This document shows, piece after piece, positions 1 through 64,000 of a stretch of 64,000 bases of DNA (position 1 is its first letter; each line of letters opens with the position of its first letter). The position numbers and the translations under genes were made by a program. The DNA comes from Pseudobutyrivibrio sp. OR37. GTDB lineage: Bacteria; Bacillota; Clostridia; Lachnospirales; Lachnospiraceae. The stretch is from positions 62,001 to 126,000 of the forward strand of contig NZ_FOQF01000007.1 in NCBI RefSeq assembly GCF_900113655.1, read 5' to 3'. The notes beneath the pieces were generated by a model. That model was not told the origin of the DNA and ran no database searches. It saw only the letters and a program-made list of their open reading frames with translations.

Positions 1-76
1 TGTCATGATTTGGTGCTATAACCTCAATTGAACTGTCATCATATTCAAGTATTGGTATTTCGCTTTTAATAATCAT
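1..76 (-). CDS. Partial gene, N-terminus of a possible nucleoside phosphorylase-like protein
   Basis: Only the first 25 codons are inside the window; the gene runs off the left edge. An ATG at 76 is preceded by a GGGAGA ribosome site, and the reading frame is open, beginning MIIKSEIPILEYDDSS. This resembles from memory the start of clostridial nucleoside phosphorylase-family proteins, but 25 residues are too few to be sure. It starts 40 bases after the Fic stop on the same strand, so it may share that transcript. Confidence 0.4.
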   Translation of the reverse strand, partial: MIIKSEIPILEYDDSSIEVIAPNHD

Positions 77-116
77 TTTAATTCTCCCTAGCTGTCTCAT
101 TTGGGCAGTACTACAG

Positions 117-1181
117 CTATTTTTTCTTTAAATACTTTGCATTAACATACTTTGTAGCTCTTGCTTGTCCAATCTTTTTTACAGAGCCCTCCTTTACCAT
201 TTTACCAAGAACAGCTTCTACTGTTGTTGGACTAACATCTATCAGCAATTCACATATTTCAGATTTAGACACTGGTAGTACACTATTTAAAACTGTTTGT
301 TCTATTCTTTCGCTTTTAGGAATTTTCTTTCCATTAACTGTCGAGAATCTTTTATCTAGTTCTTTATAGCATCTGTATAAAGTTGATAAAAAATTCTTCA
401 TAAACTCAAAATAGGAATTTTCATTATCATGCCATCCTTGCGAAGAATCACGTAACGCTTCATAATAAAAATCCTTCGAATTATTAATTTGCTCCTCAAA
501 TGAAACATATTTACAAACATCATATCCACTCTTATACAGTAATAAAATAGATAGCAATCTGGAAATTCGTCCATTACCATCTGAAAATGGATGTATACAT
601 AAAAAATCTAAAATTACACAAGGAATTAAGAGCAACCTATTAATTTTAGGATTATCTCTAGCATCTATATAAGCTAATATAAGCTGTTCCATTGCTTCAT
701 TAGTCTCATTTGCTGGAATTGGAGTAAAACGTACTTTTCGTCTTCCATTCTCATCAACTTGTAGAATCAAATTATCCTCTTCCTTATATTTTCCGGATAA
801 TTCATAACCAGCTAGATTTGTCATCATATGATGCATGTGTAAAATTGTATTTTCACTAAAGCTCAAAGATTGATGATTCTTATGAATCTCATCTAATGCG
901 TCTCTGTATCCTGCAATTTCACATTCACTATGATTTAATGGTGCACTATCACCATCTACAATTTCCTTAATTCTTGCATCAGTAGTAATGATTCCTTCAA
1001 TAGCATTAGAACCCTTTACAGACTGCACTCTAGCGATTTTTTCAAGTTCTGTATATATACTTTGATTTTCATCCTTTCTCACAGATGATATTGCATCAAA
1101 TGCAGCAATTGATGCTGTCAAATTAACCATTTCAGCAGGCAACATTCCTTCATCTAAAAATGAATAGTCAAATTTATGCAT
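117..1181 (-). CDS. Fic-family protein (probable AMP-transferase) with C-terminal winged helix
   Basis: Fic proteins usually transfer AMP from ATP to hydroxyl side chains of target proteins. The canonical core HPFSDGNGR lies near residues 197-205. An upstream SNAIEG near residue 58 fits the (S/T)xxxE(G/N) inhibitory helix, so the enzyme is probably autoinhibited in cis. The C-terminal 60 residues look like a winged-helix DNA-binding domain, as in many standalone bacterial Fic proteins. The start is placed at 1181 (MHKFDY) because AGGAGG sits 7 bases upstream; a longer in-frame ORF has no such site. Repeats just upstream may be its own operator. The target is unknown. Confidence 0.9.
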   Translation of the reverse strand: MHKFDYSFLDEGMLPAEMVNLTASIAAFDAISSVRKDENQSIYTELEKIARVQSVKGSNAIEGIITTDARIKEIVDGDSAPLNHSECEIAGYRDALDEIHKNHQSLSFSENTILHMHHMMTNLAGYELSGKYKEEDNLILQVDENGRRKVRFTPIPANETNEAMEQLILAYIDARDNPKINRLLLIPCVILDFLCIHPFSDGNGRISRLLSILLLYKSGYDVCKYVSFEEQINNSKDFYYEALRDSSQGWHDNENSYFEFMKNFLSTLYRCYKELDKRFSTVNGKKIPKSERIEQTVLNSVLPVSKSEICELLIDVSPTTVEAVLGKMVKEGSVKKIGQARATKYVNAKYLKKK

Positions 1182-1197
1182 ACTGTACCTCCTCAAG

Positions 1198-1276
1198 TAT
1201 CTGCATATAATATACAAAAAAATATTCAGATACTCAAGCAGTATCTGCATATAATTCTCTATTTTATATGCAGATA
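1198..1276. promoter_or_regulatory. Three copies of a TATCTGCATAT motif upstream of the Fic gene (putative operator)
   Basis: TATCTGCATAT occurs at 1198-1208 and 1242-1252, and in inverted orientation at 1266-1276, all within 100 bases of the Fic start. The clustering suggests a binding site, perhaps for the winged-helix domain of the Fic protein itself. That role is inference. Confidence 0.45.
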
Positions 1277-1414
1277 TTTGATTCATCTACTTGATATCAT
1301 GTGCAGTAGGATTCTTGTTGGCAGTGCTACTATCAAAATCTTCTTCGGTACTGCTTTTTCTTCAATTCATCTTTGTAGTAAAAGAATGCAATTACCTCAG
1401 CACATTTTACATCC

Positions 1415-2233
1415 CTATTTTTCCAGCGTCACTGCCACGTCCTTGCTTCCAAGCATATCTGTCAATTCTTCCTGTGTCATATCAATATGACCTAGTCTTG
1501 TGTATGCCCAGGAATTGCTACCATAGAAAATAACGATCTGATTTCCAGAATACAAAACTATATCACCATAGTCCGTTGTAGTCTGCTTGTCGTCTCTGAC
1601 AATACTTTTTCCTATGGAACCAACCTGCTCAAAGCCGCCGTACATGGACATTTCCACTGTAAGGGGACTCATTTCTTTTAAAGCTTCTACAGAAGCATTT
1701 TCTTCCCAAGTCACAGGGACTTCTGTTCCATCAATTTTCAGCTTCATTGCATCAGTTTCCTCCACCTCATCAACATTTTCATCCGTCACTACTTCACCTG
1801 TCCAGTCGATAATTCCACCAAATTCATAGACATTAGTATATCCCATATTAGCAAGCTTTTGTGAAGCCTCTTTACTTCTTCTCCCACTTCTGCAATAAAC
1901 CAATATAATCTGATTCAAGTCAGGTAATTCTGCTGGCTGGTCATTGCCAATAGTTTCATTAGGAATCAAAATTGCCTCTGGAATGTGTCCTGCGGCATAC
2001 TCATCTTCTCTACGCACATCCACAATTACATGACCATCATCCTGCTGCATCATAAGCTTTGCAGTTTCTTGATCAATCTGTGTGTAATCATCTTTGCTAC
2101 TCTCATCTAAATAAATAGATGTTGGTTCATCAGCCCCACCTATAACAGCTGCCTCCTCTTCATTTTCTTTATTGCATCCCGTCAATACTAGTAACATTAA
2201 AATAAGCACGATTTTAGCAAATCTTTTCATCAT
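1415..2233 (-). CDS. Lipoprotein with rhodanese and cyclophilin-like domains
   Basis: This is a 272-residue predicted lipoprotein: a hydrophobic signal ends in lipobox LTGC (Cys about 20). A rhodanese domain follows (about residues 50-145) with an intact active-site loop CRSGRR (Cys about 114), so a role in sulfane-sulfur handling outside the membrane is plausible. The last 105 residues match the small cyclophilin-like fold found in Firmicutes (motif MYGGFEQVGSIG). The start is put at 2233 (MMKRF) because a GAGG sits 6 bases ahead; an upstream ATG at 2239 directly abuts that site. The VOC gene precedes it by 51 bases on the same strand, suggesting one transcript. The physiological substrate is not evident. 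Confidence 0.8.
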   Translation of the reverse strand: MMKRFAKIVLILMLLVLTGCNKENEEEAAVIGGADEPTSIYLDESSKDDYTQIDQETAKLMMQQDDGHVIVDVRREDEYAAGHIPEAILIPNETIGNDQPAELPDLNQIILVYCRSGRRSKEASQKLANMGYTNVYEFGGIIDWTGEVVTDENVDEVEETDAMKLKIDGTEVPVTWEENASVEALKEMSPLTVEMSMYGGFEQVGSIGKSIVRDDKQTTTDYGDIVLYSGNQIVIFYGSNSWAYTRLGHIDMTQEELTDMLGSKDVAVTLEK

Positions 2234-2284
2234 AGTCATCCTCAATTTAATAGCCTGCTTGAATTGGTAAATTGCTGCCTTCAA

Positions 2285-2668
2285 TCATATCGTAATCTCT
2301 ATCTGATTTCCTTCAATCCCTACAATACAACTCTCATAATATCCATCGCCTGTAGTACGTGGTCCGCTAACTATGTCATAACCATCTAATTTTAATTGCT
2401 CTGTCATAGCATCTACCTTTTCCTTGCTACCAACAGAAAAAGCGATGTGAATGTAACCAGTGCAGTTAATCGGCTTATCTATTTCATACATATCAGGCTT
2501 ATTCATTATTTCAAGCCTTGCACCATCATCAAATGATATGAAGTAAGATCTAAAGTCAGTTTTGGGATTATGGTAGCCATCATTAGATTTCCCATCAAGA
2601 TACTTAACAAAGAAATCTCTAGCCCCTTCCAAGTCTGCAACGTACATTGCTATATGTTCAATTTTCAT
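2285..2668 (-). CDS. VOC (glyoxalase/bleomycin-resistance/dioxygenase fold) protein
   Basis: The protein has 127 residues, the usual size of a single-domain VOC protein. All four expected metal-ligand positions can be seen: His5, Glu53, His74 and Glu124, in the order of glyoxalase I. Glyoxalase or another metal-dependent lyase/isomerase activity is possible, but the substrate cannot be read from sequence. The start at 2668 has GGAGGG 6 bases ahead. It lies directly upstream of the rhodanese lipoprotein gene and is probably co-transcribed. Confidence 0.8.
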
Positions 2669-2808
2669 ACTGTCCCTCCAAGTTCCATCATCTAGTGCAA
2701 AATAAATCATAGCTCCGATTTTTATCCCATCTTCAATGTGCTCAATAGTTTCATAAATTGTACTCCATTTTTTTCTATTCTACACTATATGATGCCATAT
2801 AATTAAAA

Positions 2809-2854
2809 AAAGTAAACATACACACAGTACTATTACTATGTGTATGTTTACTTT
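2809..2854. repeat. Perfect 16-bp inverted repeat (strong hairpin, possible terminator)
   Basis: AAAGTAAACATACACA (2809-2824) is followed after 14 bases by its exact complement (2839-2854). Read on the minus strand the stem is followed by T residues, like an intrinsic terminator, but no gene lies just upstream on that strand. It may be a remnant of a lost gene or small element, as a 5'-truncated ORF follows on the plus strand. Confidence 0.6.
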
Positions 2855-2902
2855 AATAAATACTTTAGACTGCGCATTTATGTATTTTTTGCGTATGTTT
2901 AG

Positions 2903-3211
2903 GTAAATTATACATCTGATGATGACTATATTTACATTACCACTAGCAAGCTTGACCAGTACATCTTGTACTCACTTGTAAAGCAAGTTGAATCTATTAC
3001 AGGAAAAGAGCTTAATATTGCTCTTATAAAAGAAGCGTATGAATATGTTTCTAATTTCCCTTCAGACTTTTATGATATGCCATCAAAAGAGTACAAGCAA
3101 AAATTCCATATCTCAGACGAGGAATACAACTCAATGATTCTGGATTATGTATTACTTGAAAAATATCAAACTCTTCTTCGTAACTGCGACTTTTTCGAAC
3201 TGATTAACTAA
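2903..3211 (+). pseudogene. 5'-truncated ORF of unknown function
   Basis: The frame opens right after an in-frame TAG at 2900 and runs to 3211, giving about 102 codons (reading DDDYIYITTSKLDQYI into an acidic, aromatic-rich end). There is no ATG near the front and no ribosome site before the first possible TTG at 2966, although the residues upstream of that codon look like genuine coding sequence. It is therefore read as the C-terminal remnant of a larger gene. The family was not recognised. Confidence 0.45.
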
Positions 3212-3230
3212 CAAAAAGATTCATAATTCA

Positions 3231-3258
3231 TTGACTTATCCAATTCAGTTGCTATAAT
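3231..3258 (+). promoter_or_regulatory. Near-consensus sigma-70-type promoter for a small RNA
   Basis: TTGACT (3231-3236) and a perfect TATAAT (3253-3258) are separated by 16 bases. No ORF follows; an intrinsic terminator is reached about 70 bases later, so the product should be a short RNA. Confidence 0.7.
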
Positions 3259-3264
3259 AATCTT

Positions 3265-3335
3265 AGGCAAGAAATGAAATTAGAGTTTCAACAATGAAGC
3301 AAAAAAGCTAGGAGCGGCAACTCCTAGCTTTTTCT
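3265..3335 (+). ncRNA. Predicted small antisense RNA (candidate type I antitoxin)
   Basis: The RNA would begin about 7 bases after the TATAAT box and end at the terminator hairpin 3302-3333 (13-bp stem, six-base loop, T tail). It is transcribed toward the small membrane-protein gene on the opposite strand. The terminator is symmetrical enough to work both ways, so the toxin mRNA 3' end should overlap and pair with this RNA. This is the layout of txpA/RatA in Bacillus subtilis and of C. difficile type I systems. Existence of the RNA is inference from promoter and terminator. Confidence 0.55.
3302..3333. terminator. Bidirectional intrinsic terminator between toxin and antisense RNA
   Basis: A perfect 13-bp stem (3302-3314 with 3321-3333) has A residues on one side and T residues on the other, so it can stop transcripts from both strands. 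Confidence 0.8.
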
Positions 3336-3357
3336 ATGCCGTTTTGGTCAAGGTGGC

Positions 3358-3465
3358 TTATGCCTTAGGCTCATTGCCATTATCGTCGCCGTCGAACCAT
3401 TTGCAAATATAATAGGCTGTTATACTTGCCATAACGGAAACTAGAAATGAAATAAGAATTTCCAA
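3358..3465 (-). CDS. Small hydrophobic peptide, candidate type I toxin
   Basis: A 35-residue peptide starts at TTG 3465 and reads (M)EILISFLVSVMASITAYY, then a Cys-Lys-Trp junction and an acidic tail. It is one membrane helix with a short charged end, the architecture of holin-like or type I toxins, and similar short peptides are common in Clostridia. AAAGGGGG lies 8 bases upstream. A minus-strand promoter and an anti-ribosome-site sequence precede it, and an antisense RNA gene faces its 3' end. Expression would likely be blocked until mRNA processing or antisense decay. Toxicity is not shown by sequence alone. Confidence 0.65.
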   Translation of the reverse strand: MEILISFLVSVMASITAYYICKWFDGDDNGNEPKA

Positions 3466-3470
3466 TGAAG

Positions 3471-3501
3471 CACCCCCTTTCTGATGCCTAGTCTAGGGGT
3501 G
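3471..3501 (-). promoter_or_regulatory. Leader hairpin sequestering the toxin ribosome site
   Basis: In the minus-strand mRNA, CACCCC (3501-3496) is complementary to the Shine-Dalgarno GGGGUG (3476-3471). This could fold the ribosome site away in the primary transcript, a known feature of type I toxin mRNAs. Confidence 0.5.
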
Positions 3502-3513
3502 GCAACGTCCATT

Positions 3514-3542
3514 AGTATATCACTGTAAATATATCTCCACAA
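3514..3542 (-). promoter_or_regulatory. Promoter of the small-toxin gene
   Basis: On the minus strand TTGTGG (3542-3537) and TATACT (3519-3514) are separated by exactly 17 bases, predicting a start near 3507 and a leader of about 40 bases. Confidence 0.5.
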
Positions 3543-3613
3543 GTAATTCAGCAGTTAAATAATTATGTACTTTCTCTTGATTTATCACATAGATTAGAAG
3601 TAGTCAATCAATA

Positions 3614-3746
3614 TATGAGCTTACGTCTGACCCTCTATATGCGCACGCCAATCGAACCAAATGACTATTTTTCTTCATTATCTGGGGCTGGATGCATCAA
3701 TGTGCGTGCTCCAACCGCATATAGACGGCCCACGTAAACTCACATA
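3614..3746. repeat. Long imperfect inverted repeat, possible structured RNA of unknown class
   Basis: TCTATATGCG (3634-3643) pairs perfectly with CGCATATAGA (3716-3725). Outside this, TTACGT (3621-3626) pairs with ACGTAA (3732-3737), then a broken pairing reaches 3746. Inside it, GCACGC (3643-3648) pairs with GCGTGC (3704-3709). The result is a rod about 130 bases long with internal loops, either a structured RNA or a small palindromic element. No coding frame explains it. Confidence 0.45.
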
Positions 3747-3768
3747 TTTGTGAGTCTTCGTTAATCAG

Positions 3769-3798
3769 AAAAAAAGCCCGATACATTTCGTATCAGGC
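3769..3798 (-). terminator. Intrinsic terminator of the secreted-protein gene
   Basis: The stem GCCTGATAC/GTATCGGGC (one mismatch) is followed on the minus strand by seven T residues, 15 bases past the stop at 3813. Confidence 0.8.
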
Positions 3799-3812
3799 CT
3801 GTATTTTCAGTT

Positions 3813-4634
3813 TTAGATATTATGGTATCTAAGTCCGCTATTCCAATTGGTTACAATGCGACCATCGTCTGTATAAGACTCAATACGAAATCCATTGACA
3901 CCTGATGATTGATTTTCGTTGAAATAGCCGATTTCTGTTTCACCGGTTGCAGTGTCAATCTCATAACTTAAGTCTGGACACTGATTGCAAACAAAGCGCT
4001 GTATAGTGACCGGATTGTCACCGAGAATAGTGTATGACTTGTCTGTAAATGTAACACCATTAGCGACAAGATAATTATAAACATCAGATGCTGTATTAAG
4101 TCCGCGTGACTGCATCCAAGAGCAGATATACTGTGTGTTAATACCGTTTGCTATAAATGCATCTTTGTTCCATACACCGTCGGTGTTAAGTATTGCGTCC
4201 TCACCAAACGAAATCCAGCCATAAGCTTTATCCCAATCTAAGTCAGCTTTAGCCATACCTGAGTCGTAAGTCAGCTTTGGAGTTGAACCAATTGTACCTT
4301 TTGCGCCATCAGCATATAACTCAAAACCACAATAGTATATATGAGAATTTTCAGTTCTTGACTCATACATAGGTGATACTGTTACAGCTGGATTTGCTTC
4401 ATAACCTAAAGTAATTAACTGCTGTGAATCATATGATTTTCCACCGATGACTAAACCATTAGACTTGAGACCTGTTGCTACTAAATCATTTACTACAGCG
4501 TTAGTGCTATAAGTTGTGGCTACAGCCTTCTTTGCAGAATTCTTACCCTTTGCTTCAGATGTGATTGATGTACCTGTCACAACAATCGCACATACAAGAG
4601 CAAGTGTTAATACTTTTGATAAAAACTTTTTCAT
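3813..4634 (-). CDS. Secreted protein of unknown function
   Basis: The protein has 273 residues and begins with a classic signal peptide (MKKFLSKVLTLALVCAIV, then a small-residue cleavage zone before SEAKG). The mature part has no recognised domain; it contains two cysteines in a CNQC motif near residue 217 and many Tyr/Asp/Asn residues, consistent with an extracellular protein. AAGGTAGG lies about 10 bases before the ATG. It is a single-gene transcript closed by the terminator at 3769. Function unknown. Confidence 0.75.
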   Translation of the reverse strand: MKKFLSKVLTLALVCAIVVTGTSITSEAKGKNSAKKAVATTYSTNAVVNDLVATGLKSNGLVIGGKSYDSQQLITLGYEANPAVTVSPMYESRTENSHIYYCGFELYADGAKGTIGSTPKLTYDSGMAKADLDWDKAYGWISFGEDAILNTDGVWNKDAFIANGINTQYICSWMQSRGLNTASDVYNYLVANGVTFTDKSYTILGDNPVTIQRFVCNQCPDLSYEIDTATGETEIGYFNENQSSGVNGFRIESYTDDGRIVTNWNSGLRYHNI

Positions 4635-4770
4635 AAAATTGTTACCTACCTTTCATCCCCTCGCGGAGATTTCAAACATAAATCCAACACCGTTATTCTA
4701 CCCCCCCCTATTTGCAAACTGTCAATACTTTTATAACTTTCTTTGTATGGCGCTTCATTTATACAAACAA

Positions 4771-4804
4771 AAAAGCACTGAATCATTGTAGATTCAATGC
4801 TTTT
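4771..4804 (-). terminator. Intrinsic terminator downstream of lysS
   Basis: AAAAGCATTGAATC and its near-complement flank a six-base loop; on the minus strand the stem ends in a run of T residues, 31 bases past the lysS stop. Confidence 0.8.
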
Positions 4805-4834
4805 ATCACACTATCGCATGTTCTCTTTTTTGTT

Positions 4835-6859
4835 TTAATACAATTTTGCACCAGCTGGGATGTGGTTGTCAATCATGAGAAGGTGAAGTTCTTCATCCTC
4901 TGAATCCTTGAGGTTGTTAACTGCTGAAAGTAACATACCGCAAGATTCGATACCCATCATTGGTCTTGGTGGAAGGTTTGTAATAGCTACAAGTGTCTTT
5001 CCAACAAGCTCTTCTGGCTCGTAGAATGCATGAATGCCTGAAAGGATTGTACGGTCTGTGCCTGTACCATCATCAAGTGTGAACTGAAGAAGCTTCTTTG
5101 ACTTAGGTACTGCCTGGCAAGCCTTTACTTTTACTGCTCTGAAATCGCTCTTTGAGAATGTGTCGAAATCAACTGTCTCTTCGAACAATGGCTCAATCTT
5201 TACGTTTGAGAAATCGATGCTTGAGTTAGGAGCAAAGAATCCATTGTTATCACCAGCAGACTGTGAAACCTTAGCTGGGTTAAGTGACTTCATTGTCGGG
5301 AATAATAATACATCACGGATAGCTGCGCTATCTGTAAGTAACATGCAAAGTCTATCAAGACCGTATCCGATACCGCCTGTAGGTGGCATACCAATTTCAA
5401 GTGCGTTAAGGAAGTCCTCATCTGTGTGCTCTGCCTCATCATCACCTGCTTCCGCGTTAGCATCCTGTGCTGCGAAACGCTCACGCTGATCGATTGGGTC
5501 GTTAAGCTCTGAGTATGCGTTACACATTTCCCATCCGTTGATGAAGAGCTCGAAACGCTCTACCTTTGTAGGGTCAGATGGCTTCTTCTTTGTAAGTGGA
5601 GAAATCTCGATTGGGTGATCCATAATAAATGTAGGCTGGATAAGATTCTCCTCGCAGAACTCCTCGAAGAAGAGGTTAAGGATATCACCCTTCTTGTGGC
5701 GCTCCTCAAATTCGATGCCCTTCTCACGAGCAAGTGCCTTAGCGGCTTCATCATCTGCTACTGTATCAAAATCGATGCCTGCATACTTCTTAACAGCATC
5801 TGTCATTGTAAGTCTTTCGAATGGCTTACCAAGGTCGATTTCTACTCCGTTGTAAGAAATCTTTGTAGAACCAACAACCTTTTCAGCAAGATATCTGAAC
5901 ATGCTCTCTGTGAGCTCCATCATACCTTCGTAATCTGTGTATGCCTGGTAAAGCTCCATAAGAGTAAACTCAGGATTATGTCTAGCATCAACACCCTCGT
6001 TACGGAATACACGGCCGATTTCGAATACTCTCTCAAGACCACCAACGATAAGACGCTTAAGGTAAAGCTCAAGAGAAATACGAAGCTTACGCTCCTCACC
6101 GAGTGCGTTGTAATGTGTAAGGAATGGACGAGCTGCTGCACCACCTGCGTTTTCAACAAGCATAGGTGTCTCAACTTCCATGAAATCACGACCTGCAAGG
6201 AAGTTACGAATTTCGCGCATCATAAGTGAACGCTTAATGAAAACATCCTTTGAATCCTTGTTCATGATAAGGTCAACGTAACGCTGTCTGTAGCGTGTAT
6301 CTGTATCTGTAAGACCGTGGAACTTCTCTGGCAAAATCTGAAGAGACTTAGAAAGAAGTGTAATCTCCTCAGCGTGGATAGAAATCTCACCAGTCTTTGT
6401 TCTAAAAGCGTAACCCTTTACGCCGTAAATATCACCGATATCAGACTTTTTGAAATCTGCGTATGAATCCTCACCGATTGCATCACGTGCTACATAAACC
6501 TGGATGCTGTTCTGTAAATCCTGAATGTTACAGAAGCTAGCCTTACCCATAACACGCTTGAACATCATACGACCTGCAATACTAACGTGGATAGGCTGAG
6601 CATCCATGATTGCACGACGCTCGTTGTAATCATCGTTGATTGCCTGCTTTGCAGCTTCCTCATCCATACCGTCTGTGTTAACTGCTGCACGACCTGCTAA
6701 AAGCTTAGCCTCATGCTCCTCGTAAAGTGCGCGAACTTCATCACTGTGATGAGTCTGGTCGAACTTTGTAATCTGAAATGGATCCTTGCCAGCCTCCTGG
6801 AGTGCAGAAAGCTTTTCACGGCGAACCTTTAATAACTGGTTAATATCCTGTTCTGCCAT
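4835..6859 (-). CDS. lysS: Lysyl-tRNA synthetase (class II) with C-terminal tRNA-binding domain
   Basis: LysS charges tRNA-Lys. An N-terminal OB-fold anticodon domain precedes the class II catalytic core, with motif 2 (FRNEGVDARHNPEFT) and motif 3 (GGIGYGLDRL) intact. At 674 residues it is about 170 longer than usual LysS. The excess is an acidic insertion before motif 3 and, after residue about 565, a second OB fold of the CsaA/MetG C-terminal type (FRAVKVKACQAVPKSKKLL, then GIESCGMLLSA). That appended domain should strengthen tRNA binding. AAGGAG lies 7 bases ahead of the ATG. The gene follows greA and a MATE gene on the same strand. Confidence 0.97.
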   Translation of the reverse strand: MAEQDINQLLKVRREKLSALQEAGKDPFQITKFDQTHHSDEVRALYEEHEAKLLAGRAAVNTDGMDEEAAKQAINDDYNERRAIMDAQPIHVSIAGRMMFKRVMGKASFCNIQDLQNSIQVYVARDAIGEDSYADFKKSDIGDIYGVKGYAFRTKTGEISIHAEEITLLSKSLQILPEKFHGLTDTDTRYRQRYVDLIMNKDSKDVFIKRSLMMREIRNFLAGRDFMEVETPMLVENAGGAAARPFLTHYNALGEERKLRISLELYLKRLIVGGLERVFEIGRVFRNEGVDARHNPEFTLMELYQAYTDYEGMMELTESMFRYLAEKVVGSTKISYNGVEIDLGKPFERLTMTDAVKKYAGIDFDTVADDEAAKALAREKGIEFEERHKKGDILNLFFEEFCEENLIQPTFIMDHPIEISPLTKKKPSDPTKVERFELFINGWEMCNAYSELNDPIDQRERFAAQDANAEAGDDEAEHTDEDFLNALEIGMPPTGGIGYGLDRLCMLLTDSAAIRDVLLFPTMKSLNPAKVSQSAGDNNGFFAPNSSIDFSNVKIEPLFEETVDFDTFSKSDFRAVKVKACQAVPKSKKLLQFTLDDGTGTDRTILSGIHAFYEPEELVGKTLVAITNLPPRPMMGIESCGMLLSAVNNLKDSEDEELHLLMIDNHIPAGAKLY

Positions 6860-6966
6860 AATATCTCCTTATCTATTCTTAAACTATATTTTTCTTGTCA
6901 TAAACTATTTGATTATAGTCTAGTTTTCTTGAATCTGTCAAGGTATGCCCCCGCCACCGCTAAGCG

Positions 6967-8352
6967 CTAGACAATCTGCTGAAGCCATACGTTTGATTTC
7001 ACCATGAAATAACCCATAATGTTTTTGATAAGCTCTGTTCCGCATACGAAGAAGTAAATCCATACGATTCCAAGTCCTGTGAAATGAGCAAGTACAAATG
7101 CAAGTGGTGCCATAACAACCCATGTAAACACTGAATCAAACAGGAAGGTAACTAATGTCTTACCACCTGAGCGAAGTGTAAAGTATGAGCAATGGCTGAA
7201 TGAACAGAATGGCATCCATATTGCTGCAACTGCAATGAACTTTGTTGCAAGTGCTCTTATATCGTCAGATACATTGTAGATGTGTGGGAACAATCCTCCG
7301 AATGCAAACATGATGATGGCCATAATAGTACAGCAGAATACGCTGAAAACTATCATCTTGTTATCAGCATCCTTTGCCTCTTCAAGGTCACCTGCACCAA
7401 GGTGCTGTCCTACAACGATGCTGATGCATGCGCCTAGCTGGATAAATACAATATTGAAAAGATTTCCAACTGTATTTGAAATGCTGAGGGCTGTAAGTAC
7501 GTTCATGCCTTTGATTGAGTAGCTTTGAGTTACTGCGCTCATGCCTGCTGCCCAAAGAACTTCGTTAAACATAAGCGGTGCGCCCTTTATAATGATAGGT
7601 CCAAGTATATCCTTTGGAATACCAAAGCCTAAGTAAGCACCTTCAAGATATCTGTTGAGGCTTCTGTGGCTGTGCGCCCAGAATATAACAATTGCTGCCT
7701 CAATATATCTGGCAATAACTGTTGCGATGGCTGCGCCTGCTACACCAAGCTTTGGGAATGGACCGAAGCCGAAAATCAAGCAATAATCTAAGATGGCATT
7801 TGTTGCAACGGCAATCATACCTGCAACCATAGGAACCACCGTCTGACCTGTTTCTTTTATGTTAGTAGCGTATGCCTGATTAACGGCAAATGGAACTAAG
7901 CCCACTAAAATGATGCTTAGATACTGTAAGCCAAGCTGCAGTGCAAGCTCTGGAGATGCTCCGGCACTTTCTGTTAAAAACAGGGAAATTAATTCTTTTC
8001 CAAATCCAAGGAAAATCAATATACCTATTAATGTAGCTAAAAGTGTGGCATAGAGCTTGAAACGGAAGGTGTACATGTGACCCTTGTGGTCGCCCTTGCC
8101 AAAGTACTGTGCGCCGTAAATACTACCTGCTGATGCAGCACCAAAAACAGCCAGCGAAAATACGAAGTTAAGCTGGTTGACTGTGGCTACCGCAGATATT
8201 GCTTCCTGACCAAGCTGACCGACCATGATGTTGTCGAGGAAGCTTACAAAGTTTGTAATTGCGTTTTGAATAATCATTGGAGTTGCAAGGAAGATGTAGC
8301 GCTTGTAGAAGGCTTTGTCTCCGATGTACTTCTTTTTTAGTGATGTTAACAT
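6967..8352 (-). CDS. MATE-family efflux transporter
   Basis: A 461-residue polytopic membrane protein with 12 predicted helices in two repeats, the usual size for MATE (NorM/DinF-like) drug or metabolite/cation antiporters. Typical features are ATPMIIQNAITNFVSFLDN near the start, VNQAYATNIKETGQT at the end of the first half, and the matching VGQHLGAGD in the second. The substrate is not predictable. AGGAGG lies 7 bases before the ATG, with a dispersed repeat just upstream. It sits between greA and lysS, which are adjacent in many Firmicutes, so it looks like a later insertion into that cluster. Confidence 0.93.
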   Translation of the reverse strand: MLTSLKKKYIGDKAFYKRYIFLATPMIIQNAITNFVSFLDNIMVGQLGQEAISAVATVNQLNFVFSLAVFGAASAGSIYGAQYFGKGDHKGHMYTFRFKLYATLLATLIGILIFLGFGKELISLFLTESAGASPELALQLGLQYLSIILVGLVPFAVNQAYATNIKETGQTVVPMVAGMIAVATNAILDYCLIFGFGPFPKLGVAGAAIATVIARYIEAAIVIFWAHSHRSLNRYLEGAYLGFGIPKDILGPIIIKGAPLMFNEVLWAAGMSAVTQSYSIKGMNVLTALSISNTVGNLFNIVFIQLGACISIVVGQHLGAGDLEEAKDADNKMIVFSVFCCTIMAIIMFAFGGLFPHIYNVSDDIRALATKFIAVAAIWMPFCSFSHCSYFTLRSGGKTLVTFLFDSVFTWVVMAPLAFVLAHFTGLGIVWIYFFVCGTELIKNIMGYFMVKSNVWLQQIV

Positions 8353-8369
8353 TTTGTCCTCCTTTTTCC

Positions 8370-8399
8370 CCTCATCAGTCAGCTGTGCTGACAGCTTCT
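8370..8399 (-). repeat. Dispersed palindromic repeat, copy A
   Basis: CCTCATCAGTCAGCTGTGCT, followed by GACAGCTTCT, is the same unit as at 11131, without the right-hand GGGGGAAG palindrome. It lies just upstream of the MATE gene start. Confidence 0.7.
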
Positions 8400-8421
8400 A
8401 CCTGTTACGGTGAAAGCCCAT

Positions 8422-8451
8422 AAAAAAAGCCGCAACCTAATTCGGTTGCGA
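8422..8451 (-). terminator. Intrinsic terminator of greA
   Basis: CGCAACC/GGTTGCG stem with a six-base loop, followed on the minus strand by seven T residues, 17 bases past the greA stop. Confidence 0.85.
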
Positions 8452-8467
8452 CCTTACTTTAACTTAA

Positions 8468-8947
8468 TTATTTAGTCTTGCTTGCAGCTAAAATCTTGTA
8501 CTTGAACTCGCCAGCTTCTGTTTCAACAGTAACTGTATCACCTTTTTTGTGTCCAAGGATTGCCTTACCAACTGGAGACTCGTTTGAGATCTTACCCTTA
8601 AGGCTGTTAGCCTCAGTAGAACCTACGATTCTGTATTCTGTCTCCTCATCAAACTCAAGGTCAAGAAGTGTAACTGTCCAACCGATGTTAATATTCTTTG
8701 TATCGTGCTCGTCTGTAACGACCTCAGCATTCTTAAGGATTTTCTCGATTTCTTCGATACGTGCTTCGATATCACGCTGCTCATCCTTAGCTGCATCGTA
8801 CTCAGCGTTCTCTGAAAGGTCACCCTGCTCTCTAGCTTCCTTAATCTTCTGAGAAACTTCTTTACGTCTGTTTACCTTTAAATCTTCTAATTCGTCTTCT
8901 AATATCTTAAGTCCTTCAGCTGTAAGTAAATTCTTTTTAGCTTCCAT
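8468..8947 (-). CDS. greA: Transcription elongation factor GreA
   Basis: GreA rescues backtracked RNA polymerase by stimulating cleavage of the nascent RNA 3' end. The 159 residues have the standard layout: an N-terminal coiled coil carrying the acidic tip (EQGDLSENAEYDAAKDEQ, residues about 40-57) and a C-terminal FKBP-like domain ending in SPVGKAILGHKKGDTV. Length and key residues are normal. It lies 101 bases after dusB and has its own terminator. Confidence 0.97.
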   Translation of the reverse strand: MEAKKNLLTAEGLKILEDELEDLKVNRRKEVSQKIKEAREQGDLSENAEYDAAKDEQRDIEARIEEIEKILKNAEVVTDEHDTKNINIGWTVTLLDLEFDEETEYRIVGSTEANSLKGKISNESPVGKAILGHKKGDTVTVETEAGEFKYKILAASKTK

Positions 8948-9048
8948 GTTTTGGTTCCTTTCCCCTTCGGATTTATTTTTGAATGATTCCGTTTAGAATC
9001 AGTATATATCAATAGCTTAGTGAATTATAAGCCACACAGATTTTGATG

Positions 9049-10032
9049 TCAAGAACAAGCATATTCTTTCATAAAATCTTCAAAAAGTTGCTCTAACTCA
9101 TCATAAGATTCCACATCATTTATTCTGCCACGAAGCTTGCTGGCGCCCTTATATCCTGCTGTGTACCAGGCAGCGTGCTTGCGCATTTCTCTTATTCCAA
9201 GGTAGTCACCCTTGAATTCGATTTGGAGCTTTGCGTGGCGAAGCATGGTCTTGACCATCTCCTCCATAGGTGGCTTTCCAATCATTTCTCCAGTTTCAAA
9301 ATAATGAAGAATCTGATGGAATATCCAAGGATTACCTTGGGCGCCACGGCCTATCATAAAGCCGTCGCAGCCTGTCTGCTCCGACATAGCGATAACATCC
9401 TTTGCATCAAGAATGTCACCGTTTCCAATAACAGGTATTGATACTGCAGACTTTACATCTGCGATGATGCTCCAATCTGCCTTGCCAGAATAGTACTGTT
9501 CTCTGGTACGACCGTGAACTGCTACTGCAGCTGCGCCAGATTCCTGAGCCACGTGAGCCATCTCAACTGCATTGATATGCTCGTCGTCAAAGCCCTTTCT
9601 GATTTTGACTGTGACTGGCTTATCGATGGCCTTTACCATGCCCTCAATGATTTTGCCAGCAAGCACTGGATTTTTCATAAGAGCTGAGCCATCACCATTA
9701 TTAACTACCTTTGGCACTGGGCAGCCCATATTGATATCTAAAATATCAAAGTTGCGATGCTCAATTCTAGCTGCCATGGCTGCCATGATTTCTGGGTCAG
9801 AGCCAAACAGCTGAAGGCTAACTGGGCGTTCCCTTTCATCTACTGTAAGAAGGCTTTCGGTATTTTTGTTGTTGTAGTAAATACCCTTGGCGCTGACCAT
9901 TTCCATGCAGCAAAGTGCCGCGCCCTGTTCCTTACATAAAAGACGAAATGGCAGGTCAGTTACGCCTGCCATTGGTGCCAAAATCAAATTGTTTTCTAAT
10001 TCTACGTTTCCGATTTTTAACTTATTTATCAT
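9049..10032 (-). CDS. dusB: tRNA-dihydrouridine synthase
   Basis: This FMN enzyme reduces uridines in the tRNA D-loop with NADPH. It is a 327-residue TIM barrel with LAPMAGVTDLPFR at the start, the catalytic Cys in NMGCPVPKV, and the phosphate-binding GNGDI and GFMIGRGAQGNPW motifs, followed by the helical tRNA-binding domain. The start codon overlaps the coaX stop by one base (TAATG), so the two are translationally coupled. A DusB assignment is favoured by the greA/lysS neighbourhood. Confidence 0.95.
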   Translation of the reverse strand: MINKLKIGNVELENNLILAPMAGVTDLPFRLLCKEQGAALCCMEMVSAKGIYYNNKNTESLLTVDERERPVSLQLFGSDPEIMAAMAARIEHRNFDILDINMGCPVPKVVNNGDGSALMKNPVLAGKIIEGMVKAIDKPVTVKIRKGFDDEHINAVEMAHVAQESGAAAVAVHGRTREQYYSGKADWSIIADVKSAVSIPVIGNGDILDAKDVIAMSEQTGCDGFMIGRGAQGNPWIFHQILHYFETGEMIGKPPMEEMVKTMLRHAKLQIEFKGDYLGIREMRKHAAWYTAGYKGASKLRGRINDVESYDELEQLFEDFMKEYACS

Positions 10033-10802
10033 TATCTCTTTTGCTTATCGTAAATAAATTTCATACCATAGAGAGTAAGGTTTGGATTGTAAATATCGAT
10101 GCACTTTGTCTCGCTTGAAATAAGATTTCCAAGTCCGCCTGTAGCAACAACCTTTACGTTCTCGTAACCGCTCTCCTCTATCATGTGTTTAACAATGTAT
10201 TCTGTCTGACCAATCTGTCCATAAACAAGACCAGCCTGCATAGAAGAAATTGTTTCCTTAGCAAGAATCTTTTCAGGCTTCTTGATTTCGATTTCAGGAA
10301 GCTTTGCTGCGTCCTCCCAAAGAGCACGAGCGCTGATTCTGATACCTGGTGCTGTAACACCTGAAACAAATGCGCCGTTTGCATCTACTAAATCGTATGT
10401 AGTAGCTGTACCAAAATCAAGTACAAGTACAGGACCGCCGTAAAGCTCGTAAGCACCTGCTGCATCTACGATTCTGTCTGCACCAATCTGCTTTGGATTT
10501 TCTGTTGCAATTCTGATTCCTGTTTTGATACCAGCCTCAACGATGATAGGCTGAATATCGAAGTATTTGATGATTGCGCTTGTAAGTGAGTGCATTACGT
10601 TTGGCACTACTGAAGCGATGATTACATCGTTGATGCAATTAGCATCCAAATCGTTAGAACGAAGGATTTCTTTGATTACGATACCGAACTCATCTGATGT
10701 TCTGTTGATTTTGGTGGTGACACGGAAATTACCGCGAAGCTCCTGTCCTTCGAACACACCCATTGTTATATTTGTATTTCCAACATCAATTGTAAGAAGC
10801 AT
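10032..10802 (-). CDS. coaX: Type III pantothenate kinase
   Basis: CoaX phosphorylates pantothenate, the first step of coenzyme A synthesis. The 256 residues show the ASKHA-fold phosphate motif DVGNTNI at the N-terminus, [10 protein letters not shown] in the middle and [11 protein letters not shown] around residue 125, all diagnostic for the type III enzyme. Length is normal. It overlaps the DUF6145-like gene upstream by one base and dusB downstream by one base, within a tight operon. Confidence 0.97.
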
Positions 10803-11125
10803 TATATGCCCTCCCCTAAGAATACTACTTTATAATATGTTTCTAGTGCTTCGAAAAGCTCTGTGCGTTCACGCTGCATTCTCTTTACTTCCAGAACTGA
10901 ACCGATTTCATCATACATGAAATCATTTTCGTTGTGGTCCACATCAATTCTAAGGGAGCCGTCCTCCTCATAGACCATCTGGATAGTACCACTGACCTGT
11001 TCTGTGTACATTACGCACATTATTTTTAACTCATCCTTAATCATAGGAGGGAGTCCCTCAAATTCAGGATTTAAATAAAACTTTTTGGTGTAGCAGCTTG
11101 CGCCACAAAGTACTTTCTCTTCCAT
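10802..11125 (-). CDS. DUF6145-like small protein of unknown function
   Basis: A 107-residue acidic protein with two cysteines in [16 protein letters not shown] and a long, probably beta-rich middle. It matches from memory a family restricted to Lachnospiraceae, found between birA and coaX. The start is placed at 11125 (MEEKVL): the sequence GAGGGTAAAT before the ATG serves as ribosome site, and this GAGGG is the end of dispersed repeat copy B. Function unknown. Confidence 0.7.
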
Positions 11126-11130
11126 ATTTA

Positions 11131-11177
11131 CCCTCATCAGTCAGCTGCGCTGACAGCTTCCCCCAAAGGGGGAAGCC
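11131..11177 (-). repeat. Dispersed palindromic repeat, copy B
   Basis: CCCTCATCAGTCAGCTGCGC, then TGACAGCTTC and the palindrome CCCCAAAGGGGGAAGCC. It fills the gap between birA and the DUF6145-like gene, and on the minus strand its edge provides the GAGGG ribosome site of the latter. The GCTTCCCCC/GGGGGAAGC hairpin could also affect transcription. Confidence 0.8.
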
Positions 11178-11180
11178 TTT

Positions 11181-11957
11181 TTATACATAACCATAGATGC
11201 CTCTTACTGAGACCTCTCCGGTTCTTATTATTTGTTCTTTTTTATCCACTTCCACTATCAATTCTCCTTTGGCGGTGATGCCTTTGGCGATAGCTTCATA
11301 TGAATTTTCCTGAGCTTCTATTCTAACACGTTCTCCAAAGTTCGCAAGGTTTCTTTCGTATTCTTCTTTTAAACCTGACATGTCCTGGGTTTTGATGAAG
11401 ATGTTGTAATACCTTTTAAAGCTCTCCCAAATAGCCTTTGTAAGCTCTGCTCTGTGGCCAGTTTCTCCATCGCGGTTTGCCTTTTTCAGCTCCAAATCAA
11501 CTGATGTTGCCTTAAATGCAATCTCCTCATCAAAGCTTTTGTTGTGAACATTGACGCCGATGCCAACAACCACAAACCAAACATTCCCATCCTTCATTTC
11601 CATTTCGGTGAGGATTCCGCATATCTTTTTGCCATCTAAAACTATGTCGTTAGGCCATTTGATTTTGCCCTCTAAGCCGTACAGCCTGCTTAAAGCATCA
11701 CGCACTGCCATGGCTGCTACCACTGTGATGGTAGGGACAGCTTCTAAAGATATTTCCTGAGGCGTAAGCAACATTGATGTAGCAATAGAATCGTGCTTTG
11801 GCGATTCCCATTTGCGCCCTATTCTGCCCTTGCCTGCTGTCTGTGTTCCAGCTGATATTACAAGGCCTTGCTTTTCGCCTGCGTGTGCTCTTTCTTTTAT
11901 TCTGTCGTTGGTGGAATCCACCGAATCATAATACTCAAAATTAATATTATCTAACAT
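11181..11957 (-). CDS. birA: Biotin-protein ligase (BirA catalytic type, no HTH)
   Basis: The enzyme attaches biotin to carboxyl-carrier proteins through biotinyl-AMP. Visible are the adenylate-binding loop [12 protein letters not shown] (residues about 42-53), KWPNDIV and GILTEM, plus the small C-terminal SH3-like domain. At 258 residues it lacks the N-terminal winged helix of bifunctional BirA, so it should not act as a repressor. It overlaps argF by 11 bases. Confidence 0.93.
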
Positions 11958-12945
11958 CGCCTAATGTTGCGTACATAACTGCCTTGATAGAGTGCATTCT
12001 GTTTTCTGCCTCGTCAAAGACGATTGAACGCTCGCTTTCAAAGATTTCGTCTGTAACTTCCATACAGTCAATTCCAAACTTCTCATGGATTTGAACGCCG
12101 ATTGTTGTATTTAAATCATGGAACGCTGGAAGGCAGTGCATAAATTTAGCACCTGGCTTCGCATAAGAAAATGCCTTAGCGTTAACCTGATATGGGCTAA
12201 GCTCCTTGATTCGCTCTTCCCATACTGCATCTGGCTCGCCCATTGATACCCACACATCAGTATAGATAACATCTGCATCCTTACAGCCTGCTGCAACATC
12301 ATCAGTCAAAGTAACACTTCCGCCTGATTGTTTTGCAATATCCTGACACTTTTCTACTAACCAGCTTTCAGGGAAATACTTTTCGCTGGTACATGCCACG
12401 AAATCCATTCCAAGCTTAGCGCAGGTAACCATGAGGGAATTACCCATATTATAACGAGCATCGCCCATATATACAAACTTTATTCCTAAAAGTTTTCCAA
12501 AATGCTCTTTAATTGTCATCATATCTGCAATCATCTGTGTAGGATGTGATTCATTTGTAAGGCCATTCCATACAGGTACCCCTGCATACTTTGCAAGAGC
12601 CTCCACCTTGTCCTGTTCAAAACCACGGTATTCGATTCCATCATACATACGGCCTAAAACTCTTGCTGTATCGGCGATGGATTCCTTCTTTCCAATTTGA
12701 GAACCAGATGGGTCAAGATATGTAACATTAGCTCCCATATCATAGGCTGCAACCTCAAAGGAACAACGTGTACGTGTGGATGTCTTTTCAAAGATTAAGG
12801 CAATATTCTTGCCACTCATGTAATCTTTCTGTGATTTACCCTGCTTTTTTTCAGCCTTAAGTTGTAGTGATAAATCTATTAGATAGTTTATTTCCTCTGC
12901 TGAAAAATCCAACATCTTCAAAAAATTTTTACCCTTTAAATCCAT
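11947..12945 (-). CDS. argF: Ornithine carbamoyltransferase
   Basis: The enzyme makes citrulline from carbamoyl phosphate and ornithine. Diagnostic motifs are present: STRTR for carbamoyl phosphate, [20 protein letters not shown] and HCLPAFHD. The 332-residue length is normal. The start is set at 12945 (MDLKGKNF), with AGGAGG 6 bases upstream; an in-frame extension upstream has no support. A possible ArgR site lies just ahead. An anabolic role (argF) is more likely than a catabolic arcB because no arcA or arcC is nearby, but either is possible. Confidence 0.95.
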
Positions 12946-12958
12946 AACGTACCTCCTT

Positions 12959-12980
12959 TGAATGCATGTATATTTATTCA
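12959..12980 (-). promoter_or_regulatory. Possible ArgR (ARG box) operator upstream of argF
   Basis: On the minus strand the sequence reads TGAATAAATATA, CATG, CATTCA, an imperfect inverted TGAATA/ATTCA pair like the Bacillus ARG box, 14 bases upstream of the argF start codon. Arginine-dependent repression is inferred. Confidence 0.4.
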
Positions 12981-13010
12981 CTTTTAATGATTTGTTATGC
13001 ATTATATAAC

Positions 13011-13041
13011 AAAAAAGCTCTCGGGTAAAGTCCAAGAGCTT
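13011..13041 (-). terminator. Intrinsic terminator of the SleB-like hydrolase gene
   Basis: AAGCTCT/AGAGCTT stem followed on the minus strand by T residues, 26 bases past the stop at 13067. Confidence 0.75.
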
Positions 13042-13066
13042 ATTTAATATTCAGTTTATAAACATT

Positions 13067-14257
13067 TTAATAGAATACGTGATTACCGATAATAAGTCCT
13101 TCTTTAGAACCTGCACGTCTAAAGTGTGTTAAACCGCCTGTTGGGTCGCTACCTGCGATAGCTTCCTGAGCTGCCTGTACGCAAGATGCCTTTGGTCCCT
13201 TTGCAATAACTGAAGACATACGTGATGTTGCGAACTGACCTCTTGCGAAAATAACACCACCTACAGAATTAGCGTATGCACCACTACGAACTCTGTTCAT
13301 AACTACGGCACCTACCGCTACCTGTCCTTCGTATGGCTCGTTACCAGCTTCGATTTGGATGATAGCTGCTACAAGCGATACATCTGTTGCTGAATCAATA
13401 ACAGCCTGGTTTGCTGCAGCTGCAGCGGCTGCCTGTTCCTTGGCCTTACGTGCTGCTTCTTCTGCAGCGGCCTTAGCCTCAGCCTCTTCTTCTAATGTGA
13501 TAGCCTCGCCTGTTACCATGTCTACCTGAACAAAATCAGCCTTTACATAGCCTGTTTCATCACCACTTGTAACAGCTACCCAGCCATCAATTGCTTCTGC
13601 ATCTGAATTAACAGAAAGCTTTGTTCCTTGTGGAACTACCTTGAGGATTTTAGAATCCTCTGATGCTTCGCTACGAATGCGAAGACCTGCTACATCTGTT
13701 GTAGCGTATGTGTTGCAAACATCCATTGCAAGCTCGTAAGCTTCAATGCCAGTAACACAATAATCAGCTGATACAAAACCGTGTGCATTACCTGACTCTA
13801 CTTCGTACCAACCATCAAATACATCAACTAGTGTGGCAACATCGCCCTTGCGAAGCTTAGCAATTGCTTCTGAAGATTCGTTAGCTTCAGAACGAATGTA
13901 GAGATAATCTTCTACATTTGCCATTGCCTTGTCTGCCCACTCATCATATTCATCATCTAAATCTGGCTCTACCTGATCTGTAGTAGCCGCAACCACTGTA
14001 ACATCTGCCGATGCATAAACTAAGCTTGAATCTCCTGCCATAAGATTCATAGATGATACTGCTGAGAAAACACCTGCTGTTCTAGCTGGGGTAACATCTA
14101 CGTCTGTCTTTGATACTTCCTGTGGCGCGTTCACGTATGCACCTGTGAATAAAAGCATCATTGCTAAAGCAAGAGCTCCGCCCTGCATATTACGCTTATT
14201 AAAGATTTTGTTGTTCTTTGCATAAATAGCAGTTAAGGTTTCGTTGAATTTACTCAT
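13067..14257 (-). CDS. Cell-wall hydrolase (SleB/CwlJ type) with two SH3b domains
   Basis: A 396-residue exported protein with a membrane/signal segment at residues about 25-45. Two bacterial SH3 domains follow (about 112-170 and 182-245, each with an L-x-I-R-S-E-A motif), which usually bind peptidoglycan. An Ala/Glu-rich helical linker (about 250-285) leads to a C-terminal Hydrolase_2 domain (VAAIIQIEAGNEPYEGQVAV, then GAVVMNRV) like the spore-cortex lytic enzymes SleB and CwlJ. No spore context is visible, so vegetative wall remodelling is equally possible. CGGAGG sits 4 bases ahead of the ATG. Confidence 0.88.
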   Translation of the reverse strand: MSKFNETLTAIYAKNNKIFNKRNMQGGALALAMMLLFTGAYVNAPQEVSKTDVDVTPARTAGVFSAVSSMNLMAGDSSLVYASADVTVVAATTDQVEPDLDDEYDEWADKAMANVEDYLYIRSEANESSEAIAKLRKGDVATLVDVFDGWYEVESGNAHGFVSADYCVTGIEAYELAMDVCNTYATTDVAGLRIRSEASEDSKILKVVPQGTKLSVNSDAEAIDGWVAVTSGDETGYVKADFVQVDMVTGEAITLEEEAEAKAAAEEAARKAKEQAAAAAAANQAVIDSATDVSLVAAIIQIEAGNEPYEGQVAVGAVVMNRVRSGAYANSVGGVIFARGQFATSRMSSVIAKGPKASCVQAAQEAIAGSDPTGGLTHFRRAGSKEGLIIGNHVFY

Positions 14258-14340
14258 AAGCCTCCGTCACTTTTTACAAAAGTTTTTTATTTATTACAAC
14301 TTTGTTACGAAGGCTAATATAACATTCTTACAAATTTTTG

Positions 14341-14694
14341 TCAAATCAGGTCGTCAATACAGTCCCAAAGCTCCTGATATTTGACTGGTTTTTGGATGCA
14401 ATGCTTGGCTCCCATAAGCTTATATTTAAGCAAATCTGCCTTTGGTCGACCAGAGCAAACGATGATTTTTGCCTTGCTGTCTAAGGATAATAATTTCTCA
14501 ATCAGCCACTCGCCGCCAATACCACCCTTCATAAGGATATCTGTGATAACTATGTCTGGATGCATTTCTTCATATAACATATAGGCGTCGTAGCAATCAC
14601 CAGCCTGCAGGATTTCTACACCATCCTCTTGGGACAATAATCGCTCTAGTGTTTTAAGTGCAAAAATTTCGTCATCAACTATTAAAACTTTCAT
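14341..14694 (-). CDS. Stand-alone response-regulator receiver domain
   Basis: A 117-residue CheY-like receiver with no output domain. The acidic pocket VDDE (residues 6-9), phosphoacceptor Asp52 (DIVITDIL), Ser81 and Lys102 (QKPV) are all present, so it should be phosphorylatable. No histidine kinase is adjacent. It is transcribed away from murG and toward the SleB-like gene. Its partner is unknown. Confidence 0.9.
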   Translation of the reverse strand: MKVLIVDDEIFALKTLERLLSQEDGVEILQAGDCYDAYMLYEEMHPDIVITDILMKGGIGGEWLIEKLLSLDSKAKIIVCSGRPKADLLKYKLMGAKHCIQKPVKYQELWDCIDDLI

Positions 14695-14767
14695 TCCAGT
14701 TCCTCTTCCCCGTACGAGTTAGTATATCTTGATTTTATCATGTGATATGGTTCTTCGCACTATAAAT

Positions 14768-14795
14768 TTGACTTTTTACTAGGTATTGGTATCAT
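14768..14795 (+). promoter_or_regulatory. Probable murG promoter
   Basis: TTGACT (14768-14773) and TATCAT (14790-14795) are 16 bases apart, placing the start about 35 bases upstream of the murG ATG. Confidence 0.45.
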
Positions 14796-14838
14796 TTTAG
14801 ATGTTGAATAAATTGTTTGAAAAGAGGTATTTCTTCTT

Positions 14839-15897
14839 ATGAAAAAGATAGTTATGACAGGTGGAGGAACTGCAGGTCACGTTACACCTAATCTTGCCCT
14901 TGTTCCTCTTCTTAAGGAAAAGGGATACGAGATTTTTTACATCGGTTCCTACAATGGAATCGAGAAAAAGCTGGTGGAAAATGCCGGCATTACCTATTAT
15001 GGTATCTCATCTGGTAAGCTTCGCCGCTACCATGATTGGAAGAATTTCACTGATCCATTTAGAGTAATCAAGGGGTTTTCTGAGGCCAATCAGTTACTTA
15101 AGCACATCCAGCCTGATGTAGTATTTTCTAAGGGCGGATTCGTTTCAGTTCCTGTAGTTATGGCTGCTGCAAGACAGCACATTCCTGCAATCATCCACGA
15201 GTCTGATATGACTCCAGGACTTGCAAACAAGCTTGCTATTCCTTTCGCATCAAAGGTATGCTGCAACTTCCCTGAGACTATGCAGTATCTTCCAGATGGC
15301 AAGGCCGTACACACAGGCTCTCCTATTAGAAAGGAGCTTTTCTCTGGAAACCGCGAGGCTGGTCTTGCATTCACAGGATTTTCTGCTGACAAGCCTGTAA
15401 TCCTTATTATGGGCGGAAGTATTGGTTCTAGATTCATTAATAATGCAGTTTGGGATTCACTTGATACTTTACTTGAGAAATTCCAGATTGTTCATTTAGT
15501 TGGTAAGGGAAATATCAACAATGATTTGGTTGGTCGCACTGGTTATCAACAATATGAATTCATCAGTGAACAGCTTAACGACATTTTTGCAATGACTGAC
15601 CTTATGATTAGCCGTGCTGGTGCAAATTCTATCAGCGAGATTTTGGCGCTTAAGATTCCTAACATCTTAATTCCACTTTCAGCTGCTGCAAGCCGAGGCG
15701 ACCAAATCCTCAACGCAGAAAGCTACAAGAAGCAGGGATTTTCAACTGTTCTTCAGGAAGAGGAGCTTACAGGCGAATTGCTGGTTAGCTCTGTTGAAGA
15801 TGTGTACGCACGCAGGGATGAGATTAAAGAAAAAATGGCATCCAGCAAGTTACTGGACGCCAATAGTACTATTCTTGATCTTATTTTAAATGCTTAA
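14839..15897 (+). CDS. murG: MurG, lipid II-forming N-acetylglucosaminyltransferase
   Basis: MurG adds GlcNAc to lipid I on the inner membrane face, completing lipid II. The 352 residues form a GT-B fold: GGGTAGHVTPNLAL at residues 8-21, FSKGGFVSVPV and HESDMTPGLAN in the first domain, GGSIGSRFIN and SRAGANSISEI in the UDP-GlcNAc-binding second domain. It is the only plus-strand gene in this part of the window and stands outside any division/cell-wall cluster. Its 3' end overlaps the convergent hinT-like gene by 12 bases. Confidence 0.95.
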   Translation: MKKIVMTGGGTAGHVTPNLALVPLLKEKGYEIFYIGSYNGIEKKLVENAGITYYGISSGKLRRYHDWKNFTDPFRVIKGFSEANQLLKHIQPDVVFSKGGFVSVPVVMAAARQHIPAIIHESDMTPGLANKLAIPFASKVCCNFPETMQYLPDGKAVHTGSPIRKELFSGNREAGLAFTGFSADKPVILIMGGSIGSRFINNAVWDSLDTLLEKFQIVHLVGKGNINNDLVGRTGYQQYEFISEQLNDIFAMTDLMISRAGANSISEILALKIPNILIPLSAAASRGDQILNAESYKKQGFSTVLQEEELTGELLVSSVEDVYARRDEIKEKMASSKLLDANSTILDLILNA

Positions 15898-16296
15898 TTT
15901 CTTTACAACCTCAGCAGTTTCAGCATCGCTGAAGCTCTGATGATCCCATTCTTTGATGGCGCCGTCGCCAGCAAATCTTGGAATAACATGTACATGAAGA
16001 TGGTGAACTGTCTGTCCGGCAGCTTCACCATTATTTTGTATGATGTTGATTCCGTCGCAGCCTAATTCCTTCATCATTTTGTTTCCAATCTTCTTGGCAA
16101 GTGGAAGTGCCTTTGCAAGCACATCATCATCTGTCTCTAAAAGATTAGCGAAATGATTCTTTGGTAAGATAAGTGCATGCCCCTTTGTTGCTGGAGATGC
16201 ATCTAAAATGACCTTAAATTCATCATCCTCGTAGATTGAGTTTGTAGGAATATCTCCATTTGCTAACTTACAAAAAATGCAATTATTGTCCTTCAT
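15886..16296 (-). CDS. HIT-family nucleotide-binding hydrolase (HinT-like)
   Basis: A 136-residue histidine-triad protein. The triad is seen as HHLHVHVIP near residues 98-106, and the N-terminus carries the usual CIFCKLANGDIPT zinc-site motif. Family members hydrolyse AMP-lysine or similar nucleoside phosphoramidates. It is the last gene of the dapF-to-hinT run and overlaps the end of murG on the opposite strand by 12 bases. Confidence 0.93.
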   Translation of the reverse strand: MKDNNCIFCKLANGDIPTNSIYEDDEFKVILDASPATKGHALILPKNHFANLLETDDDVLAKALPLAKKIGNKMMKELGCDGINIIQNNGEAAGQTVHHLHVHVIPRFAGDGAIKEWDHQSFSDAETAEVVKKLSI

Positions 16297-16315
16297 TTCA
16301 TTATCCTCCTATTGA

Positions 16316-17308
16316 TTAGCTAAAAGTAAATATTTCATCAAGCATTCTAAGGGTTCTGAAATTGCCTTTGGCAGTCATATCTCCTACCGAAAATGCTCGC
16401 TGGAAAGTCTCACGTCCTGCAACGATGTTGTCCATGATGTTGGAATTCAGCTTCATGTAAACATCGATGTTGTCTTCCTTGCCGTAGCGACAGTCCATCT
16501 GCTCGCCAGATACATTAACAAAAAGAGGTAACTCCTTTCCATCTATCATAAACAGGTACTTGGCGTTAAATTCAGGATTTCCCCTAAACTGTACCTTGAA
16601 ATCGTTGATATACTCGCCGGCGCTGTCTTCCTTTTTCTCGCCCATCATATTTCTGAACATACTGGTAAGGTCGGCAATATCAGCCTTCTGTGTCTGAACA
16701 TATTCATCGTCAGATACGAACTTGGACAGCTGCTCTGATTCCTGTGGAGAAAGCTCCAGCTGTGTGGTGCGAAGGATGCTTCTTGTGACAGCCTGATTGC
16801 TGGTTGGCAGGCCCTTTGTATGCTGAGAAATGGTGCGATACAAGGTCTCCACTTTCTTTTCGATGATATGGGCATACTCTGTGTTTTCGCGGAATTCCTT
16901 AACATCCTCTACATAGCCGCAAAAGCCTGAGCATGGCAATCCACCCAGGATTTCCCAGGCATTTTCCAGTGTAACCATGGCTTCGCGCTCACCGTAGGTG
17001 GTGGACATGACCACTGGCTGCATATAGGTGGTGGCAAGTGCAGTCTTGTCCGCATATAGCCAGCACGCATCTAGGAACTGATTCATGTAACCGCCGATGC
17101 CAAGCCATTCAACTGTGGTGGCAAGGATGATTCCATCAGCATCCTTAAGTGTCTGTGGAAGCATAGATATGGTGTTCTTCTGCTCGTAGATGTTGTAAAG
17201 CTTAACCTCTACCTGAAGCTCTGTCAGCACCTGCTCCATTTTGTTAATTACGTATAGTGTTGGGTCCTCTAATAGACCACGCCCTCCATAGTAAATATTT
17301 ACCTTCAT
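16316..17308 (-). CDS. Flavodoxin-fold protein fused to an SCP2-like domain
   Basis: Residues about 1-170 resemble an NADPH-dependent FMN reductase/flavodoxin fold (ILATTVEWLGIGGYMNQFLD, then MSTTYGEREA). Residues about 225-330 resemble an SCP2 sterol-carrier domain (FKVQFRGNPEFNAKYLFMID, NIMDNIVAGRETFQRAFSVG), usually a lipid or hydrophobic-ligand pocket. The combination recurs in Clostridia, without known substrate. The rhomboid gene stop directly abuts this start, so they are co-transcribed. Confidence 0.75.
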   Translation of the reverse strand: MKVNIYYGGRGLLEDPTLYVINKMEQVLTELQVEVKLYNIYEQKNTISMLPQTLKDADGIILATTVEWLGIGGYMNQFLDACWLYADKTALATTYMQPVVMSTTYGEREAMVTLENAWEILGGLPCSGFCGYVEDVKEFRENTEYAHIIEKKVETLYRTISQHTKGLPTSNQAVTRSILRTTQLELSPQESEQLSKFVSDDEYVQTQKADIADLTSMFRNMMGEKKEDSAGEYINDFKVQFRGNPEFNAKYLFMIDGKELPLFVNVSGEQMDCRYGKEDNIDVYMKLNSNIMDNIVAGRETFQRAFSVGDMTAKGNFRTLRMLDEIFTFS

Positions 17309-17974
17309 TTATTGCCCCTCTTCATCCTGTTTGTTACTTAAAAGTATAGATTTTTTCCTGTTTTGAATCAAGGTCTCAATTCCATAACATAGGAATGTAA
17401 GGATGAGCCCTGCCAGCAAACCGCCGATATGCCCCACATTATCGGTGCCGGCTGTAGCGAATCCGAAATAAAGCGTAATTGCCGCCATGAACAACATTCT
17501 TTTAGCGCTGATGCCCTGATATTTTCCCTTGTGAACAAGAATCACTATAATCATTCCGCCTACAATACCAAAGATTGCCCCGGAAGCACCGGCAACAATA
17601 TCGTTTTTTCCCATAAGGCACAGGTAAAAGAATGATAAAAATGAACCGGCTAGTCCGGAGCCTAAATAGATTCCAAGGTAACGCACTGGCCCTACAGCCC
17701 TTTCAAAAATCTGTCCTAATAAAAATAGAAGCAGCATGTTGTTAGCCAAATGCTGTATCCCAAAATGCATGAAGGTGGCTGTAAAAAGCCTATACCACTG
17801 TCCCTCATATAAAATAAGATACGGATTCATTGCGCCATTATTTAACATAAAGGCGCTATCCTCCGTATCTCCTAAAAATTCCAACACAAGAAAGACAATT
17901 ATATTAATTGCCACTAAAATAAAAGTGATTGGTCCGTTCTTTGGATTTAAATATTCGTTAGTTTCCTGTTTCAA
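17309..17974 (-). CDS. Rhomboid-family intramembrane serine protease
   Basis: A 221-residue protein with six or seven membrane helices. The rhomboid signature is complete: HFGIQHLANNMLLL, the nucleophile Ser in GASGAIFGIVGG and the catalytic His in NVGHIGGLLAG. Rhomboids cleave membrane protein substrates inside the bilayer; the substrate is unknown. It starts 2 bases after the dapA stop and ends right at the start of the flavodoxin gene. Confidence 0.93.
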   Translation of the reverse strand: MKQETNEYLNPKNGPITFILVAINIIVFLVLEFLGDTEDSAFMLNNGAMNPYLILYEGQWYRLFTATFMHFGIQHLANNMLLLFLLGQIFERAVGPVRYLGIYLGSGLAGSFLSFFYLCLMGKNDIVAGASGAIFGIVGGMIIVILVHKGKYQGISAKRMLFMAAITLYFGFATAGTDNVGHIGGLLAGLILTFLCYGIETLIQNRKKSILLSNKQDEEGQ

Positions 17975-17976
17975 AC

Positions 17977-18870
17977 TTATGCAAGCATTTCCTGTGGCAT
18001 TCTATGCAAAAGATTGCTCATGGCCACCTTATGCTCTTCCTCCATCTCTGTAAGTGGAAGTCTTAGGCTTCCTACATTAAATCCTAACATATTCATAGTG
18101 GATTTAACAGGGATTGGATTTACTTCACAGAAAAGTGCATCTACTAATTCAAGGTAATCAAGCTGAAGCTGTCTTGCCTTTTTCTCGTTGCCGTTTAAAT
18201 ACTCCATAACCATGTCGTGAGTGCCCTGAGGTGCTACGTTTGAAAGCACCGAAATAACACCAACTCCGCCAAGAGAAAGTATTGGCACAATCTGATCATC
18301 GTTACCTGAATAGATATCCAAGCAGCCTCTGCAAAGGCTGGCAAGCTTTGTTATCTGTGAAATGTTACCGCTGGCTTCTTTGATACCTACGATATTTTTG
18401 AACTCAAGTGCAAGCTTTAAGGCTGTTTCTGGAAGTATGTTGCAGCCTGTGCGGCTTGGCACATTGTACATGATGATTGGAAGGTCGATTGCCTTTGCAA
18501 TTGTAGAATAATGCTGGTACAAGCCCTCCTGTGTAGCCTTATTATAGAAAGGTGTAACGATAAGAAGTCCATCTACACCAAGCTTTTCAATCTTCTTTGA
18601 AAAATCGATTACAAGCTTTGTTGAGTTTCCGCCGCTGCCTGCGATAACTGGGATGCGATGGTTAACTCTTTTTACTGTAAAGTCGATGACAGAAAGCTTT
18701 TCTTCCTCGCTCATTGTGGCATTCTCACCTGTAGTGCCGCACACAATAATAGCGTCGGTATGTCCTTCAATCTGTCTATCAATAAGAATTCCTAGCATGT
18801 CATAATTTACGGTCTCGTCTTCATTGAATGGAGTGATTAATGCTACTCCTGCGCCCTTAAATAATGTCAT
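17977..18870 (-). CDS. dapA: 4-hydroxy-tetrahydrodipicolinate synthase
   Basis: DapA condenses aspartate semialdehyde with pyruvate, the first committed step to meso-DAP and lysine. The 297-residue TIM barrel shows CGTTGENATMS, the catalytic Tyr in YNVPSRTG and the Schiff-base Lys in VGIKEASGN. It overlaps murE by 14 bases, linking DAP synthesis with its use in the cell wall. Confidence 0.96.
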   Translation of the reverse strand: MTLFKGAGVALITPFNEDETVNYDMLGILIDRQIEGHTDAIIVCGTTGENATMSEEEKLSVIDFTVKRVNHRIPVIAGSGGNSTKLVIDFSKKIEKLGVDGLLIVTPFYNKATQEGLYQHYSTIAKAIDLPIIMYNVPSRTGCNILPETALKLALEFKNIVGIKEASGNISQITKLASLCRGCLDIYSGNDDQIVPILSLGGVGVISVLSNVAPQGTHDMVMEYLNGNEKKARQLQLDYLELVDALFCEVNPIPVKSTMNMLGFNVGSLRLPLTEMEEEHKVAMSNLLHRMPQEMLA

Positions 18871-20329
18871 TGCCGTCCTCCTTCACAATATCCGCGATAA
18901 GCTCGCGCTCGTCCATGTGGTGCTTAACACCCTTAATTTCCTGGTAATCCTCGTGGCCCTTACCTGCAAGCACCACAATGTCCCCTTCCTTTGCATTTAC
19001 AAGGCAATAGCGGATTGCTTCCTTGCGGTCAGGGATAGTTACATATTCGCCATCGGCTTTCTTTACACCGATTAAGATGTCGTTAATGATGTCCATTGGC
19101 TCTTCGTTACGTGGGTTGTCTGATGTAACAACTGTAAGGTCTGCAAGTTTTGAACTAACCTGCCCCATCTCGTAACGACGGCTCTTAGCACGGTTACCAC
19201 CGCAGCCAAAGAGGCAAACCAATCTGCCTGGCTCGTATGCCTTAAGTGTTGTAAGAAGGCTCTCAAGTGCCATGGCATTATGTGCATAGTCAATCATGAC
19301 TGTAAATTTTTTTGAAACTGGGACAAGCTCGATACGTCCCTTTACATGAACATCCTTGAGAGCTGCCTTGATTTTGTCCTCTGCAACATCAAACTGCTTG
19401 CAAATAGCAACTGCAGTAAGTGAATTGTAAACAGAGAATGTTCCTGGCACATTTACCTCAACATCCATGTTTTCCTTGCCAGCGATGTGGTACTTAACGC
19501 CAAGTGCACCGTGCTCCTTAAGAAGCTCTACGTTTTCAGCAACAAGGTCGTTATCCTTACCGTAACCGTATTTGATAACATCGCAAGTATGTCCCTCAAG
19601 GATGCCATCGATGTGCTCGCTGTCTCCGTTGAAGATACCCACCTTACACTGCTGGAAAAGTAAGCTCTTGCAGTGCATGTAATCTGCGAAATCCTTGTGT
19701 TCGTTCTCACCAATGTGGTCTGGCTCAAGGTTTGTAAATACGCCAATATCAAAAATGAAGCCTGAAACTCTGTGAAGCATAAGAGCCTGTGAGCTTACTT
19801 CCATAACAACAGCATCAAGTCCTGCATCAACCATCTGACGGAATAATTCCTGTACTCGATAAGATTCAGGTGTTGTGTTAACAGCTGGAATACGCTCCTC
19901 ACCAACGATTGATTCGATAGTGCCGATAAGACCTGTCTTAATACCAGCCTTTTCAAGGATTGACTTAACCATGTAAGTAGTAGTGGTCTTACCCTTTGTA
20001 CCAGTGATACCGATGGTCTTAAGCTCCTTTGCTGGATGACCAAAGTATGCAGCTGAAAGAATAGCCAGTGCCTGGCGGCTGTTTTTAACCTTGATGTATG
20101 TGATGCCATCTACTGGCTCCACGTCCTTTTCAATGATGATTGCAGTAGCGCCCTTTTCGATTACATCAGGGATGAAATCGTGTGCATCTCTCACTGTACC
20201 TGAGATGCAGACAAACACGCTATCCTTCTCTACCTTTCTAGAGTCGTATACTAATGTGGAGATTTCTTTATCAAGCTCTCCTGCATATAATTCATAATCT
20301 AATTCTTCTAATAAATCTCTTAACTTCAT
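18857..20329 (-). CDS. murE: UDP-MurNAc-L-Ala-D-Glu:meso-DAP ligase
   Basis: MurE adds the third amino acid to the UDP-MurNAc peptide in the cytoplasm. The 490 residues include the Mur-ligase ATP loop GITGTKGKTTTTYM, TNLEPDHIGEN, and a C-terminal DNPRNEEP motif; the DNPR form marks enzymes that add meso-diaminopimelate rather than lysine. The neighbours dapF and dapA supply this substrate. AAAGGAT sits 6 bases before the ATG. A dispersed repeat separates it from dapF. Confidence 0.96.
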   Translation of the reverse strand: MKLRDLLEELDYELYAGELDKEISTLVYDSRKVEKDSVFVCISGTVRDAHDFIPDVIEKGATAIIIEKDVEPVDGITYIKVKNSRQALAILSAAYFGHPAKELKTIGITGTKGKTTTTYMVKSILEKAGIKTGLIGTIESIVGEERIPAVNTTPESYRVQELFRQMVDAGLDAVVMEVSSQALMLHRVSGFIFDIGVFTNLEPDHIGENEHKDFADYMHCKSLLFQQCKVGIFNGDSEHIDGILEGHTCDVIKYGYGKDNDLVAENVELLKEHGALGVKYHIAGKENMDVEVNVPGTFSVYNSLTAVAICKQFDVAEDKIKAALKDVHVKGRIELVPVSKKFTVMIDYAHNAMALESLLTTLKAYEPGRLVCLFGCGGNRAKSRRYEMGQVSSKLADLTVVTSDNPRNEEPMDIINDILIGVKKADGEYVTIPDRKEAIRYCLVNAKEGDIVVLAGKGHEDYQEIKGVKHHMDERELIADIVKEDGNDII

Positions 20330-20348
20330 TATTTATCCTTTCAATCTA

Positions 20349-20410
20349 AGCCTTCCCCTTGAGGGGAAGGTGCCCGAAGGGCGGATGAGGTGTCTTTGAC
20401 TGATGAGGGT
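20349..20410 (+). repeat. Dispersed palindromic repeat, copy C
   Basis: It contains the palindrome CCTTCCCCTTGAGGGGAAGG, the unit CCGAAGGGCGGATGAGG and the end GACTGATGAGGGT. It is the same family as copies A, B and D and fills the gap between dapF and murE. Confidence 0.75.
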
Positions 20411-20425
20411 CATACCTAGCGCCCT

Positions 20426-21259
20426 CTATACCTCAATCTCTCCACTAAACACCTCCGTCGCCGGTCCCGTCATAAACACATGATTACTCTCACGATCATA
20501 CTCAATAGTAAGATCACCACCACGAAGATGCACCAGCACCTTATCCGCAGTCTTTCCATTTAAGATGCAAGCCATCACACATGCGCAAGTACCAGTTCCA
20601 CATGCCCAGGTCTCAGCACTGCCTCGCTCCCACACTCGCATGTTAGCCTCTGTTCTGCTAATAATCTGAACAAATTCTGTATTGGTACGCTTTGGAAATC
20701 TCTCATGATTTTCAAAAAGCGGTCCATAAGTCTCAAGTGGGAAATTTGCTGTATCATCTACAAACACAACTGCATGTGGGTTGCCCATAGAAACACAGGT
20801 CATGTTCCAGGTCTTTCCACCTACCTCGATTGGCTCATCGATGACCTTGTCCCCATCAGCCACAACTGGAATCTCAGCTGGTGTAAGGATTGGCTCGCCC
20901 ATATCTACGCGCACCTGCTGTACCTTACCATCTTCTGGAAAAAGAATCAGTGTCAACACGCCAGCACCTGTCTCCACTGTAATCTCAGTCTTGTCTGTGA
21001 GATGGTGGTCATACACATATTTAGCAACGCAGCGGATACCATTTCCGCACATCTCTGCCTCTGAACCATCTGCATTATATATGTGCATTCTGAAATCTGC
21101 CTTATCAGATGGGCCAATTGTAATAAGGCCGTCTGAGCCGATTCCAAAATGTCTGTCACTTACTTTAATAGATACTTCTGCTGGGTTTTCAACCTTCTCT
21201 TCAAAAAGGTTTACATATACGTAGTCATTACCGCAGCCGTGCATTTTAGTGAATTTCAT
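20426..21259 (-). CDS. dapF: Diaminopimelate epimerase
   Basis: DapF interconverts LL- and meso-DAP by a two-cysteine mechanism. Both catalytic cysteines are present in their normal contexts, [12 protein letters not shown] (residues about 70-81) and [10 protein letters not shown] near residue 217, and the N-terminus [16 protein letters not shown] is typical. The 277-residue length is normal. It heads the dapF-murE-dapA run. Confidence 0.96.
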
Positions 21260-21421
21260 AGGATGTCCTTTCGAAACCAGTTAATTGTTCTAATCAAGAA
21301 TTCTAATAATTATTAATTTGAAGTGCAATTAATTTATTAGATTCCTCACAGAACTGTCCTACTTTAATTTAAGTATACTCCGCACTTTTTGTTTCATCTA
21401 GTTAGATTAGTGCGCAAAATA

Positions 21422-21449
21422 TTGCAAATAGTGCTCCCAGTGATATAAT
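21422..21449 (+). promoter_or_regulatory. Probable promoter of the AraC-family gene
   Basis: TTGCAA and a perfect TATAAT are 16 bases apart, followed 7 bases later by AGGAGG and the start at 21468. Confidence 0.55.
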
Positions 21450-21467
21450 TCTAATTAGGAGGATGCC

Positions 21468-22325
21468 ATGGAATCATATTCAAAAAAGGGCTATTTATAC
21501 GACAATTTCAAGATTTTCCACCTGACAGATTCTAATCTTGGGGAAATTGATTTTCATTATCATGATTTCCACAAGGTGCTTATCCACCTGTCAGGGAATA
21601 CTTCATATTCTATAGAAGGTCAGACCTTTGATTTGGAGACGGATGATATTGTATTTGTAAATGCAGGGGAAGTGCACCGTCCTATTTTCCATGATGATTC
21701 CCCTTATGAGCGTATCATCATTTATATTTCCAAGGATTTTCTGGCTGAGTATAGTCAAGCTGACAATGATTTATCCTATTGCTTTAGAAATGCTATAGAA
21801 AATGGTTCCCATGTTTTGCGACTTCATTCTTTTAAGAATTCCAGGGTGGCTGCCACGGTAGCCAGGCTTACTGCAAACCTAGGTATAGATGCCTATGCTA
21901 ACGAACTATTGATGCAGGTGCTCTTTCTTGAATTTATGGTAGAGCTTAATCGTGCTGCCATCAGCGACGAGATTAAATACATATCTACTAATTATGCCGA
22001 TTCAAAGGTAAGCGAAATCATTCATTATATTAATGAACATTTAAAAGAAGATTTATCTGTGGATGCTATTGTGGGAAAGTTCTATCTTTCCCGCTACTAT
22101 CTCATGCATACCTTCAAGGATGAAACTGGCTACACCATCGGCAACTACATCACCATCAAACGCTTAGCCCTAGCTCAGTCATTAATAGACGCTGGCAAGC
22201 CAATCGCTGATGCCGCAGAACAATCTGGCTTTGGTACCTATTCCACTTTCCTGCGTGCATACAAAAAGACCTATGGCACAAGCCCTAAGAAAAGGCTTAC
22301 GTCACAGGCCTCGCTGTCGTTTTAG
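21468..22325 (+). CDS. AraC-family transcription regulator with cupin sensor
   Basis: The protein has 285 residues: an N-terminal cupin-like ligand-binding domain (about 20-150, with FHYHDFHKVLIHLSG and FVNAGEVHRP) and a C-terminal double helix-turn-helix (about 180-280) with the typical DAAEQSGFGTYSTFLRAYKK and GTSPKKRL end. It is probably an activator of carbohydrate-use genes, but no such target is adjacent. AGGAGG lies 5 bases ahead of the start. Its 3' end resembles a second short sequence at 23486-23543. Confidence 0.92.
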   Translation: MESYSKKGYLYDNFKIFHLTDSNLGEIDFHYHDFHKVLIHLSGNTSYSIEGQTFDLETDDIVFVNAGEVHRPIFHDDSPYERIIIYISKDFLAEYSQADNDLSYCFRNAIENGSHVLRLHSFKNSRVAATVARLTANLGIDAYANELLMQVLFLEFMVELNRAAISDEIKYISTNYADSKVSEIIHYINEHLKEDLSVDAIVGKFYLSRYYLMHTFKDETGYTIGNYITIKRLALAQSLIDAGKPIADAAEQSGFGTYSTFLRAYKKTYGTSPKKRLTSQASLSF

Positions 22326-22326
22326 T

Positions 22327-23364
22327 CTAAATCTGATGCTGAACAAACTCCTTAAAAAATGGAAGAGCAAAACATAATCTTCCATAGGCCCCATCTGACT
22401 TAAGAATCCCGGAGTTTTCCAACGTACTTTGATATGATGAAAAATTATTTGAATCCATCTGGATACTCTCTCTTACTGTCTTAACAGATACATTATCCTC
22501 AAAACCCGAAATTGCTTCTGTTACCTTTTGTTCTGCAGGGGATAATTCTTCCCATATCTTCTCATAAGAACTTTCTTCAAGGCTGGTCTTATACTCAAAA
22601 AGAATTTTATCATCAACTGCTTTCTTTTTTGATTCAAATAAATAATAGCCCAGTATCTGAAATCCATATGAATATCCGTCAGTTAGCTTCGCCATCTTAA
22701 ACGATTCTGCCTCACCTATTCCAAAAATCTCTTCATATTGCTTTGCCATTCGCCTCATGTTTAACGCGCTCAGTGATACCTTAGGCGCTCTCTTTAAAAA
22801 TGTTTGTGAGCGATTATTCTGCAAGGCTCTAACATTCTTATATAAGCCTGTCATTAATACAAACACAGGTAATTTTTCTCGTAAGCAATGCTGATAATAA
22901 GTTGTAAACTCCCTTACATTCTGTGAATTAATCACTTCATCTATTGTTATTAATACTTTGATATCATGCTTTGCCAATGTTTTTAGCATAGAATCTATAT
23001 CAAGCTGTATATCTGAATATTTTTCATCTTTATCAAGTGAGATAGATACTCCTTTTATCGAGACATCGAATTTAACCTTTGGAAATTTTCCCTGTGTTTT
23101 CTTATATAAATTTGCCGCAAGCGAATTTAACATATCTGTCTCTACATTTAGATCGATATGAAGCCATTTTTTATCTTCTGCAAGTCTATGAGAAACAGCT
23201 GTCATCAGTACAGTTTTTCCTGATCCTCTTGCGCCAAGTAACAAATACATATGTGTAGACGGTATTTCCGAATTAAATGTATTTATTATTTTGTTCTGTT
23301 CTTCTGTTCTAGGAATGTATAAATTTGGTTCTGTTCCAAAATCTAAGCTAAACGGATTATTCAT
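22327..23364 (-). CDS. AAA+ ATPase with C-terminal winged-helix region
   Basis: A 345-residue STAND/archaeal-ATPase-like protein. Walker A is GARGSGKT (residues about 43-50) and Walker B is VLITIDEV (about 135). The end (LSPAEQKVTEAISGF, SSYQSTLENSGILKSD) looks like a winged helix. Related proteins sense or regulate in ways not understood; the family in Lachnospiraceae is common and mostly uncharacterised. Its stop abuts the convergent araC gene. Three 19-bp repeats spaced 29 bp lie just upstream of its start. Confidence 0.8.
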   Translation of the reverse strand: MNNPFSLDFGTEPNLYIPRTEEQNKIINTFNSEIPSTHMYLLLGARGSGKTVLMTAVSHRLAEDKKWLHIDLNVETDMLNSLAANLYKKTQGKFPKVKFDVSIKGVSISLDKDEKYSDIQLDIDSMLKTLAKHDIKVLITIDEVINSQNVREFTTYYQHCLREKLPVFVLMTGLYKNVRALQNNRSQTFLKRAPKVSLSALNMRRMAKQYEEIFGIGEAESFKMAKLTDGYSYGFQILGYYLFESKKKAVDDKILFEYKTSLEESSYEKIWEELSPAEQKVTEAISGFEDNVSVKTVRESIQMDSNNFSSYQSTLENSGILKSDGAYGRLCFALPFFKEFVQHQI

Positions 23365-23380
23365 AGATGACCTCCTCGTA

Positions 23381-23468
23381 TTACAACTTATTACATGTTT
23401 ATAATCATCTTACAACTTATTACAGGTTTTATTTTATATTACAACTTATTACATGTTATTACAACTTT
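23381..23468. repeat. Three 19-bp direct repeats with 29-bp period upstream of the ATPase gene
   Basis: TTACAACTTATTACATGTT occurs at 23381-23399, 23410-23428 (one change) and 23439-23457. A partial fourth (TTACAACTTT) is at 23459-23468. The first copy begins 17 bases from the ATPase start. The exact phasing suggests cooperative binding of a regulator, perhaps the ATPase itself. Confidence 0.8.
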
Positions 23469-23485
23469 TATGCTAACTTTCTTCT

Positions 23486-23543
23486 ACAAAAAAGACCTGT
23501 GCCCTCATCCCTTGTAAAAGGCTGAGTCACAGGCCTCGCTGTC
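23486..23543. terminator. Terminator-like hairpin resembling the 3' end of the araC gene
   Basis: On the minus strand a CCTGTG/CACAGG stem with an inner CTCA/TGAG pairing is followed by TTTTTT, suiting termination behind the HipB-like gene. GTCACAGGCCTCGCTGTC (23526-23543) is identical to 22301-22318 inside the araC 3' end, and the preceding 40 bases are also similar in order. It may be an old duplicate of the araC tail. Confidence 0.5.
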
Positions 23544-23603
23544 TCACTATCTACTTAAATACATCACATCGATTTGAAATTAAGCTAATTATTTCCTCCT
23601 GCT

Positions 23604-23819
23604 CTATTCATCTAACTTGCTCCTATCTATTTCTCCAGGTACAGCTTCCATGCCAAACATGCTTAACGCTTGGTTCACCTTGTCAAGGCGCACCGTCTCC
23701 TTCCCCTGCTCTAATTCGCGCACAAAGCGAAGGCCGAGCCCTGCCCTCATGGCAAACTCCTCCTGTGTAAGTCCTGCTTTTTTTCTTTCAGTTTTTATGT
23801 ATTCTCCAATAGTATTCAT
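23604..23819 (-). CDS. HipB-like HTH repressor, apparently without HipA
   Basis: A 71-residue XRE-type protein (ERKKAGLTQEEFAMRAGLGL, then RFVRELEQGK) of the HipB/y4mF antitoxin group, which normally precedes a HipA-like kinase toxin. Three 18-bp palindromic operator sites lie directly upstream. No hipA follows: an AGGAGG-like site remains just after its stop (around 23595) but has no ORF behind it. It is read as an orphan antitoxin, probably still a DNA-binding autorepressor. Confidence 0.8.
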   Translation of the reverse strand: MNTIGEYIKTERKKAGLTQEEFAMRAGLGLRFVRELEQGKETVRLDKVNQALSMFGMEAVPGEIDRSKLDE

Positions 23820-23829
23820 AATATAAATA

Positions 23830-23929
23830 TATACCCGATAAGGTATAATTTCAATAGTTATAGTACTATTTATACCTTATCGGGTATATTGTGTTCTTTC
23901 TAGGAGGATTTTATACCCGTTAGGGTATA
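23830..23929. promoter_or_regulatory. Three 18-bp operators of the HipB-like repressor
   Basis: TATACCCGATAAGGTATA (23830-23847), its exact reverse complement (23871-23888) and TATACCCGTTAGGGTATA (23912-23929) share TATACC-N6-GGTATA half sites. Their spacing is about 41 bases, near four helical turns. HipB proteins bind paired palindromes of this kind. Confidence 0.8.
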
Positions 23930-23942
23930 TTATCTTCTTCCC

Positions 23943-25091
23943 TTATTGATATATAGACCTATCTACAGCGAGATATTTATCATTCTCTCTCAAATCTCTT
24001 GCAGTTGGATTTATTAACAACACATAGCTAATCTTATTGTTTTGCGAATCCATAAGGGCATATTCAAATACTTTATTTGTGCTTCCTGATGGATCTTCAT
24101 AATTAGTGACTTCTTCGCCATCAAATAAAACATATGCTGGATATTCATAAGTGTCAGCATCAAAGGTCGTGTAACTTATTTCTTCATCCTTAAGTCGAGC
24201 CTCTTCTGCTTTATAATCATCTTCTGAATACTCTGCTTCCAAAGTTACATATCCGCTATCATCATCTCTACTATATTTGAAATATCCATCCTTCACACTG
24301 CTAATATTCTTTGGGAATACAAGTAATCCGGATATTCCTGCAAAGGCATTTTCCAATTCCACCTTGTTGTAAGATTTTAGTCCGTAGCTTATGCTATGCC
24401 CCTTATACATAGGTGGCTGATATATATTATAGGCAGTAGATTTTTCATCAAGATAATTACTATATCCACCATTTTCTAATGTCAGACTTTCCTCATAATC
24501 TGTAGGAAGATATTCCTTAGGAATCTTTTTTAAGCTTTTCTCAGATGTCCTATAGGCAACATAAATATATGCAATGCTATTATCTCCCAAATCCATAGCA
24601 TACTCATATGAATAATCATTATGGTCAATTGCTATATAGACTGGATGGGCAAATCTATCTGAATTATCGTAAATCAGTTTTTTCTCTCTATCATCATATT
24701 TTGTATATGTTTGTGACGATTGAGAAAGTCTTTCGATTTCGCTTTGATAATCCTCATCACTATACTGACACTTAAGATACACTTCATAAGTTGGGTCATC
24801 CCAGGTATCCTGAAATGAATTATAAAATTCAGGCTTGCTATCCTGCTCAAATGCGCTTTCCGGCACCTTCTTTGGGAAAGTCAAAAACTCTGTCCTGGCT
24901 TTTCCATATTCACGAGTCGTGTTTTCCTTCATTGTCTGCTCGTACTTTTCTATACCCTTTGTAACCTTAGGAGGACCTCCAAAGAAGAATACTAATATTA
25001 ATATAAAAATGGCTGCAATTACAGTAATCAATCCTATTACAAGCCCAGCCAATATTCCTATAGCTATCTTAAAACCTTTTTTCTCTAACAT
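23943..25091 (-). CDS. Membrane-anchored extracellular protein of unknown function
   Basis: The 382-residue protein has one N-terminal membrane helix (about 8-38, IAIGILAGLVIGLITVIAAI) and a large acidic, Tyr/Asp-rich domain outside. Two halves share motif Y-S-x-x-D-Y (QYSDEDYQSEIERL and EYSEDDYKAEEARL), suggesting an internal duplication. It is the last gene of the sigma/anti-sigma operon, 15 bases after the second anti-sigma gene, so it may be a sensed or regulated envelope protein. No family recognised. Confidence 0.7.
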   Translation of the reverse strand: MLEKKGFKIAIGILAGLVIGLITVIAAIFILILVFFFGGPPKVTKGIEKYEQTMKENTTREYGKARTEFLTFPKKVPESAFEQDSKPEFYNSFQDTWDDPTYEVYLKCQYSDEDYQSEIERLSQSSQTYTKYDDREKKLIYDNSDRFAHPVYIAIDHNDYSYEYAMDLGDNSIAYIYVAYRTSEKSLKKIPKEYLPTDYEESLTLENGGYSNYLDEKSTAYNIYQPPMYKGHSISYGLKSYNKVELENAFAGISGLLVFPKNISSVKDGYFKYSRDDDSGYVTLEAEYSEDDYKAEEARLKDEEISYTTFDADTYEYPAYVLFDGEEVTNYEDPSGSTNKVFEYALMDSQNNKISYVLLINPTARDLRENDKYLAVDRSIYQ

Positions 25092-25106
25092 GTCTTTCTC
25101 CTGCCT

Positions 25107-25415
25107 CTATTCACAAAAATATACAAAATACACTACCAAAGCAACAAATGCTCCTATCGGTATCATCGCACCTATCATCATTCCAATGAGATAGTATTTT
25201 CTTCTTTGCAATGATGCTATAAATTTGTGCCCTCTACTTTTCTTTTCTAGTTCATTTATTTCGATTTCCTGCTCCAATTGTTTTAGCTTACCTTTACAGT
25301 GGTTACAAGATTCAAGATGATTTTCTACCATAAGCTTCACCGAATCTGTTAACACCTCATCCCTGTATGATGGCAGCAAATCTTCTATTATTTCGCATGA
25401 TATTTTTTCCATCAC
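25107..25415 (-). CDS. Zinc-finger anti-sigma factor, second copy
   Basis: A 102-residue single-pass membrane protein. An N-terminal zf-HC2 domain shows His33-x3-Cys37-x2-Cys40 with an earlier Cys7, the ZAS pattern that binds ECF sigma factors; a membrane helix spans about 74-100. It overlaps the preceding paralogue by four bases (ATGA) and so is translationally coupled to it. Confidence 0.82.
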   Translation of the reverse strand: MMEKISCEIIEDLLPSYRDEVLTDSVKLMVENHLESCNHCKGKLKQLEQEIEINELEKKSRGHKFIASLQRRKYYLIGMMIGAMIPIGAFVALVVYFVYFCE

Positions 25416-25705
25416 AATACTCCATTCGTTAAAATGTAGTTTATAATTACTACAACTATGATTGCAAAGAAAAGGTACCCCAGCACTCCTAAGAATATTT
25501 TAAGAAGGATAGGGATTTTAAATCTCCTCTTTCTTTTTACTGGGTTTGGTAGCTGCATATCTGCTGTCATTGCCTCATAAATTTCCTTGCATTCTTCGCA
25601 TGTTTTAATATGCTCTTCTATAAATTTCTTCGATGCCTCACTTGCTTTTCCATCGATATAAATAGGAAGAAGATCTGCCACTAAATCGCATTCAATATTA
25701 CTCAT
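25412..25705 (-). CDS. Zinc-finger anti-sigma factor, first copy
   Basis: A 97-residue paralogue of the next gene: Cys6, His32-x3-Cys36-x2-Cys39, a basic linker and one membrane helix (about 65-95). It overlaps the sigma gene by eight bases. Having two anti-sigma proteins behind one sigma factor is unusual; they may sense different signals or form a heterodimer. Confidence 0.82.
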   Translation of the reverse strand: MSNIECDLVADLLPIYIDGKASEASKKFIEEHIKTCEECKEIYEAMTADMQLPNPVKRKRRFKIPILLKIFLGVLGYLFFAIIVVVIINYILTNGVL

Positions 25706-26189
25706 ATTCGCACATCTCCTTTCCTATTTTTGCCTTGCCACGATAGAAGGTTACCCTGGCCCAGTTTTCTGTCTTGCCCTTCAGTTCTCCTATTTCCTTG
25801 AAGGAAAGCTCACCTCGTATCCTATAAAGCATCACATCCTTTGTAGTGCTATCTAGCTTTTCGATAGCCGCATACAATGCCTTGTTTGTTTCATTTTTGA
25901 TGTACATCTCCTCAACCAGCTCACCAGTGGGTATCTCCATGGCTTCTTCCATTGGAAGCTGTTTGAATTTATTGCTTTTTTCAAGATGCTGCCAGAAGGT
26001 GTATTTTGCTATCTGGCATAGCCAGGTTGAAACCTTTGCATCACCTCTGAATGTATCGCTTCGTCTTATTGCACGAAGGAAAGTCTCCTGAGTTAGGTCC
26101 TCGGCCAAGTCCCTATCTCCGTTAGTAAGTGTCAGAAGAAAGCCTAGCACAAGCTGATAGTATTCTTCGCACATATTCTTGATGTTCAA
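25698..26189 (-). CDS. ECF RNA polymerase sigma factor
   Basis: A 163-residue sigma-70-family protein with region 2 (about 10-75, DRDLAEDLTQETFLRAIRR) and region 4 (about 110-160, LSFKEIGELKGKTENWARVT) only, the ECF form. It heads a four-gene operon with two zinc anti-sigma factors and a membrane protein. A TGTAAC-N15-CGGA promoter upstream suggests autoregulation. Confidence 0.93.
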   Translation of the reverse strand: MNIKNMCEEYYQLVLGFLLTLTNGDRDLAEDLTQETFLRAIRRSDTFRGDAKVSTWLCQIAKYTFWQHLEKSNKFKQLPMEEAMEIPTGELVEEMYIKNETNKALYAAIEKLDSTTKDVMLYRIRGELSFKEIGELKGKTENWARVTFYRGKAKIGKEMCEYE

Positions 26190-26228
26190 GCTTTCTTCCT
26201 CCCTTTTTATTTGCTTTCACTACATTAG

Positions 26229-26253
26229 TCCGATTATGTAGAATTTTGTTACA
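26229..26253 (-). promoter_or_regulatory. ECF-type promoter upstream of the first sigma operon
   Basis: Minus strand TGTAAC (26253-26248), 15 bases, then CGGA (26232-26229), followed by CTAATGTA. The second sigma operon has the same CTAATGTA downstream of its CGTC, supporting both as ECF promoters. Confidence 0.5.
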
Positions 26254-26395
26254 AACTTTTTTATTTTACTTTTAAAAGATTATCATATCATCTGCCTGTA
26301 ACATAGTAATTTCAGGTCAAAATTCAACAATTTTAATGACTTGGGAATTCAAGAATGATATTATATTTTTATATTATTTATAGGGAGGAAAAATC

Positions 26396-26803
26396 ATGAG
26401 TAATTTTTCAGTTGCGGATGAAATCAAAAAATACAAAGATTTGTTAGATCAGGGTGTTATTACCCAGGAAGAATTCGAGCAGAAGAAATCAGAGCTATTA
26501 AAATCTCAGCCAGCTACTTCTGGCAGCACTCCTGGCATGTCAGCTCAGACTACTGGCATCGTAGCTTATCTTACTTGGATTGGCTTCATAATCGCTATTC
26601 TTATAGGTGACAGAGAACATGCAATGTTCCATATCAATCAGGCACTTGTTATTAATCTTTTCTTCTTCCTTGGATGGATTCCTGTTCTTGGATGGATTTG
26701 GTCAATCATCATGGTTGTACTTTGGATTATTGCTTTAATTGGCGCATGCAACGGTGAAGAACGTCCAGTTCCTATTCTTGGTGGAATTAAAATTTTAAGC
26801 TAA
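26396..26803 (+). CDS. SHOCT-domain plus DUF4870-like membrane protein
   Basis: A 135-residue protein: an N-terminal SHOCT motif (KYKDLLDQGVITQEEFEQKK, residues about 13-32), a short Gly/Ser/Pro linker, and two or three membrane helices from about 52 of the DUF4870 type (HAMFHINQALVINLF). Function unknown. GGGAGGAAAAATC precedes the ATG. It is a monocistronic gene with a strong terminator. Confidence 0.8.
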   Translation: MSNFSVADEIKKYKDLLDQGVITQEEFEQKKSELLKSQPATSGSTPGMSAQTTGIVAYLTWIGFIIAILIGDREHAMFHINQALVINLFFFLGWIPVLGWIWSIIMVVLWIIALIGACNGEERPVPILGGIKILS

Positions 26804-26810
26804 ATACCAT

Positions 26811-26844
26811 AAAAAAGAGTCGACGGTTCAATTCGTCGACTCTT
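26811..26844. terminator. Bidirectional intrinsic terminator
   Basis: AAGAGTCGAC/GTCGACTCTT is a perfect 10-bp stem between the convergent DUF4870-like and nitroreductase genes; flanking A/T runs suit both directions. Confidence 0.85.
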
Positions 26845-26851
26845 ACAATTC

Positions 26852-27661
26852 TTACCATACGTAGCTTGCTATGTATTCAGTTTTTTCTGGGGCCAAAATA
26901 CCAGGGTCTGCCTGCTTGAATGTAAGCTTTTTGCCCTCTTCTCGGCACTGGTTTTCAAAATGATAAAGAGCAATTCCAAGGTCTACCTTCTGTAAATCAT
27001 AAGTTCCATTGTCGTAGCCCTTATCCTTTTTCTCATAGAAATGTGCAGCATTTTCTGTAACCACTACTCGCCATGGCTGCTTGTTTACAGCTGATGGCGC
27101 AAGGCGAACTGCTTCGAGAGCTGTCTTAATTCCAAGTTCATCCGCCTTAGCTTCTGTAAGTGGCGTTTCAAAGCTGTTTGCAAAAAATAATTCTGAAAAA
27201 TCATATCTGCTATCAGCCTTTACGCCCTTTCGCATAAGAACTTCCTTCATGCCCATTTTATCTGCTGTATATCCTATAGGACTCATACATGGCATGATTT
27301 CATCTTCCTTAAGATTAGAAGCTTTTTCAAACTTATCCCTTGGCATGGTGCCACCAATCCAAACTGTGCCAAGATTCTTGCTTACTGCGTACATCAATAG
27401 CTCTTCAAAGCTGTAACCGTATGCAACATCTGAGTTTGTTCCCTTTTTCACTTTAGCAGCGATATATTCCTTTTCACCAGAGAGAACCGGGCTAGAAAGA
27501 CCATGTTCATCCTTATTCAAGAATACAAACTCAACAGGGATGTTATATGGATTTACGATGCTCCCTGCATATTCCTTCAAATCATCTATTACTTCGTTGC
27601 CTATACCTTTGCCATCAAAGGTTCGTACACTTCGTCTGTTTTTTACGTCATCAATAAACAT
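26852..27661 (-). CDS. Nitroreductase-family flavoprotein
   Basis: A 269-residue FMN-dependent oxidoreductase. The family signature RRSVRTFDGKGI is at the start, the central region has VSKNLGTVWIGGTM, and the FMN-binding RLAPSAVNKQPWRVVV lies near residue 190. It resembles the longer, internally repeated nitroreductases of Clostridia. The substrate is unknown. AGGAC precedes the start, and no partner gene is visible. Confidence 0.88.
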   Translation of the reverse strand: MFIDDVKNRRSVRTFDGKGIGNEVIDDLKEYAGSIVNPYNIPVEFVFLNKDEHGLSSPVLSGEKEYIAAKVKKGTNSDVAYGYSFEELLMYAVSKNLGTVWIGGTMPRDKFEKASNLKEDEIMPCMSPIGYTADKMGMKEVLMRKGVKADSRYDFSELFFANSFETPLTEAKADELGIKTALEAVRLAPSAVNKQPWRVVVTENAAHFYEKKDKGYDNGTYDLQKVDLGIALYHFENQCREEGKKLTFKQADPGILAPEKTEYIASYVW

Positions 27662-27870
27662 ATTTAGGTCCTCCCGTAGTATATAGATTTCACACTATTC
27701 GATAGCATGCAATATTATTTTACATACTATCCTATTTTAATCATTAATTCAATCCCACTACGGATATTTTTATATTATCTTTCGATTTTTACGTAAACCA
27801 CGTAAGCTAAGCTTGTTTATTTATATTAATATGTTAACATTGAAACTAATAATCACATAGGGGGTTCAAA

Positions 27871-28341
27871 ATGAATATTCGAAGAGCTAGTGAAAAAGAT
27901 ATCGACAGCTTGATTAAGCTATTACAGGAAGTGCTTGAAATTCATGCCAATATCAGACCTGATATTTTTATTTCAGGGACTACCAAATATACACGAAGCG
28001 AGCTGATTGAGAAGCTTGCTAACGATGAAGAGCCAATCTACGTGGCCGTAGATGAGAATGATGATGTAATGGGTTACGCATTTTGCGCCCTCAGAAATCA
28101 GCCTTTCTCCACCAACATGGTTCCTTTCAAATCACTTTATATCGATGATCTATGTGTTGATAGCAACTACCGTGGTCAGCATATTGGCGAGCAGCTTTTC
28201 GAATATGTTAAAGCTGAAGCAAAGCGCCTAGGCTGCTACGAAATCACTCTTGCTGTGTGGGCAGGAAATGATGGCGCTGAAAGATTCTATGATAGAATAG
28301 GTTTCAAAACTAAAGAACGTATTATGGAATACATCTTATAA
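27871..28341 (+). CDS. GNAT-family N-acetyltransferase
   Basis: A 156-residue acetyltransferase with the acetyl-CoA-binding motif A in LCVDSNYRGQHIGEQLFEYV (residues about 90-109) and the family end GAERFYDRIGFKTKER. It is most like amino-acid or small-molecule acetyltransferases; the acceptor is unknown. The start is preceded by GGGGGTTCAAA, and a terminator follows at once. Confidence 0.9.
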   Translation: MNIRRASEKDIDSLIKLLQEVLEIHANIRPDIFISGTTKYTRSELIEKLANDEEPIYVAVDENDDVMGYAFCALRNQPFSTNMVPFKSLYIDDLCVDSNYRGQHIGEQLFEYVKAEAKRLGCYEITLAVWAGNDGAERFYDRIGFKTKERIMEYIL

Positions 28342-28376
28342 AAAACAGATGGCTCAAAACCGGGCCATCTGTTTTT
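28341..28376. terminator. Bidirectional intrinsic terminator
   Basis: AAAAACAGATGGC/GCCATCTGTTTTT is a perfect 13-bp stem between the convergent acetyltransferase and DUF4179-like genes. Confidence 0.88.
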
Positions 28377-28384
28377 GTGTATTG

Positions 28385-29596
28385 TTAGAATGAAAGTACT
28401 ACACTCCACAATGCTTTTTCATCAAGGATATCCTTAGCTTTATCTGTCTCTAATTGCTGTCCTTTTATTTCATCCATATAATCATAATAATCACAAACAT
28501 ATAGCATAATTTCTGAAACATCATGACCTTCAACTGGAAGCATATTCATATTATTCACGGCAGACATGTGTTTTCCATCCTTATCCAAAGCAACAACTAT
28601 ATAATTAGCATTAGGATCATCATAATCTAGCTCTAATTCAAATGGCGTCTTGCTGACGGTAATCTTGCTAAGTCCTGAAACTCCTTCAACATCAATAGCT
28701 CTTGTTGTAGTATTTTGTCTATCCACATTTACTTCAAAGTTAAAATGCCAAGGTCCGTCAATCCACCAATTCTCATATTCGTTTTTCCAGCCCAGTGCAT
28801 CTCGCTCGTCTACAGTCAGCTCTGAAGCGGCTGGATTATTAATATCTGTCACAATAGAATTTAGGTCGAAGTCTACAGTAAATGAGTCTGGTAAATCATA
28901 ATGAGAAACTGGTGTGTCCGCATCTGTACTATACTCATTAGACTCTAAAACATCTTTTGAATAGTAATTAAGCACGTATGATAAATCGACCTTAACCACA
29001 CCCTGGAAGGTATTATCATCAATAAATTCACCATTCAGGTACTCTAAAGAATTGTTATTCAAACTACTATCTTCTGTTTCAAAGCTATATTTTAGCTTAG
29101 AATCGAAAAGATAGAACATATACATATCTTTATTATCCAAATCAGGATACATCTGGCTGATAGGGAACGACTCTTTACTTTCCACTATCATACTGATGTA
29201 CATAGCCTTTTCGTCGCAGTAAATATCTTGAAGTGTAACTGTGTTTCCATCTACTGTTTGTGTCAGCGCTACTGCCTCGTTCAATGAGTCTGATGCTATA
29301 GGATTTGCGTATTTTTCATAATCTCCGCCAAACCCAAGCTTGTGACCCAAGCTAGAAAATACATTTCCTACAACAGGAACCTCCTCAGCAAAAGTAGGAT
29401 TTGTAATGCATACTCCAGAGAAAACTACCACGCCAAATACTGCAGCTGTTGCTACGATTGTTTTTATTAGTCTGAAACTTCTTTTTTTCATTGTCCTCTC
29501 CTCTTCCTCATAAATCTGAGTAAAGGCAAGGTCTACTTTCTCCTGAACTATTGTAGGAATCTCAGCATCAGATATTATCAATTTCTTTTTATCCAT
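28385..29596 (-). CDS. DUF4179-like membrane protein, probable anti-sigma partner
   Basis: A 403-residue protein with a short cytoplasmic part (1-35), one membrane helix (about 42-62, IVATAAVFGVVVFSGVCI) and a large extracellular region with a DUF4179-like start (EEVPVVGNVFSSLGHKLG). Such proteins follow ECF sigma genes and are thought to hold the sigma factor at the membrane. The start at 29596 (MDKKK) has AAGGAAG 9 bases ahead; an upstream in-frame TTG lacks a ribosome site. Confidence 0.8.
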   Translation of the reverse strand: MDKKKLIISDAEIPTIVQEKVDLAFTQIYEEEERTMKKRSFRLIKTIVATAAVFGVVVFSGVCITNPTFAEEVPVVGNVFSSLGHKLGFGGDYEKYANPIASDSLNEAVALTQTVDGNTVTLQDIYCDEKAMYISMIVESKESFPISQMYPDLDNKDMYMFYLFDSKLKYSFETEDSSLNNNSLEYLNGEFIDDNTFQGVVKVDLSYVLNYYSKDVLESNEYSTDADTPVSHYDLPDSFTVDFDLNSIVTDINNPAASELTVDERDALGWKNEYENWWIDGPWHFNFEVNVDRQNTTTRAIDVEGVSGLSKITVSKTPFELELDYDDPNANYIVVALDKDGKHMSAVNNMNMLPVEGHDVSEIMLYVCDYYDYMDEIKGQQLETDKAKDILDEKALWSVVLSF

Positions 29597-29612
29597 TTTA
29601 CTGTCTTCCTTT

Positions 29613-30122
29613 CTACTCAACTATCTCGTAATATCTGGCCAATCGCTCTCGGCCACGTTTCAATCTTGTTTTGACGGTATTTGTTGGAATATCTAGCACT
29701 CTAGAAATTTCATCCAAGGAATATCCCTGCCAATAAAACATAATTATGATTACTCTGTATTTTTCCTCAAGCTTGCCTAAAGCCTCTTTGAGTTCTAAAT
29801 TACAGTTATCCTCATAGGTAGGTTCTTCCCATTCGTTTAACTCAACCTGAGCCTGCTTCTTTCTGATGATGTCATAACAATTATTCATGAGAATCTTTGT
29901 AAGCCAGGTCTTAAAATACTTGTTAAACTTAAGTGTATCGATTTTCTCCCAACAATTAAGGATAGTCTCTTGGATGGCATCTGCCACATCCTCATCATTC
30001 ATAAGAATTGCCAGTGCCACCTTGTACATATCCTGCATGTGTCTGTTAATCAGTTCAGTAAAAGCATCCTTATCACGCCTCTTCGCTCTTACTATAAGTT
30101 CATTTATGTCTCGTTTCTGCAT
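29613..30122 (-). CDS. ECF RNA polymerase sigma factor
   Basis: A 169-residue sigma factor with regions 2 (DEDVADAIQETILNCWEKID, about 44-63) and 4 (YSLDEISRVLDIPTNTVKTR, about 135-154). The start at 30122 (MQKRDI) has AGGAGG 9 bases upstream; a further upstream GTG does not. A TGAAAC-N16-CGTC promoter lies ahead and is probably recognised by this sigma itself. The next gene is its likely membrane anti-sigma. Confidence 0.93.
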   Translation of the reverse strand: MQKRDINELIVRAKRRDKDAFTELINRHMQDMYKVALAILMNDEDVADAIQETILNCWEKIDTLKFNKYFKTWLTKILMNNCYDIIRKKQAQVELNEWEEPTYEDNCNLELKEALGKLEEKYRVIIIMFYWQGYSLDEISRVLDIPTNTVKTRLKRGRERLARYYEIVE

Positions 30123-30196
30123 TTGATGCAGCCTCCTGTTGTGCACACAGTATTAAGAATAATCAAAGCGTCCTTCAATTGTTCTTACATACATTA

Positions 30197-30222
30197 GACG
30201 TGTAAGGAATGAAAAAGTTTCA
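30197..30222 (-). promoter_or_regulatory. ECF-type promoter of the second sigma operon
   Basis: Minus strand TGAAAC (30222-30217), 16 bases, CGTC (30200-30197), a close match to the classic ECF consensus. Its -35 box lies inside a 14-bp inverted repeat. Confidence 0.65.
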
Positions 30223-30248
30223 CATATTTTAATTTATGTGAAACTTTT
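30213..30248. repeat. 14-bp perfect inverted repeat overlapping the ECF -35 box
   Basis: AAAAGTTTCACATA (30213-30226) and TATGTGAAACTTTT (30235-30248) are exact complements with an 8-base loop. It could be an operator or a second terminator for the upstream lipoprotein gene. Confidence 0.7.
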
Positions 30249-30253
30249 AATGT

Positions 30254-30297
30254 AAAAAAGTGACTACTCATAATCTGGCTGGATTGAATAGTCACTA
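30254..30297 (-). terminator. Terminator of the lipoprotein gene
   Basis: AGTGACTA/TAGTCACT stem with an inner AATC/GATT pairing, followed on the minus strand by TTTTTT, directly after the stop at 30299. Confidence 0.7.
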
Positions 30298-30298
30298 A

Positions 30299-31099
30299 TC
30301 AATTTATCTCTAATTTTGTATAACTATTGTTTGTTGTTATTCTATATTTGTATTCTACATCTGAGAAGTCGTCATTTGCAGATGTGACGTAAGTATGATT
30401 AAACTGCTCTTCAGTCTGCATATAATAATAAACACCATTAGGTTTATTCCCATTTTTCTCCTGTATATAGCTAATTACTTCCTCTGCAGCTTTTAAAGCA
30501 TCCTCTTCTTTTTCAAAAGGATCAACCATGCATATGTATGTTGTAGCTGATGCTCTGGATAATGCATCCCCTTCTCCTTCTTCTAGGATATTTATTGTTG
30601 AAAACACCTCAAATTCAGTTTCTGGGAACTTATCTTTTATACAATTTCTTATTTCCTGTTCATATTCGGTCATCGACTGTAATTCTAGGTAATCATCGGT
30701 ATAAGTTACTTTTTTTGAATCAGATTTAGTTACACTTTTAACGGTTACTATGCATTCACTGTCATCAACAGGATAAACTTCTAATGATGGAGCCTCAATA
30801 CCTGTTGAGTCTGCATAAAATTTATAAAATTCAAATTCCTTATCATATTTATTTTCTATATAATCTAGCATTAAGCCAATGTTTCTAATATTTATTTGCT
30901 GCATAGCATCCAACTCATCATAGTTTTGTGGAAGCCCAGCTTCTTTTAATATTTTTTTCTGCTTTTCAGATAGCACTACTTCGTCCTCATGCCTTATTGC
31001 TACCACTTCTTCATCCTGTTTTTCAGTTTTTGCTGAACATGCCCCCAACATACAAGCCATTGTAATATATGCCAATAAAATATATATTTTTCTCTTCAT
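30299..31099 (-). CDS. Lipoprotein of unknown function
   Basis: The 266-residue protein begins with a lipoprotein signal ending in LGAC (Cys about 21). A helical segment (about 44-90, VVLSEKQKKILKEAGLPQNY) resembles a motif seen in other Lachnospiraceae lipoproteins; the remainder is acidic with no recognised domain. It sits upstream of the ECF sigma gene on the same strand but is separated by a terminator. Confidence 0.75.
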   Translation of the reverse strand: MKRKIYILLAYITMACMLGACSAKTEKQDEEVVAIRHEDEVVLSEKQKKILKEAGLPQNYDELDAMQQINIRNIGLMLDYIENKYDKEFEFYKFYADSTGIEAPSLEVYPVDDSECIVTVKSVTKSDSKKVTYTDDYLELQSMTEYEQEIRNCIKDKFPETEFEVFSTINILEEGEGDALSRASATTYICMVDPFEKEEDALKAAEEVISYIQEKNGNKPNGVYYYMQTEEQFNHTYVTSANDDFSDVEYKYRITTNNSYTKLEIN

Positions 31100-31242
31100 C
31101 TAATTTCCTTCCTCGCCATCAAAAAAATCGCTAGTTTGATTACTTTTCATAATATTATCCTTTAATTTACATTATAATTTTTATATTCATATAAACTATT
31201 TGTATTATAAATATTCCAGAAAAGCGTAACAAGTTTTAACTA

Positions 31243-31292
31243 AAAAACAACCGCAAGTTACATTTTATTTTTTGTAACTTGCGGTTGTTTTT
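31243..31292. terminator. Strong intrinsic terminator of pepF
   Basis: AACAACCGCAAGTTAC and its exact complement form a 16-bp or longer stem with A and T runs on the outside, immediately past the pepF stop. Confidence 0.9.
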
Positions 31293-33101
31293 TTAGTTAA
31301 GCTCTATATTTAATTCTTCAATCTCATCAATGATTCCACCGATGTAATCGATTGTATCGATTAATGCTGCGTCTGTGGTTACGTCAACGCCTGCCATCAT
31401 GGCAAACTCTACTGGAGCTACGGTGCCGCCTGCTGCAAGGGTCTTCTTCCAATCATCGACAGCTGGCTGTCCTTCCTTACGAATTCGCTTCATCACCTGA
31501 GTTGCGATTGTAAGGCTGGCGCTGTAGCTGTAAGAATAAAGTCCCATATAGTAATGTGGCTGGCGCATCCATGTGAGCTCGCAGCCTTCTGTAAGCTCTA
31601 CCTCATCGCCCCAGAATTTCTTAAGGACGTTCTTGTAAATCTCGTTTAGTGTCTCAGCTGGAACTGCCTCTCCCTTATCAACAAGCTTGTAAACCTCTCT
31701 CTGATAAGCAGCCTCTAGGAGATGTGTTACAAAGTTGTGGTAGTAGGTGTTTGAAATCTGGGATGCAAGCACCCATCTTCTAAATCTCTTATCATCACCA
31801 CTCTTTTCCTTCAGATACTCTGCCATGAGGAGCTCGTTTATGGTAGATGGCGCCTCCACCACGTAGTTAGACACCTCTGCATCAAGAGCACTCTGTGTCT
31901 GATTACATGTGTAGAAGTGGCCTGCGTGACCAAGCTCGTGAGCAAGTGTGAATACATCGCTCATTCTCTCGTTCCATGAAAGCAGGATGTATGAACCCTT
32001 CTGATATGGGCTTGCGCAGAAGCCGCCAGTAGATTTACCAATGTTCTGGGCAAAATCAATCCATCTTTCATCGTAAGCTGTTTCAAGCATCTTCACATAC
32101 TCAGGTCCCATGATTTTAAGACCGTCAAGGATGTACTTCTTTGACTCCTCTATTGTAACGTGTGGGTCGTAATCTGGGTCGAGAGTGATTTTCAAATCTG
32201 CGTAGGTCATCTTATCAAGACCGTGTGCTTCTTTAAGAAGACGAGCATACTTTCTCATGTGAGGCGCAAGCTTCTCCATAATGATGTCGATTTGTCTATC
32301 GTACATCTCTCTTGTAACCTTCTGCTGGAAGAGAAGCATGTCAATTACACTATCGTATTTACGAAGGTCAGCAATAATCTTTTCTGTGCGAACGTGAGCG
32401 CCGTAGACTGTAGCTGTTGTGTACATGTAATCTCTAAGCTTGTTAGAGAATGCGCTGAAGGCTGCTCGTCTAACATCAGTGTCGCGCTCGTATTCGTAAT
32501 TATCCTCGAAAAGGCTGTAGCCTAAAGGATGCTTTTCGCCCTTTGCTTCAAAATCAGGGAAGCTCATGTCTGCAAGCTTGCTGGTTTCGTAGATGTTGTA
32601 TGGGGCATCAATTGTCTCTCTAAGGGAAGCCATTGCCTTTTCTGTTTCTGGAGATAGACGATGTGGCTTCTCTCTTTCGATATCCTGCAAGTGGCACTTG
32701 CCTACTGTGGCAGATTTGATTGCCTCTTCAATCAGCTCCACTGGCGCATCTGCGAGTTCGCTGTCGATGAATGAAAGGGCGCTATCTGCCTTTGCAAATT
32801 CTGCAAGGACGATTGACTGCTCCTTCTGAGCCTCAGCATCTGTGTAATCTACGGAAACGTTAAGGCTCACGTAGTTGTAAAGCAAATCAATCTGGCGGCC
32901 CCATTCGTTGTATTTTTCCATGCACGCATTGATGGTTGCGGCATCTGTAAGCTTGCCCTTGTATGTCTTTTCAATTTCTTCTGTTAATGATTTGAATTCC
33001 TCTAACGCCTTTTTCAAATCATCCTTTGTTTTAAAAATTCTTGATGTATCCCACTTTAGATTCTCTGGGATTTCACTTCTTTTCTTAAGTGTTTCAGCCA
33101 T
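31293..33101 (-). CDS. pepF: Oligoendopeptidase F (M3 metallopeptidase)
   Basis: PepF is a cytoplasmic zinc peptidase that cleaves peptides of roughly 7-17 residues. At 602 residues it is of normal length; the zinc motif HELGHAGHF lies near residue 389 and the third ligand is in VEAPSTINELL about 26 residues later. The N-terminal helical half (KRSEIPENLKWDTSRIFKT) is typical. It lies 38 bases after the MFS gene stop and may be partly co-transcribed with it. Confidence 0.95.
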   Translation of the reverse strand: MAETLKKRSEIPENLKWDTSRIFKTKDDLKKALEEFKSLTEEIEKTYKGKLTDAATINACMEKYNEWGRQIDLLYNYVSLNVSVDYTDAEAQKEQSIVLAEFAKADSALSFIDSELADAPVELIEEAIKSATVGKCHLQDIEREKPHRLSPETEKAMASLRETIDAPYNIYETSKLADMSFPDFEAKGEKHPLGYSLFEDNYEYERDTDVRRAAFSAFSNKLRDYMYTTATVYGAHVRTEKIIADLRKYDSVIDMLLFQQKVTREMYDRQIDIIMEKLAPHMRKYARLLKEAHGLDKMTYADLKITLDPDYDPHVTIEESKKYILDGLKIMGPEYVKMLETAYDERWIDFAQNIGKSTGGFCASPYQKGSYILLSWNERMSDVFTLAHELGHAGHFYTCNQTQSALDAEVSNYVVEAPSTINELLMAEYLKEKSGDDKRFRRWVLASQISNTYYHNFVTHLLEAAYQREVYKLVDKGEAVPAETLNEIYKNVLKKFWGDEVELTEGCELTWMRQPHYYMGLYSYSYSASLTIATQVMKRIRKEGQPAVDDWKKTLAAGGTVAPVEFAMMAGVDVTTDAALIDTIDYIGGIIDEIEELNIELN

Positions 33102-33138
33102 TATTCTTCTCCTTTTTGGTTATTTGATTTTATTATCT

Positions 33139-34422
33139 CTAGTTATCTGTGTTGTAGATTTTAGCTACTTCTTTTCGGTGGCCTCCGATAATGGTTACGG
33201 CTGCCACTAGTGCCAGCATGTTGACCGCAAATACGATAATTCTTTCATCCACTTTCTGTGCTAACAAGCCTGCAGTCATCTGACCAAGCAACAAGCCAAC
33301 TGTTGTAATCAGCTGAAAAGCTCCGTTGTATCGGCCCTTCTTTTCATCCGGCACGTAGTTTTGTGTGGATGAAATTCGGATGGTGTAACTGGTAACTCCG
33401 GAAATTCCAGTGATGAAGCATACGGCTGCGGCCAATCCCACTGGTAAGAACATGTAAGTGCCTTCACCAAGGGCGATGATGATGTAGATTGCCATCGCCA
33501 GCATAAACTTGTATTTAGTAGGCAGCTTAAATTTATAATGAAGGCCACCGCCCACTGCTCTGCCTATAAAGCTCATGCCAAATACAAGGATGTAAAGGTA
33601 CTCTCCGTTTGGAAAGTTTTGCTTATAATAAGGCAGGCAAAGCACATCCATGGCACCGCAGGCCAGCATGTTAATTCCGAAATATGCAACTATTGCAAGT
33701 AACGCTGGCTCGGAGCGCATATACTTTACGCCCTCTTTAATATCTATCAACATCTGATTGATTTTGCTACCACTGTTATCCACTTCGTTTTTACGTTTTT
33801 CGACATACTTTTCCTCATGGCCAATCTGCAGCTCAAAGACTGCCGCTATTGCAAAGCTCGCTGCGTTGATAATCATCAGTGGCCCGATTCCAACTAGATT
33901 ATAAACAAATGTTGATACCGGCACCATCACAACCGTCATGGTTTCAACCATGCTGGAGATGGAATAGGCCTTTTGGAAATTGCCCTCTGTGATGAGCAGT
34001 GGATATAGGCTGTCGTAGGCAATCATGTAGGTACTTTGAATTATACCTAGGATAAACACTACAGCTCCAAACATTGGGAAGTTGAAGATTCCTTTCATCA
34101 ATGTGATTGCCATCAATAGGTAGATTCCTGCGGATATGAAATCCAGGGTGTAAATCATCTTTTTTCTAGAAAATCTATCCAAGATTGCGCCAGAGATGAT
34201 TGGTGTTACCAGCTGTGGCAATGTGAACAGCACCATGTAAATTGCATACAGCATTGATGAGTTAGTGTAGTCCAATACCATCAAGCTCATAGCAAATCCC
34301 ATCATAGAATTACCTAGCATGGATATCACACTGCCAATAGTTATGATGGTAAAATCTCTAGTCCATAAAGTGTTTTGTTGTCGCGGGGTTTTTGTCTTAG
34401 TTGTGGTTGTTATTTCTGTCAT
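33139..34422 (-). CDS. MFS transporter, probable drug exporter under leader control
   Basis: A 427-residue, 12-helix major facilitator of the MFS_3/macrolide-exporter-like type (DFTIITIGSVISMLGNSM; SGAILDRFSRKKMIYTLDFI). The start at 34422 (MTEITT) has GGAGGG 5 bases ahead. It is preceded by a 25-codon leader ORF and an intrinsic terminator, the layout of ribosome-mediated attenuation, which suggests induction by a translation-targeting antibiotic. The substrate is inferred from this, not from sequence motifs. Confidence 0.88.
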   Translation of the reverse strand: MTEITTTTKTKTPRQQNTLWTRDFTIITIGSVISMLGNSMMGFAMSLMVLDYTNSSMLYAIYMVLFTLPQLVTPIISGAILDRFSRKKMIYTLDFISAGIYLLMAITLMKGIFNFPMFGAVVFILGIIQSTYMIAYDSLYPLLITEGNFQKAYSISSMVETMTVVMVPVSTFVYNLVGIGPLMIINAASFAIAAVFELQIGHEEKYVEKRKNEVDNSGSKINQMLIDIKEGVKYMRSEPALLAIVAYFGINMLACGAMDVLCLPYYKQNFPNGEYLYILVFGMSFIGRAVGGGLHYKFKLPTKYKFMLAMAIYIIIALGEGTYMFLPVGLAAAVCFITGISGVTSYTIRISSTQNYVPDEKKGRYNGAFQLITTVGLLLGQMTAGLLAQKVDERIIVFAVNMLALVAAVTIIGGHRKEVAKIYNTDN

Positions 34423-34461
34423 ATTCCCTCCGTGGCTCTTTTTGCAGTTTTTACAGTTATA

Positions 34462-34499
34462 CAAAAAAATCCCCTTGAAGTGTATTACCTCAAGGGGAT
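34462..34499 (-). terminator. Attenuator terminator ahead of the MFS gene
   Basis: ATCCCCTTGA/TCAAGGGGAT is a perfect 10-bp stem followed on the minus strand by T7, between the leader peptide ORF and the MFS start. It has no other upstream gene to terminate. Confidence 0.8.
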
Positions 34500-34545
34500 G
34501 CTGATTCGTATATACGATAACCTACTGGCTAGCTACAAGCCCAGA

Positions 34546-34623
34546 TTATCTCTGCAAAAAGAGCGCATCATTCTTAAAGTAATTAGTTACAATTTTTAAT
34601 TCTCTGCCATAATTATTCATCAT
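34546..34623 (-). CDS. Leader peptide of the MFS attenuator
   Basis: A 25-residue ORF (MMNNYGRELKIVTNYFKNDA, then LFLQR and TAA) with AAGGAGGG 8 bases ahead of its ATG. Directly downstream are a 45-base interval with small palindromes and then the terminator at 34462-34499. Stalling of ribosomes in this leader would be expected to favour readthrough into the transporter gene. No biochemical evidence; the call rests on the arrangement. Confidence 0.65.
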   Translation of the reverse strand: MMNNYGRELKIVTNYFKNDALFLQR

Positions 34624-34746
34624 GACACGCCCTCCTTTCTTCGCAATTTTTCTAGATTGTAGCATAAGCCTACTGGCCATGCAATAGTTTTGTTTAAAAT
34701 TATGGAACTTTATTCTTGATTATATTTTTCGCAGTTTTCCGCGATT

Positions 34747-35322
34747 TTACTGGGCTATATCTCCATCTAATTCAACTACATAGTCCTTTTCAACACTCAG
34801 AACAAAGTTGTATTCCTCTATAGATTTTATAAGTTCATTTAATTCTTTGTCCGTCAAATCCTTTTTGGATGAAAGGGAATAACCGGAAATTGTGTTGTAG
34901 CTGTACTTTATTTCAAGGTTGTAGGAATCGCAAATCTGCTGAACCTGGCTTTCTGCTGTTCCTTCTTTTACCATCACAATTACTGTGTTATGGCTGTATT
35001 GTCTGGCGGAATCGTCTATTTCAGGGACTGTCAGGTCTCTATCTTTTAATCTATCTGCTGTTGTTCCTTCATCTGATTCTACCTTTTCAAATTCCACTTT
35101 CCCAGGCTCGCTTTCATCTTTTTTAGTTTTTTCGTCGTCTGATTCGTCTTTGCTATCTTTTGGTTCTTCTTTTGATTCGTCCTCTGATTTAGTTATCTCG
35201 TCAGCGGTGACTTCCTCTACTATCTGATTATCTGCCACATCATCCTCACCCTGGGCTTTACCGCAGGCTGTTATGGCTAATATTAATGTCGCTAAAAGTG
35301 CTAATAATTTAATCTTGTTCAT
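34747..35322 (-). CDS. Lipoprotein with subtilisin-propeptide/I9-like domain
   Basis: A 191-residue protein: lipoprotein signal ending ITAC (Cys about 20), a long Glu/Lys/Asp/Ser-rich spacer (about 25-95), then a compact domain (about 105-188; NTVIVMVKEGTAESQVQQIC, FVLSVEKDYVVEL) resembling the propeptide of S8 proteases and I9 inhibitors. No protease gene is attached, so it may act as a tethered inhibitor or chaperone in trans. The start at 35322 has AGGGGG 4 bases ahead. Confidence 0.65.
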   Translation of the reverse strand: MNKIKLLALLATLILAITACGKAQGEDDVADNQIVEEVTADEITKSEDESKEEPKDSKDESDDEKTKKDESEPGKVEFEKVESDEGTTADRLKDRDLTVPEIDDSARQYSHNTVIVMVKEGTAESQVQQICDSYNLEIKYSYNTISGYSLSSKKDLTDKELNELIKSIEEYNFVLSVEKDYVVELDGDIAQ

Positions 35323-35442
35323 AATCCCCCTCACAATTCCTGTCGTAATCCTCTTTATACATTATATGTAGAATTTTTCTAAAATATACTCGATACATGG
35401 CTAAATAGCAAGCTATTTTTTGTCGCAGTTATTTCTTTGTGC

Positions 35443-36252
35443 TTAAATGCATTTCTTTTGGATTTGTTTTTCTACTGTTTTGGTATTAAGCCCCTTTTTC
35501 GATGATTCCATTGATATCAACAAATTCTCTCCCAGCGCCAGGTTGCTTTCCTCATATCCATGAATCTTTTCCATGTTTTTGGTGGCATATTCTTCCTGAT
35601 CTATCAGCCCCAAATGCTCCCAATACAGGGTTTCTCTAGTGCGCAGGTTCAGTACCGCAAAATCCGGACATGCCCTGCGCCCATTTGCAAGCTTAATCAT
35701 CGGCTCATAAACATAAGGGATATTGTATTTATGAAACAAGTCCGCCAGTATCTTTTCCGACTTAGAACGCACCTGCTCCCCCTTCTCCGTGTAGATGTTG
35801 CCTTCTATCGGATAGGAATTCTGCCCACCCTTGTGCTCTTCATACCATTTTGCTATGAAGACTTCATCGCTTGGGATTATTGGGGTGATGTAGGGTTTCT
35901 TTGCAGATGGTTGCTTATTATATACTGCCTTGATTTCAGATAAATCGATTTCTCTGAGATTCTTAGCAATTCTAGTAAGCTTCTTTTGCATTTTAACTAA
36001 CTTTTTATTTACTTTAATATCATAATCTCGTTGTATAAGGCTGGAATACTTTACTAAATCTGAAATCTTCAAATATTTCCTTGTATTCATTGCTCTATCA
36101 ACACAATAGAATTGTTCATATCCTCGATTCATTGATGATTGAATATGAATATCTGCTATATTGTTATATTGTGCTATCTGCTTATTTGATATACGAAGCA
36201 GATTATTTACTTCTTCCAATTTGATATCTATTTTTCTTATTATTTCTTTCAT
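35443..36252 (-). CDS. Predicted PD-(D/E)XK-like nuclease
   Basis: A 269-residue protein. The C-terminal part (about 150-240) has the pattern of a restriction-endonuclease fold: Glu in RSKSEKILADLF, then ACPDFAVLNLRTRETLYWEH, giving E...D...E-x-H. The N-terminal half is basic and helical (about 1-110) and includes a KYLKISDLVKYSSLIQRDYD segment seen in a widespread, unnamed Firmicutes family. Substrate and role are unknown. A noncoding array of eight 52-bp units lies 53 bases upstream of its start, which is the only obvious neighbour. Confidence 0.65.
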   Translation of the reverse strand: MKEIIRKIDIKLEEVNNLLRISNKQIAQYNNIADIHIQSSMNRGYEQFYCVDRAMNTRKYLKISDLVKYSSLIQRDYDIKVNKKLVKMQKKLTRIAKNLREIDLSEIKAVYNKQPSAKKPYITPIIPSDEVFIAKWYEEHKGGQNSYPIEGNIYTEKGEQVRSKSEKILADLFHKYNIPYVYEPMIKLANGRRACPDFAVLNLRTRETLYWEHLGLIDQEEYATKNMEKIHGYEESNLALGENLLISMESSKKGLNTKTVEKQIQKKCI

Positions 36253-36304
36253 TAGAACTCCTTTTAAATCTTTATAAATAATGTATTTCCTTTTAACAAA
36301 TGTG

Positions 36305-36720
36305 AATTACAGTGTTATTGTATTTTTTATTCTAGACACTGTACTCATGGCGACCGCATTGCAGTGCAACTACTATTTTGTATAAAATAACTGTAATGAT
36401 TATTGTCCCGTTACAGTGCCGATGATATTTTTTCATTTCTGACTGTAATAATTAGTTGTGCATTACAGTGTTCTCATTATTTTTCTATATAGCGCTGTAA
36501 TGATTCATAATTTTTTACAGCGCCATTATATATTTATCTATATACACTGTAATCACTTTTCCATCCTTACAGCGCTAGCATCTTTTTTTCTATTTCCACT
36601 GCATTAAATCAATACTCCATACAGTGCTTTCTTCAAATCTCTGATTTGCACTGTATTTGTATCCTGTCCATTACAGTGCAAACTAGGATTTTTCCAATAG
36701 CACTGTATTCGGCAGATTTT
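36305..36720. repeat. Array of eight 52-bp units with inverted ATTACAGTG/CACTGTAAT motifs
   Basis: The core CAGTG (or CAGCG) occurs at 36310, 36362, 36414, 36466, 36518, 36570, 36622 and 36674, exactly 52 bases apart. The inverse core CACTG (or variants) occurs at 36337, 36389, 36441, 36493, 36545, 36597, 36649 and 36701, also exactly 52 apart. Between cores are a T-rich variable stretch of 22 bases and an inner variable stretch. Each CACTGTAAT...ATTACAGTG pair can form a hairpin; at one place (36493/36518) both arms changed together to CGCTGTAA/TTACAGCG. No ORF spans it. Confidence 0.93.
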
Positions 36721-36767
36721 TTAATCTTTTTTTCATATTCTAGTCTTTCACTGATTGGGAAAATGTG

Positions 36768-36795
36768 CAGCGGAGCCGCGAGAGCGGCTTCGCTG
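36768..36795. repeat. GC-rich 12-bp hairpin with GAGA loop
   Basis: CAGCGGAGCCGC, GAGA, GCGGCTTCGCTG: a 12-bp stem with one G-T pair, 30 bases past the methyltransferase stop. It may terminate or protect that transcript, though no T run follows closely. Confidence 0.65.
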
Positions 36796-36825
36796 GTTAA
36801 GAATTTAAGTGATATTACTGTGATG

Positions 36826-37641
36826 CTATTTTTTCTGTAAAATGTCGACTGTGTGGGCGCTGGCGCCGAGCAAGTCGGCGCGCTCGCAGACGGCCATCTG
36901 ATACTGTATGAAGGTCGCGAATTGCTCCTCAGAAAGAGCGTTGACCTCGCGGCGCATGTGATTCGCAGGGCCGTCTGGCGATATGATTTGTACGCGGGCT
37001 AGCTCGGCGTCCGAATTCAGCGACTCAATGTCCTCTGTTCTCATGAACGCGTACAAATCATCAGCGCCCGGCCGTACGTGGTAGGCTTCGTCCAGCTTTC
37101 CTTCAGCAATGTTCTCTAAGACGTGGCCCTCCTTGATTCCATAAGTAAGAAAGGCATATTCATTCATAACATATGCTACAAGAATATAGCCGCCAGGTCT
37201 TGTGACACGCTTGGCCTCGCGCAGTGCCTGAAGCTGTTCTTCTCTAGTCTTTAGGTGATACATTGGCCCAAACAAAAGTGTAAGGTCAAAGCTATTATCA
37301 TCAAAACGCTTTAGCTTTAAAGCATTTCCCTGGAAGGCCTTCACGCCAGTGCCTTTGGCTTTAAGCATGCCAAGGTTGTGTTTTACCAGCTCAACAGCGG
37401 TAACATCGTAGCCCTCGTTCCAAAGGGGGATGCTGTAGCCTCCGGTGGCGGCGCCTATATCTAAAATCTTTATATCTGACTTCGCCTTAGGCTGTGCATC
37501 TGGCATTTCTTCGCCACGCTCTAGTATGTCTAGATATTTGTGAACGTATTTCATGGTTACTGTGAATTCCATGATGCCATGGCGCGACTTAAGGCGTTTG
37601 TCTTCGTTGAATTTGTTGTAGTATTCTTCTAAGTTTGTCAT
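36826..37641 (-). CDS. Class I SAM-dependent methyltransferase
   Basis: A 271-residue methyltransferase with motif I DIGAATGGYSIPL (residues about 53-65), acidic motif II (VTAVELVKHNL) and LLFGPMYHL. The substrate is unknown. The start at 37641 (MTNLEE) uses the GAGGG supplied by dispersed repeat copy D. The last 60 codons are much richer in GC than the rest of the gene and its neighbours, which hints at a recent recombination or a different origin. Confidence 0.88.
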   Translation of the reverse strand: MTNLEEYYNKFNEDKRLKSRHGIMEFTVTMKYVHKYLDILERGEEMPDAQPKAKSDIKILDIGAATGGYSIPLWNEGYDVTAVELVKHNLGMLKAKGTGVKAFQGNALKLKRFDDNSFDLTLLFGPMYHLKTREEQLQALREAKRVTRPGGYILVAYVMNEYAFLTYGIKEGHVLENIAEGKLDEAYHVRPGADDLYAFMRTEDIESLNSDAELARVQIISPDGPANHMRREVNALSEEQFATFIQYQMAVCERADLLGASAHTVDILQKK

Positions 37642-37644
37642 ATT

Positions 37645-37698
37645 ACCCTCATCCACCGCTAACGCGGTCCCCCTTCCCCCTGCTCTCAGGGGGAAGGC
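37645..37698 (-). repeat. Dispersed palindromic repeat, copy D
   Basis: CCCTCATCCACCGCTAACGC, then GGTCCCCCTTCCCCC and GGGGGAAGGC: the same family as copies A-C with a different middle hairpin. It sits between secA and the methyltransferase start, donating GAGGG as the ribosome site. Confidence 0.75.
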
Positions 37699-37706
37699 TA
37701 TATCTT

Positions 37707-37733
37707 AAAAGGCCTCATACTTTGTATGAGGCC
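37707..37733 (-). terminator. Intrinsic terminator of secA
   Basis: GGCCTCATAC/GTATGAGGCC stem with a three-base loop, followed on the minus strand by TTTT, 14 bases past the secA stop. Confidence 0.85.
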
Positions 37734-37746
37734 CCTAATCATTATA

Positions 37747-40317
37747 TTATTTTGCTCTTCCGCAACACTGCTTATACTTCAGACCAGAACCACATGGACA
37801 TGGATCGTTAGGGAAGACTTTCTTTTCCTTGCGAACCTTTGGTCCTGAAGATGCTGTGTCGTCTTTGTTTGTGCCTGTTACCTTGGCAACTTCTTCACGC
37901 TCTACCTTCTTTTCGATGCGGATGCGGTAAAGCATTGTAAGTGTATCGTTGATGATTGCTGCATTCATGGCATCAAGCATGTCGTAGCTAGCTGCCTTAT
38001 ACTCGTCTACTGGGTTACGGTTACCGTAAGCCTGGAGACGGATACCCTGACGAAGCTGTTCCATATCATCAAGCTCTTCCATCCACTTGCGGTCGATTAC
38101 ACGAAGGAGGATTACACGCTCAACCTCGCGGAACTGCTCTGGCTGGTCGAATTCCTTTTCCTTCTTGTCGTACATATCAAGTGCGATATCTGTAAGCTTT
38201 TCCTTAAGTTCCTTCTTGCTCTTGATGTTACCGATTGAAAGCTGAGTCATAACTGGAACTGGGATTACTGGGCAGAGGAGATGATTAAGCTCCTGAAGCT
38301 CCCAAAGCTCTTTTTCAACATCATCTGGAATAGTCTTTTCGATACACTCGTCTACCTTATCCTTAATCATGCCAAGAATCTGCTCGTGCATATCCTCGCC
38401 CATAAGTACACGGCGACGCTGCTTGTAAATAAGCTCTCTCTGCTCATTCATAACCTGATCGTAATCAAGCAAGTTCTTACGAGCTGAGAAGTTGTTTTCC
38501 TCTATCTTCTTCTGTGCCTTTTCGATGGCATCAGAAAGCATCTTGTGTTTAATCTGCTCGCCCTCTGGAACGCCAAGAGAGTTGAACATTGTGATGAGAC
38601 GGTCTGAACCGAAGAGTCTCATAAGGTCATCCTCAAGTGAGATGAAGAACTGTGACTCACCAACATCACCCTGACGACCTGAACGTCCACGGAGCTGATT
38701 GTCAATACGACGAGATTCGTGACGCTCTGTACCGATAATCTTAAGACCACCTGCTGCACGTGCATCCTCGTCAAGCTTAATATCTGTACCACGACCAGCC
38801 ATGTTAGTAGCGATTGTAACGGCACCATGCTTACCTGCCTCTGCTACGATTTCAGCTTCCTTTTCGTGGAACTTAGCATTTAATACGTTGTGCTCGATTC
38901 CTTCGCGACGAAGCATCTTTGAAACGAGCTCTGAAATATCGATATCGATTGTACCAACAAGTACTGGCTGTCCTTTTTCGTGAGCCTTCTTAACTTCCTC
39001 AACAACTGCCTTGTACTTTTCAGCCTTTGTCTTGTATACGGCATCATCATGGTCGATACGCTGAACTGGCTTGTTGGTAGGAACAACTACTACGTCCATT
39101 CCGTAGATATCACGGAATTCCTGCTCCTCTGTGAGGGCTGTACCAGTCATACCTGCCTTCTTATCATATTTATTGAAGAAGCTCTGGAATGTGATGCTTG
39201 CAAGAGTCATAGACTCGCGCTTAACCTCAACATGCTCCTTTGCCTCGATAGCCTGATGTAAACCGTCTGAATAACGACGACCTGGCATGATACGACCTGT
39301 GAATGAATCAACGATCATAACCTGACCATCACTTACAACATAATCCTGATCCTTAAACATAAGGTTGTGAGCACGAAGTGCGAGGATGATGTTGTGCTGG
39401 ATTTCAAGGTTCTCAGGATCAGCAAGGTTTTCAATGTGGAAGAACTGCTCAACCTTTGAAACACCTTCTGCTGTAAGATTAACCACCTTGTCCTTTTCGT
39501 CTACGATGAAATCGCCAGTCTCGTTACGCTCAACGCCCATGATGGCATCCATCTTTGTGAATTCTGGAAGGTCCTCGCCTCGTTTAAGCTGACGAGCAAG
39601 TACGTCGCAAAGCTCGTAAAGCTTTGTAGACTTTCCTGACTGACCAGAAATGATAAGTGGTGTACGTGCCTCATCAATAAGAACTGAGTCAACCTCATCG
39701 ATGATGCAATAGTTAAGGCCTCTCTGAACAAGGTCCTTTTCGTATACACACATATTATCACGGAGGTAATCAAAACCAAGCTCGTTGTTAGTGATGTATG
39801 TGATATCACAATTGTAAGCTTCCTGACGCTCCTCCTTTGACATATCGTTAAGAACAACGCCTACTGTAAGGCCTAAGAAACGGTGAACCTCACCCATCCA
39901 CTCAGCATCACGCTTTGCAAGGTAATCGTTAACTGTAACGATGTGAACGCCCTTACCTTCAAGTGCGTTAAGGTATGCTGGAAGTGTAGAAACAAGTGTC
40001 TTACCTTCACCAGTACGCATCTCTGCGATACGTCCCTGATGGAGGATGATACCACCGATTAACTGAACACGGAAGTGCTCCATTCCAAGGGCACGCTTAC
40101 CTGCCTCACGGACAACTGCGTATGCCTCTGGTAAAATATCATCAAGTGTCTCTCCCTTTGAAAGACGCTCCTTAAATTCTGTAGTCTTTGCACGAAGCTG
40201 CTCGTCTGTAAGTGCCTGCATCTCAGGTCTGAGGGCTTCGATTTTATCAACGATAGGCTTAATTCGCTTAAGCTCTCTATCGGAATGTGTTCCAAATACT
40301 TTGTCGATAATGCTCAT
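37747..40317 (-). CDS. secA: Preprotein translocase ATPase SecA
   Basis: SecA drives export of unfolded preproteins through SecYEG. The 856-residue protein has Walker [19 protein letters not shown] (residues about 101-118), DEAD-like [15 protein letters not shown], the [11 protein letters not shown] helicase motif, and a C-terminal zinc-binding SEC-C motif [13 protein letters not shown]. The start is placed at 40317 (MSIIDKVFG), with GGAG 10 bases upstream. It is a single gene with its own terminator. Confidence 0.97.
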
Positions 40318-40421
40318 TTTATTAATTCTCCTAACTCTAGGGTTACCCCACAAACTCCTATCATTTTAACAGATTAAGGCATGGTTCACAACAATATTAG
40401 GAGTAATTCTCCCCCGACAAA

Positions 40422-41558
40422 CTAAAGGAAAATATAACTTTCCGTGGCAAATCTAATTACATCCATTGGTTTTAACTTGTAAGGTTTTCTATACACAAGG
40501 GGAAGACTGTTTAGAAAACTCCCATTGGTACTGTTTGAATCAGTAATATAATAGTCGTTGCCTTCTTTTGTAATTTTGGCATGATTTCCGCTGACGGTTC
40601 TTGCATGGATTACTGCATCATTAGCCTGGGCAGTGCCAATTCTAAACACATCCTTATTTATGATGAAATCGTCCTCGTTGCTGTTGCCATCGTACACAAG
40701 CCTGCCTACGGGCTTGCTATCGGATAAAAGTACTGTCTTTTCATCTATTTCATAATCTGGCTCAATAACAAAATCCTCAGATGTTTCTCTCTCAGTAGAA
40801 GCCTCATCTTCAAAATGCATCTTGCCAAAGATAGCTTTTGTCTTCTCAATTATCGTATTTACGATATTCTTTGAATACCCCTCTTCCACCTCATAGTAGT
40901 CGGAAATATATTCTGCACCTATGGCATCAGTGTTATATTCCTCATAATCAGACGCTTCTTTTTCGTCCTCTTCCTCATCCAAAAACACCTTCTCTACCTG
41001 GATTTCCTGAGGAGCTTCCTCAACCGCCAGGCATTCTATGATTTCTGCCAGGGTGTAATCCCCCTTTAGGCACAGCTCGTAAGCCTCGTAGATTTTCCTA
41101 GAGGCTTCTCTATCGCTAGTGGCCAGCTTTGAAACGAAATATTCCATCAAATCCCTAAACTGAGTCTGCACACTGCCGCAGCTATCTGGGAAATAGCACA
41201 GGCTAACCCTGCAATTTTCCTTACTCTTTTCAAGAAAAATGGTTTCTTTATCAAGCAGGAAATGCTCTTCATCTATCAAATATCTGCTTGCCTCATCCAA
41301 TGCCACCTGTAGATTCACCACAAAGCTTGTAAGCAAGCCTACAGTCAAGTCGTTGGTTTCGATATAATCTGACAGGTTTTCCTTTCTGCTAATCTTGTAG
41401 CTTATTCGCTTTTTTCCATCTATTTCAAAGCTATTCATATCAAGTATTGCTGATATGTTATTATCCATTATCATTCTATACTCGTAGGATGCTGCATTCA
41501 GCTCCCCTTCTAGCACCATATAGCTTTCATTGTGCTTTCGCTCGTATGTGATTTCCAT
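40422..41558 (-). CDS. DUF6382-like protein with C-terminal FHA domain
   Basis: The 378 residues comprise an N-terminal DUF6382-like domain (about 1-180), an acidic linker (about 195-300) and a C-terminal forkhead-associated domain (about 305-378; FRIGTAQANDAVIHARTVSG, then NHAKITKEG and SNSTNGSFLN), which binds phosphothreonine. It ends the Tad-like operon, and such proteins are commonly found there in Lachnospiraceae. A kinase partner is not visible. Confidence 0.85.
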   Translation of the reverse strand: MEITYERKHNESYMVLEGELNAASYEYRMIMDNNISAILDMNSFEIDGKKRISYKISRKENLSDYIETNDLTVGLLTSFVVNLQVALDEASRYLIDEEHFLLDKETIFLEKSKENCRVSLCYFPDSCGSVQTQFRDLMEYFVSKLATSDREASRKIYEAYELCLKGDYTLAEIIECLAVEEAPQEIQVEKVFLDEEEDEKEASDYEEYNTDAIGAEYISDYYEVEEGYSKNIVNTIIEKTKAIFGKMHFEDEASTERETSEDFVIEPDYEIDEKTVLLSDSKPVGRLVYDGNSNEDDFIINKDVFRIGTAQANDAVIHARTVSGNHAKITKEGNDYYITDSNSTNGSFLNSLPLVYRKPYKLKPMDVIRFATESYIFL

Positions 41559-41562
41559 ATAT

Positions 41563-41778
41563 TTAATCCTTTAGGGCGTGATAAACACCCATCATTCCTT
41601 CCTTTAATCTGAACAGGGTTACCGCATCAAAAGCCCCGTCCTTGTGTTTTACATATTCGATTGCCAGCTGAAAAAGCTCGTAGGCAATGCCAATGGCTAC
41701 GCCGAATACAATAAAACAGAGGCTGATTACAACAGCAGCCTCAACTGTATAGCTTCCCTTTAGTTTCACTACAAACAT
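41563..41778 (-). CDS. Small TadE-like pilin-related protein
   Basis: A 71-residue protein with a pilin-like N-terminus (KLKGSYTVEAAVVISLCFIV): the E of TVEAA sits at the start of the hydrophobic helix, as in TadE/type IV pilins, and could be processed by the adjacent prepilin peptidase. It overlaps that gene by 10 bases. Confidence 0.8.
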   Translation of the reverse strand: MFVVKLKGSYTVEAAVVISLCFIVFGVAIGIAYELFQLAIEYVKHKDGAFDAVTLFRLKEGMMGVYHALKD

Positions 41779-42203
41779 CCTTTCAATCCGCCCACTGCAA
41801 CCATTATCAAGTACGCCAAAAGAATGAAGGGAACAAAGGGCAGCTCCCGATCTGGTCCATTATCGTATTTACGAATTACAACCACTCCAGTAGCTGCTGC
41901 AAGAATAGAGCTAAGCCATACCAGCACCAGGGTATTCATAAAACCTAAATAAAGCCCTGATACCATCACAATCAATGCATCGCCCTTCCCAATTTTTTCT
42001 TTTGAAAGAATGCTGAACACCAATATGGCAGCACCTACCGCAACGCCGCCAATTATACTTACAAAGCTGTACTTCGCATTTACGATATTAATCAGCACAC
42101 CGATTACCGCAAACACTATTATCTCCAATAGCTTTATCTGCCTAGTCCTAAAGTCATCATAAGCTGTAAAGCCGTACAAACAAACTAATCCAAAGGCTTC
42201 CAA
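41769..42203 (-). CDS. Prepilin peptidase (TadV/A24 type)
   Basis: A 144-residue integral membrane aspartic peptidase, short like TadV/CpaA enzymes. The catalytic aspartates are seen in YDDFRTRQI (about residues 15-23) and in the GKGDAL motif near residue 72. It should process the pilin-like proteins encoded next to it. Confidence 0.88.
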   Translation of the reverse strand: MEAFGLVCLYGFTAYDDFRTRQIKLLEIIVFAVIGVLINIVNAKYSFVSIIGGVAVGAAILVFSILSKEKIGKGDALIVMVSGLYLGFMNTLVLVWLSSILAAATGVVVIRKYDNGPDRELPFVPFILLAYLIMVAVGGLKGCL

Positions 42204-42228
42204 AATTATCCTCCTACTATCTATATAA

Positions 42229-43203
42229 TCAATGCTTCTCCCCTGCAGCGCACTTGCTGCAAGGTCTCATTGTGTCCTTCACTTCCTCATATAGCACCTT
42301 TTTAATGTTGTGCTTTATTTTGTTGCAATTTATATCACTGTGATAGGCAGTGCCGTAATCAGTGATGTAGTAAACACTGGTTTTAGCGGCTGTACTTGGC
42401 TTGCATTTTTCGCATGGGTAATACACACCTCCACCTTGATTTCTTTTGCCAGATAAATCAGCCCCTGCCACACGATGCACGCTAGGGTTCAAATAGGTGC
42501 AGTAATAATTTGTATGATAGGCCTCTCCATGGTCTGTGATATACACATACCTGCCATCCGTAGTGTTTTCAGCCTTATCATAGCCTACCCATTTTCTGCA
42601 TCTGGCTCGCTGACTTACATCAAATTTAAAATTGCCCAAAAGCCCCACCGGAAAGGTCATGGTATAGCTGGCCTTTAAATCGATATAGTTTCCCTCCACA
42701 TTAGTCTCGTAAAAATTAATGCCTACGGGGCCAAAATCTATAAATTCAATTGGTACCTTATTTTTTGCCACCTCGACACCTGCAAGGCCGATGGTGGCAA
42801 TCTCCAACGCCCCCTCCGACAATTCACCTTTAATGGTGGGCGGGTCATTTGTAGTATCTACGTCCTTCTCCGATTCCCCTTTATTCACAACGTTTCCAAG
42901 TGTCACCGCCATTGTCCTGCTGGCGTTATCAAGAGATTTTTGCATCCCTGATTCCACCTGCAAAAGCCTAAAGGTAAACATGCCAAACACCATCAGTGTA
43001 ATAAAAAGGGGCATGATGATTGCCGCCTCTATGGTATAGCTAGCCCTTTTAAAGGAGGCATAAATAGGCATCTCCTTTGAATCGTTTGGATTTGGTAAGT
43101 CAGACTTTAGAAACAACAATTTATTAGAAACAAAACTGAATAAAAACAATAATCCTAATCTATATAGGCGTTGGGGGAACCTATCATTTTTAAACTGAGA
43201 CAC
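42229..43203 (-). CDS. TadE-like protein with two Cys/His repeat modules
   Basis: The 324-residue protein has a TadE-like helix (about 52-80; RASYTIEAAIIMPLFITL) and then an extracellular part. The C-terminal 110 residues hold two copies of a module: YITDHGEAYHTNYYC with CEKC, and YITDYGTAYHSDINC with CSKC. Each has the His and Cys spacing of a zinc or heme-like metal site. GTG start at 43203 with AGGAGG 9 bases ahead. Confidence 0.78.
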   Translation of the reverse strand: MSQFKNDRFPQRLYRLGLLFLFSFVSNKLLFLKSDLPNPNDSKEMPIYASFKRASYTIEAAIIMPLFITLMVFGMFTFRLLQVESGMQKSLDNASRTMAVTLGNVVNKGESEKDVDTTNDPPTIKGELSEGALEIATIGLAGVEVAKNKVPIEFIDFGPVGINFYETNVEGNYIDLKASYTMTFPVGLLGNFKFDVSQRARCRKWVGYDKAENTTDGRYVYITDHGEAYHTNYYCTYLNPSVHRVAGADLSGKRNQGGGVYYPCEKCKPSTAAKTSVYYITDYGTAYHSDINCNKIKHNIKKVLYEEVKDTMRPCSKCAAGEKH

Positions 43204-43218
43204 CTATTTACACCTCCT

Positions 43219-44706
43219 TTAATACGTTATTTGTCGTGATTTTGATATGGTATAGCCTTCCATTCCTCCACCACTAAACAGTGATAGAAACATTTCATCC
43301 GCAGAATAATCCATAGTCACATCAGCCATAAACATCAGATTGTCGGCCTTTACATACCTATAGTCCTCCGTGGCATTTAGTGCATTTTCCATAACATCGC
43401 AGGCCCTCATGCCCAGGGTGCTGGTGCTATGAACAGCCAGCAAGCCTATCAGATATTTTTCATAGCTGACTCCTCCCTTGCATTGCTTCGCTTTGCAATT
43501 CACATTTAAAAACGATGACAAATGCATTACATCCGAAGTCCACTGATTTTTATTTTTCACCACGGGAACAGTGCCTCCAGATAGTAGCAGCCTCACGTCT
43601 AATACACTTTCGATGTATGCCCAGGAGGCTATCACCGCCCCTTCCACCACTGGCTCTATAGGTGGATTGAAGCTGCTTAAGGTGGCTGCCACGGATTTTG
43701 CCTGTAAGCTTAATTCGTTGCTATTGCAGATAGTTGCAAAATTGGCTGCCTCTCTGATAGCTAAAAGCTCTCCAACCACCACCGCAAGAGACTGGGCATC
43801 CGACTCCTTTCCAGCAATCAGATATTCCACCTCATATTTCATGCCTGCGTGATTTTTGTCCTGACTAAAGCTACTGTAATTTGTAAGCAGATAATCTATA
43901 AACAATGCTTTATCTGCTATGTTCTGACTATTTTCAAACTCCCCTGTACCTACCTGTAGCTTGCGATGAGAGGGCATTACACTTTTGTCCCATTCGGCTC
44001 CAGAGATTATATCCACATTAGTGACCTGAGCCAGCACACCTTTCGACAATGCCTCCTTCATCAGCTTGAAAGCGTCCAAGGGATTATCCTCAACCTCCTC
44101 CGGCTCGGTGTAATCTGCGGAAGATGTATTTGGATCATCATCCTCATCTGCGGCAGCCTTTTTCTCCTGCAATTCATTTTTTGCATTTTCTAAAGCCGAG
44201 CTTCCTTCTTCCGCCTTACTTTCCACCTGTACCTTTTCAATGCCATTCACTTTATCAAGGTGTCCTTGAATTCCATCAATTATCTGGGCCGCCATATCAT
44301 CCTTTGCGGCCTTCGTGCCCAGGAAGGCTACACCAGCACCCTTGCCATCAGTCAAAACCTGATACTGATTCACCGTAACACCAGCCGGATTAAGTCTGGC
44401 AAAGCTGCTCCCCTCCTCTATATTTGCGTTGAATTTCGCGTAATCCATTAGCCTCTGACTAAAGATTGATGGCCCGATATTTTCACTTCCGTAGCCCAAA
44501 TCGATAGCCAGAATTTTATAGTTGGCCCAAAGATATGGATTGTACTCGGAAAACCCGCTTTCCACAGCCATGTCCAAATACTCCTGACCAAAATCATTCA
44601 GCTCGTAAACTCTTATGCACTCGCTCATTGTAAAAATCAGCGTCATCACTACCACCAGAATCAAGGCGAAAAACACCGTAAGGCTTCCCTTTAATTTATA
44701 AATCAA
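43219..44706 (-). CDS. DUF5702-like Tad pilus assembly protein
   Basis: A 495-residue protein with an N-terminal membrane helix (KGSLTVFFALILVVVMTLIF) and a large extracellular part with acidic low-complexity (about 175-210). It resembles the DUF5702/TadG-like proteins that follow the pilin gene in Lachnospiraceae Tad loci. The start is TTG at 44706 with AGGAGAG 4 bases ahead, overlapping the stop of the truncated pilin gene, so translation was probably coupled to it. Confidence 0.8.
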   Translation of the reverse strand: MIYKLKGSLTVFFALILVVVMTLIFTMSECIRVYELNDFGQEYLDMAVESGFSEYNPYLWANYKILAIDLGYGSENIGPSIFSQRLMDYAKFNANIEEGSSFARLNPAGVTVNQYQVLTDGKGAGVAFLGTKAAKDDMAAQIIDGIQGHLDKVNGIEKVQVESKAEEGSSALENAKNELQEKKAAADEDDDPNTSSADYTEPEEVEDNPLDAFKLMKEALSKGVLAQVTNVDIISGAEWDKSVMPSHRKLQVGTGEFENSQNIADKALFIDYLLTNYSSFSQDKNHAGMKYEVEYLIAGKESDAQSLAVVVGELLAIREAANFATICNSNELSLQAKSVAATLSSFNPPIEPVVEGAVIASWAYIESVLDVRLLLSGGTVPVVKNKNQWTSDVMHLSSFLNVNCKAKQCKGGVSYEKYLIGLLAVHSTSTLGMRACDVMENALNATEDYRYVKADNLMFMADVTMDYSADEMFLSLFSGGGMEGYTISKSRQITY

Positions 44707-44835
44707 TATACTCTCCTAGCCTGTGAGTTAATCTGGTTGAAAATGTTGTTTACCAGACTGTTTAACTGATTCTTAAAAATTATTACAAGGCCGATTAATA
44801 CAACCAAAATCAAAATGGCTTCAGAACAAGGTTTT
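44703..44835 (-). pseudogene. Pilin-like small Tad gene, 5' end lost at the island boundary
   Basis: The frame reads EAILILVVLIGLVIIFKNQL, then NSLVNNIFNQINSQARRVY and TGA. This is the C-terminal half of the small Flp-pilin/holin-like protein that precedes DUF5702 genes in Tad loci. Upstream, the frame meets the repeats at 44836 and a TAG, with no start codon. The first half of the gene was removed or displaced by the inserted island. Confidence 0.75.
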
Positions 44836-44920
44836 TGATTCTACTCTGCTTTTCACTAAAAGTAATAATGTAATAATGTTCTACTTTGCTTTTCACTATA
44901 TTCTATTTTGCTTTTCACTT
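44836..44920. mobile_element. Island boundary with three 20-bp terminal direct repeats
   Basis: TTCTACTCTGCTTTTCACTA (44839-44858), TTCTACTTTGCTTTTCACTA (44879-44898) and TTCTATTTTGCTTTTCACTT (44901-44920) begin right at the point where the pilin gene is cut. The boundary has TG at 44836. IS21-, Tn7- and Mu-type elements carry such repeated transposase sites at TG...CA ends. No matching opposite end was found in this window. Confidence 0.65.
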
Positions 44921-44929
44921 GTAATTAAT

Positions 44930-44960
44930 AAAAAAGGATACACATCATTGTGTACCCTTT
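44930..44960 (-). terminator. Terminator of the six-gene recombinase module
   Basis: AAAGGGTACACA/TGTGTATCCTTT stem with a four-base loop, followed by T residues on the minus strand, immediately past the stop of the IstA-like gene. Confidence 0.75.
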
Positions 44961-46349
44961 CTATACCTTGTCTAATTGATTCATTGCTATTTTAATAGCC
45001 CTATATGAAGAGATTATATTTTTACTTAAAATATATGAGCTTGCATCTTCGATTTTGTTATTAGTTTCTGCCGTACCATCAACTAGATTTATTATAGACA
45101 TGCATTCACGATAAGCTTGTTGCTCATATTTAGGTCTATCCAAAATATTTTCTATTATTATACTTGTACAAGAACCTATAAATTTTGCCTGATTAATGAA
45201 ATAATTTCTATTTATTTTTATTTTATCGTTGTTTGTTGGTAGATGACTTTCATCTGTGATATATTTCCCTTTACCAACGCTTCTGTAATGAGATGCTATA
45301 AAAATTCTACCATTAAATAAGTCAATTTTATCCTCAAATATATGTATTTCCAACTTAGTACCAATATACTGCCACGGAGCTGAATAATAGTTGTCTTCGA
45401 AATTTATATGACTATCATATTCCACTTTTATCTTTTTTATTTTAAATATTTCAAACATATAACTTGGCAAATTAGCTAAGCTATCTTTTTCATATTCAAC
45501 AAAAATTTCATATAGGGAGCGTCCATTATTTATATCCTTAATCGCATTTACACTCTTAAGTAATTGCTCATTATATAATGCTATATTATTTTGATAGAAA
45601 TCATTATTCTTTTTTACAATAAAATTTGCACTCTGTAGCAATCCTTTCATTTTTGATAATGATATATACGATACTTCTAAGCTGTAGAATTCTCTCATTC
45701 TTTCAAACATAACATCATTTGTAGTATTGCTTTTTGTAGTTATTATTTTACATGGTAAGCCATCAACAAAAGTAAACAAATCATTAAGAGCATTTATTAA
45801 CGAGTATACCGAATTGTCTTCATATGCTTGAATATAACAATACTTAGAATATTGAAAGAACGCTATAAAATAATAGATACTATCAGTTTTTTCTTCATCA
45901 TCAAATTTTGTTGTTTCTGGCAACCAACACACCAATACTGATTCACCTGGAAGACCATTAACTGCCTTATTAATATCGTTTACGTCTTTAAAATATTTGC
46001 AAAAAGAAGCATATTTATAATACGCTACCCCATCATTTATGCACTCTTTAACATATTCTTCCCAACATTCTTTGAAGCTTTTTTGTTCGTAAAAAAGCTT
46101 ACAACTTATCGCCGACTTATCAGGAAGACGCTTGCCAGTTTCTGTATATTCATTTAAACCAAACAGTTCAATCATAAAATCTTCATCACTCATACCAAGT
46201 AATTGTGTTTCTCGATTTTGTGCCATTTTCAGTGTTTTTCGTATCGTAGGATACGTAGTCCCGACAATTTCAGCGATTTTACTTCTGTTAATTCCAGAGT
46301 CATTTAATTCTATTATTTTTTTATAAGCCTTTGCATTTAGCTTACTCAT
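44961..46349 (-). CDS. IS21 IstA-like protein lacking the DDE catalytic residues
   Basis: The 462 residues follow the IstA layout: N-terminal HTH (about 8-42, SGINRSKIAEIVGTTYPTI), an RNase H-like middle and the Mu-type C-terminal DNA-binding barrel (about 325-355, NYYSAPWQYIGTKLEIHIFE). The usual V-D-W of the core is VCW here (Cys141), the Y-D-N site is TTKSN (about 205), and the final Glu position reads GLLQS (about 240). All three acidic residues are therefore missing and DNA cleavage is not expected. It may bind the terminal repeats just downstream of its gene. It is last in a six-gene operon. Confidence 0.72.
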   Translation of the reverse strand: MSKLNAKAYKKIIELNDSGINRSKIAEIVGTTYPTIRKTLKMAQNRETQLLGMSDEDFMIELFGLNEYTETGKRLPDKSAISCKLFYEQKSFKECWEEYVKECINDGVAYYKYASFCKYFKDVNDINKAVNGLPGESVLVCWLPETTKFDDEEKTDSIYYFIAFFQYSKYCYIQAYEDNSVYSLINALNDLFTFVDGLPCKIITTKSNTTNDVMFERMREFYSLEVSYISLSKMKGLLQSANFIVKKNNDFYQNNIALYNEQLLKSVNAIKDINNGRSLYEIFVEYEKDSLANLPSYMFEIFKIKKIKVEYDSHINFEDNYYSAPWQYIGTKLEIHIFEDKIDLFNGRIFIASHYRSVGKGKYITDESHLPTNNDKIKINRNYFINQAKFIGSCTSIIIENILDRPKYEQQAYRECMSIINLVDGTAETNNKIEDASSYILSKNIISSYRAIKIAMNQLDKV

Positions 46350-46352
46350 ATT

Positions 46353-48098
46353 TTATCCTCTTTTTGCCACAATATATGGAATATCTGGTAATTCTATCTC
46401 GTCATATTCTATATTACCATCATTACAGATTTCACATTTAGGGTGTTTGTTAACAATATCAATTATTCTATGATATTTTACAGCACCGCAATATGGACAA
46501 CTAACACGTATCTTCTTCTTTGATATACATGGTTCATTTCTTAGCATATTAAGCGTCTCTTCATCTGATTCATCTATATACAATTCTAAAAACGCATCAG
46601 CTTCTAATGCTCTCTGAACTTGAGATTTTATAATTTGATTGCGTGTTCTTGCAGTAATTTCATGCTTTTTTAAATCAAGCATTTCAATCACAACCTTGTA
46701 TGGCTCAATATCGTTATAATCCCTCATCTTCCAGTATTGCTTTATTGATTCTACTGAGTGCCTTGGATGCTGCTCCTTACTTTCTGGCCTTGTATAATAT
46801 TTCTCCTTAATATCGTCATACGATAGCTTTTCATGAAAATATAATTTGTATGTATTCTCAATTGATTTTTTTTTCGCCTTTAAGCTTAATTCATTTATAT
46901 CATCCAGTGCTCTCATAATTTCATTTTGCAAATCATATACTTTATCATGATTTCGGTCGTTTATTTGATATTTTTTTTTATAATAATCCTCTAATGCATA
47001 TAGCGCATAGCTAAAATCAGAGTTCATATAAAATATGTTTTGCAACCTTTTTAATTCTAATTCTTTTTCATGATACAATCTGTTATAATTGAACGCTGGT
47101 AAATAACTGCCTCTATATTCTTCTTCCCATTTTGAAAGTTCTTCTAAGGAGTTTATTCTTGATATTTCTTCAAGTATTTCTTTATCAATTAACGAACTAA
47201 TTCTATGAGTAAAGATAGCATGCTCAATTCCCTTTAACTCCTCTTCTCGGTATTTTACTTCAAAAAATATTGCTGCTCTTACTTCAGAAATATGATTAAG
47301 TTCTGACCGTTTCTTTTCCCCCTCCTGTAGTTCTTTTTTTAATGATGCAATATCTTTTTCTATTTGATTCTTTCCCATTTGAATCTGTTCTGCTTTACTG
47401 TATACCTCATCAAATCTTGGATATTCTAGGCCTGCGATGAACAAATCTATTGCATCGTCACGTTCTCTCTCCATGTCTTCTATTTTTTTTCTCAACTCAC
47501 TATACGCCACAAAATCTTCGCTTGAAAGATTACTAGTTTTAAAGTAGTAATCATCAAATATATGTGTATTTTTAAGGATTGATAATGGTATTCCAGCTTC
47601 AAACAACACTAATTCAATACATTTTCCATTCTTTATTTCTCGTTCCAAATAACTGTAAAATGCATTTTTAAATGCAATCGCATTCTTAGTCAACCCCTCA
47701 ACATAGTGACTCTCATATATTGTTTCATACTCCACATTAGTTAATTCAAAATCAAGAAATATGCATCTAGTTTCTTGCTCTAAATTTATATATTTGGGTT
47801 CAGAATTGACACTTGCTTTTTTTATTATATTTTCAACCTTTCGGTTAATATCTCTATAATACCGCTTAAGACTTCGATTTACATAATCTACTCTAGAATC
47901 ATACCCAAGTCCACTTGCTAACTCTTGTAACTCCTCAAAAGTTATTTGCTTTGAACCATATTTATCGAAAACAACCTTCGTGAATTCATCTGTAAAAGAA
48001 AAGACATCGCTTCCTATATGCTTTGTATAATAGTTACTCTTTATTTTTTCAATATCTATCTTTTTTATAAGCACATTAAAATAATTATACTTAATCAT
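46353..48098 (-). CDS. Large coiled-coil protein with C-terminal zinc finger, unknown family
   Basis: The 581-residue protein has long charged helices (about 200-420) and a C-terminal CPYCG...CEICN zinc finger (about 535-562), a type often found in nucleic-acid-binding proteins. A segment near 440 (YDDIKEKYYTRPESK) could be an HTH. The gene lies 3 bases from the IstA-like gene and overlaps the coiled-coil gene by 8 bases, so it belongs to the same module. A target-selection role like TniQ/TnsD is possible but not shown. Confidence 0.6.
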   Translation of the reverse strand: MIKYNYFNVLIKKIDIEKIKSNYYTKHIGSDVFSFTDEFTKVVFDKYGSKQITFEELQELASGLGYDSRVDYVNRSLKRYYRDINRKVENIIKKASVNSEPKYINLEQETRCIFLDFELTNVEYETIYESHYVEGLTKNAIAFKNAFYSYLEREIKNGKCIELVLFEAGIPLSILKNTHIFDDYYFKTSNLSSEDFVAYSELRKKIEDMERERDDAIDLFIAGLEYPRFDEVYSKAEQIQMGKNQIEKDIASLKKELQEGEKKRSELNHISEVRAAIFFEVKYREEELKGIEHAIFTHRISSLIDKEILEEISRINSLEELSKWEEEYRGSYLPAFNYNRLYHEKELELKRLQNIFYMNSDFSYALYALEDYYKKKYQINDRNHDKVYDLQNEIMRALDDINELSLKAKKKSIENTYKLYFHEKLSYDDIKEKYYTRPESKEQHPRHSVESIKQYWKMRDYNDIEPYKVVIEMLDLKKHEITARTRNQIIKSQVQRALEADAFLELYIDESDEETLNMLRNEPCISKKKIRVSCPYCGAVKYHRIIDIVNKHPKCEICNDGNIEYDEIELPDIPYIVAKRG

Positions 48099-48942
48099 CT
48101 AAATCCCCAATATTTGCAAATTTTTCTGCCCATTTCTTTCTAAATTCGACTGGTTCTATATTTGCTTCTTCAATATTATCTTCAACTTCTGCTATTCTGT
48201 CCGGTGTTTCAAGAACCTTAATTGCTATCGAATCATAGTTCAAAAAGAAATCTTTCATTTTCTCATATGCATTTCCATCTACACCTAGTTTTAACTTTTT
48301 CGCTTCTTCTGAACATGAATAATCTGGTTCAGTTTGCAAAAAGCCTATCTCAACAAAATGATCCAACATAGCTGCGTATAAAAGATTATTATTTATATAT
48401 TTCAGGTATTTACCTTCCATTCGTTTAAGCGAATTATTTTCTTTTATTTGTTCTTTTAATTCGTTATTTATCTCTTTATTCTGAAATTCCAAAGTGTCAA
48501 TGTGCGCTTTTTTTAGCTCAATATCTGTTTCTGCAGTTTTTACTTCATTAGATAGTTTTTGATTTGCTTTGATTAACATATTATTAGCTTCACGTAATCG
48601 TTCAAGTTCATCACTAATCTCAACCAATGCTTTTCTGAAGTCCTTCCCATTTTTACATCTTTGCATAATCGTTTCGATATCTAATGTACTTTCCAAAAGA
48701 TGCTCCTCTACACCATTTTCGGATATATATCGAGTACGGAGCTCTTCATTATACCTTTCAATAAAGTCTTTGATCTCTTTATTGTTACGAAAGTCATATG
48801 CTTGTAATCCATATGCATCCGCATATTTCAAACGGCAGTGCTCTGCTATTTTGGTAACTACTAATTTCCCCGGGTTATCAAAATCATCCACATACCTCTG
48901 TATAAAACTCATCAGTTCGCTCTTCGTAAATTTCTGTTTCAT
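48091..48942 (-). CDS. TnpC-like coiled-coil DNA-binding protein
   Basis: A 283-residue protein: an N-terminal region that may be an HTH (KSELMSFIQRYVDDFDNPGK, then LVVTKIAEHC), then a heptad-rich coiled coil (about 105-175). This is the layout of Tn554 TnpC-type accessory proteins. It overlaps the adjacent recombinase gene by 59 bases in another frame, an unusually long overlap that implies strong coupling. Confidence 0.6.
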   Translation of the reverse strand: MKQKFTKSELMSFIQRYVDDFDNPGKLVVTKIAEHCRLKYADAYGLQAYDFRNNKEIKDFIERYNEELRTRYISENGVEEHLLESTLDIETIMQRCKNGKDFRKALVEISDELERLREANNMLIKANQKLSNEVKTAETDIELKKAHIDTLEFQNKEINNELKEQIKENNSLKRMEGKYLKYINNNLLYAAMLDHFVEIGFLQTEPDYSCSEEAKKLKLGVDGNAYEKMKDFFLNYDSIAIKVLETPDRIAEVEDNIEEANIEPVEFRKKWAEKFANIGDLDD

Positions 48943-50608
48943 CTTCCCTCACCAATCTCTTCCAACAAACCAATGACAGATTATTCATATCACTTTGTAA
49001 TTCTGCCATTCTTTGCTGCATCGATATAATTTCGTTCTCTGTTTCTGCATTCTTCAATAATTTAATAACAAAATCTATTTCATCATCTACTTTTTTCGAA
49101 ATATCTTTTTCATTTTCATTGAGATTTACATTCACCTTACAATATTTACAATTTCTACATTCACCATCAACCGATACACAATCTCCACCATCACCACTAA
49201 TAAATTTTTTTGAATAACATAATCCTTCATCCACCTCTATATAGTCCTTTTCCTCTGTAATTAGCGCAAAAGATGGCTTTACAAAATCTACAGCTTGTGA
49301 ATAATTTGCTCTATTCTTAGATTTATCATAGTAATATTTTGTTGCACATTTAACTACCTTACTGATTGCTTTATAATAATTAGCAGACATTGCCATATCT
49401 GCATGCCCCGCAAATTCCATTATTGTCATTGGAGAACACCCCCTCAAAATCAGATTAGTCATAGCAAGATGCCTTGTATCTTTGAGGCGTATAAGCATTA
49501 TCTCATCAGACATTAAGTAGCAATCGCTTTCGTTTCCATTTTCTGTTCTTATTCTATTCCCACGAGGAATTACAGAATAATTCAATCTATCACATATAAT
49601 TTCTTCGTAAAATGAATGTAAAAGTTTATTCATATTACGATTTCCAAAACTTGTATTTTGACACTTTTTCCCTTTCACTTTGCCACTTTTTTCTTTCAGA
49701 AATTGTAACGAAAATAGTTCATCATATGGATGCGCGTAATCTTTGGTTCGCTCTCGATAATCATTAATCAAATCATAAGTAAACTTATTTATTTCATATT
49801 TATCAAAATAATAGTCTTTGCTCTTTTTGTATGTAAATACAGAAACTGAACTTCCCTTCATCCTAGTTCGTCGAACAATAATATAATATTTGCCATCTAA
49901 TTCTTCGATACAATCTTTGATAACAATAGAGAACTCCGTTGGTCTTTGTGGAATTATCGTCGTTGTGTTCCAATATATGAACAAAGGATAATATATATCT
50001 TTTTCTCTTTCAGTCGCTGTTGCCCAAAATGTATTTATAATTTCATGGAATTTAAAATATGTTTCAAAATCACACATTTCCATAGGTTGATTAGTCTTTC
50101 TGCGTTCTCTCGCAATCTCATTCTTATAAATACATATTTTTTCTAAACTTTTAATATATATAGATTCATAGTTATGAAATAACTTAACAAATTCGATTAC
50201 ATAGATAATCACCATTGGAGCTAGCTTGTTTGAACTTTCCGTAATTTGTTTAAATCCATAACTATTCTTATACTCTCTCACTATAGCGCTTATTAATGCT
50301 TGAATATTTTTCAACTGTGTTACCCCCAGTCTCATACCAGCATAGATTTTTAAGCACTTAATAAAATATGGATAGTTCTTGCATATTTTACGTATTTCAA
50401 GTTCATTTTGCTTAAATTTTATATATGATTCCGACTCCTGATTTGTCGCCACCCACTCATCATCATCATAATTTTCATTTAAAAACACATTTTCTCTTCT
50501 GTATTTTTGAAATTTATTCCTAGCATATTCTTCCATCTGAGGTGTGAACTCAGTTACTGGAATACGCTTTGATAGTGTTTCTGATATAGGTACTTCCATT
50601 GTCAACAT
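48884..50608 (-). CDS. Tyrosine recombinase-like protein, TnpB type, with C-terminal zinc motif
   Basis: A 574-residue tyrosine recombinase. Catalytic Arg I sits in IIPQRPTEFSI, a Lys in RTRMKGSSV, box II in KDTRHLAMTNLIL (the first His of HxxR is Lys), GH in FAGHADMA, and the nucleophile Tyr in SANYYKAI. A C-terminal Cys cluster (CRNCKYC) follows, as in Tn554-type recombinases. It is four bases from the next recombinase gene and overlaps the TnpC-like gene. Confidence 0.78.
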   Translation of the reverse strand: MLTMEVPISETLSKRIPVTEFTPQMEEYARNKFQKYRRENVFLNENYDDDEWVATNQESESYIKFKQNELEIRKICKNYPYFIKCLKIYAGMRLGVTQLKNIQALISAIVREYKNSYGFKQITESSNKLAPMVIIYVIEFVKLFHNYESIYIKSLEKICIYKNEIARERRKTNQPMEMCDFETYFKFHEIINTFWATATEREKDIYYPLFIYWNTTTIIPQRPTEFSIVIKDCIEELDGKYYIIVRRTRMKGSSVSVFTYKKSKDYYFDKYEINKFTYDLINDYRERTKDYAHPYDELFSLQFLKEKSGKVKGKKCQNTSFGNRNMNKLLHSFYEEIICDRLNYSVIPRGNRIRTENGNESDCYLMSDEIMLIRLKDTRHLAMTNLILRGCSPMTIMEFAGHADMAMSANYYKAISKVVKCATKYYYDKSKNRANYSQAVDFVKPSFALITEEKDYIEVDEGLCYSKKFISGDGGDCVSVDGECRNCKYCKVNVNLNENEKDISKKVDDEIDFVIKLLKNAETENEIISMQQRMAELQSDMNNLSLVCWKRLVREDETEIYEERTDEFYTEVCG

Positions 50609-50611
50609 ATA

Positions 50612-53047
50612 TTAGTCCTCGCCTAAAATCCTAGCTATTTCATTGCTATACTTTTTAACGTTAACTTTATAAATATTCTCTAATACGTAGAGTAGCTCAC
50701 TAGCTGCTGGTAGCAAATTGCTTTCTAACATTATCTGAGCCTTTCTTTTTTCTCCCTCCGTATTTGCTTGAAGATATGCTTTATTCGCCTTTTTTATTTT
50801 ACTAATTAAGACAAATAAAATTCCCTTTTCCATAATCGATTTTGGGCATCCGATACAATTCGAACGATTTTTGTATTCACAACTTTTTCGCTGTGCCATA
50901 TTTATACATGGACAGTTTAAATCATGACCAATTGCTGTATGATTAATAAACCGCTCTAGAATACTATTAATGTTCCTTTGAATATTCCCATTTGAAACGT
51001 TCTGTAGTATCTCATCGACTATAATTTGAGCCTCTGAATATTTCTGCCCAACCATACTCATCATATTATTAATTACTAATGGACTTTTATTCAGTTCTAC
51101 AATCAGTTCATTCTGATATTTTACTGGAAGCCTTATATAATCTTTGCCATAAAGTGTCCCCAACAACATATAAGGGATAAAAGAACATACTCCTGCCTCC
51201 ATCAGCATACGCATTACTTCATCACTACTGAGTCCATCTAGTTTATGACTTAAATATCGTGACGTCATTGGAGGTAAATCATAGTATGAGCTGGCATGAG
51301 CCCGCATATACGATCCAACTTGATACCCCATAACCTTGTTTGCAGAATCAGATGCTAGTTCTGTGTTTTCAACTATTACATCTTCATATGATTTGTTTGC
51401 TCTCCTATTCATAATTGGTTTGGTTCCAAATATCTTCGTATAATCAGGTCCAAAAAATGCTATATAATCATCAATTACTTTTGTAGGTTTATGTATTTTT
51501 CTTCCCTGAAGATGACTACATACTATAGCAAATGAAGTTCCAACTACCCTTTGCAGCGTCCAAGGAATCATTACAACCAAATATTTGTCTTTCTGCCTTG
51601 TATGTGTTTTTAAAGGAAGTAGACAATCACCATTGATTTTTTCTTCTAGTTGAAGAGCAAGTATTTCCGCTTCGTCTCCAAATTTACCGGCTAATATTCG
51701 TTGTCTTATTGCATTTATATTACCTCTCAACATATTTGTAGGTATCTGTTCAAGATCTGCTTCCCTCCATGCTGCAATATATAACCAAATGCAATGCAAC
51801 CACAAAATTGCGAACTTTTCACTTTCTATCGCCTTTTCTATCATCTTATTTTCGCTGATATAGGTATCACTAAATAGCATGTAACCACCAGCAAAATACT
51901 GTTCTCTTGTGTAAGGAGATGTTTCTATGTTTTTTTGTGTAACCGCTCTATTCTGTTTTAAATCAATAGTAAAATTGCACTCATATCTTCTCTTTATATA
52001 ACTCAAGAATTCTGCAACACTACGTCCCCAATCTCCTGATTTATCCTTCAAATAATCTAGAAGTATATCTATATCTTTATTGTTAGCATCAATAATTTCA
52101 CAATTAATTGTTTTAGAAATTGTATCAGCTATTCTCAATACTCTACTACGAGGTCTTAAGCTCAAATATTGCTCAATAATTTCTTTCGTCTTTGGATTCG
52201 CTTCATAATACTCAGACTTCATTAATAATTCCCACTTTTCATCCACAAGTCCGTAATTATCAATATATCTTTGTATCACATTCTTACACTCATCTAACAT
52301 ATTTTTTGATATGTAATACGAGTTACGACGATCTTCATGAAGACACGAAGCTTCCCATGATATTAAATATTTAGAAATAGAACTACTACGTAGGAAATTA
52401 TTTAGACAAGCTCTATCTACTCTATTCTCAATGTTAAAAACTGTATTATTCAGGTTTATTTCGCTACATAATAAATCATAGATTCCAATATAAGTATTTT
52501 TTCTCTCAAGATAGTTTTTATACGATTCTCGTTCAACATAATTCTGATTATTAATAATACTTATCTTGAAACAGCCCTCTTTTGCCATTCTCAACAATTT
52601 ATACTTAGATATTTTCTCTTGGCGAGAAAGCTCTATGACACTAATATAGTCAGCTATTTCATATTTTTCTAATTCTCTATTAATTGCATCATCTAATACA
52701 CTAATCTCAGATTTCAAAATTAAAGGCTTCGCAAAAGGCAATATATATTTATTATTTTCTTGAGTAAATTTTCCCTTAATTTGATTTTTAATATTACGAG
52801 TAAAACTACTCTTATGCTCTCCTTGCATAGTAGCTTCCATAAATGACTTATCAATGTAAACTTGTATATTAATATATTTATCAATTTCTTTTAATGCTTT
52901 ATCCACATATCTAGAATCAATATAGTTTTCTCCATCAATTTTCTTGCCTGGGATTAGACCATCGATAATAAATTTATTTAGTGTTGTTCTTGTTACAATT
53001 TTTGATTTTTCTGCCCATTTTTTTTCTGCTTCACAAACCTTAATCAA
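50612..53047 (-). CDS. Very large tyrosine recombinase-like protein with degenerate active site
   Basis: The 811 residues have an N-terminal HTH-like segment (TRTTLNKFIIDGLIPGKKID) and a C-terminal Cys cluster (CPCINMAQRKSCEY, then CIGCPK). A recombinase-like core is suggested by AWREADLEQIP (Arg I), YMRAHASSY (box II region) and MEAGVCSFIPYMLLG, where the usual GH reads GT. A clear nucleophile Tyr could not be placed. It may be a structural partner of the other two recombinases. Confidence 0.55.
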   Translation of the reverse strand: MIKVCEAEKKWAEKSKIVTRTTLNKFIIDGLIPGKKIDGENYIDSRYVDKALKEIDKYINIQVYIDKSFMEATMQGEHKSSFTRNIKNQIKGKFTQENNKYILPFAKPLILKSEISVLDDAINRELEKYEIADYISVIELSRQEKISKYKLLRMAKEGCFKISIINNQNYVERESYKNYLERKNTYIGIYDLLCSEINLNNTVFNIENRVDRACLNNFLRSSSISKYLISWEASCLHEDRRNSYYISKNMLDECKNVIQRYIDNYGLVDEKWELLMKSEYYEANPKTKEIIEQYLSLRPRSRVLRIADTISKTINCEIIDANNKDIDILLDYLKDKSGDWGRSVAEFLSYIKRRYECNFTIDLKQNRAVTQKNIETSPYTREQYFAGGYMLFSDTYISENKMIEKAIESEKFAILWLHCIWLYIAAWREADLEQIPTNMLRGNINAIRQRILAGKFGDEAEILALQLEEKINGDCLLPLKTHTRQKDKYLVVMIPWTLQRVVGTSFAIVCSHLQGRKIHKPTKVIDDYIAFFGPDYTKIFGTKPIMNRRANKSYEDVIVENTELASDSANKVMGYQVGSYMRAHASSYYDLPPMTSRYLSHKLDGLSSDEVMRMLMEAGVCSFIPYMLLGTLYGKDYIRLPVKYQNELIVELNKSPLVINNMMSMVGQKYSEAQIIVDEILQNVSNGNIQRNINSILERFINHTAIGHDLNCPCINMAQRKSCEYKNRSNCIGCPKSIMEKGILFVLISKIKKANKAYLQANTEGEKRKAQIMLESNLLPAASELLYVLENIYKVNVKKYSNEIARILGED

Positions 53048-54389
53048 CTTTATTTATAATCCTTCCTAGTGTTTCGGCTGATTCTAGATATTTTCTTTTT
53101 ATTGCCCCTTTATTTCTCAGATAAGTTTGAGCCGATGTTACAATCTTATCTCCTCTTAATCCCATTATTTCAACATCATCAAGCCCTTCTAATACAAGTT
53201 CTACCGTAAACCAATGACGCAATGCATGTGCTCCCCATGTATGAGTACTAACATTGTTATAGAAAGCTCGTAATTCTGGATTTATTTCGTTCTTAAACGA
53301 TGGAATTACATGGTTCCTCATTAGTTTTTCCAAACGTTCTCGATATGTATCACTAGTCATAGCCATGTAACATTGTTTTTTACGGCATTTATTTTTATTT
53401 AAAAAAAGTGCACCATATTCTTCTCTAGGTTTGTCACTAATAAGCTGTAAATGACGTTTATAAAACTTATAAATTGTATTGTTATACCTGTGAAAAGCAT
53501 ACCGTTCATTATGTCTCTTAATATGCCCCACTGATTTATAGTCTGACCTTAATTGATACTCCTTTCTTAAATCTATTTTAAACGAACGACAATTTCTTCC
53601 ATCATAGTCAATTAAGATACCAGGTCCATACATACTATCACGGCGTCTAACATTACATATCTCTCCTTCTCTTATCCCCATAAACAGACCTAAAATTAAA
53701 GGGAATGTTAGCTCTGGGTCATATATCTCTGCCATTGCTATAATTCTAGGTGCTACTTCTTCAGGCATATCACGAAATAATTGCTGATATCCTGTTTGGT
53801 TATTCATATAACGGAGCTGAAATAACCATCTTTTCTCAACTCGTCTTTTTTGGCCATCAGTATACTTTTCAACTTTTAACAGATCTTTACTTTTTAAATG
53901 ACACATTTGGACCAATTCTGGATTTTTTTCTCGTTCCATACACATGTTATAAAAAAAGGTACCAATTGAATCACGTTCGTCATTACAAGAATCTTCTGTT
54001 GGATAAAATCCTGCTTTTGTTTTTTTTTGGCAAAAATAAAAAAGGTAATCTTGTATCATCTCTCTAGTAAATTGGGTCGGATCATCAACATGATATTTAT
54101 CGAAGTTCTCAATAATTACGTAGTTTAGTATATTTGTCACAGCATAGCAGCCTTTTTTACTATGCCCCCAAATTATTACATCTTCTTCAATATTTTTTCT
54201 GTATAACAAGTAATCAGCATATTCAGTGACAGCTACAGGGATTTTTGTTTCTTTATGTATAAGCACAATAACTGGTCTTTTGAATACTTCTCCATCAATA
54301 ACATAATCGCATTCCTTAATAACATACCTGAATCTTTTTATAATTCGTTCCTTATATTTATCACCGCCTTTGAGAACACCTGTTTTCAT
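53040..54389 (-). CDS. Tyrosine recombinase, TnpA type
   Basis: The 449-residue protein has the catalytic features of the integrase family: Arg I in LGLFMGIREGEICNV, HALRHWF for the HxxR motif, and the nucleophile Tyr in SAQTYLRNKG near the C-terminus. The usual LGH before the Tyr reads LRGDK, so one catalytic position departs from consensus. It is the first gene of the module and overlaps the 811-residue protein gene by eight bases. Confidence 0.85.
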   Translation of the reverse strand: MKTGVLKGGDKYKERIIKRFRYVIKECDYVIDGEVFKRPVIVLIHKETKIPVAVTEYADYLLYRKNIEEDVIIWGHSKKGCYAVTNILNYVIIENFDKYHVDDPTQFTREMIQDYLFYFCQKKTKAGFYPTEDSCNDERDSIGTFFYNMCMEREKNPELVQMCHLKSKDLLKVEKYTDGQKRRVEKRWLFQLRYMNNQTGYQQLFRDMPEEVAPRIIAMAEIYDPELTFPLILGLFMGIREGEICNVRRRDSMYGPGILIDYDGRNCRSFKIDLRKEYQLRSDYKSVGHIKRHNERYAFHRYNNTIYKFYKRHLQLISDKPREEYGALFLNKNKCRKKQCYMAMTSDTYRERLEKLMRNHVIPSFKNEINPELRAFYNNVSTHTWGAHALRHWFTVELVLEGLDDVEIMGLRGDKIVTSAQTYLRNKGAIKRKYLESAETLGRIINKVD

Positions 54390-54455
54390 TTACTTTTTGC
54401 CACCTTTGCTTTTTTCTTTTAATTTTAGCATTTTCAGTATATTCATTAAATACTA

Positions 54456-54562
54456 TTTTTGACAATCTTATTTTTGACTATAACTTATGACTATATATTT
54501 TTGCTCATACAATTAAACTAATAACCATGCTTCTATAATCATAAGTTTTGACTATATATTTA
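54456..54562. repeat. TGACTATA-type repeats upstream of the recombinase module
   Basis: TTTTTGACAAT at 54456, TTTTTGACTAT at 54471, and TGACTATATATTT at 54488-54500 and 54549-54561. They lie between the first recombinase gene and the bidirectional terminator, where the module promoter must be, and may be operator or recombination sites. Confidence 0.5.
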
Positions 54563-54566
54563 ATCA

Positions 54567-54597
54567 TAAAAAAAGCAATCACAAATGATTGCTTTTT
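54567..54597. terminator. Bidirectional intrinsic terminator behind the SLOG gene
   Basis: AAAAAGCAATCA/TGATTGCTTTTT, a 12-bp stem with flanking A and T runs, 28 bases past the stop at 54625. Confidence 0.85.
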
Positions 54598-54624
54598 ATA
54601 ACTGTATTAATTAAGAATTTGTAT

Positions 54625-54996
54625 TCAATAATGAATTATTCGTATATCGGTTTTTTCATTTTTTGCTCTCTCTATCATATTTCTTGTACCTTTACTTCTT
54701 CCATTCCAAAATGCTATTAACACAGATTGTTCCTCTAGACTATAATCTAGCATCTGCTTATTTCTAATAGGTCCTGCGGCTTTTCCATATTTTTTCCATT
54801 CTGCAGGAAATATTTTTAATGATATATTATGTTTTTTTGCATATAGTTCTGCCAAAGAATCCGCACCACTTGAATGGCCAGAAATTATTTCAATATTATC
54901 TATTCCTAATTCTTTAACTATCTTATTAACTTCCTCACTAAATAACACTTTATTATTAAAATCTCTTCCTCCAGCAATGATTATTCTATATAGCAC
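54625..54996 (-). CDS. SLOG-fold (DUF2493/YspA-like) nucleotide-binding protein
   Basis: A 123-residue Rossmann-like protein with IIIAGGRDFNN at the start, SGHSSGADSLAELYA (residues about 38-52) and AFWNGRSKGTRNMI, the SLOG/YspA-type nucleotide-binding motifs. Such proteins occur on mobile elements and may sense nucleotide signals. The GTG at 54996 is chosen because GAGGAG lies 10 bases upstream; a longer frame from 55023 would contain that site inside the gene. Confidence 0.78.
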   Translation of the reverse strand: MLYRIIIAGGRDFNNKVLFSEEVNKIVKELGIDNIEIISGHSSGADSLAELYAKKHNISLKIFPAEWKKYGKAAGPIRNKQMLDYSLEEQSVLIAFWNGRSKGTRNMIERAKNEKTDIRIIHY

Positions 54997-55070
54997 CGTC
55001 GTTAATCTCCTCTTCATATTCAACTATTTTCAAACCTTAGGCTAGTCTTTCTTTTCTCAGGCTGGATTTA

Positions 55071-56099
55071 TTATATTCCTAGTGAATCCAGTTTTGATAA
55101 AGAATGCCTCAATGGCTGCCTCTTTAATGACATTAATATTGGGCGATTATTCATATCATTGATACTTTCCCTCAGGCTTTTCAGGTGTTCATATTCCTTT
55201 CGATTTAGACTTATTACTATGTTTTTCCTACATAATAAATCTGCCGCTGCGTTGTATTTTCTATTCACTGAAATCACATCAACTTTTCCAAATGAATCTA
55301 CAAGTTTATATTCACCCTTAATCTTATTCCATTTTTTTAGTGCTTGATCATTATCTATAATTATTTTGACTTGATTATAATAATTATATTTAAAGGCAAG
55401 TTTGTTAAGTACATATGCAATTCCCTCTAATGTAATTAATTCCATATTGTTGACTGTACTACTTTGAGCAACCCCACATTCAACTATTTTCGTTTTTTTC
55501 AGCTGCGCACTCTTTTTTAGATTTCCCTCAGCTATTATGTATGAAAAGTTACATATTGCCTTTGTACTCCCAATTTCATCTACTTTAAGTGTTTCATCTA
55601 TAAACACCGATAGAATAGTAGTGTCTCCTATTAAACTTTCATTATCTCTGTTTCTCAGGTAATATCTAATAATTGCCTCACATGTCATAAACTCAATTCG
55701 TCCATAATTCTCTGCCTTTTCTAATGCATCATATATTTCAGTACGCTCTATTGAAGTATTTGATTTAATATAATTCTCCAATAAATCTTCTTCTATCAAA
55801 CATATAGTCCTTAACAAATTCTCCATAATTAGTTTAATAGATTCAGATATTATTTCTGGATTTCTTTTAGAAATAATATAATAATTAATGTAATTTTGTT
55901 TTGCTTTATGAAGCTTTTCTTTCGGCACTTGTTTAGATGGTACACCTGTAAGTTGAACCATTCTCTTTTTATACTTACCAAGTATCCCTTTTAAATTTCT
56001 AATATCACTTTCCACCTCAACATCATATCTAATCTTTTTTGATGAAAGCATTTTTTCATAAGCAGTTCGTACTATGCTTTGACTTTCGCTCACTTCCAC
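55071..56099 (-). CDS. Unknown protein with a probable RNase H-like C-terminal domain
   Basis: The 342 residues include an N-terminal basic helical half (about 1-160) and a C-terminal part (about 165-290) with the RNase H order of acidic residues: FIDET, NNMELITLEGI, IIDNDQ, and finally NRKYNAAADLL. That pattern suggests an RNase HI-type fold, with the last Asp seen as Asn/Asp. Start codon is a GTG with only a distant GGGAG, so the start is uncertain. The island context suggests a mobile-element or defence function, but none is established. Confidence 0.5.
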   Translation of the reverse strand: MEVSESQSIVRTAYEKMLSSKKIRYDVEVESDIRNLKGILGKYKKRMVQLTGVPSKQVPKEKLHKAKQNYINYYIISKRNPEIISESIKLIMENLLRTICLIEEDLLENYIKSNTSIERTEIYDALEKAENYGRIEFMTCEAIIRYYLRNRDNESLIGDTTILSVFIDETLKVDEIGSTKAICNFSYIIAEGNLKKSAQLKKTKIVECGVAQSSTVNNMELITLEGIAYVLNKLAFKYNYYNQVKIIIDNDQALKKWNKIKGEYKLVDSFGKVDVISVNRKYNAAADLLCRKNIVISLNRKEYEHLKSLRESINDMNNRPILMSLKRQPLRHSLSKLDSLGI

Positions 56100-56217
56100 T
56101 TTTTATCAAGATCTCCCTTCTCAGCCCATTTTATATCCCTTAATGTCTAAGAAAATCAATTAACAATTACTTCCAAGAACACTTCCTGTTTCAAAAATTT
56201 CTTGCCAATTCCTTTAA

Positions 56218-56847
56218 TCATTTAAGTATCACTTCTTCCATTCTAATTATAGTTTCTGTTCTTTCTTTTTCACTCATCGACTTTCTCCACTCTCGTTTAA
56301 TTCGTGTTAGCGAACTGATGCTTATACCTGTCATTTTTGAAACTTTTTTGTATGAATATTTTTCTAACAAAGATATTGCTAAATCTCTTTGTTCTTCATT
56401 GAATTTCTTAGGTCTACCTTCTTTATATCCAGGTTTCAACCTTGCTAAGGCTCTTCCCTCTTGAGTTCTTTCAACAATCATATCTCTTTCAAATTGGGCA
56501 AACGATAGTAAAATATTTCTTACTAATACACTCATGGATGAATTATCAAGTATACCTAAATTTAATATATTAATACTTACCCCCTTTTCAATCAGGTCAG
56601 TTATTGTTTCTGTAGCTTGTCCCACTGTTCTAGATAATCTATCCATTTTTGTTACTATCAACATGTCACCTGACTTTACAGTACTTAACAGTTCATCCAA
56701 ACGCGGCCTGTTAAACTGCGCTCCAGTATACGTTTCAATATATACTTCCTGAGCACCAGCTCTTCTTACAGCAGCTATTTGAGCCTCTAGGCTGTTACCA
56801 TCATCCTTTTGTAGTTTTGTGCTAACCCTAGCATAACCATATACCAT
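56218..56847 (-). CDS. Serine recombinase (resolvase/invertase family)
   Basis: The 209-residue protein has the N-terminal catalytic domain with Ser9 in YGYARVSTK and Arg residues in KMDRLSRTVGQ, followed by a linker and a C-terminal HTH (YKKVSKMTGISISSLTRIKR). It resembles small resolvases and invertases on plasmids and transposons. The start at 56847 has AGGGGG 6 bases upstream. It may resolve or invert DNA inside the island; no recombination sites were identified. Confidence 0.92.
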   Translation of the reverse strand: MVYGYARVSTKLQKDDGNSLEAQIAAVRRAGAQEVYIETYTGAQFNRPRLDELLSTVKSGDMLIVTKMDRLSRTVGQATETITDLIEKGVSINILNLGILDNSSMSVLVRNILLSFAQFERDMIVERTQEGRALARLKPGYKEGRPKKFNEEQRDLAISLLEKYSYKKVSKMTGISISSLTRIKREWRKSMSEKERTETIIRMEEVILK

Positions 56848-56863
56848 TCTCATCCCCCTAAAA

Positions 56864-56891
56864 AAGAACGGAAGCCTAATAGCTTCCGTTC
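56864..56891 (-). terminator. Intrinsic terminator after the duplicated-domain gene
   Basis: GAACGGAAGC/GCTTCCGTTC, a perfect 10-bp stem with a six-base loop, then T6 on the minus strand; the stop of the gene lies inside the loop. Confidence 0.85.
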
Positions 56892-57376
56892 ATAACCTTC
56901 TCTAATAATGCCTCATTTCTATATGTTGTAGTAACTCCTCCTGGTCGATCAGAAACCACTTCTTGTTCTATACTTTCTTCGTTGATTACAACTAACCGTC
57001 CCTCATCAAGAAACATGGTAACAGTTTCTCCCTTGTCATTCACCTCTGATTCCAGATAATATTGGTCAACCGCATATATACCAATCCTCCTACCGATACA
57101 AATTCCTTCAAATCCACTTACTTTATCACGACATTTTTTTCCAAAGAATTCTTCTTGTTTTCTCAGTGGGATTGGGGTTTCAACCTCAATTATTGTTTCA
57201 AGCACATCAAATAATTGTGCTTCTTCCATAAAATACTTATGCTTATCACTATTTGTTACATTTCCTGCATACTGAGTACACCCAAATAACCAGACCAGCT
57301 TATGCTCACATACACCTTCAAGGCCAGTAAGCTTATTTTTTACCTTTTTCCCTAATAGCTCTTGTTCGTCACTCAT
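56876..57376 (-). CDS. Prophage-type protein with two copies of a GKKVxxKxTGxEG domain
   Basis: The 166 residues contain two tandem versions of a roughly 50-residue domain, each beginning GKKVKNKLTGLEGVC or GKKCRDKVSGFEGIC and ending near an acidic F-x-D/E-E. This domain is common in prophages and conjugative elements of Firmicutes, but its role is unknown. The start at 57376 (MSDEQE) has AAAGGGGG upstream. It follows the XRE regulator by 14 bases on the same strand. Confidence 0.72.
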   Translation of the reverse strand: MSDEQELLGKKVKNKLTGLEGVCEHKLVWLFGCTQYAGNVTNSDKHKYFMEEAQLFDVLETIIEVETPIPLRKQEEFFGKKCRDKVSGFEGICIGRRIGIYAVDQYYLESEVNDKGETVTMFLDEGRLVVINEESIEQEVVSDRPGGVTTTYRNEALLEKVMNGSY

Positions 57377-57390
57377 TTGCAAATCCCCCT

Positions 57391-57573
57391 TTAACATAAT
57401 AATTTACTAATGTCGACCTTTAGATAATCTGCAATTTGTACAAAAATGGTCAGATTTTCTGTTTCACCTTTTTCGTACCTTTGCAATGTGCGCACTGAAA
57501 TACCAATGGCATCAGCACATTCTTGTTGCGAGATTCCGCGGTCTTTTCGCAATTTCTTTATCTGATTTTCCAT
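57391..57573 (-). CDS. Small XRE-family HTH regulator
   Basis: A 60-residue protein that is almost entirely one helix-turn-helix (KDRGISQQECADAIGISV, then RTLQRYEKGE). It probably regulates itself and the divergent HTH gene through the palindromes in the 143-base intergenic region. The arrangement resembles prophage or ICE immunity switches. Confidence 0.88.
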   Translation of the reverse strand: MENQIKKLRKDRGISQQECADAIGISVRTLQRYEKGETENLTIFVQIADYLKVDISKLLC

Positions 57574-57619
57574 GATATTCCTCCATAAATATTGTAATAT
57601 AGTGTCTTTTTATTTTGTA

Positions 57620-57667
57620 GCGACAGAGTTGTCGCACGAACATACGTTGTGGTGCGCACGTGCACCA
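57620..57667. promoter_or_regulatory. Palindromes between divergent HTH genes
   Basis: GCGAC-N6-GTCGC (57620-57635), then TGGTGC-N6-GCACCA (57650-57667), the latter containing GTGCGCAC. They lie midway between the two regulator genes and are likely operators. Confidence 0.55.
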
Positions 57668-57716
57668 TATTATTTTACCTGTTTTACATTTATTCTTCTA
57701 TATAGAGGTGACAATT

Positions 57717-57911
57717 ATGATTACTTTTGATCCTTTATGGAAAACTCTTAAAGAAAAAGATATTAGTCAATATGATTTAATTAATAAATATAATGTTGAT
57801 AAAGCTGTTTTACAGCGTCTGAGAAACAATCACAATGTTCAGTTAAATACTATAGATAAGCTCTGTAACATCCTTAATTGCAACGTCGAGGATATAATTA
57901 GGCATAAATAA
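57717..57911 (+). CDS. Small Cro/CI-like HTH protein
   Basis: A 64-residue HTH protein (KEKDISQYDLINKYNVDKAV, then LQRLRNNHNV) of the HTH_26/XRE group. GAGGTG sits 6 bases before the ATG at 57717; an upstream in-frame ATG lies inside the operator palindromes and is unlikely. It is the divergent partner of the 60-residue XRE protein and is followed by its own terminator. Confidence 0.87.
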   Translation: MITFDPLWKTLKEKDISQYDLINKYNVDKAVLQRLRNNHNVQLNTIDKLCNILNCNVEDIIRHK

Positions 57912-57938
57912 AAAGCATCCTAATCGGATGCTTTTTTT
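57908..57938. terminator. Bidirectional intrinsic terminator
   Basis: AAAGCATCC/GGATGCTTT stem with five-base loop between convergent HTH and FRG genes; T7 on the plus side. Confidence 0.85.
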
Positions 57939-57939
57939 C

Positions 57940-58821
57940 TTATAACATATTCTGTAGATACTCATTAAAATCAAACCTGTATAGCCTTTCAACATATCTA
58001 CCAATACCATCAATTCCAGGAAATAAGGTTTTTTCATTTATTCCAATCGTATCTAATTCATGTAATATTGCTTGTTTCCTATCTGCTGGAATAATAGTCG
58101 ACATGATAAACTCATCTAGTCTTGCTGATTCATATGATTTAAATCCATCATCACCAACGTTTCCATTTATTATTTTCATTTGATTTTTTTCTTCAGAAAA
58201 CATTTCCTCTAAAGGTGTTTCTGTCGTTCCCCATGCCATAAAAAAACTTGATTGTGCACTCATTCGACTATCTACATAATATGGCAAATACACAAAAGGA
58301 TATTTAGGCTTGAACTCATTTTTAAAAAGACTATTAACCGCCTCTCGCTTTACTAGTTTTATCTTAAAAATAGAATCATCTATCTTATTAATATAACTAT
58401 TGTAATTAATTTTATTTAAAATCCATATTTCTCCGTCTTTATCGTTTTTATCTTTACATGCAAAATATAGAGCGACTAACGGATTCTCAGTCCAATCTAA
58501 TAATCGTGTAGGCACTCCATAATGTTGTGCATATTCTAACCAAGTAACATAATCATCCTTGGGTATTTTCAGATAAACACTCGCCTCTAGAATGAATTGA
58601 TTTATAATATTCTGTTCTGTACCCCAAGTTAGGTATTCCTTATGTTCACCATTAGTTCTAAATAGTCCAGGTAATAATTTATATCTTTTATCACTATGAC
58701 CTCTAAATAAGAATTGATGATATATTGGATTATTCGATACCAGATTATTTGGATACTGTCTCTTGAGCCTATCAACCACAGACAAATAATCTGAAACAGA
58801 ATGAATAGTGTTTCCTTCCAT
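57940..58821 (-). CDS. FRG-domain protein
   Basis: The 293 residues contain an FRG domain: FRGHSDKRYKLLPGLFR (residues about 38-54) and AQHYGVPTRLLDWTENPL (about 97-114). The domain is named for the conserved Phe-Arg-Gly and is spread in phages and mobile islands; its activity is not established. It lies 16 bases after hsdR on the same strand, so it probably belongs to the restriction operon and may be an added defence component. Confidence 0.88.
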   Translation of the reverse strand: MEGNTIHSVSDYLSVVDRLKRQYPNNLVSNNPIYHQFLFRGHSDKRYKLLPGLFRTNGEHKEYLTWGTEQNIINQFILEASVYLKIPKDDYVTWLEYAQHYGVPTRLLDWTENPLVALYFACKDKNDKDGEIWILNKINYNSYINKIDDSIFKIKLVKREAVNSLFKNEFKPKYPFVYLPYYVDSRMSAQSSFFMAWGTTETPLEEMFSEEKNQMKIINGNVGDDGFKSYESARLDEFIMSTIIPADRKQAILHELDTIGINEKTLFPGIDGIGRYVERLYRFDFNEYLQNML

Positions 58822-58837
58822 AGCATTCTCCTTTAAT

Positions 58838-61783
58838 TTAAGTAAATAATGGCAGTATCTCCTCCATCAAATCATTTCTAAAAGCTTTAATTAACTCCGT
58901 ATAAAACAAAAACTTGGCCAATGGCTCATCTGTTTCTTCTTTATACTTAGCATAATCAGCATTTTCCTTAAGCTTTGTCTCATTCTGAAGCTTGCCATCA
59001 TGATAATTATATGCTTCGTACTTAACCTCATTAAAATCAAGGTACCACTTATCCGCAAATCGCTTGATTTCTGCATCAATTGCAGCGTATCTAGCCACAT
59101 TAATAATCACTGAAATATCCTGACCAACATACTTATCTTTCTGTTTAATAATATCATCCAAAATATCTGCTATAAGCTTACCAAGTTTTGGATTATTATT
59201 AGAATATTCTATAATAAGCTGTTTTATCTGAGCAATATCTACACTAAACTGAACTTCATCGCTATCTTCTTCATCCTGATTAATTGTATCCATAAAGCCT
59301 CTTAGCATTTCAACTATATACTCATAGTCCACTCTCGTTTTAACTAGTGATACAAGCTCATAATCATCAAATACTGGAGGTTCTCCAGGCTCAGGCTTAT
59401 CTTCCTTTAACTCTGCTAGTACATTCTTATACTGAGCCGCGTAATCCTCGTATTGCTCGTGTGAAAATCCTAGCTCCTCTATCATGTAAGATTCATAATT
59501 TGAAAAGGCTCTTAAATGAGCATACGACTTATCTAAATCCCTAAACAACTTCACATACATTTTCTTCTGTTTTTTTGAAAGTCCTGGAACATCGCTAGGT
59601 TGAGGTGTAAGTTCTTTAAGTGCTTTCAAACATATTTTGAATATACGATATATGGTATCAAAATCTTCAACGATAGGATTTCCTTCACCACCTCTGGAAT
59701 AAAGCGCTATAGCATCATCAATTGCTTCCTTCCATTCAAGTGGTGACTGAAAAGTCACAATCTGCCCATACAATTTATTCTTATCATATAAACGATTCGT
59801 TCTAGAAAAAGCCTGAATTATTTCATGTGGTGGTCTAGGTTGTCTATCTATAAACAAAGTTGATAAGCAAGGAGCATCAAATCCTGTTAACAATCTGTCA
59901 ACGACAATAACTATATCTAGCTGCTGGCTTCTCTCAAAGTACTTTGCTTCTTTTCTTGCTAAACGTGAATTGAGATTACTATTGTAAGCTCTTATATTCT
60001 CCAATGAACAATGGGTTCCAAACATTTTATTATAGTCTCTTATTGACTCAGCCATTTTATCTTGGTTAACATTTGATGCTTCTCCATTCTCCGAGATTGA
60101 ATATGTTATAGCAAATCTTGGAAAATCTGGAACTTGCTTGATTATTTCCTCAGAAATCTTTAATTCATCTTTTCCTTCCTTTACCTTTTTAAAATAATCA
60201 TAATACTTCTGCGCCATCTGAATTGAGCTGCAGGTAAGTATCGCACTATATGTCTGCCCCTTTCCATTCTTAAAACCGAGTTTTTCTGCACACTTGTTAA
60301 AAATAACTTCAGTTACCGCTCTCATATGAACTTCAGATTCATAAATTAACGCATTCTTATTTCCATTTTTGGAACCTAAATTTTCAACAAAGAATCCTAA
60401 AACGGCACCATCATGAATAGCTTCTTTTATGGTATAACTATGTAATGGGTTTTCTGCTCCACCATACATTTGTGCAGTTGTTTGTGGTAAATCTCCTTTT
60501 GCACCTTTACCATTCTCTTCAAATATAGGCGTACCCGTAAATCCATACCAAAGACTATTAACAAAAAAATTCTCTAAATCACGTTTCGTTTGAGGTGTTA
60601 CAGCCCTATGACATTCATCTACCACAAAAGCAACCTTCAAGCGTTTTATTTTGTCTATTTTTCTGCCAGTCTTTTTTAACAATCGCTGCATTTTCTGAAC
60701 TGTAGTTACTATCATACAACGTTCCCCACTAGCCATCTTATCTATCAAAGTTGTTGTATAATCCGTATCTTCAACATCTACAGAATCGTTATATGAATAA
60801 GATTTAAAAGCCATTGTTGTCTGCTCGTCCAAGTCTTTTCTATCGATTAAAAACACAGTCAAATCGATACTTGGAATATCCATGAGCAAATTACGAGTTG
60901 CTTTATACGATGTCATTGTTTTTCCAGAACCTGTCGTATGCCAAATAAATCCTGATTCACCTCTTCTTGAAGCATTACGCATAGCTTCTATAGCATGTAC
61001 CTGATATGGACGCAAAATTTGTAAACGCTTCTTGTCTCTGTCAAGTACTGTATATCTAGCAATCATTTCATGTGCTTCTGGAATCCTTAGCACTGCTCTT
61101 GCAAACTCTAGATAATCACTAACCGGATTATTCTCAGGATCTAACCAACGAGTCATAAAGTTTTGTTTTAATTCTGAATCTCTCGCTGGAGCAAAGTATT
61201 TAGTATCAACTTCATTTGATACTACGAACATCTGAACATTTGAAAAAAGACCTCTGAATTTACCCTCAGCAATATATTTTTTAATTTGGTTATAACCGTC
61301 AATATATGAGTGATCCTTATTCTTAAGCTCAATATGAATCATAGGAATACCATTTATGAGAAGTGTCACATCAAACCTACGACTTCTGGCACGCTCATCA
61401 TCGTCCTCTTTAAAGGCCTGATATTGATTAATTACTTCGTATACACTAGTTCCACCGGCTATGTGCTCATTGTTGAGCACCATGAGATGAATTAACTCAC
61501 TACCTCGTTGGATATGTACATAAACTTTTCCATTTTCCCCTACAAGCCATTCACCAGCCTCATAGAACGAGGAGTGAGAAACGTCATTTTTAATCTTTGC
61601 AAATTCTTCGTCTGTCAATGGAACTTCATTTAACTTATTCTTGTTATTTTGCTCTAAAATATATTTAAAATTAGCCCATAATTGGTCTTCGGAACGAATA
61701 TCATTGCGGTAAGTCCACTGTGAATTTCCATTACATAACTGATTAATTAGTCTCTCCTCGATTACTCGCTCTAATTCAGCCAT
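58838..61783 (-). CDS. hsdR: Type I restriction enzyme, R subunit
   Basis: The 981-residue HsdR has an N-terminal nuclease domain (RFDVTLLINGIPMIHIELK, the D...ExK site, near residue 137-155), two RecA-like motor domains with Walker A TTGSGKT and DECH (VDECHRAV), and a C-terminal helical part. It translocates DNA and cuts it when unmodified. The start lies 22 bases after the hsdS stop. Length is typical. Confidence 0.96.
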   Translation of the reverse strand: MAELERVIEERLINQLCNGNSQWTYRNDIRSEDQLWANFKYILEQNNKNKLNEVPLTDEEFAKIKNDVSHSSFYEAGEWLVGENGKVYVHIQRGSELIHLMVLNNEHIAGGTSVYEVINQYQAFKEDDDERARSRRFDVTLLINGIPMIHIELKNKDHSYIDGYNQIKKYIAEGKFRGLFSNVQMFVVSNEVDTKYFAPARDSELKQNFMTRWLDPENNPVSDYLEFARAVLRIPEAHEMIARYTVLDRDKKRLQILRPYQVHAIEAMRNASRRGESGFIWHTTGSGKTMTSYKATRNLLMDIPSIDLTVFLIDRKDLDEQTTMAFKSYSYNDSVDVEDTDYTTTLIDKMASGERCMIVTTVQKMQRLLKKTGRKIDKIKRLKVAFVVDECHRAVTPQTKRDLENFFVNSLWYGFTGTPIFEENGKGAKGDLPQTTAQMYGGAENPLHSYTIKEAIHDGAVLGFFVENLGSKNGNKNALIYESEVHMRAVTEVIFNKCAEKLGFKNGKGQTYSAILTCSSIQMAQKYYDYFKKVKEGKDELKISEEIIKQVPDFPRFAITYSISENGEASNVNQDKMAESIRDYNKMFGTHCSLENIRAYNSNLNSRLARKEAKYFERSQQLDIVIVVDRLLTGFDAPCLSTLFIDRQPRPPHEIIQAFSRTNRLYDKNKLYGQIVTFQSPLEWKEAIDDAIALYSRGGEGNPIVEDFDTIYRIFKICLKALKELTPQPSDVPGLSKKQKKMYVKLFRDLDKSYAHLRAFSNYESYMIEELGFSHEQYEDYAAQYKNVLAELKEDKPEPGEPPVFDDYELVSLVKTRVDYEYIVEMLRGFMDTINQDEEDSDEVQFSVDIAQIKQLIIEYSNNNPKLGKLIADILDDIIKQKDKYVGQDISVIINVARYAAIDAEIKRFADKWYLDFNEVKYEAYNYHDGKLQNETKLKENADYAKYKEETDEPLAKFLFYTELIKAFRNDLMEEILPLFT

Positions 61784-61804
61784 TTTTTGTACCCCCTTTT
61801 TCTC

Positions 61805-63007
61805 CTACTGTGGAAACATATTCTGTAACATATATTTTTTGAATAATTTAAGCTCATCACACTTATTCTGATGAAGGGTGATAAGGTTGTCGAGGTTATC
61901 AAAATATTCACCAATTTTTGTCTGCTCTTCAACAGATGGAAGTCTGATTTCATATTTCAGCATATCACTGATTTTAAGAACTCTATTTCTTCCAGCACCA
62001 CCTGGAGAACATAATTCTAAATACTCCCGAAATTTTCTATCGAGCATTAAGTATTTAAAAAAGTGAGATTTTAATCTCTCATCAAATGAAAACTGTGGAA
62101 ACCTGTGAGAAACAAGCTTTCCAGCATCGCCTTCATCTGTAATTGCTACGGCATGCTCCCATGCAAAAGTTATATTTAAGATAAATTTATCTGCTGCTAC
62201 ACGGTACATTTTAGCTGCTTCAAGTGCTTTACCTTCTTCAACATAACTATGAAAAGTGCCTTTTGCGTGACTTCTAATTCCAACTCGTTCGTATCCTCCG
62301 GTTGGTGTATCTACAGGATCTTCGTATTTTTCAAGAAGCTCGCCTAACTTACGCTGTTCCCAATCTCCAGTAAACCCTTTGAATCGAATTTCAGGAACCT
62401 TTTGCCCTTTTCGAGGGAACATTTTTTGTAGCATTCCTTTCTTCAGAATTGCAAGGTCATCACACTTACGCTGATGAAGGGTGATAAGGTTATCGAGTTG
62501 CTTAAAATTCTCTCCAATTTTACGTTGCTCATTCACATCAGTAGGAAAAGCAATGTCTACTTTTCCTATTTCATCCTTATTTATTTTCATAGGTATTGCG
62601 GTCAACAAAGTACGCTCTCGTAACCCATGTTGAAATGCAGATGACTGAATTGCGTTATTCAAAAAATATGAATCTATACCCTTGGGTTTTAATAATGCCA
62701 AACTAACGTAATATGCAAGCTTTTCGTTTGTTTCTACAACATTAGGAGTACCAACATCCCCTATTCTTGTCATAAGAATATCGCCCTTTTCTGGACGTAC
62801 CTTATAATCCCTTTCGTAGGCTTCTTCTGAGATGTATTTTTCAGATGTCATTGTTGCTATATTTTCAACAGAGAGAAACATAATTCCCTCATCTTGATAG
62901 TCTGGCGTTTGATGAACTCCATCATATACTCCAGCCACATCGGATAACTTACGCTGTTCCCAAGGGGCAGTATACCCCTTGAATCTTATCTTAGGTGTAT
63001 TAGACAT
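61805..63007 (-). CDS. hsdS: Type I restriction specificity subunit
   Basis: A 400-residue HsdS with two target-recognition domains, each preceded by WEQRKLS/WEQRKLG and followed by a conserved helix (LDNLITLHQRKCDDL, LDNLITLHQNKCDEL). It determines the bipartite DNA target. The two halves share identical DNA stretches about 600 bases apart, which may allow exchange of domains by recombination. It starts 4 bases after the hsdM stop. Confidence 0.96.
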   Translation of the reverse strand: MSNTPKIRFKGYTAPWEQRKLSDVAGVYDGVHQTPDYQDEGIMFLSVENIATMTSEKYISEEAYERDYKVRPEKGDILMTRIGDVGTPNVVETNEKLAYYVSLALLKPKGIDSYFLNNAIQSSAFQHGLRERTLLTAIPMKINKDEIGKVDIAFPTDVNEQRKIGENFKQLDNLITLHQRKCDDLAILKKGMLQKMFPRKGQKVPEIRFKGFTGDWEQRKLGELLEKYEDPVDTPTGGYERVGIRSHAKGTFHSYVEEGKALEAAKMYRVAADKFILNITFAWEHAVAITDEGDAGKLVSHRFPQFSFDERLKSHFFKYLMLDRKFREYLELCSPGGAGRNRVLKISDMLKYEIRLPSVEEQTKIGEYFDNLDNLITLHQNKCDELKLFKKYMLQNMFPQ

Positions 63008-63010
63008 ATC

Positions 63011-64000
63011 TTATACCTCCTTAACGATTGACATAAACTCAGTAACAGCATTCTTTGTTTCATCATCGGCATATGCCAACTCGCCTAACATATCAAGGAA
63101 TCTTTCGTTACATTCACGAATTGACACGTTAGTATCTTTGATTGAACCAACAAGCTGTGTTAAATCAATCGCCTCTTCCTCCTCTGAAGTATCAACATAA
63201 CGAGGAATATTAAGGTTAAAATCATTCTTCTCAATCTCATCGTAAGTCACTAATGCTGCGAGCCTATCGATATTTTCACGCTTCTCATATAATTCAAGCA
63301 CCTTATCAATATGCTCTTGATTCATAACATTCTGTTTCTTGTTCTTTTCAAACAGATTTGATGCATCTACAAATAATACATCTCGTCCTTCACGATGCTT
63401 CTTAAGAACAACGATACAAGTAGGAATACTAGTATTGTAGAACATGTTTGCTGGAAGTCCAATTACTGCATATATCGAACCATCTCTAAGCAACTTTTCT
63501 CGAATAACTCCTTCTGCACCTCCTCTAAACAAAACACCATGAGGTAATACAATAGCCATTGTTCCAGTAGCCTTAAGGTGATAGAATCCATGCAATAAGA
63601 ATGCATAATCAGCCTTTGATTTTGGAGCAAGTTTTCCATAATCCATAAATCTTTCATCATTCATGAATCCTTCATTGGCAGACCAATTTGCAGAATATGG
63701 TGGATTCATTACAACACAATCAAAGCCTGTTTCTTCGGTTGTTGGCCAGTCTTTATCTAAAGTATCACCATTTCTAAGTGTCTGGTTTTCAGGCAATACA
63801 CCATGAAGGAACATATTCATACGAGCCAAGTTATATGTAGTATTCATTAACTCTTGTCCATAGTACTTAATGTAATCTGGATTCTTAGAGTATTTCTTAC
63901 ATCTCAAAAGCAACGAGCCTGACCCCATACAAGGATCATATACTTGTAAGCCCTTCTTTTCTTCCTGGCCCATCATTGCTATCCCTGAAACAATCTGTGC
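63011..64000 (-). CDS. hsdM: Type I modification methyltransferase, M subunit (N-terminus beyond window)
   Basis: 330 codons are visible; the frame remains open to the window edge, where upstream residues read AQIVSGIAMM. SAM-binding motif I (DPCMGSGSLLL) and catalytic motif IV NPPYS are both present, so it is an N6-adenine methyltransferase. A complete HsdM of about 500 residues would continue to the right. It is the first gene of hsdM-hsdS-hsdR as far as visible. Confidence 0.95.
   Translation of the reverse strand, partial: AQIVSGIAMMGQEEKKGLQVYDPCMGSGSLLLRCKKYSKNPDYIKYYGQELMNTTYNLARMNMFLHGVLPENQTLRNGDTLDKDWPTTEETGFDCVVMNPPYSANWSANEGFMNDERFMDYGKLAPKSKADYAFLLHGFYHLKATGTMAIVLPHGVLFRGGAEGVIREKLLRDGSIYAVIGLPANMFYNTSIPTCIVVLKKHREGRDVLFVDASNLFEKNKKQNVMNQEHIDKVLELYEKRENIDRLAALVTYDEIEKNDFNLNIPRYVDTSEEEEAIDLTQLVGSIKDTNVSIRECNERFLDMLGELAYADDETKNAVTEFMSIVKEV

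What the first reader, a model, noticed from the sequence alone, without database searches (positions are those of the whole stretch)
36305..36720. Eight-unit noncoding array with an exact 52-bp period and inverted CAGTG/CACTG motifs
Direct cores lie at 36310 + 52n and inverse cores at 36337 + 52n for n = 0 to 7, without a single base of drift, while the sequence between them varies freely. This means spacing and palindrome are under selection but the filler is not. One pair shows matched changes in both arms (CGCTGTAA with TTACAGCG). The period equals about five helical turns. It is not a CRISPR: the conserved parts are only about 9 bases each. It could be a protein-binding array, a chain of RNA hairpins, or a partition/replication-type site.
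Basis: seen in the sequence. Interest (0 to 1): 0.85.

Follow-up and report, generated by a model that had tools for sequence, protein, structure and literature searches.

The report
Phased DNA array beside a nuclease
Gut and rumen Clostridia carry many copies of a gene for a likely DNA-cutting enzyme, and most copies examined have next to them a private row of short mirrored DNA sites, spaced in whole turns of the double helix, that the enzyme itself probably binds.

Summary
In detail: eight units, exact 52-bp period, window 36304-36719. It is one case of a widespread arrangement. The array lies directly upstream of a minus-strand gene (35443-36252) for a 269-aa PD-(D/E)XK-type nuclease. Among 122 homologous loci, 101 show an upstream period or motif signal. 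In this genome, five of ten copies have clear arrays (4 or more units) and two weak ones (3 units), each with a different core. Unit spacings are whole multiples of 10.5 bp (67 protein clusters, R=0.86), which points to double-stranded DNA rather than RNA hairpins; arms show no compensatory coupling. Core sequence tracks the protein's N-terminal 62 residues, weakly (r=0.16) but specifically. Outside Lachnospiraceae, arrays occur in 8 of 12 loci whose protein has that N-terminus and 0 of 8 without it. Genes with this N-terminus but no nuclease, often beside toxin-type genes, carry a single inverted repeat of similar geometry upstream (15 of 19). Best reading: the nuclease binds its own phased array, which represses and holds it. 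Binding, repression and cutting are inferred; function is open.

The parts
36304..36719 (.). array of eight 52-bp units
   Evidence: exact period, 11 invariant columns; kept without a gap in three relatives
36307..36314 (.). direct arm TTACAGTG of unit 1; the others follow at +52n up to 36671-36678
36337..36344 (.). inverse arm CACTGTAA-type of unit 1; the others follow at +52n up to 36701-36708
36325..36328 (.). T-run in the middle of the loop of unit 1 (repeats at +52n; A-run on the gene strand)
   Evidence: T in 7, 8, 7 and 6 of 8 units; function not tested
35443..36252 (-). 269-aa nuclease gene directly downstream of the array; array-to-start distance 54 bp by the arm-based measure
   Evidence: no Pfam hit; residues 154-266 resemble the C-terminus of PADLOC PDC-S68
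36067..36252 (-). codons 1-62: N-terminal helix plus three-stranded sheet, the proposed array reader
   Evidence: arm sequence tracks this region; arrays absent without it; secondary structure
35449..35766 (-). codons 163-268: PD-(D/E)XK-type nuclease domain (S163, K164, E166, D197, E212, H213 invariant)
   Evidence: alignment of 108; best Foldseek hits Bax1, DrdV, Can2, MunI, none at E<=0.001

Best explanation
The array is a row of helically phased double-stranded DNA sites for the nuclease encoded next to it. Each unit is a pair of inverted half-sites (TTACAGTG-N22-CACTGTAA here) read by two copies of the protein's N-terminal domain. Units sit at whole numbers of helical turns, so bound proteins line up on one face of the DNA and can form a continuous nucleoprotein stretch. 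The most likely role is self-repression and holding: as with the single inverted-repeat sites in front of genes that carry this N-terminal domain without the nuclease, bound protein shuts off its own gene, and the many extra sites hold the nuclease so that little is free. Shown by computation: array, phasing, association with the N-terminal domain, motif-protein covariation, single-site counterparts. Inferred: binding, repression, nuclease activity, and what the free nuclease does.
For: Association: 81 of 122 upstream regions hold at least 3 units, 0 of 610 shuffles and 0 of 122 coding stretches do; 25 of 39 loci with 700 bp on both sides have one upstream, 1 of 39 downstream, 0 of 39 in the gene. 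Phasing: 153 distinct spacings in 83 loci cluster at multiples of 10.5 bp with phase near zero; 83 spacing classes from 67 protein clusters give R=0.864 at 10.45 bp, 5000 uniform draws reach at most 0.42; without the 5-turn class R=0.857 (n=50); 16 differences between spacings inside 14 loci R=0.848. Not RNA-like. Specificity: Mantel r=0.164 (P=0.002, the lowest value 500 permutations can give) for residues 1-62, 0.156 after removing the C-terminal effect; C-terminus after removing the N-terminal effect 0.010, P=0.33. N-terminus present: arrays 8 of 12; absent: 0 of 8. Genes with the N-terminal domain but no nuclease: 15 of 19 have an 8-bp inverted repeat with a 21-24 bp loop within 120 bp upstream, shuffles average 0.89, at most 4; in several the right arm runs into a TATAAT. 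Alleles at one chromosomal position carry different cores.
Against: No binding or expression data. 21 of 122 loci show neither signal, and three of the 89 'periodic' loci have lags of 26-35 that fit no class. Three of ten copies in this genome have no array found. The motif-protein correlation is small. Promoter scans do not settle where transcription starts: sense, antisense and further-upstream scores are alike (5.98, 5.84, 6.33), and the window scan is inconclusive. Simple self-repression does not explain up to 18 units. The loop range for the single-site test was chosen after seeing examples, and several of the 19 are related. Register of arms and single sites is similar, not identical. 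The three-stranded sheet found no structural relative. In this genome, weak off-array matches (2-3 mismatches) number 32 against 17 for one control pattern, unexplained.
Confidence: 0.62

Rival explanations
1. The array is the nuclease's own cleavage and recombination target: cuts in it promote copying or spread of the gene together with its array (homing-like), and tandem expansion follows from repair.
For: Inverted half-sites around a spacer look like the site of a dimeric cutter that carries its DNA-reading domain on a nuclease (inference). Some arrays are recent tandem expansions (period identity above 0.9 in many). In L038 the gene lies between two same-direction copies of its array, 89.7% identical over 329 bp. 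Alleles and gene content vary at the same position: nuclease in 10 of 25 genus loci.
Against: Only 1 of 39 loci has a downstream copy. Arrays in old lineages keep exact spacing, which repeated cutting would be expected to disturb. Phasing over 5-9 turns is not needed for cutting. No empty-array target was found or searched for systematically.
Confidence: 0.12
2. The array is transcribed and acts as RNA, like the repeat antitoxin of type III toxin-antitoxin systems.
For: Position upstream of a nuclease gene; the array ends within 60 bp of the start codon in 34 of 83 loci, leaving little room for a promoter between; strong TTGACA/TATATT-type sites lie upstream of some arrays; gene-sense purine bias in 62 of 83; low folding energy, z -7.4.
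Against: 10.5-bp quantisation; no arm co-variation and no strand preference of G-U pairs; 6 of 83 arrays are strongly pyrimidine-rich on the gene strand; the other strand folds as well, z -9.5; no Rfam match in the window at gathering scores.
Confidence: 0.08
3. A host protein other than the nuclease binds the array, for example for nucleoid structure or partition, and the nuclease is only a neighbour.
For: Phased A/T-rich tracts bend DNA; arrays are long.
Against: Core sequence differs from copy to copy in one genome and follows the adjacent protein's N-terminus; arrays are not found beside nucleases lacking that N-terminus (0 of 8).
Confidence: 0.06

Closest known systems
Self-repressing operators of toxin-antitoxin operons (type II kind)
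   Same: inverted half-sites upstream of the gene; the N-terminal domain occurs as a separate gene beside nucleotidyltransferase (NTP_transf_8, DUF6036), DUF3990, Fic and NADAR genes and fused to HipA_C
   Different: here reader and nuclease are one protein, no second gene was identified, and the operator is multiplied into a phased array
Iterons of plasmid Rep proteins and parC centromere sites (recalled)
   Same: many phased sites read by the product of the adjacent gene, which also regulates that gene
   Different: chromosomal, units are inverted pairs 5-9 turns apart, product is a nuclease, and each copy has its own specificity
Type III toxin-antitoxin (ToxIN; passages of PMC8860590)
   Same: repeat array directly upstream of a nuclease gene
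   Different: ToxI acts as RNA pseudoknots and ToxN has another fold; evidence here favours double-stranded DNA
PDC-S68 candidate defence proteins (PADLOC)
   Same: C-terminal nuclease domain (E 4.3e-25 over residues 154-266)
   Different: those models are about 1200 residues long; no array association tested
DUF6788 (Pfam PF20586)
   Same: weak matches of nuclease-free relatives of the N-terminal domain (E 0.0015 and 4e-4, below the curated cut-off)
   Different: the window protein itself has no match
CRISPR arrays
   Same: regular array beside a nuclease gene
   Different: repeats are about 8-bp arms in inverted pairs; fillers are inherited between relatives

Membership tests
Type III toxin-antitoxin | tandem repeat array directly upstream of a nuclease gene | tested here: met
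Type III toxin-antitoxin | repeats act as structured RNA | tested here: not met
   no arm co-variation, no strand preference; B-DNA phasing. Indirect; transcription was not tested
Type III toxin-antitoxin | toxin of the ToxN fold | tested here: not met
   model with PD-(D/E)XK-type hits and PDC-S68 C-terminus match
CRISPR-Cas | near-identical repeats separating unrelated spacers | tested here: not met
   inverted arms with degenerate positions; fillers shared with relatives
Type II toxin-antitoxin | DNA-binding self-regulator reading an operator upstream | tested here: inconclusive
   operator-like sites and an N-terminal reader inferred; binding not tested
Type II toxin-antitoxin | toxicity neutralised by a separate antitoxin | not testable with these tools
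   needs expression in cells; no partner gene identified
PD-(D/E)XK nucleases | conserved acidic active-site residues in the characteristic fold | tested here: met
   E166, D197, E212 invariant in 108 sequences; fold hits to Bax1, DrdV, Can2, MunI are weak (best E 3.8e-3)
Iteron or parC-type arrays | role in replication or partition of a replicon | not tested
   chromosomal loci; plasmid search found only C-terminal-domain hits

The most novel reading that the evidence does not exclude
The array is a DNA antitoxin: a chromosomal leash that keeps a potentially lethal nuclease bound and inactive. When the array is lost or destroyed (locus loss, or host DNA breakdown during phage attack) the nuclease is freed and acts, giving an addiction or abortive-defence module whose antitoxin is DNA. 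Copies in one genome would need different cores so that one array cannot hold another's nuclease.
Probability: 0.2. Interest if true: 0.93.

Novelty: categorically new. Interest (0 to 1): 0.83.

Why it matters
I found no named system that pairs a nuclease with its own helically phased array. The rating is for the arrangement; its building block, an inverted-repeat site read by an antitoxin-like domain, is ordinary, and a reader who counts every multi-site operator as one kind would call this a new variant. If the reading holds, one protein family offers dozens of natural reader-site pairs, useful for learning how a small beta-sheet domain changes DNA specificity, and a direct test of whether DNA itself can act as an antitoxin. 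It would also explain a class of noncoding arrays in gut and rumen Clostridia that repeat finders miss. Nine literature searches of an open-access library returned nothing on it; subscription papers and preprints were not covered.

Tried and rejected
RNA hairpin chain: rejected as main reading on phasing, co-variation and strand tests, although the region folds well on both strands. CRISPR: rejected. Known RNA family or tRNA: none in the window at default thresholds. Dispersed sites in the genome: with up to 3 mismatches 40 forward hits, 8 in the array and 32 elsewhere, against 17 for one control pattern; no off-array hit has fewer than 2 mismatches; the mild excess was not followed. Promoter position: not resolved. 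Plasmid, phage and virus collections: only matches to the C-terminal half or two thirds. Same-genome avoidance of shared cores: 0 of 31 same-genome pairs share a core against 51 of 3365 others; suggestive only. The second structure library was unavailable.

Mended during checking: I had counted L228 among proteins without the N-terminal domain. A dedicated N-terminal model finds it weakly there (E 1.8e-4) and nothing at E<0.1 in L230-L237, so the contrast is 8 of 12 against 0 of 8 (one-sided Fisher about 0.004, by hand), not 8 of 11 against 0 of 9. A matching control for the wide loop range gave 0 of 420 shuffles with 3 or more units. L229, also returned, was not tested.

Rows dropped: 3 of 125 unique loci had under 250 bp upstream. 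In one search, 22 genes were chosen from the rows; 3 (L255, L259, L260) gave no alignment and were dropped; L245 and L248, fusions to long proteins and L267 (the nuclease itself) were left out. L246 and L247 are longer (231 and 182 aa) than the usual 100-124. In 7 long fusions, 4 have an inverted repeat of the same loop range.

Full report
What is there. Window 36304-36719 holds eight units of exactly 52 bp. Each has a left arm TTACAGTG (36307+52n) and a right arm CACTGTAA (36337+52n), 22 bp apart, with a T-run between. Eleven of 52 columns are identical in all eight units; 2000 shuffles give at most 3 at any period from 40 to 59. On the minus strand the array leads into a 269-aa gene, 35443-36252. 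It has no Pfam or NCBIfam hit; residues 154-266 resemble the C-terminus of PADLOC PDC-S68 (E 4.3e-25). In 108 aligned relatives S163, K164, E166, D197, F198, E212 and H213 are invariant. The predicted structure is confident (pLDDT 94.8): a long helix, a three-stranded sheet (35-61), a long helix, then a nuclease fold. Foldseek gives PD-(D/E)XK nucleases first (Bax1, DrdV, Can2, MunI), none at E<=0.001, and no relative of the N-terminal part.

Relatives. The window lies in a genome whose closest named relatives are Pseudobutyrivibrio (L031-L033, 82-87% identical protein, same array). The gene family occurs in 126 of 397 genomes sampled from the same family (candidates scored per genome were capped). 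This genome has ten near-full-length copies, one decayed fragment and one hit to the nuclease domain in a longer frame. Five of the ten have clear arrays with 4 or more units (cores TTACAGTG, CTACGTCT, TCATCCCA/GCATCCCA, CTACTATCT, TTACCACT), two have weak ones with 3 units (GTTAAGTT-type, TAGTATAT), and in three none was found. Across 122 loci with at least 250 bp upstream, 89 are periodic at z>4, 81 hold at least three units within 800 bp, and 21 show neither signal; 0 of 610 shuffles and 0 of 122 coding stretches hold three units. Three of the 89 have short lags (26-35) and may be something else.

Helical phasing. Lags of the periodic loci fall at 51-54 (39), 56 (1), 61-64 (20), 71-75 (17), 83-85 (2), 94 (1) and 103-107 (6), plus the three short ones. 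Unit spacings measured separately by motif in 83 loci take 153 distinct values (once per locus), at 50-54, 61-65, 71-75, 81-85, 94-96, 104-108 and 124-127, with none between these groups. The best trial period is 10.5 bp with phase near zero, so spacings are whole multiples. With proteins clustered at 60% identity, 83 spacing classes from 67 clusters give R=0.864 at 10.45 bp; 5000 uniform draws reach at most 0.42; without the 52-bp class R is 0.857 (n=50); differences inside single loci give R=0.848 (16 values, 14 loci). Eight arrays from other Clostridia families have best lags 53, 63, 73, 62, 54, 61, 83 and 63.

DNA, not RNA. Within units, arms change independently: 495 one-sided against 44 two-sided changes, 24 complementary against 22.8 expected; G-U pairs do not favour a strand. 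The purine-rich strand is the gene strand in 62 of 83 arrays, but 6 are strongly the other way. Both strands of the window array fold well as RNA (z -7.4 and -9.5), as any inverted repeats would, so folding does not decide. In 34 of 83 loci the array ends within 60 bp of the start codon, so some arrays may be transcribed; promoter scans did not settle this.

What reads it. Arm similarity between loci follows identity of residues 1-62 (Mantel r=0.164, P=0.002; 0.156 after removing the C-terminal effect) and not the nuclease domain once that is removed (0.010, P=0.33). The effect is small, and 0.002 is the lowest value 500 permutations allow. In other Clostridia families arrays occur in 8 of 12 loci whose protein has the N-terminal domain and 0 of 8 whose protein lacks it; the lacking ones are also the more distant relatives. 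Genes with the domain but no nuclease lie before NTP_transf_8 genes (5 of 19), DUF3990 (4, one by eye), DUF6036, Fic and NADAR (1 each) and glycosyltransferases (2); in 5 no next gene was recognised. Fifteen of the 19 have one inverted repeat with a loop of 21-24 bp within 120 bp upstream (shuffles 0.89 on average, at most 4), sometimes running into TATAAT. The loop range was set after seeing examples, and some of the 19 are near relatives. The domain is also fused to HipA_C (2) and AAA_14 (5) proteins. That several of these partners are toxin-type families is recalled knowledge.

Alleles at one place. Downstream of the same methyltransferase gene in 25 genus loci, ten have the nuclease. Four, including this genome, have the TTACAGTG array. 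Three alleles at 59-62% identity have clear arrays with another core (GGGCAGTA- or GCAGTACT-type: L189, L205, L206). Two more (L187 with a stop after codon 108, and L194) have irregular sites, and in L193 none was found by that scan. In the other 15 no nuclease and no TTACAGTG array was seen in the stretch held; other cores were not sought there.

Mechanism. Most likely two N-terminal domains bind each unit; phased units align the proteins on one face; bound protein represses its own gene and is held at the array. The step from single operators to arrays is inferred from comparison. What the free nuclease does is unknown. A bolder reading is that the array is a DNA antitoxin. A rival is that the array is the nuclease's cutting target in a homing-like cycle; one locus (L038) has its gene between two same-direction array copies, 89.7% identical over 329 bp, which fits array recombination.

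Literature. Nine searches of the open-access library found nothing on this arrangement; DUF6788 occurs in no paper there. I saw passages only of PMC2701414, PMC10440598 and PMC8860590, and listings of the rest. The Panacea antitoxin domain (PMC10440598, passages) is a known case of one domain paired with many toxins.

Noticed in passing
L038 (own genome C33): The nuclease gene lies between two same-direction copies of its array, 89.7% identical over 329 bp; the only such case in 39 loci with both flanks.
   Followed up: partly
L238-L244, L246, L247, L249-L254, L256, L264, L270, L271: The N-terminal domain as a gene without the nuclease, in front of nucleotidyltransferase, DUF3990, Fic or NADAR genes, with a single inverted-repeat site at the promoter: looks like a modular self-regulator of toxin-type operons.
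   Followed up: partly
L257, L258, L261, L262, L263, L266, L269: The same domain fused to HipA_C or AAA_14 proteins; 4 of 7 have an upstream inverted repeat of the same loop range.
   Followed up: partly
L187 and L116: Two broken nuclease genes: L187 (stop after codon 108) has irregular sites, L116 (74-aa frame) still has a regular array. No rule about array decay can be drawn.
   Followed up: no
L228 (genome G1018): A 1.9-Mb genome with ten matches to the family and a diverged N-terminal domain; the one locus tested has no array.
   Followed up: no
window 23379-23467: A separate tandem repeat with periods 10 and 29 (TATTACAACT-type).
   Followed up: no
window 44961-46349: An open reading frame that by eye resembles an IS21-type transposase.
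   Followed up: no
downstream of the methyltransferase gene (window 36826-37656) in L184-L208: A variable spot: nuclease alleles in 10 of 25 loci, other genes in others.
   Followed up: partly
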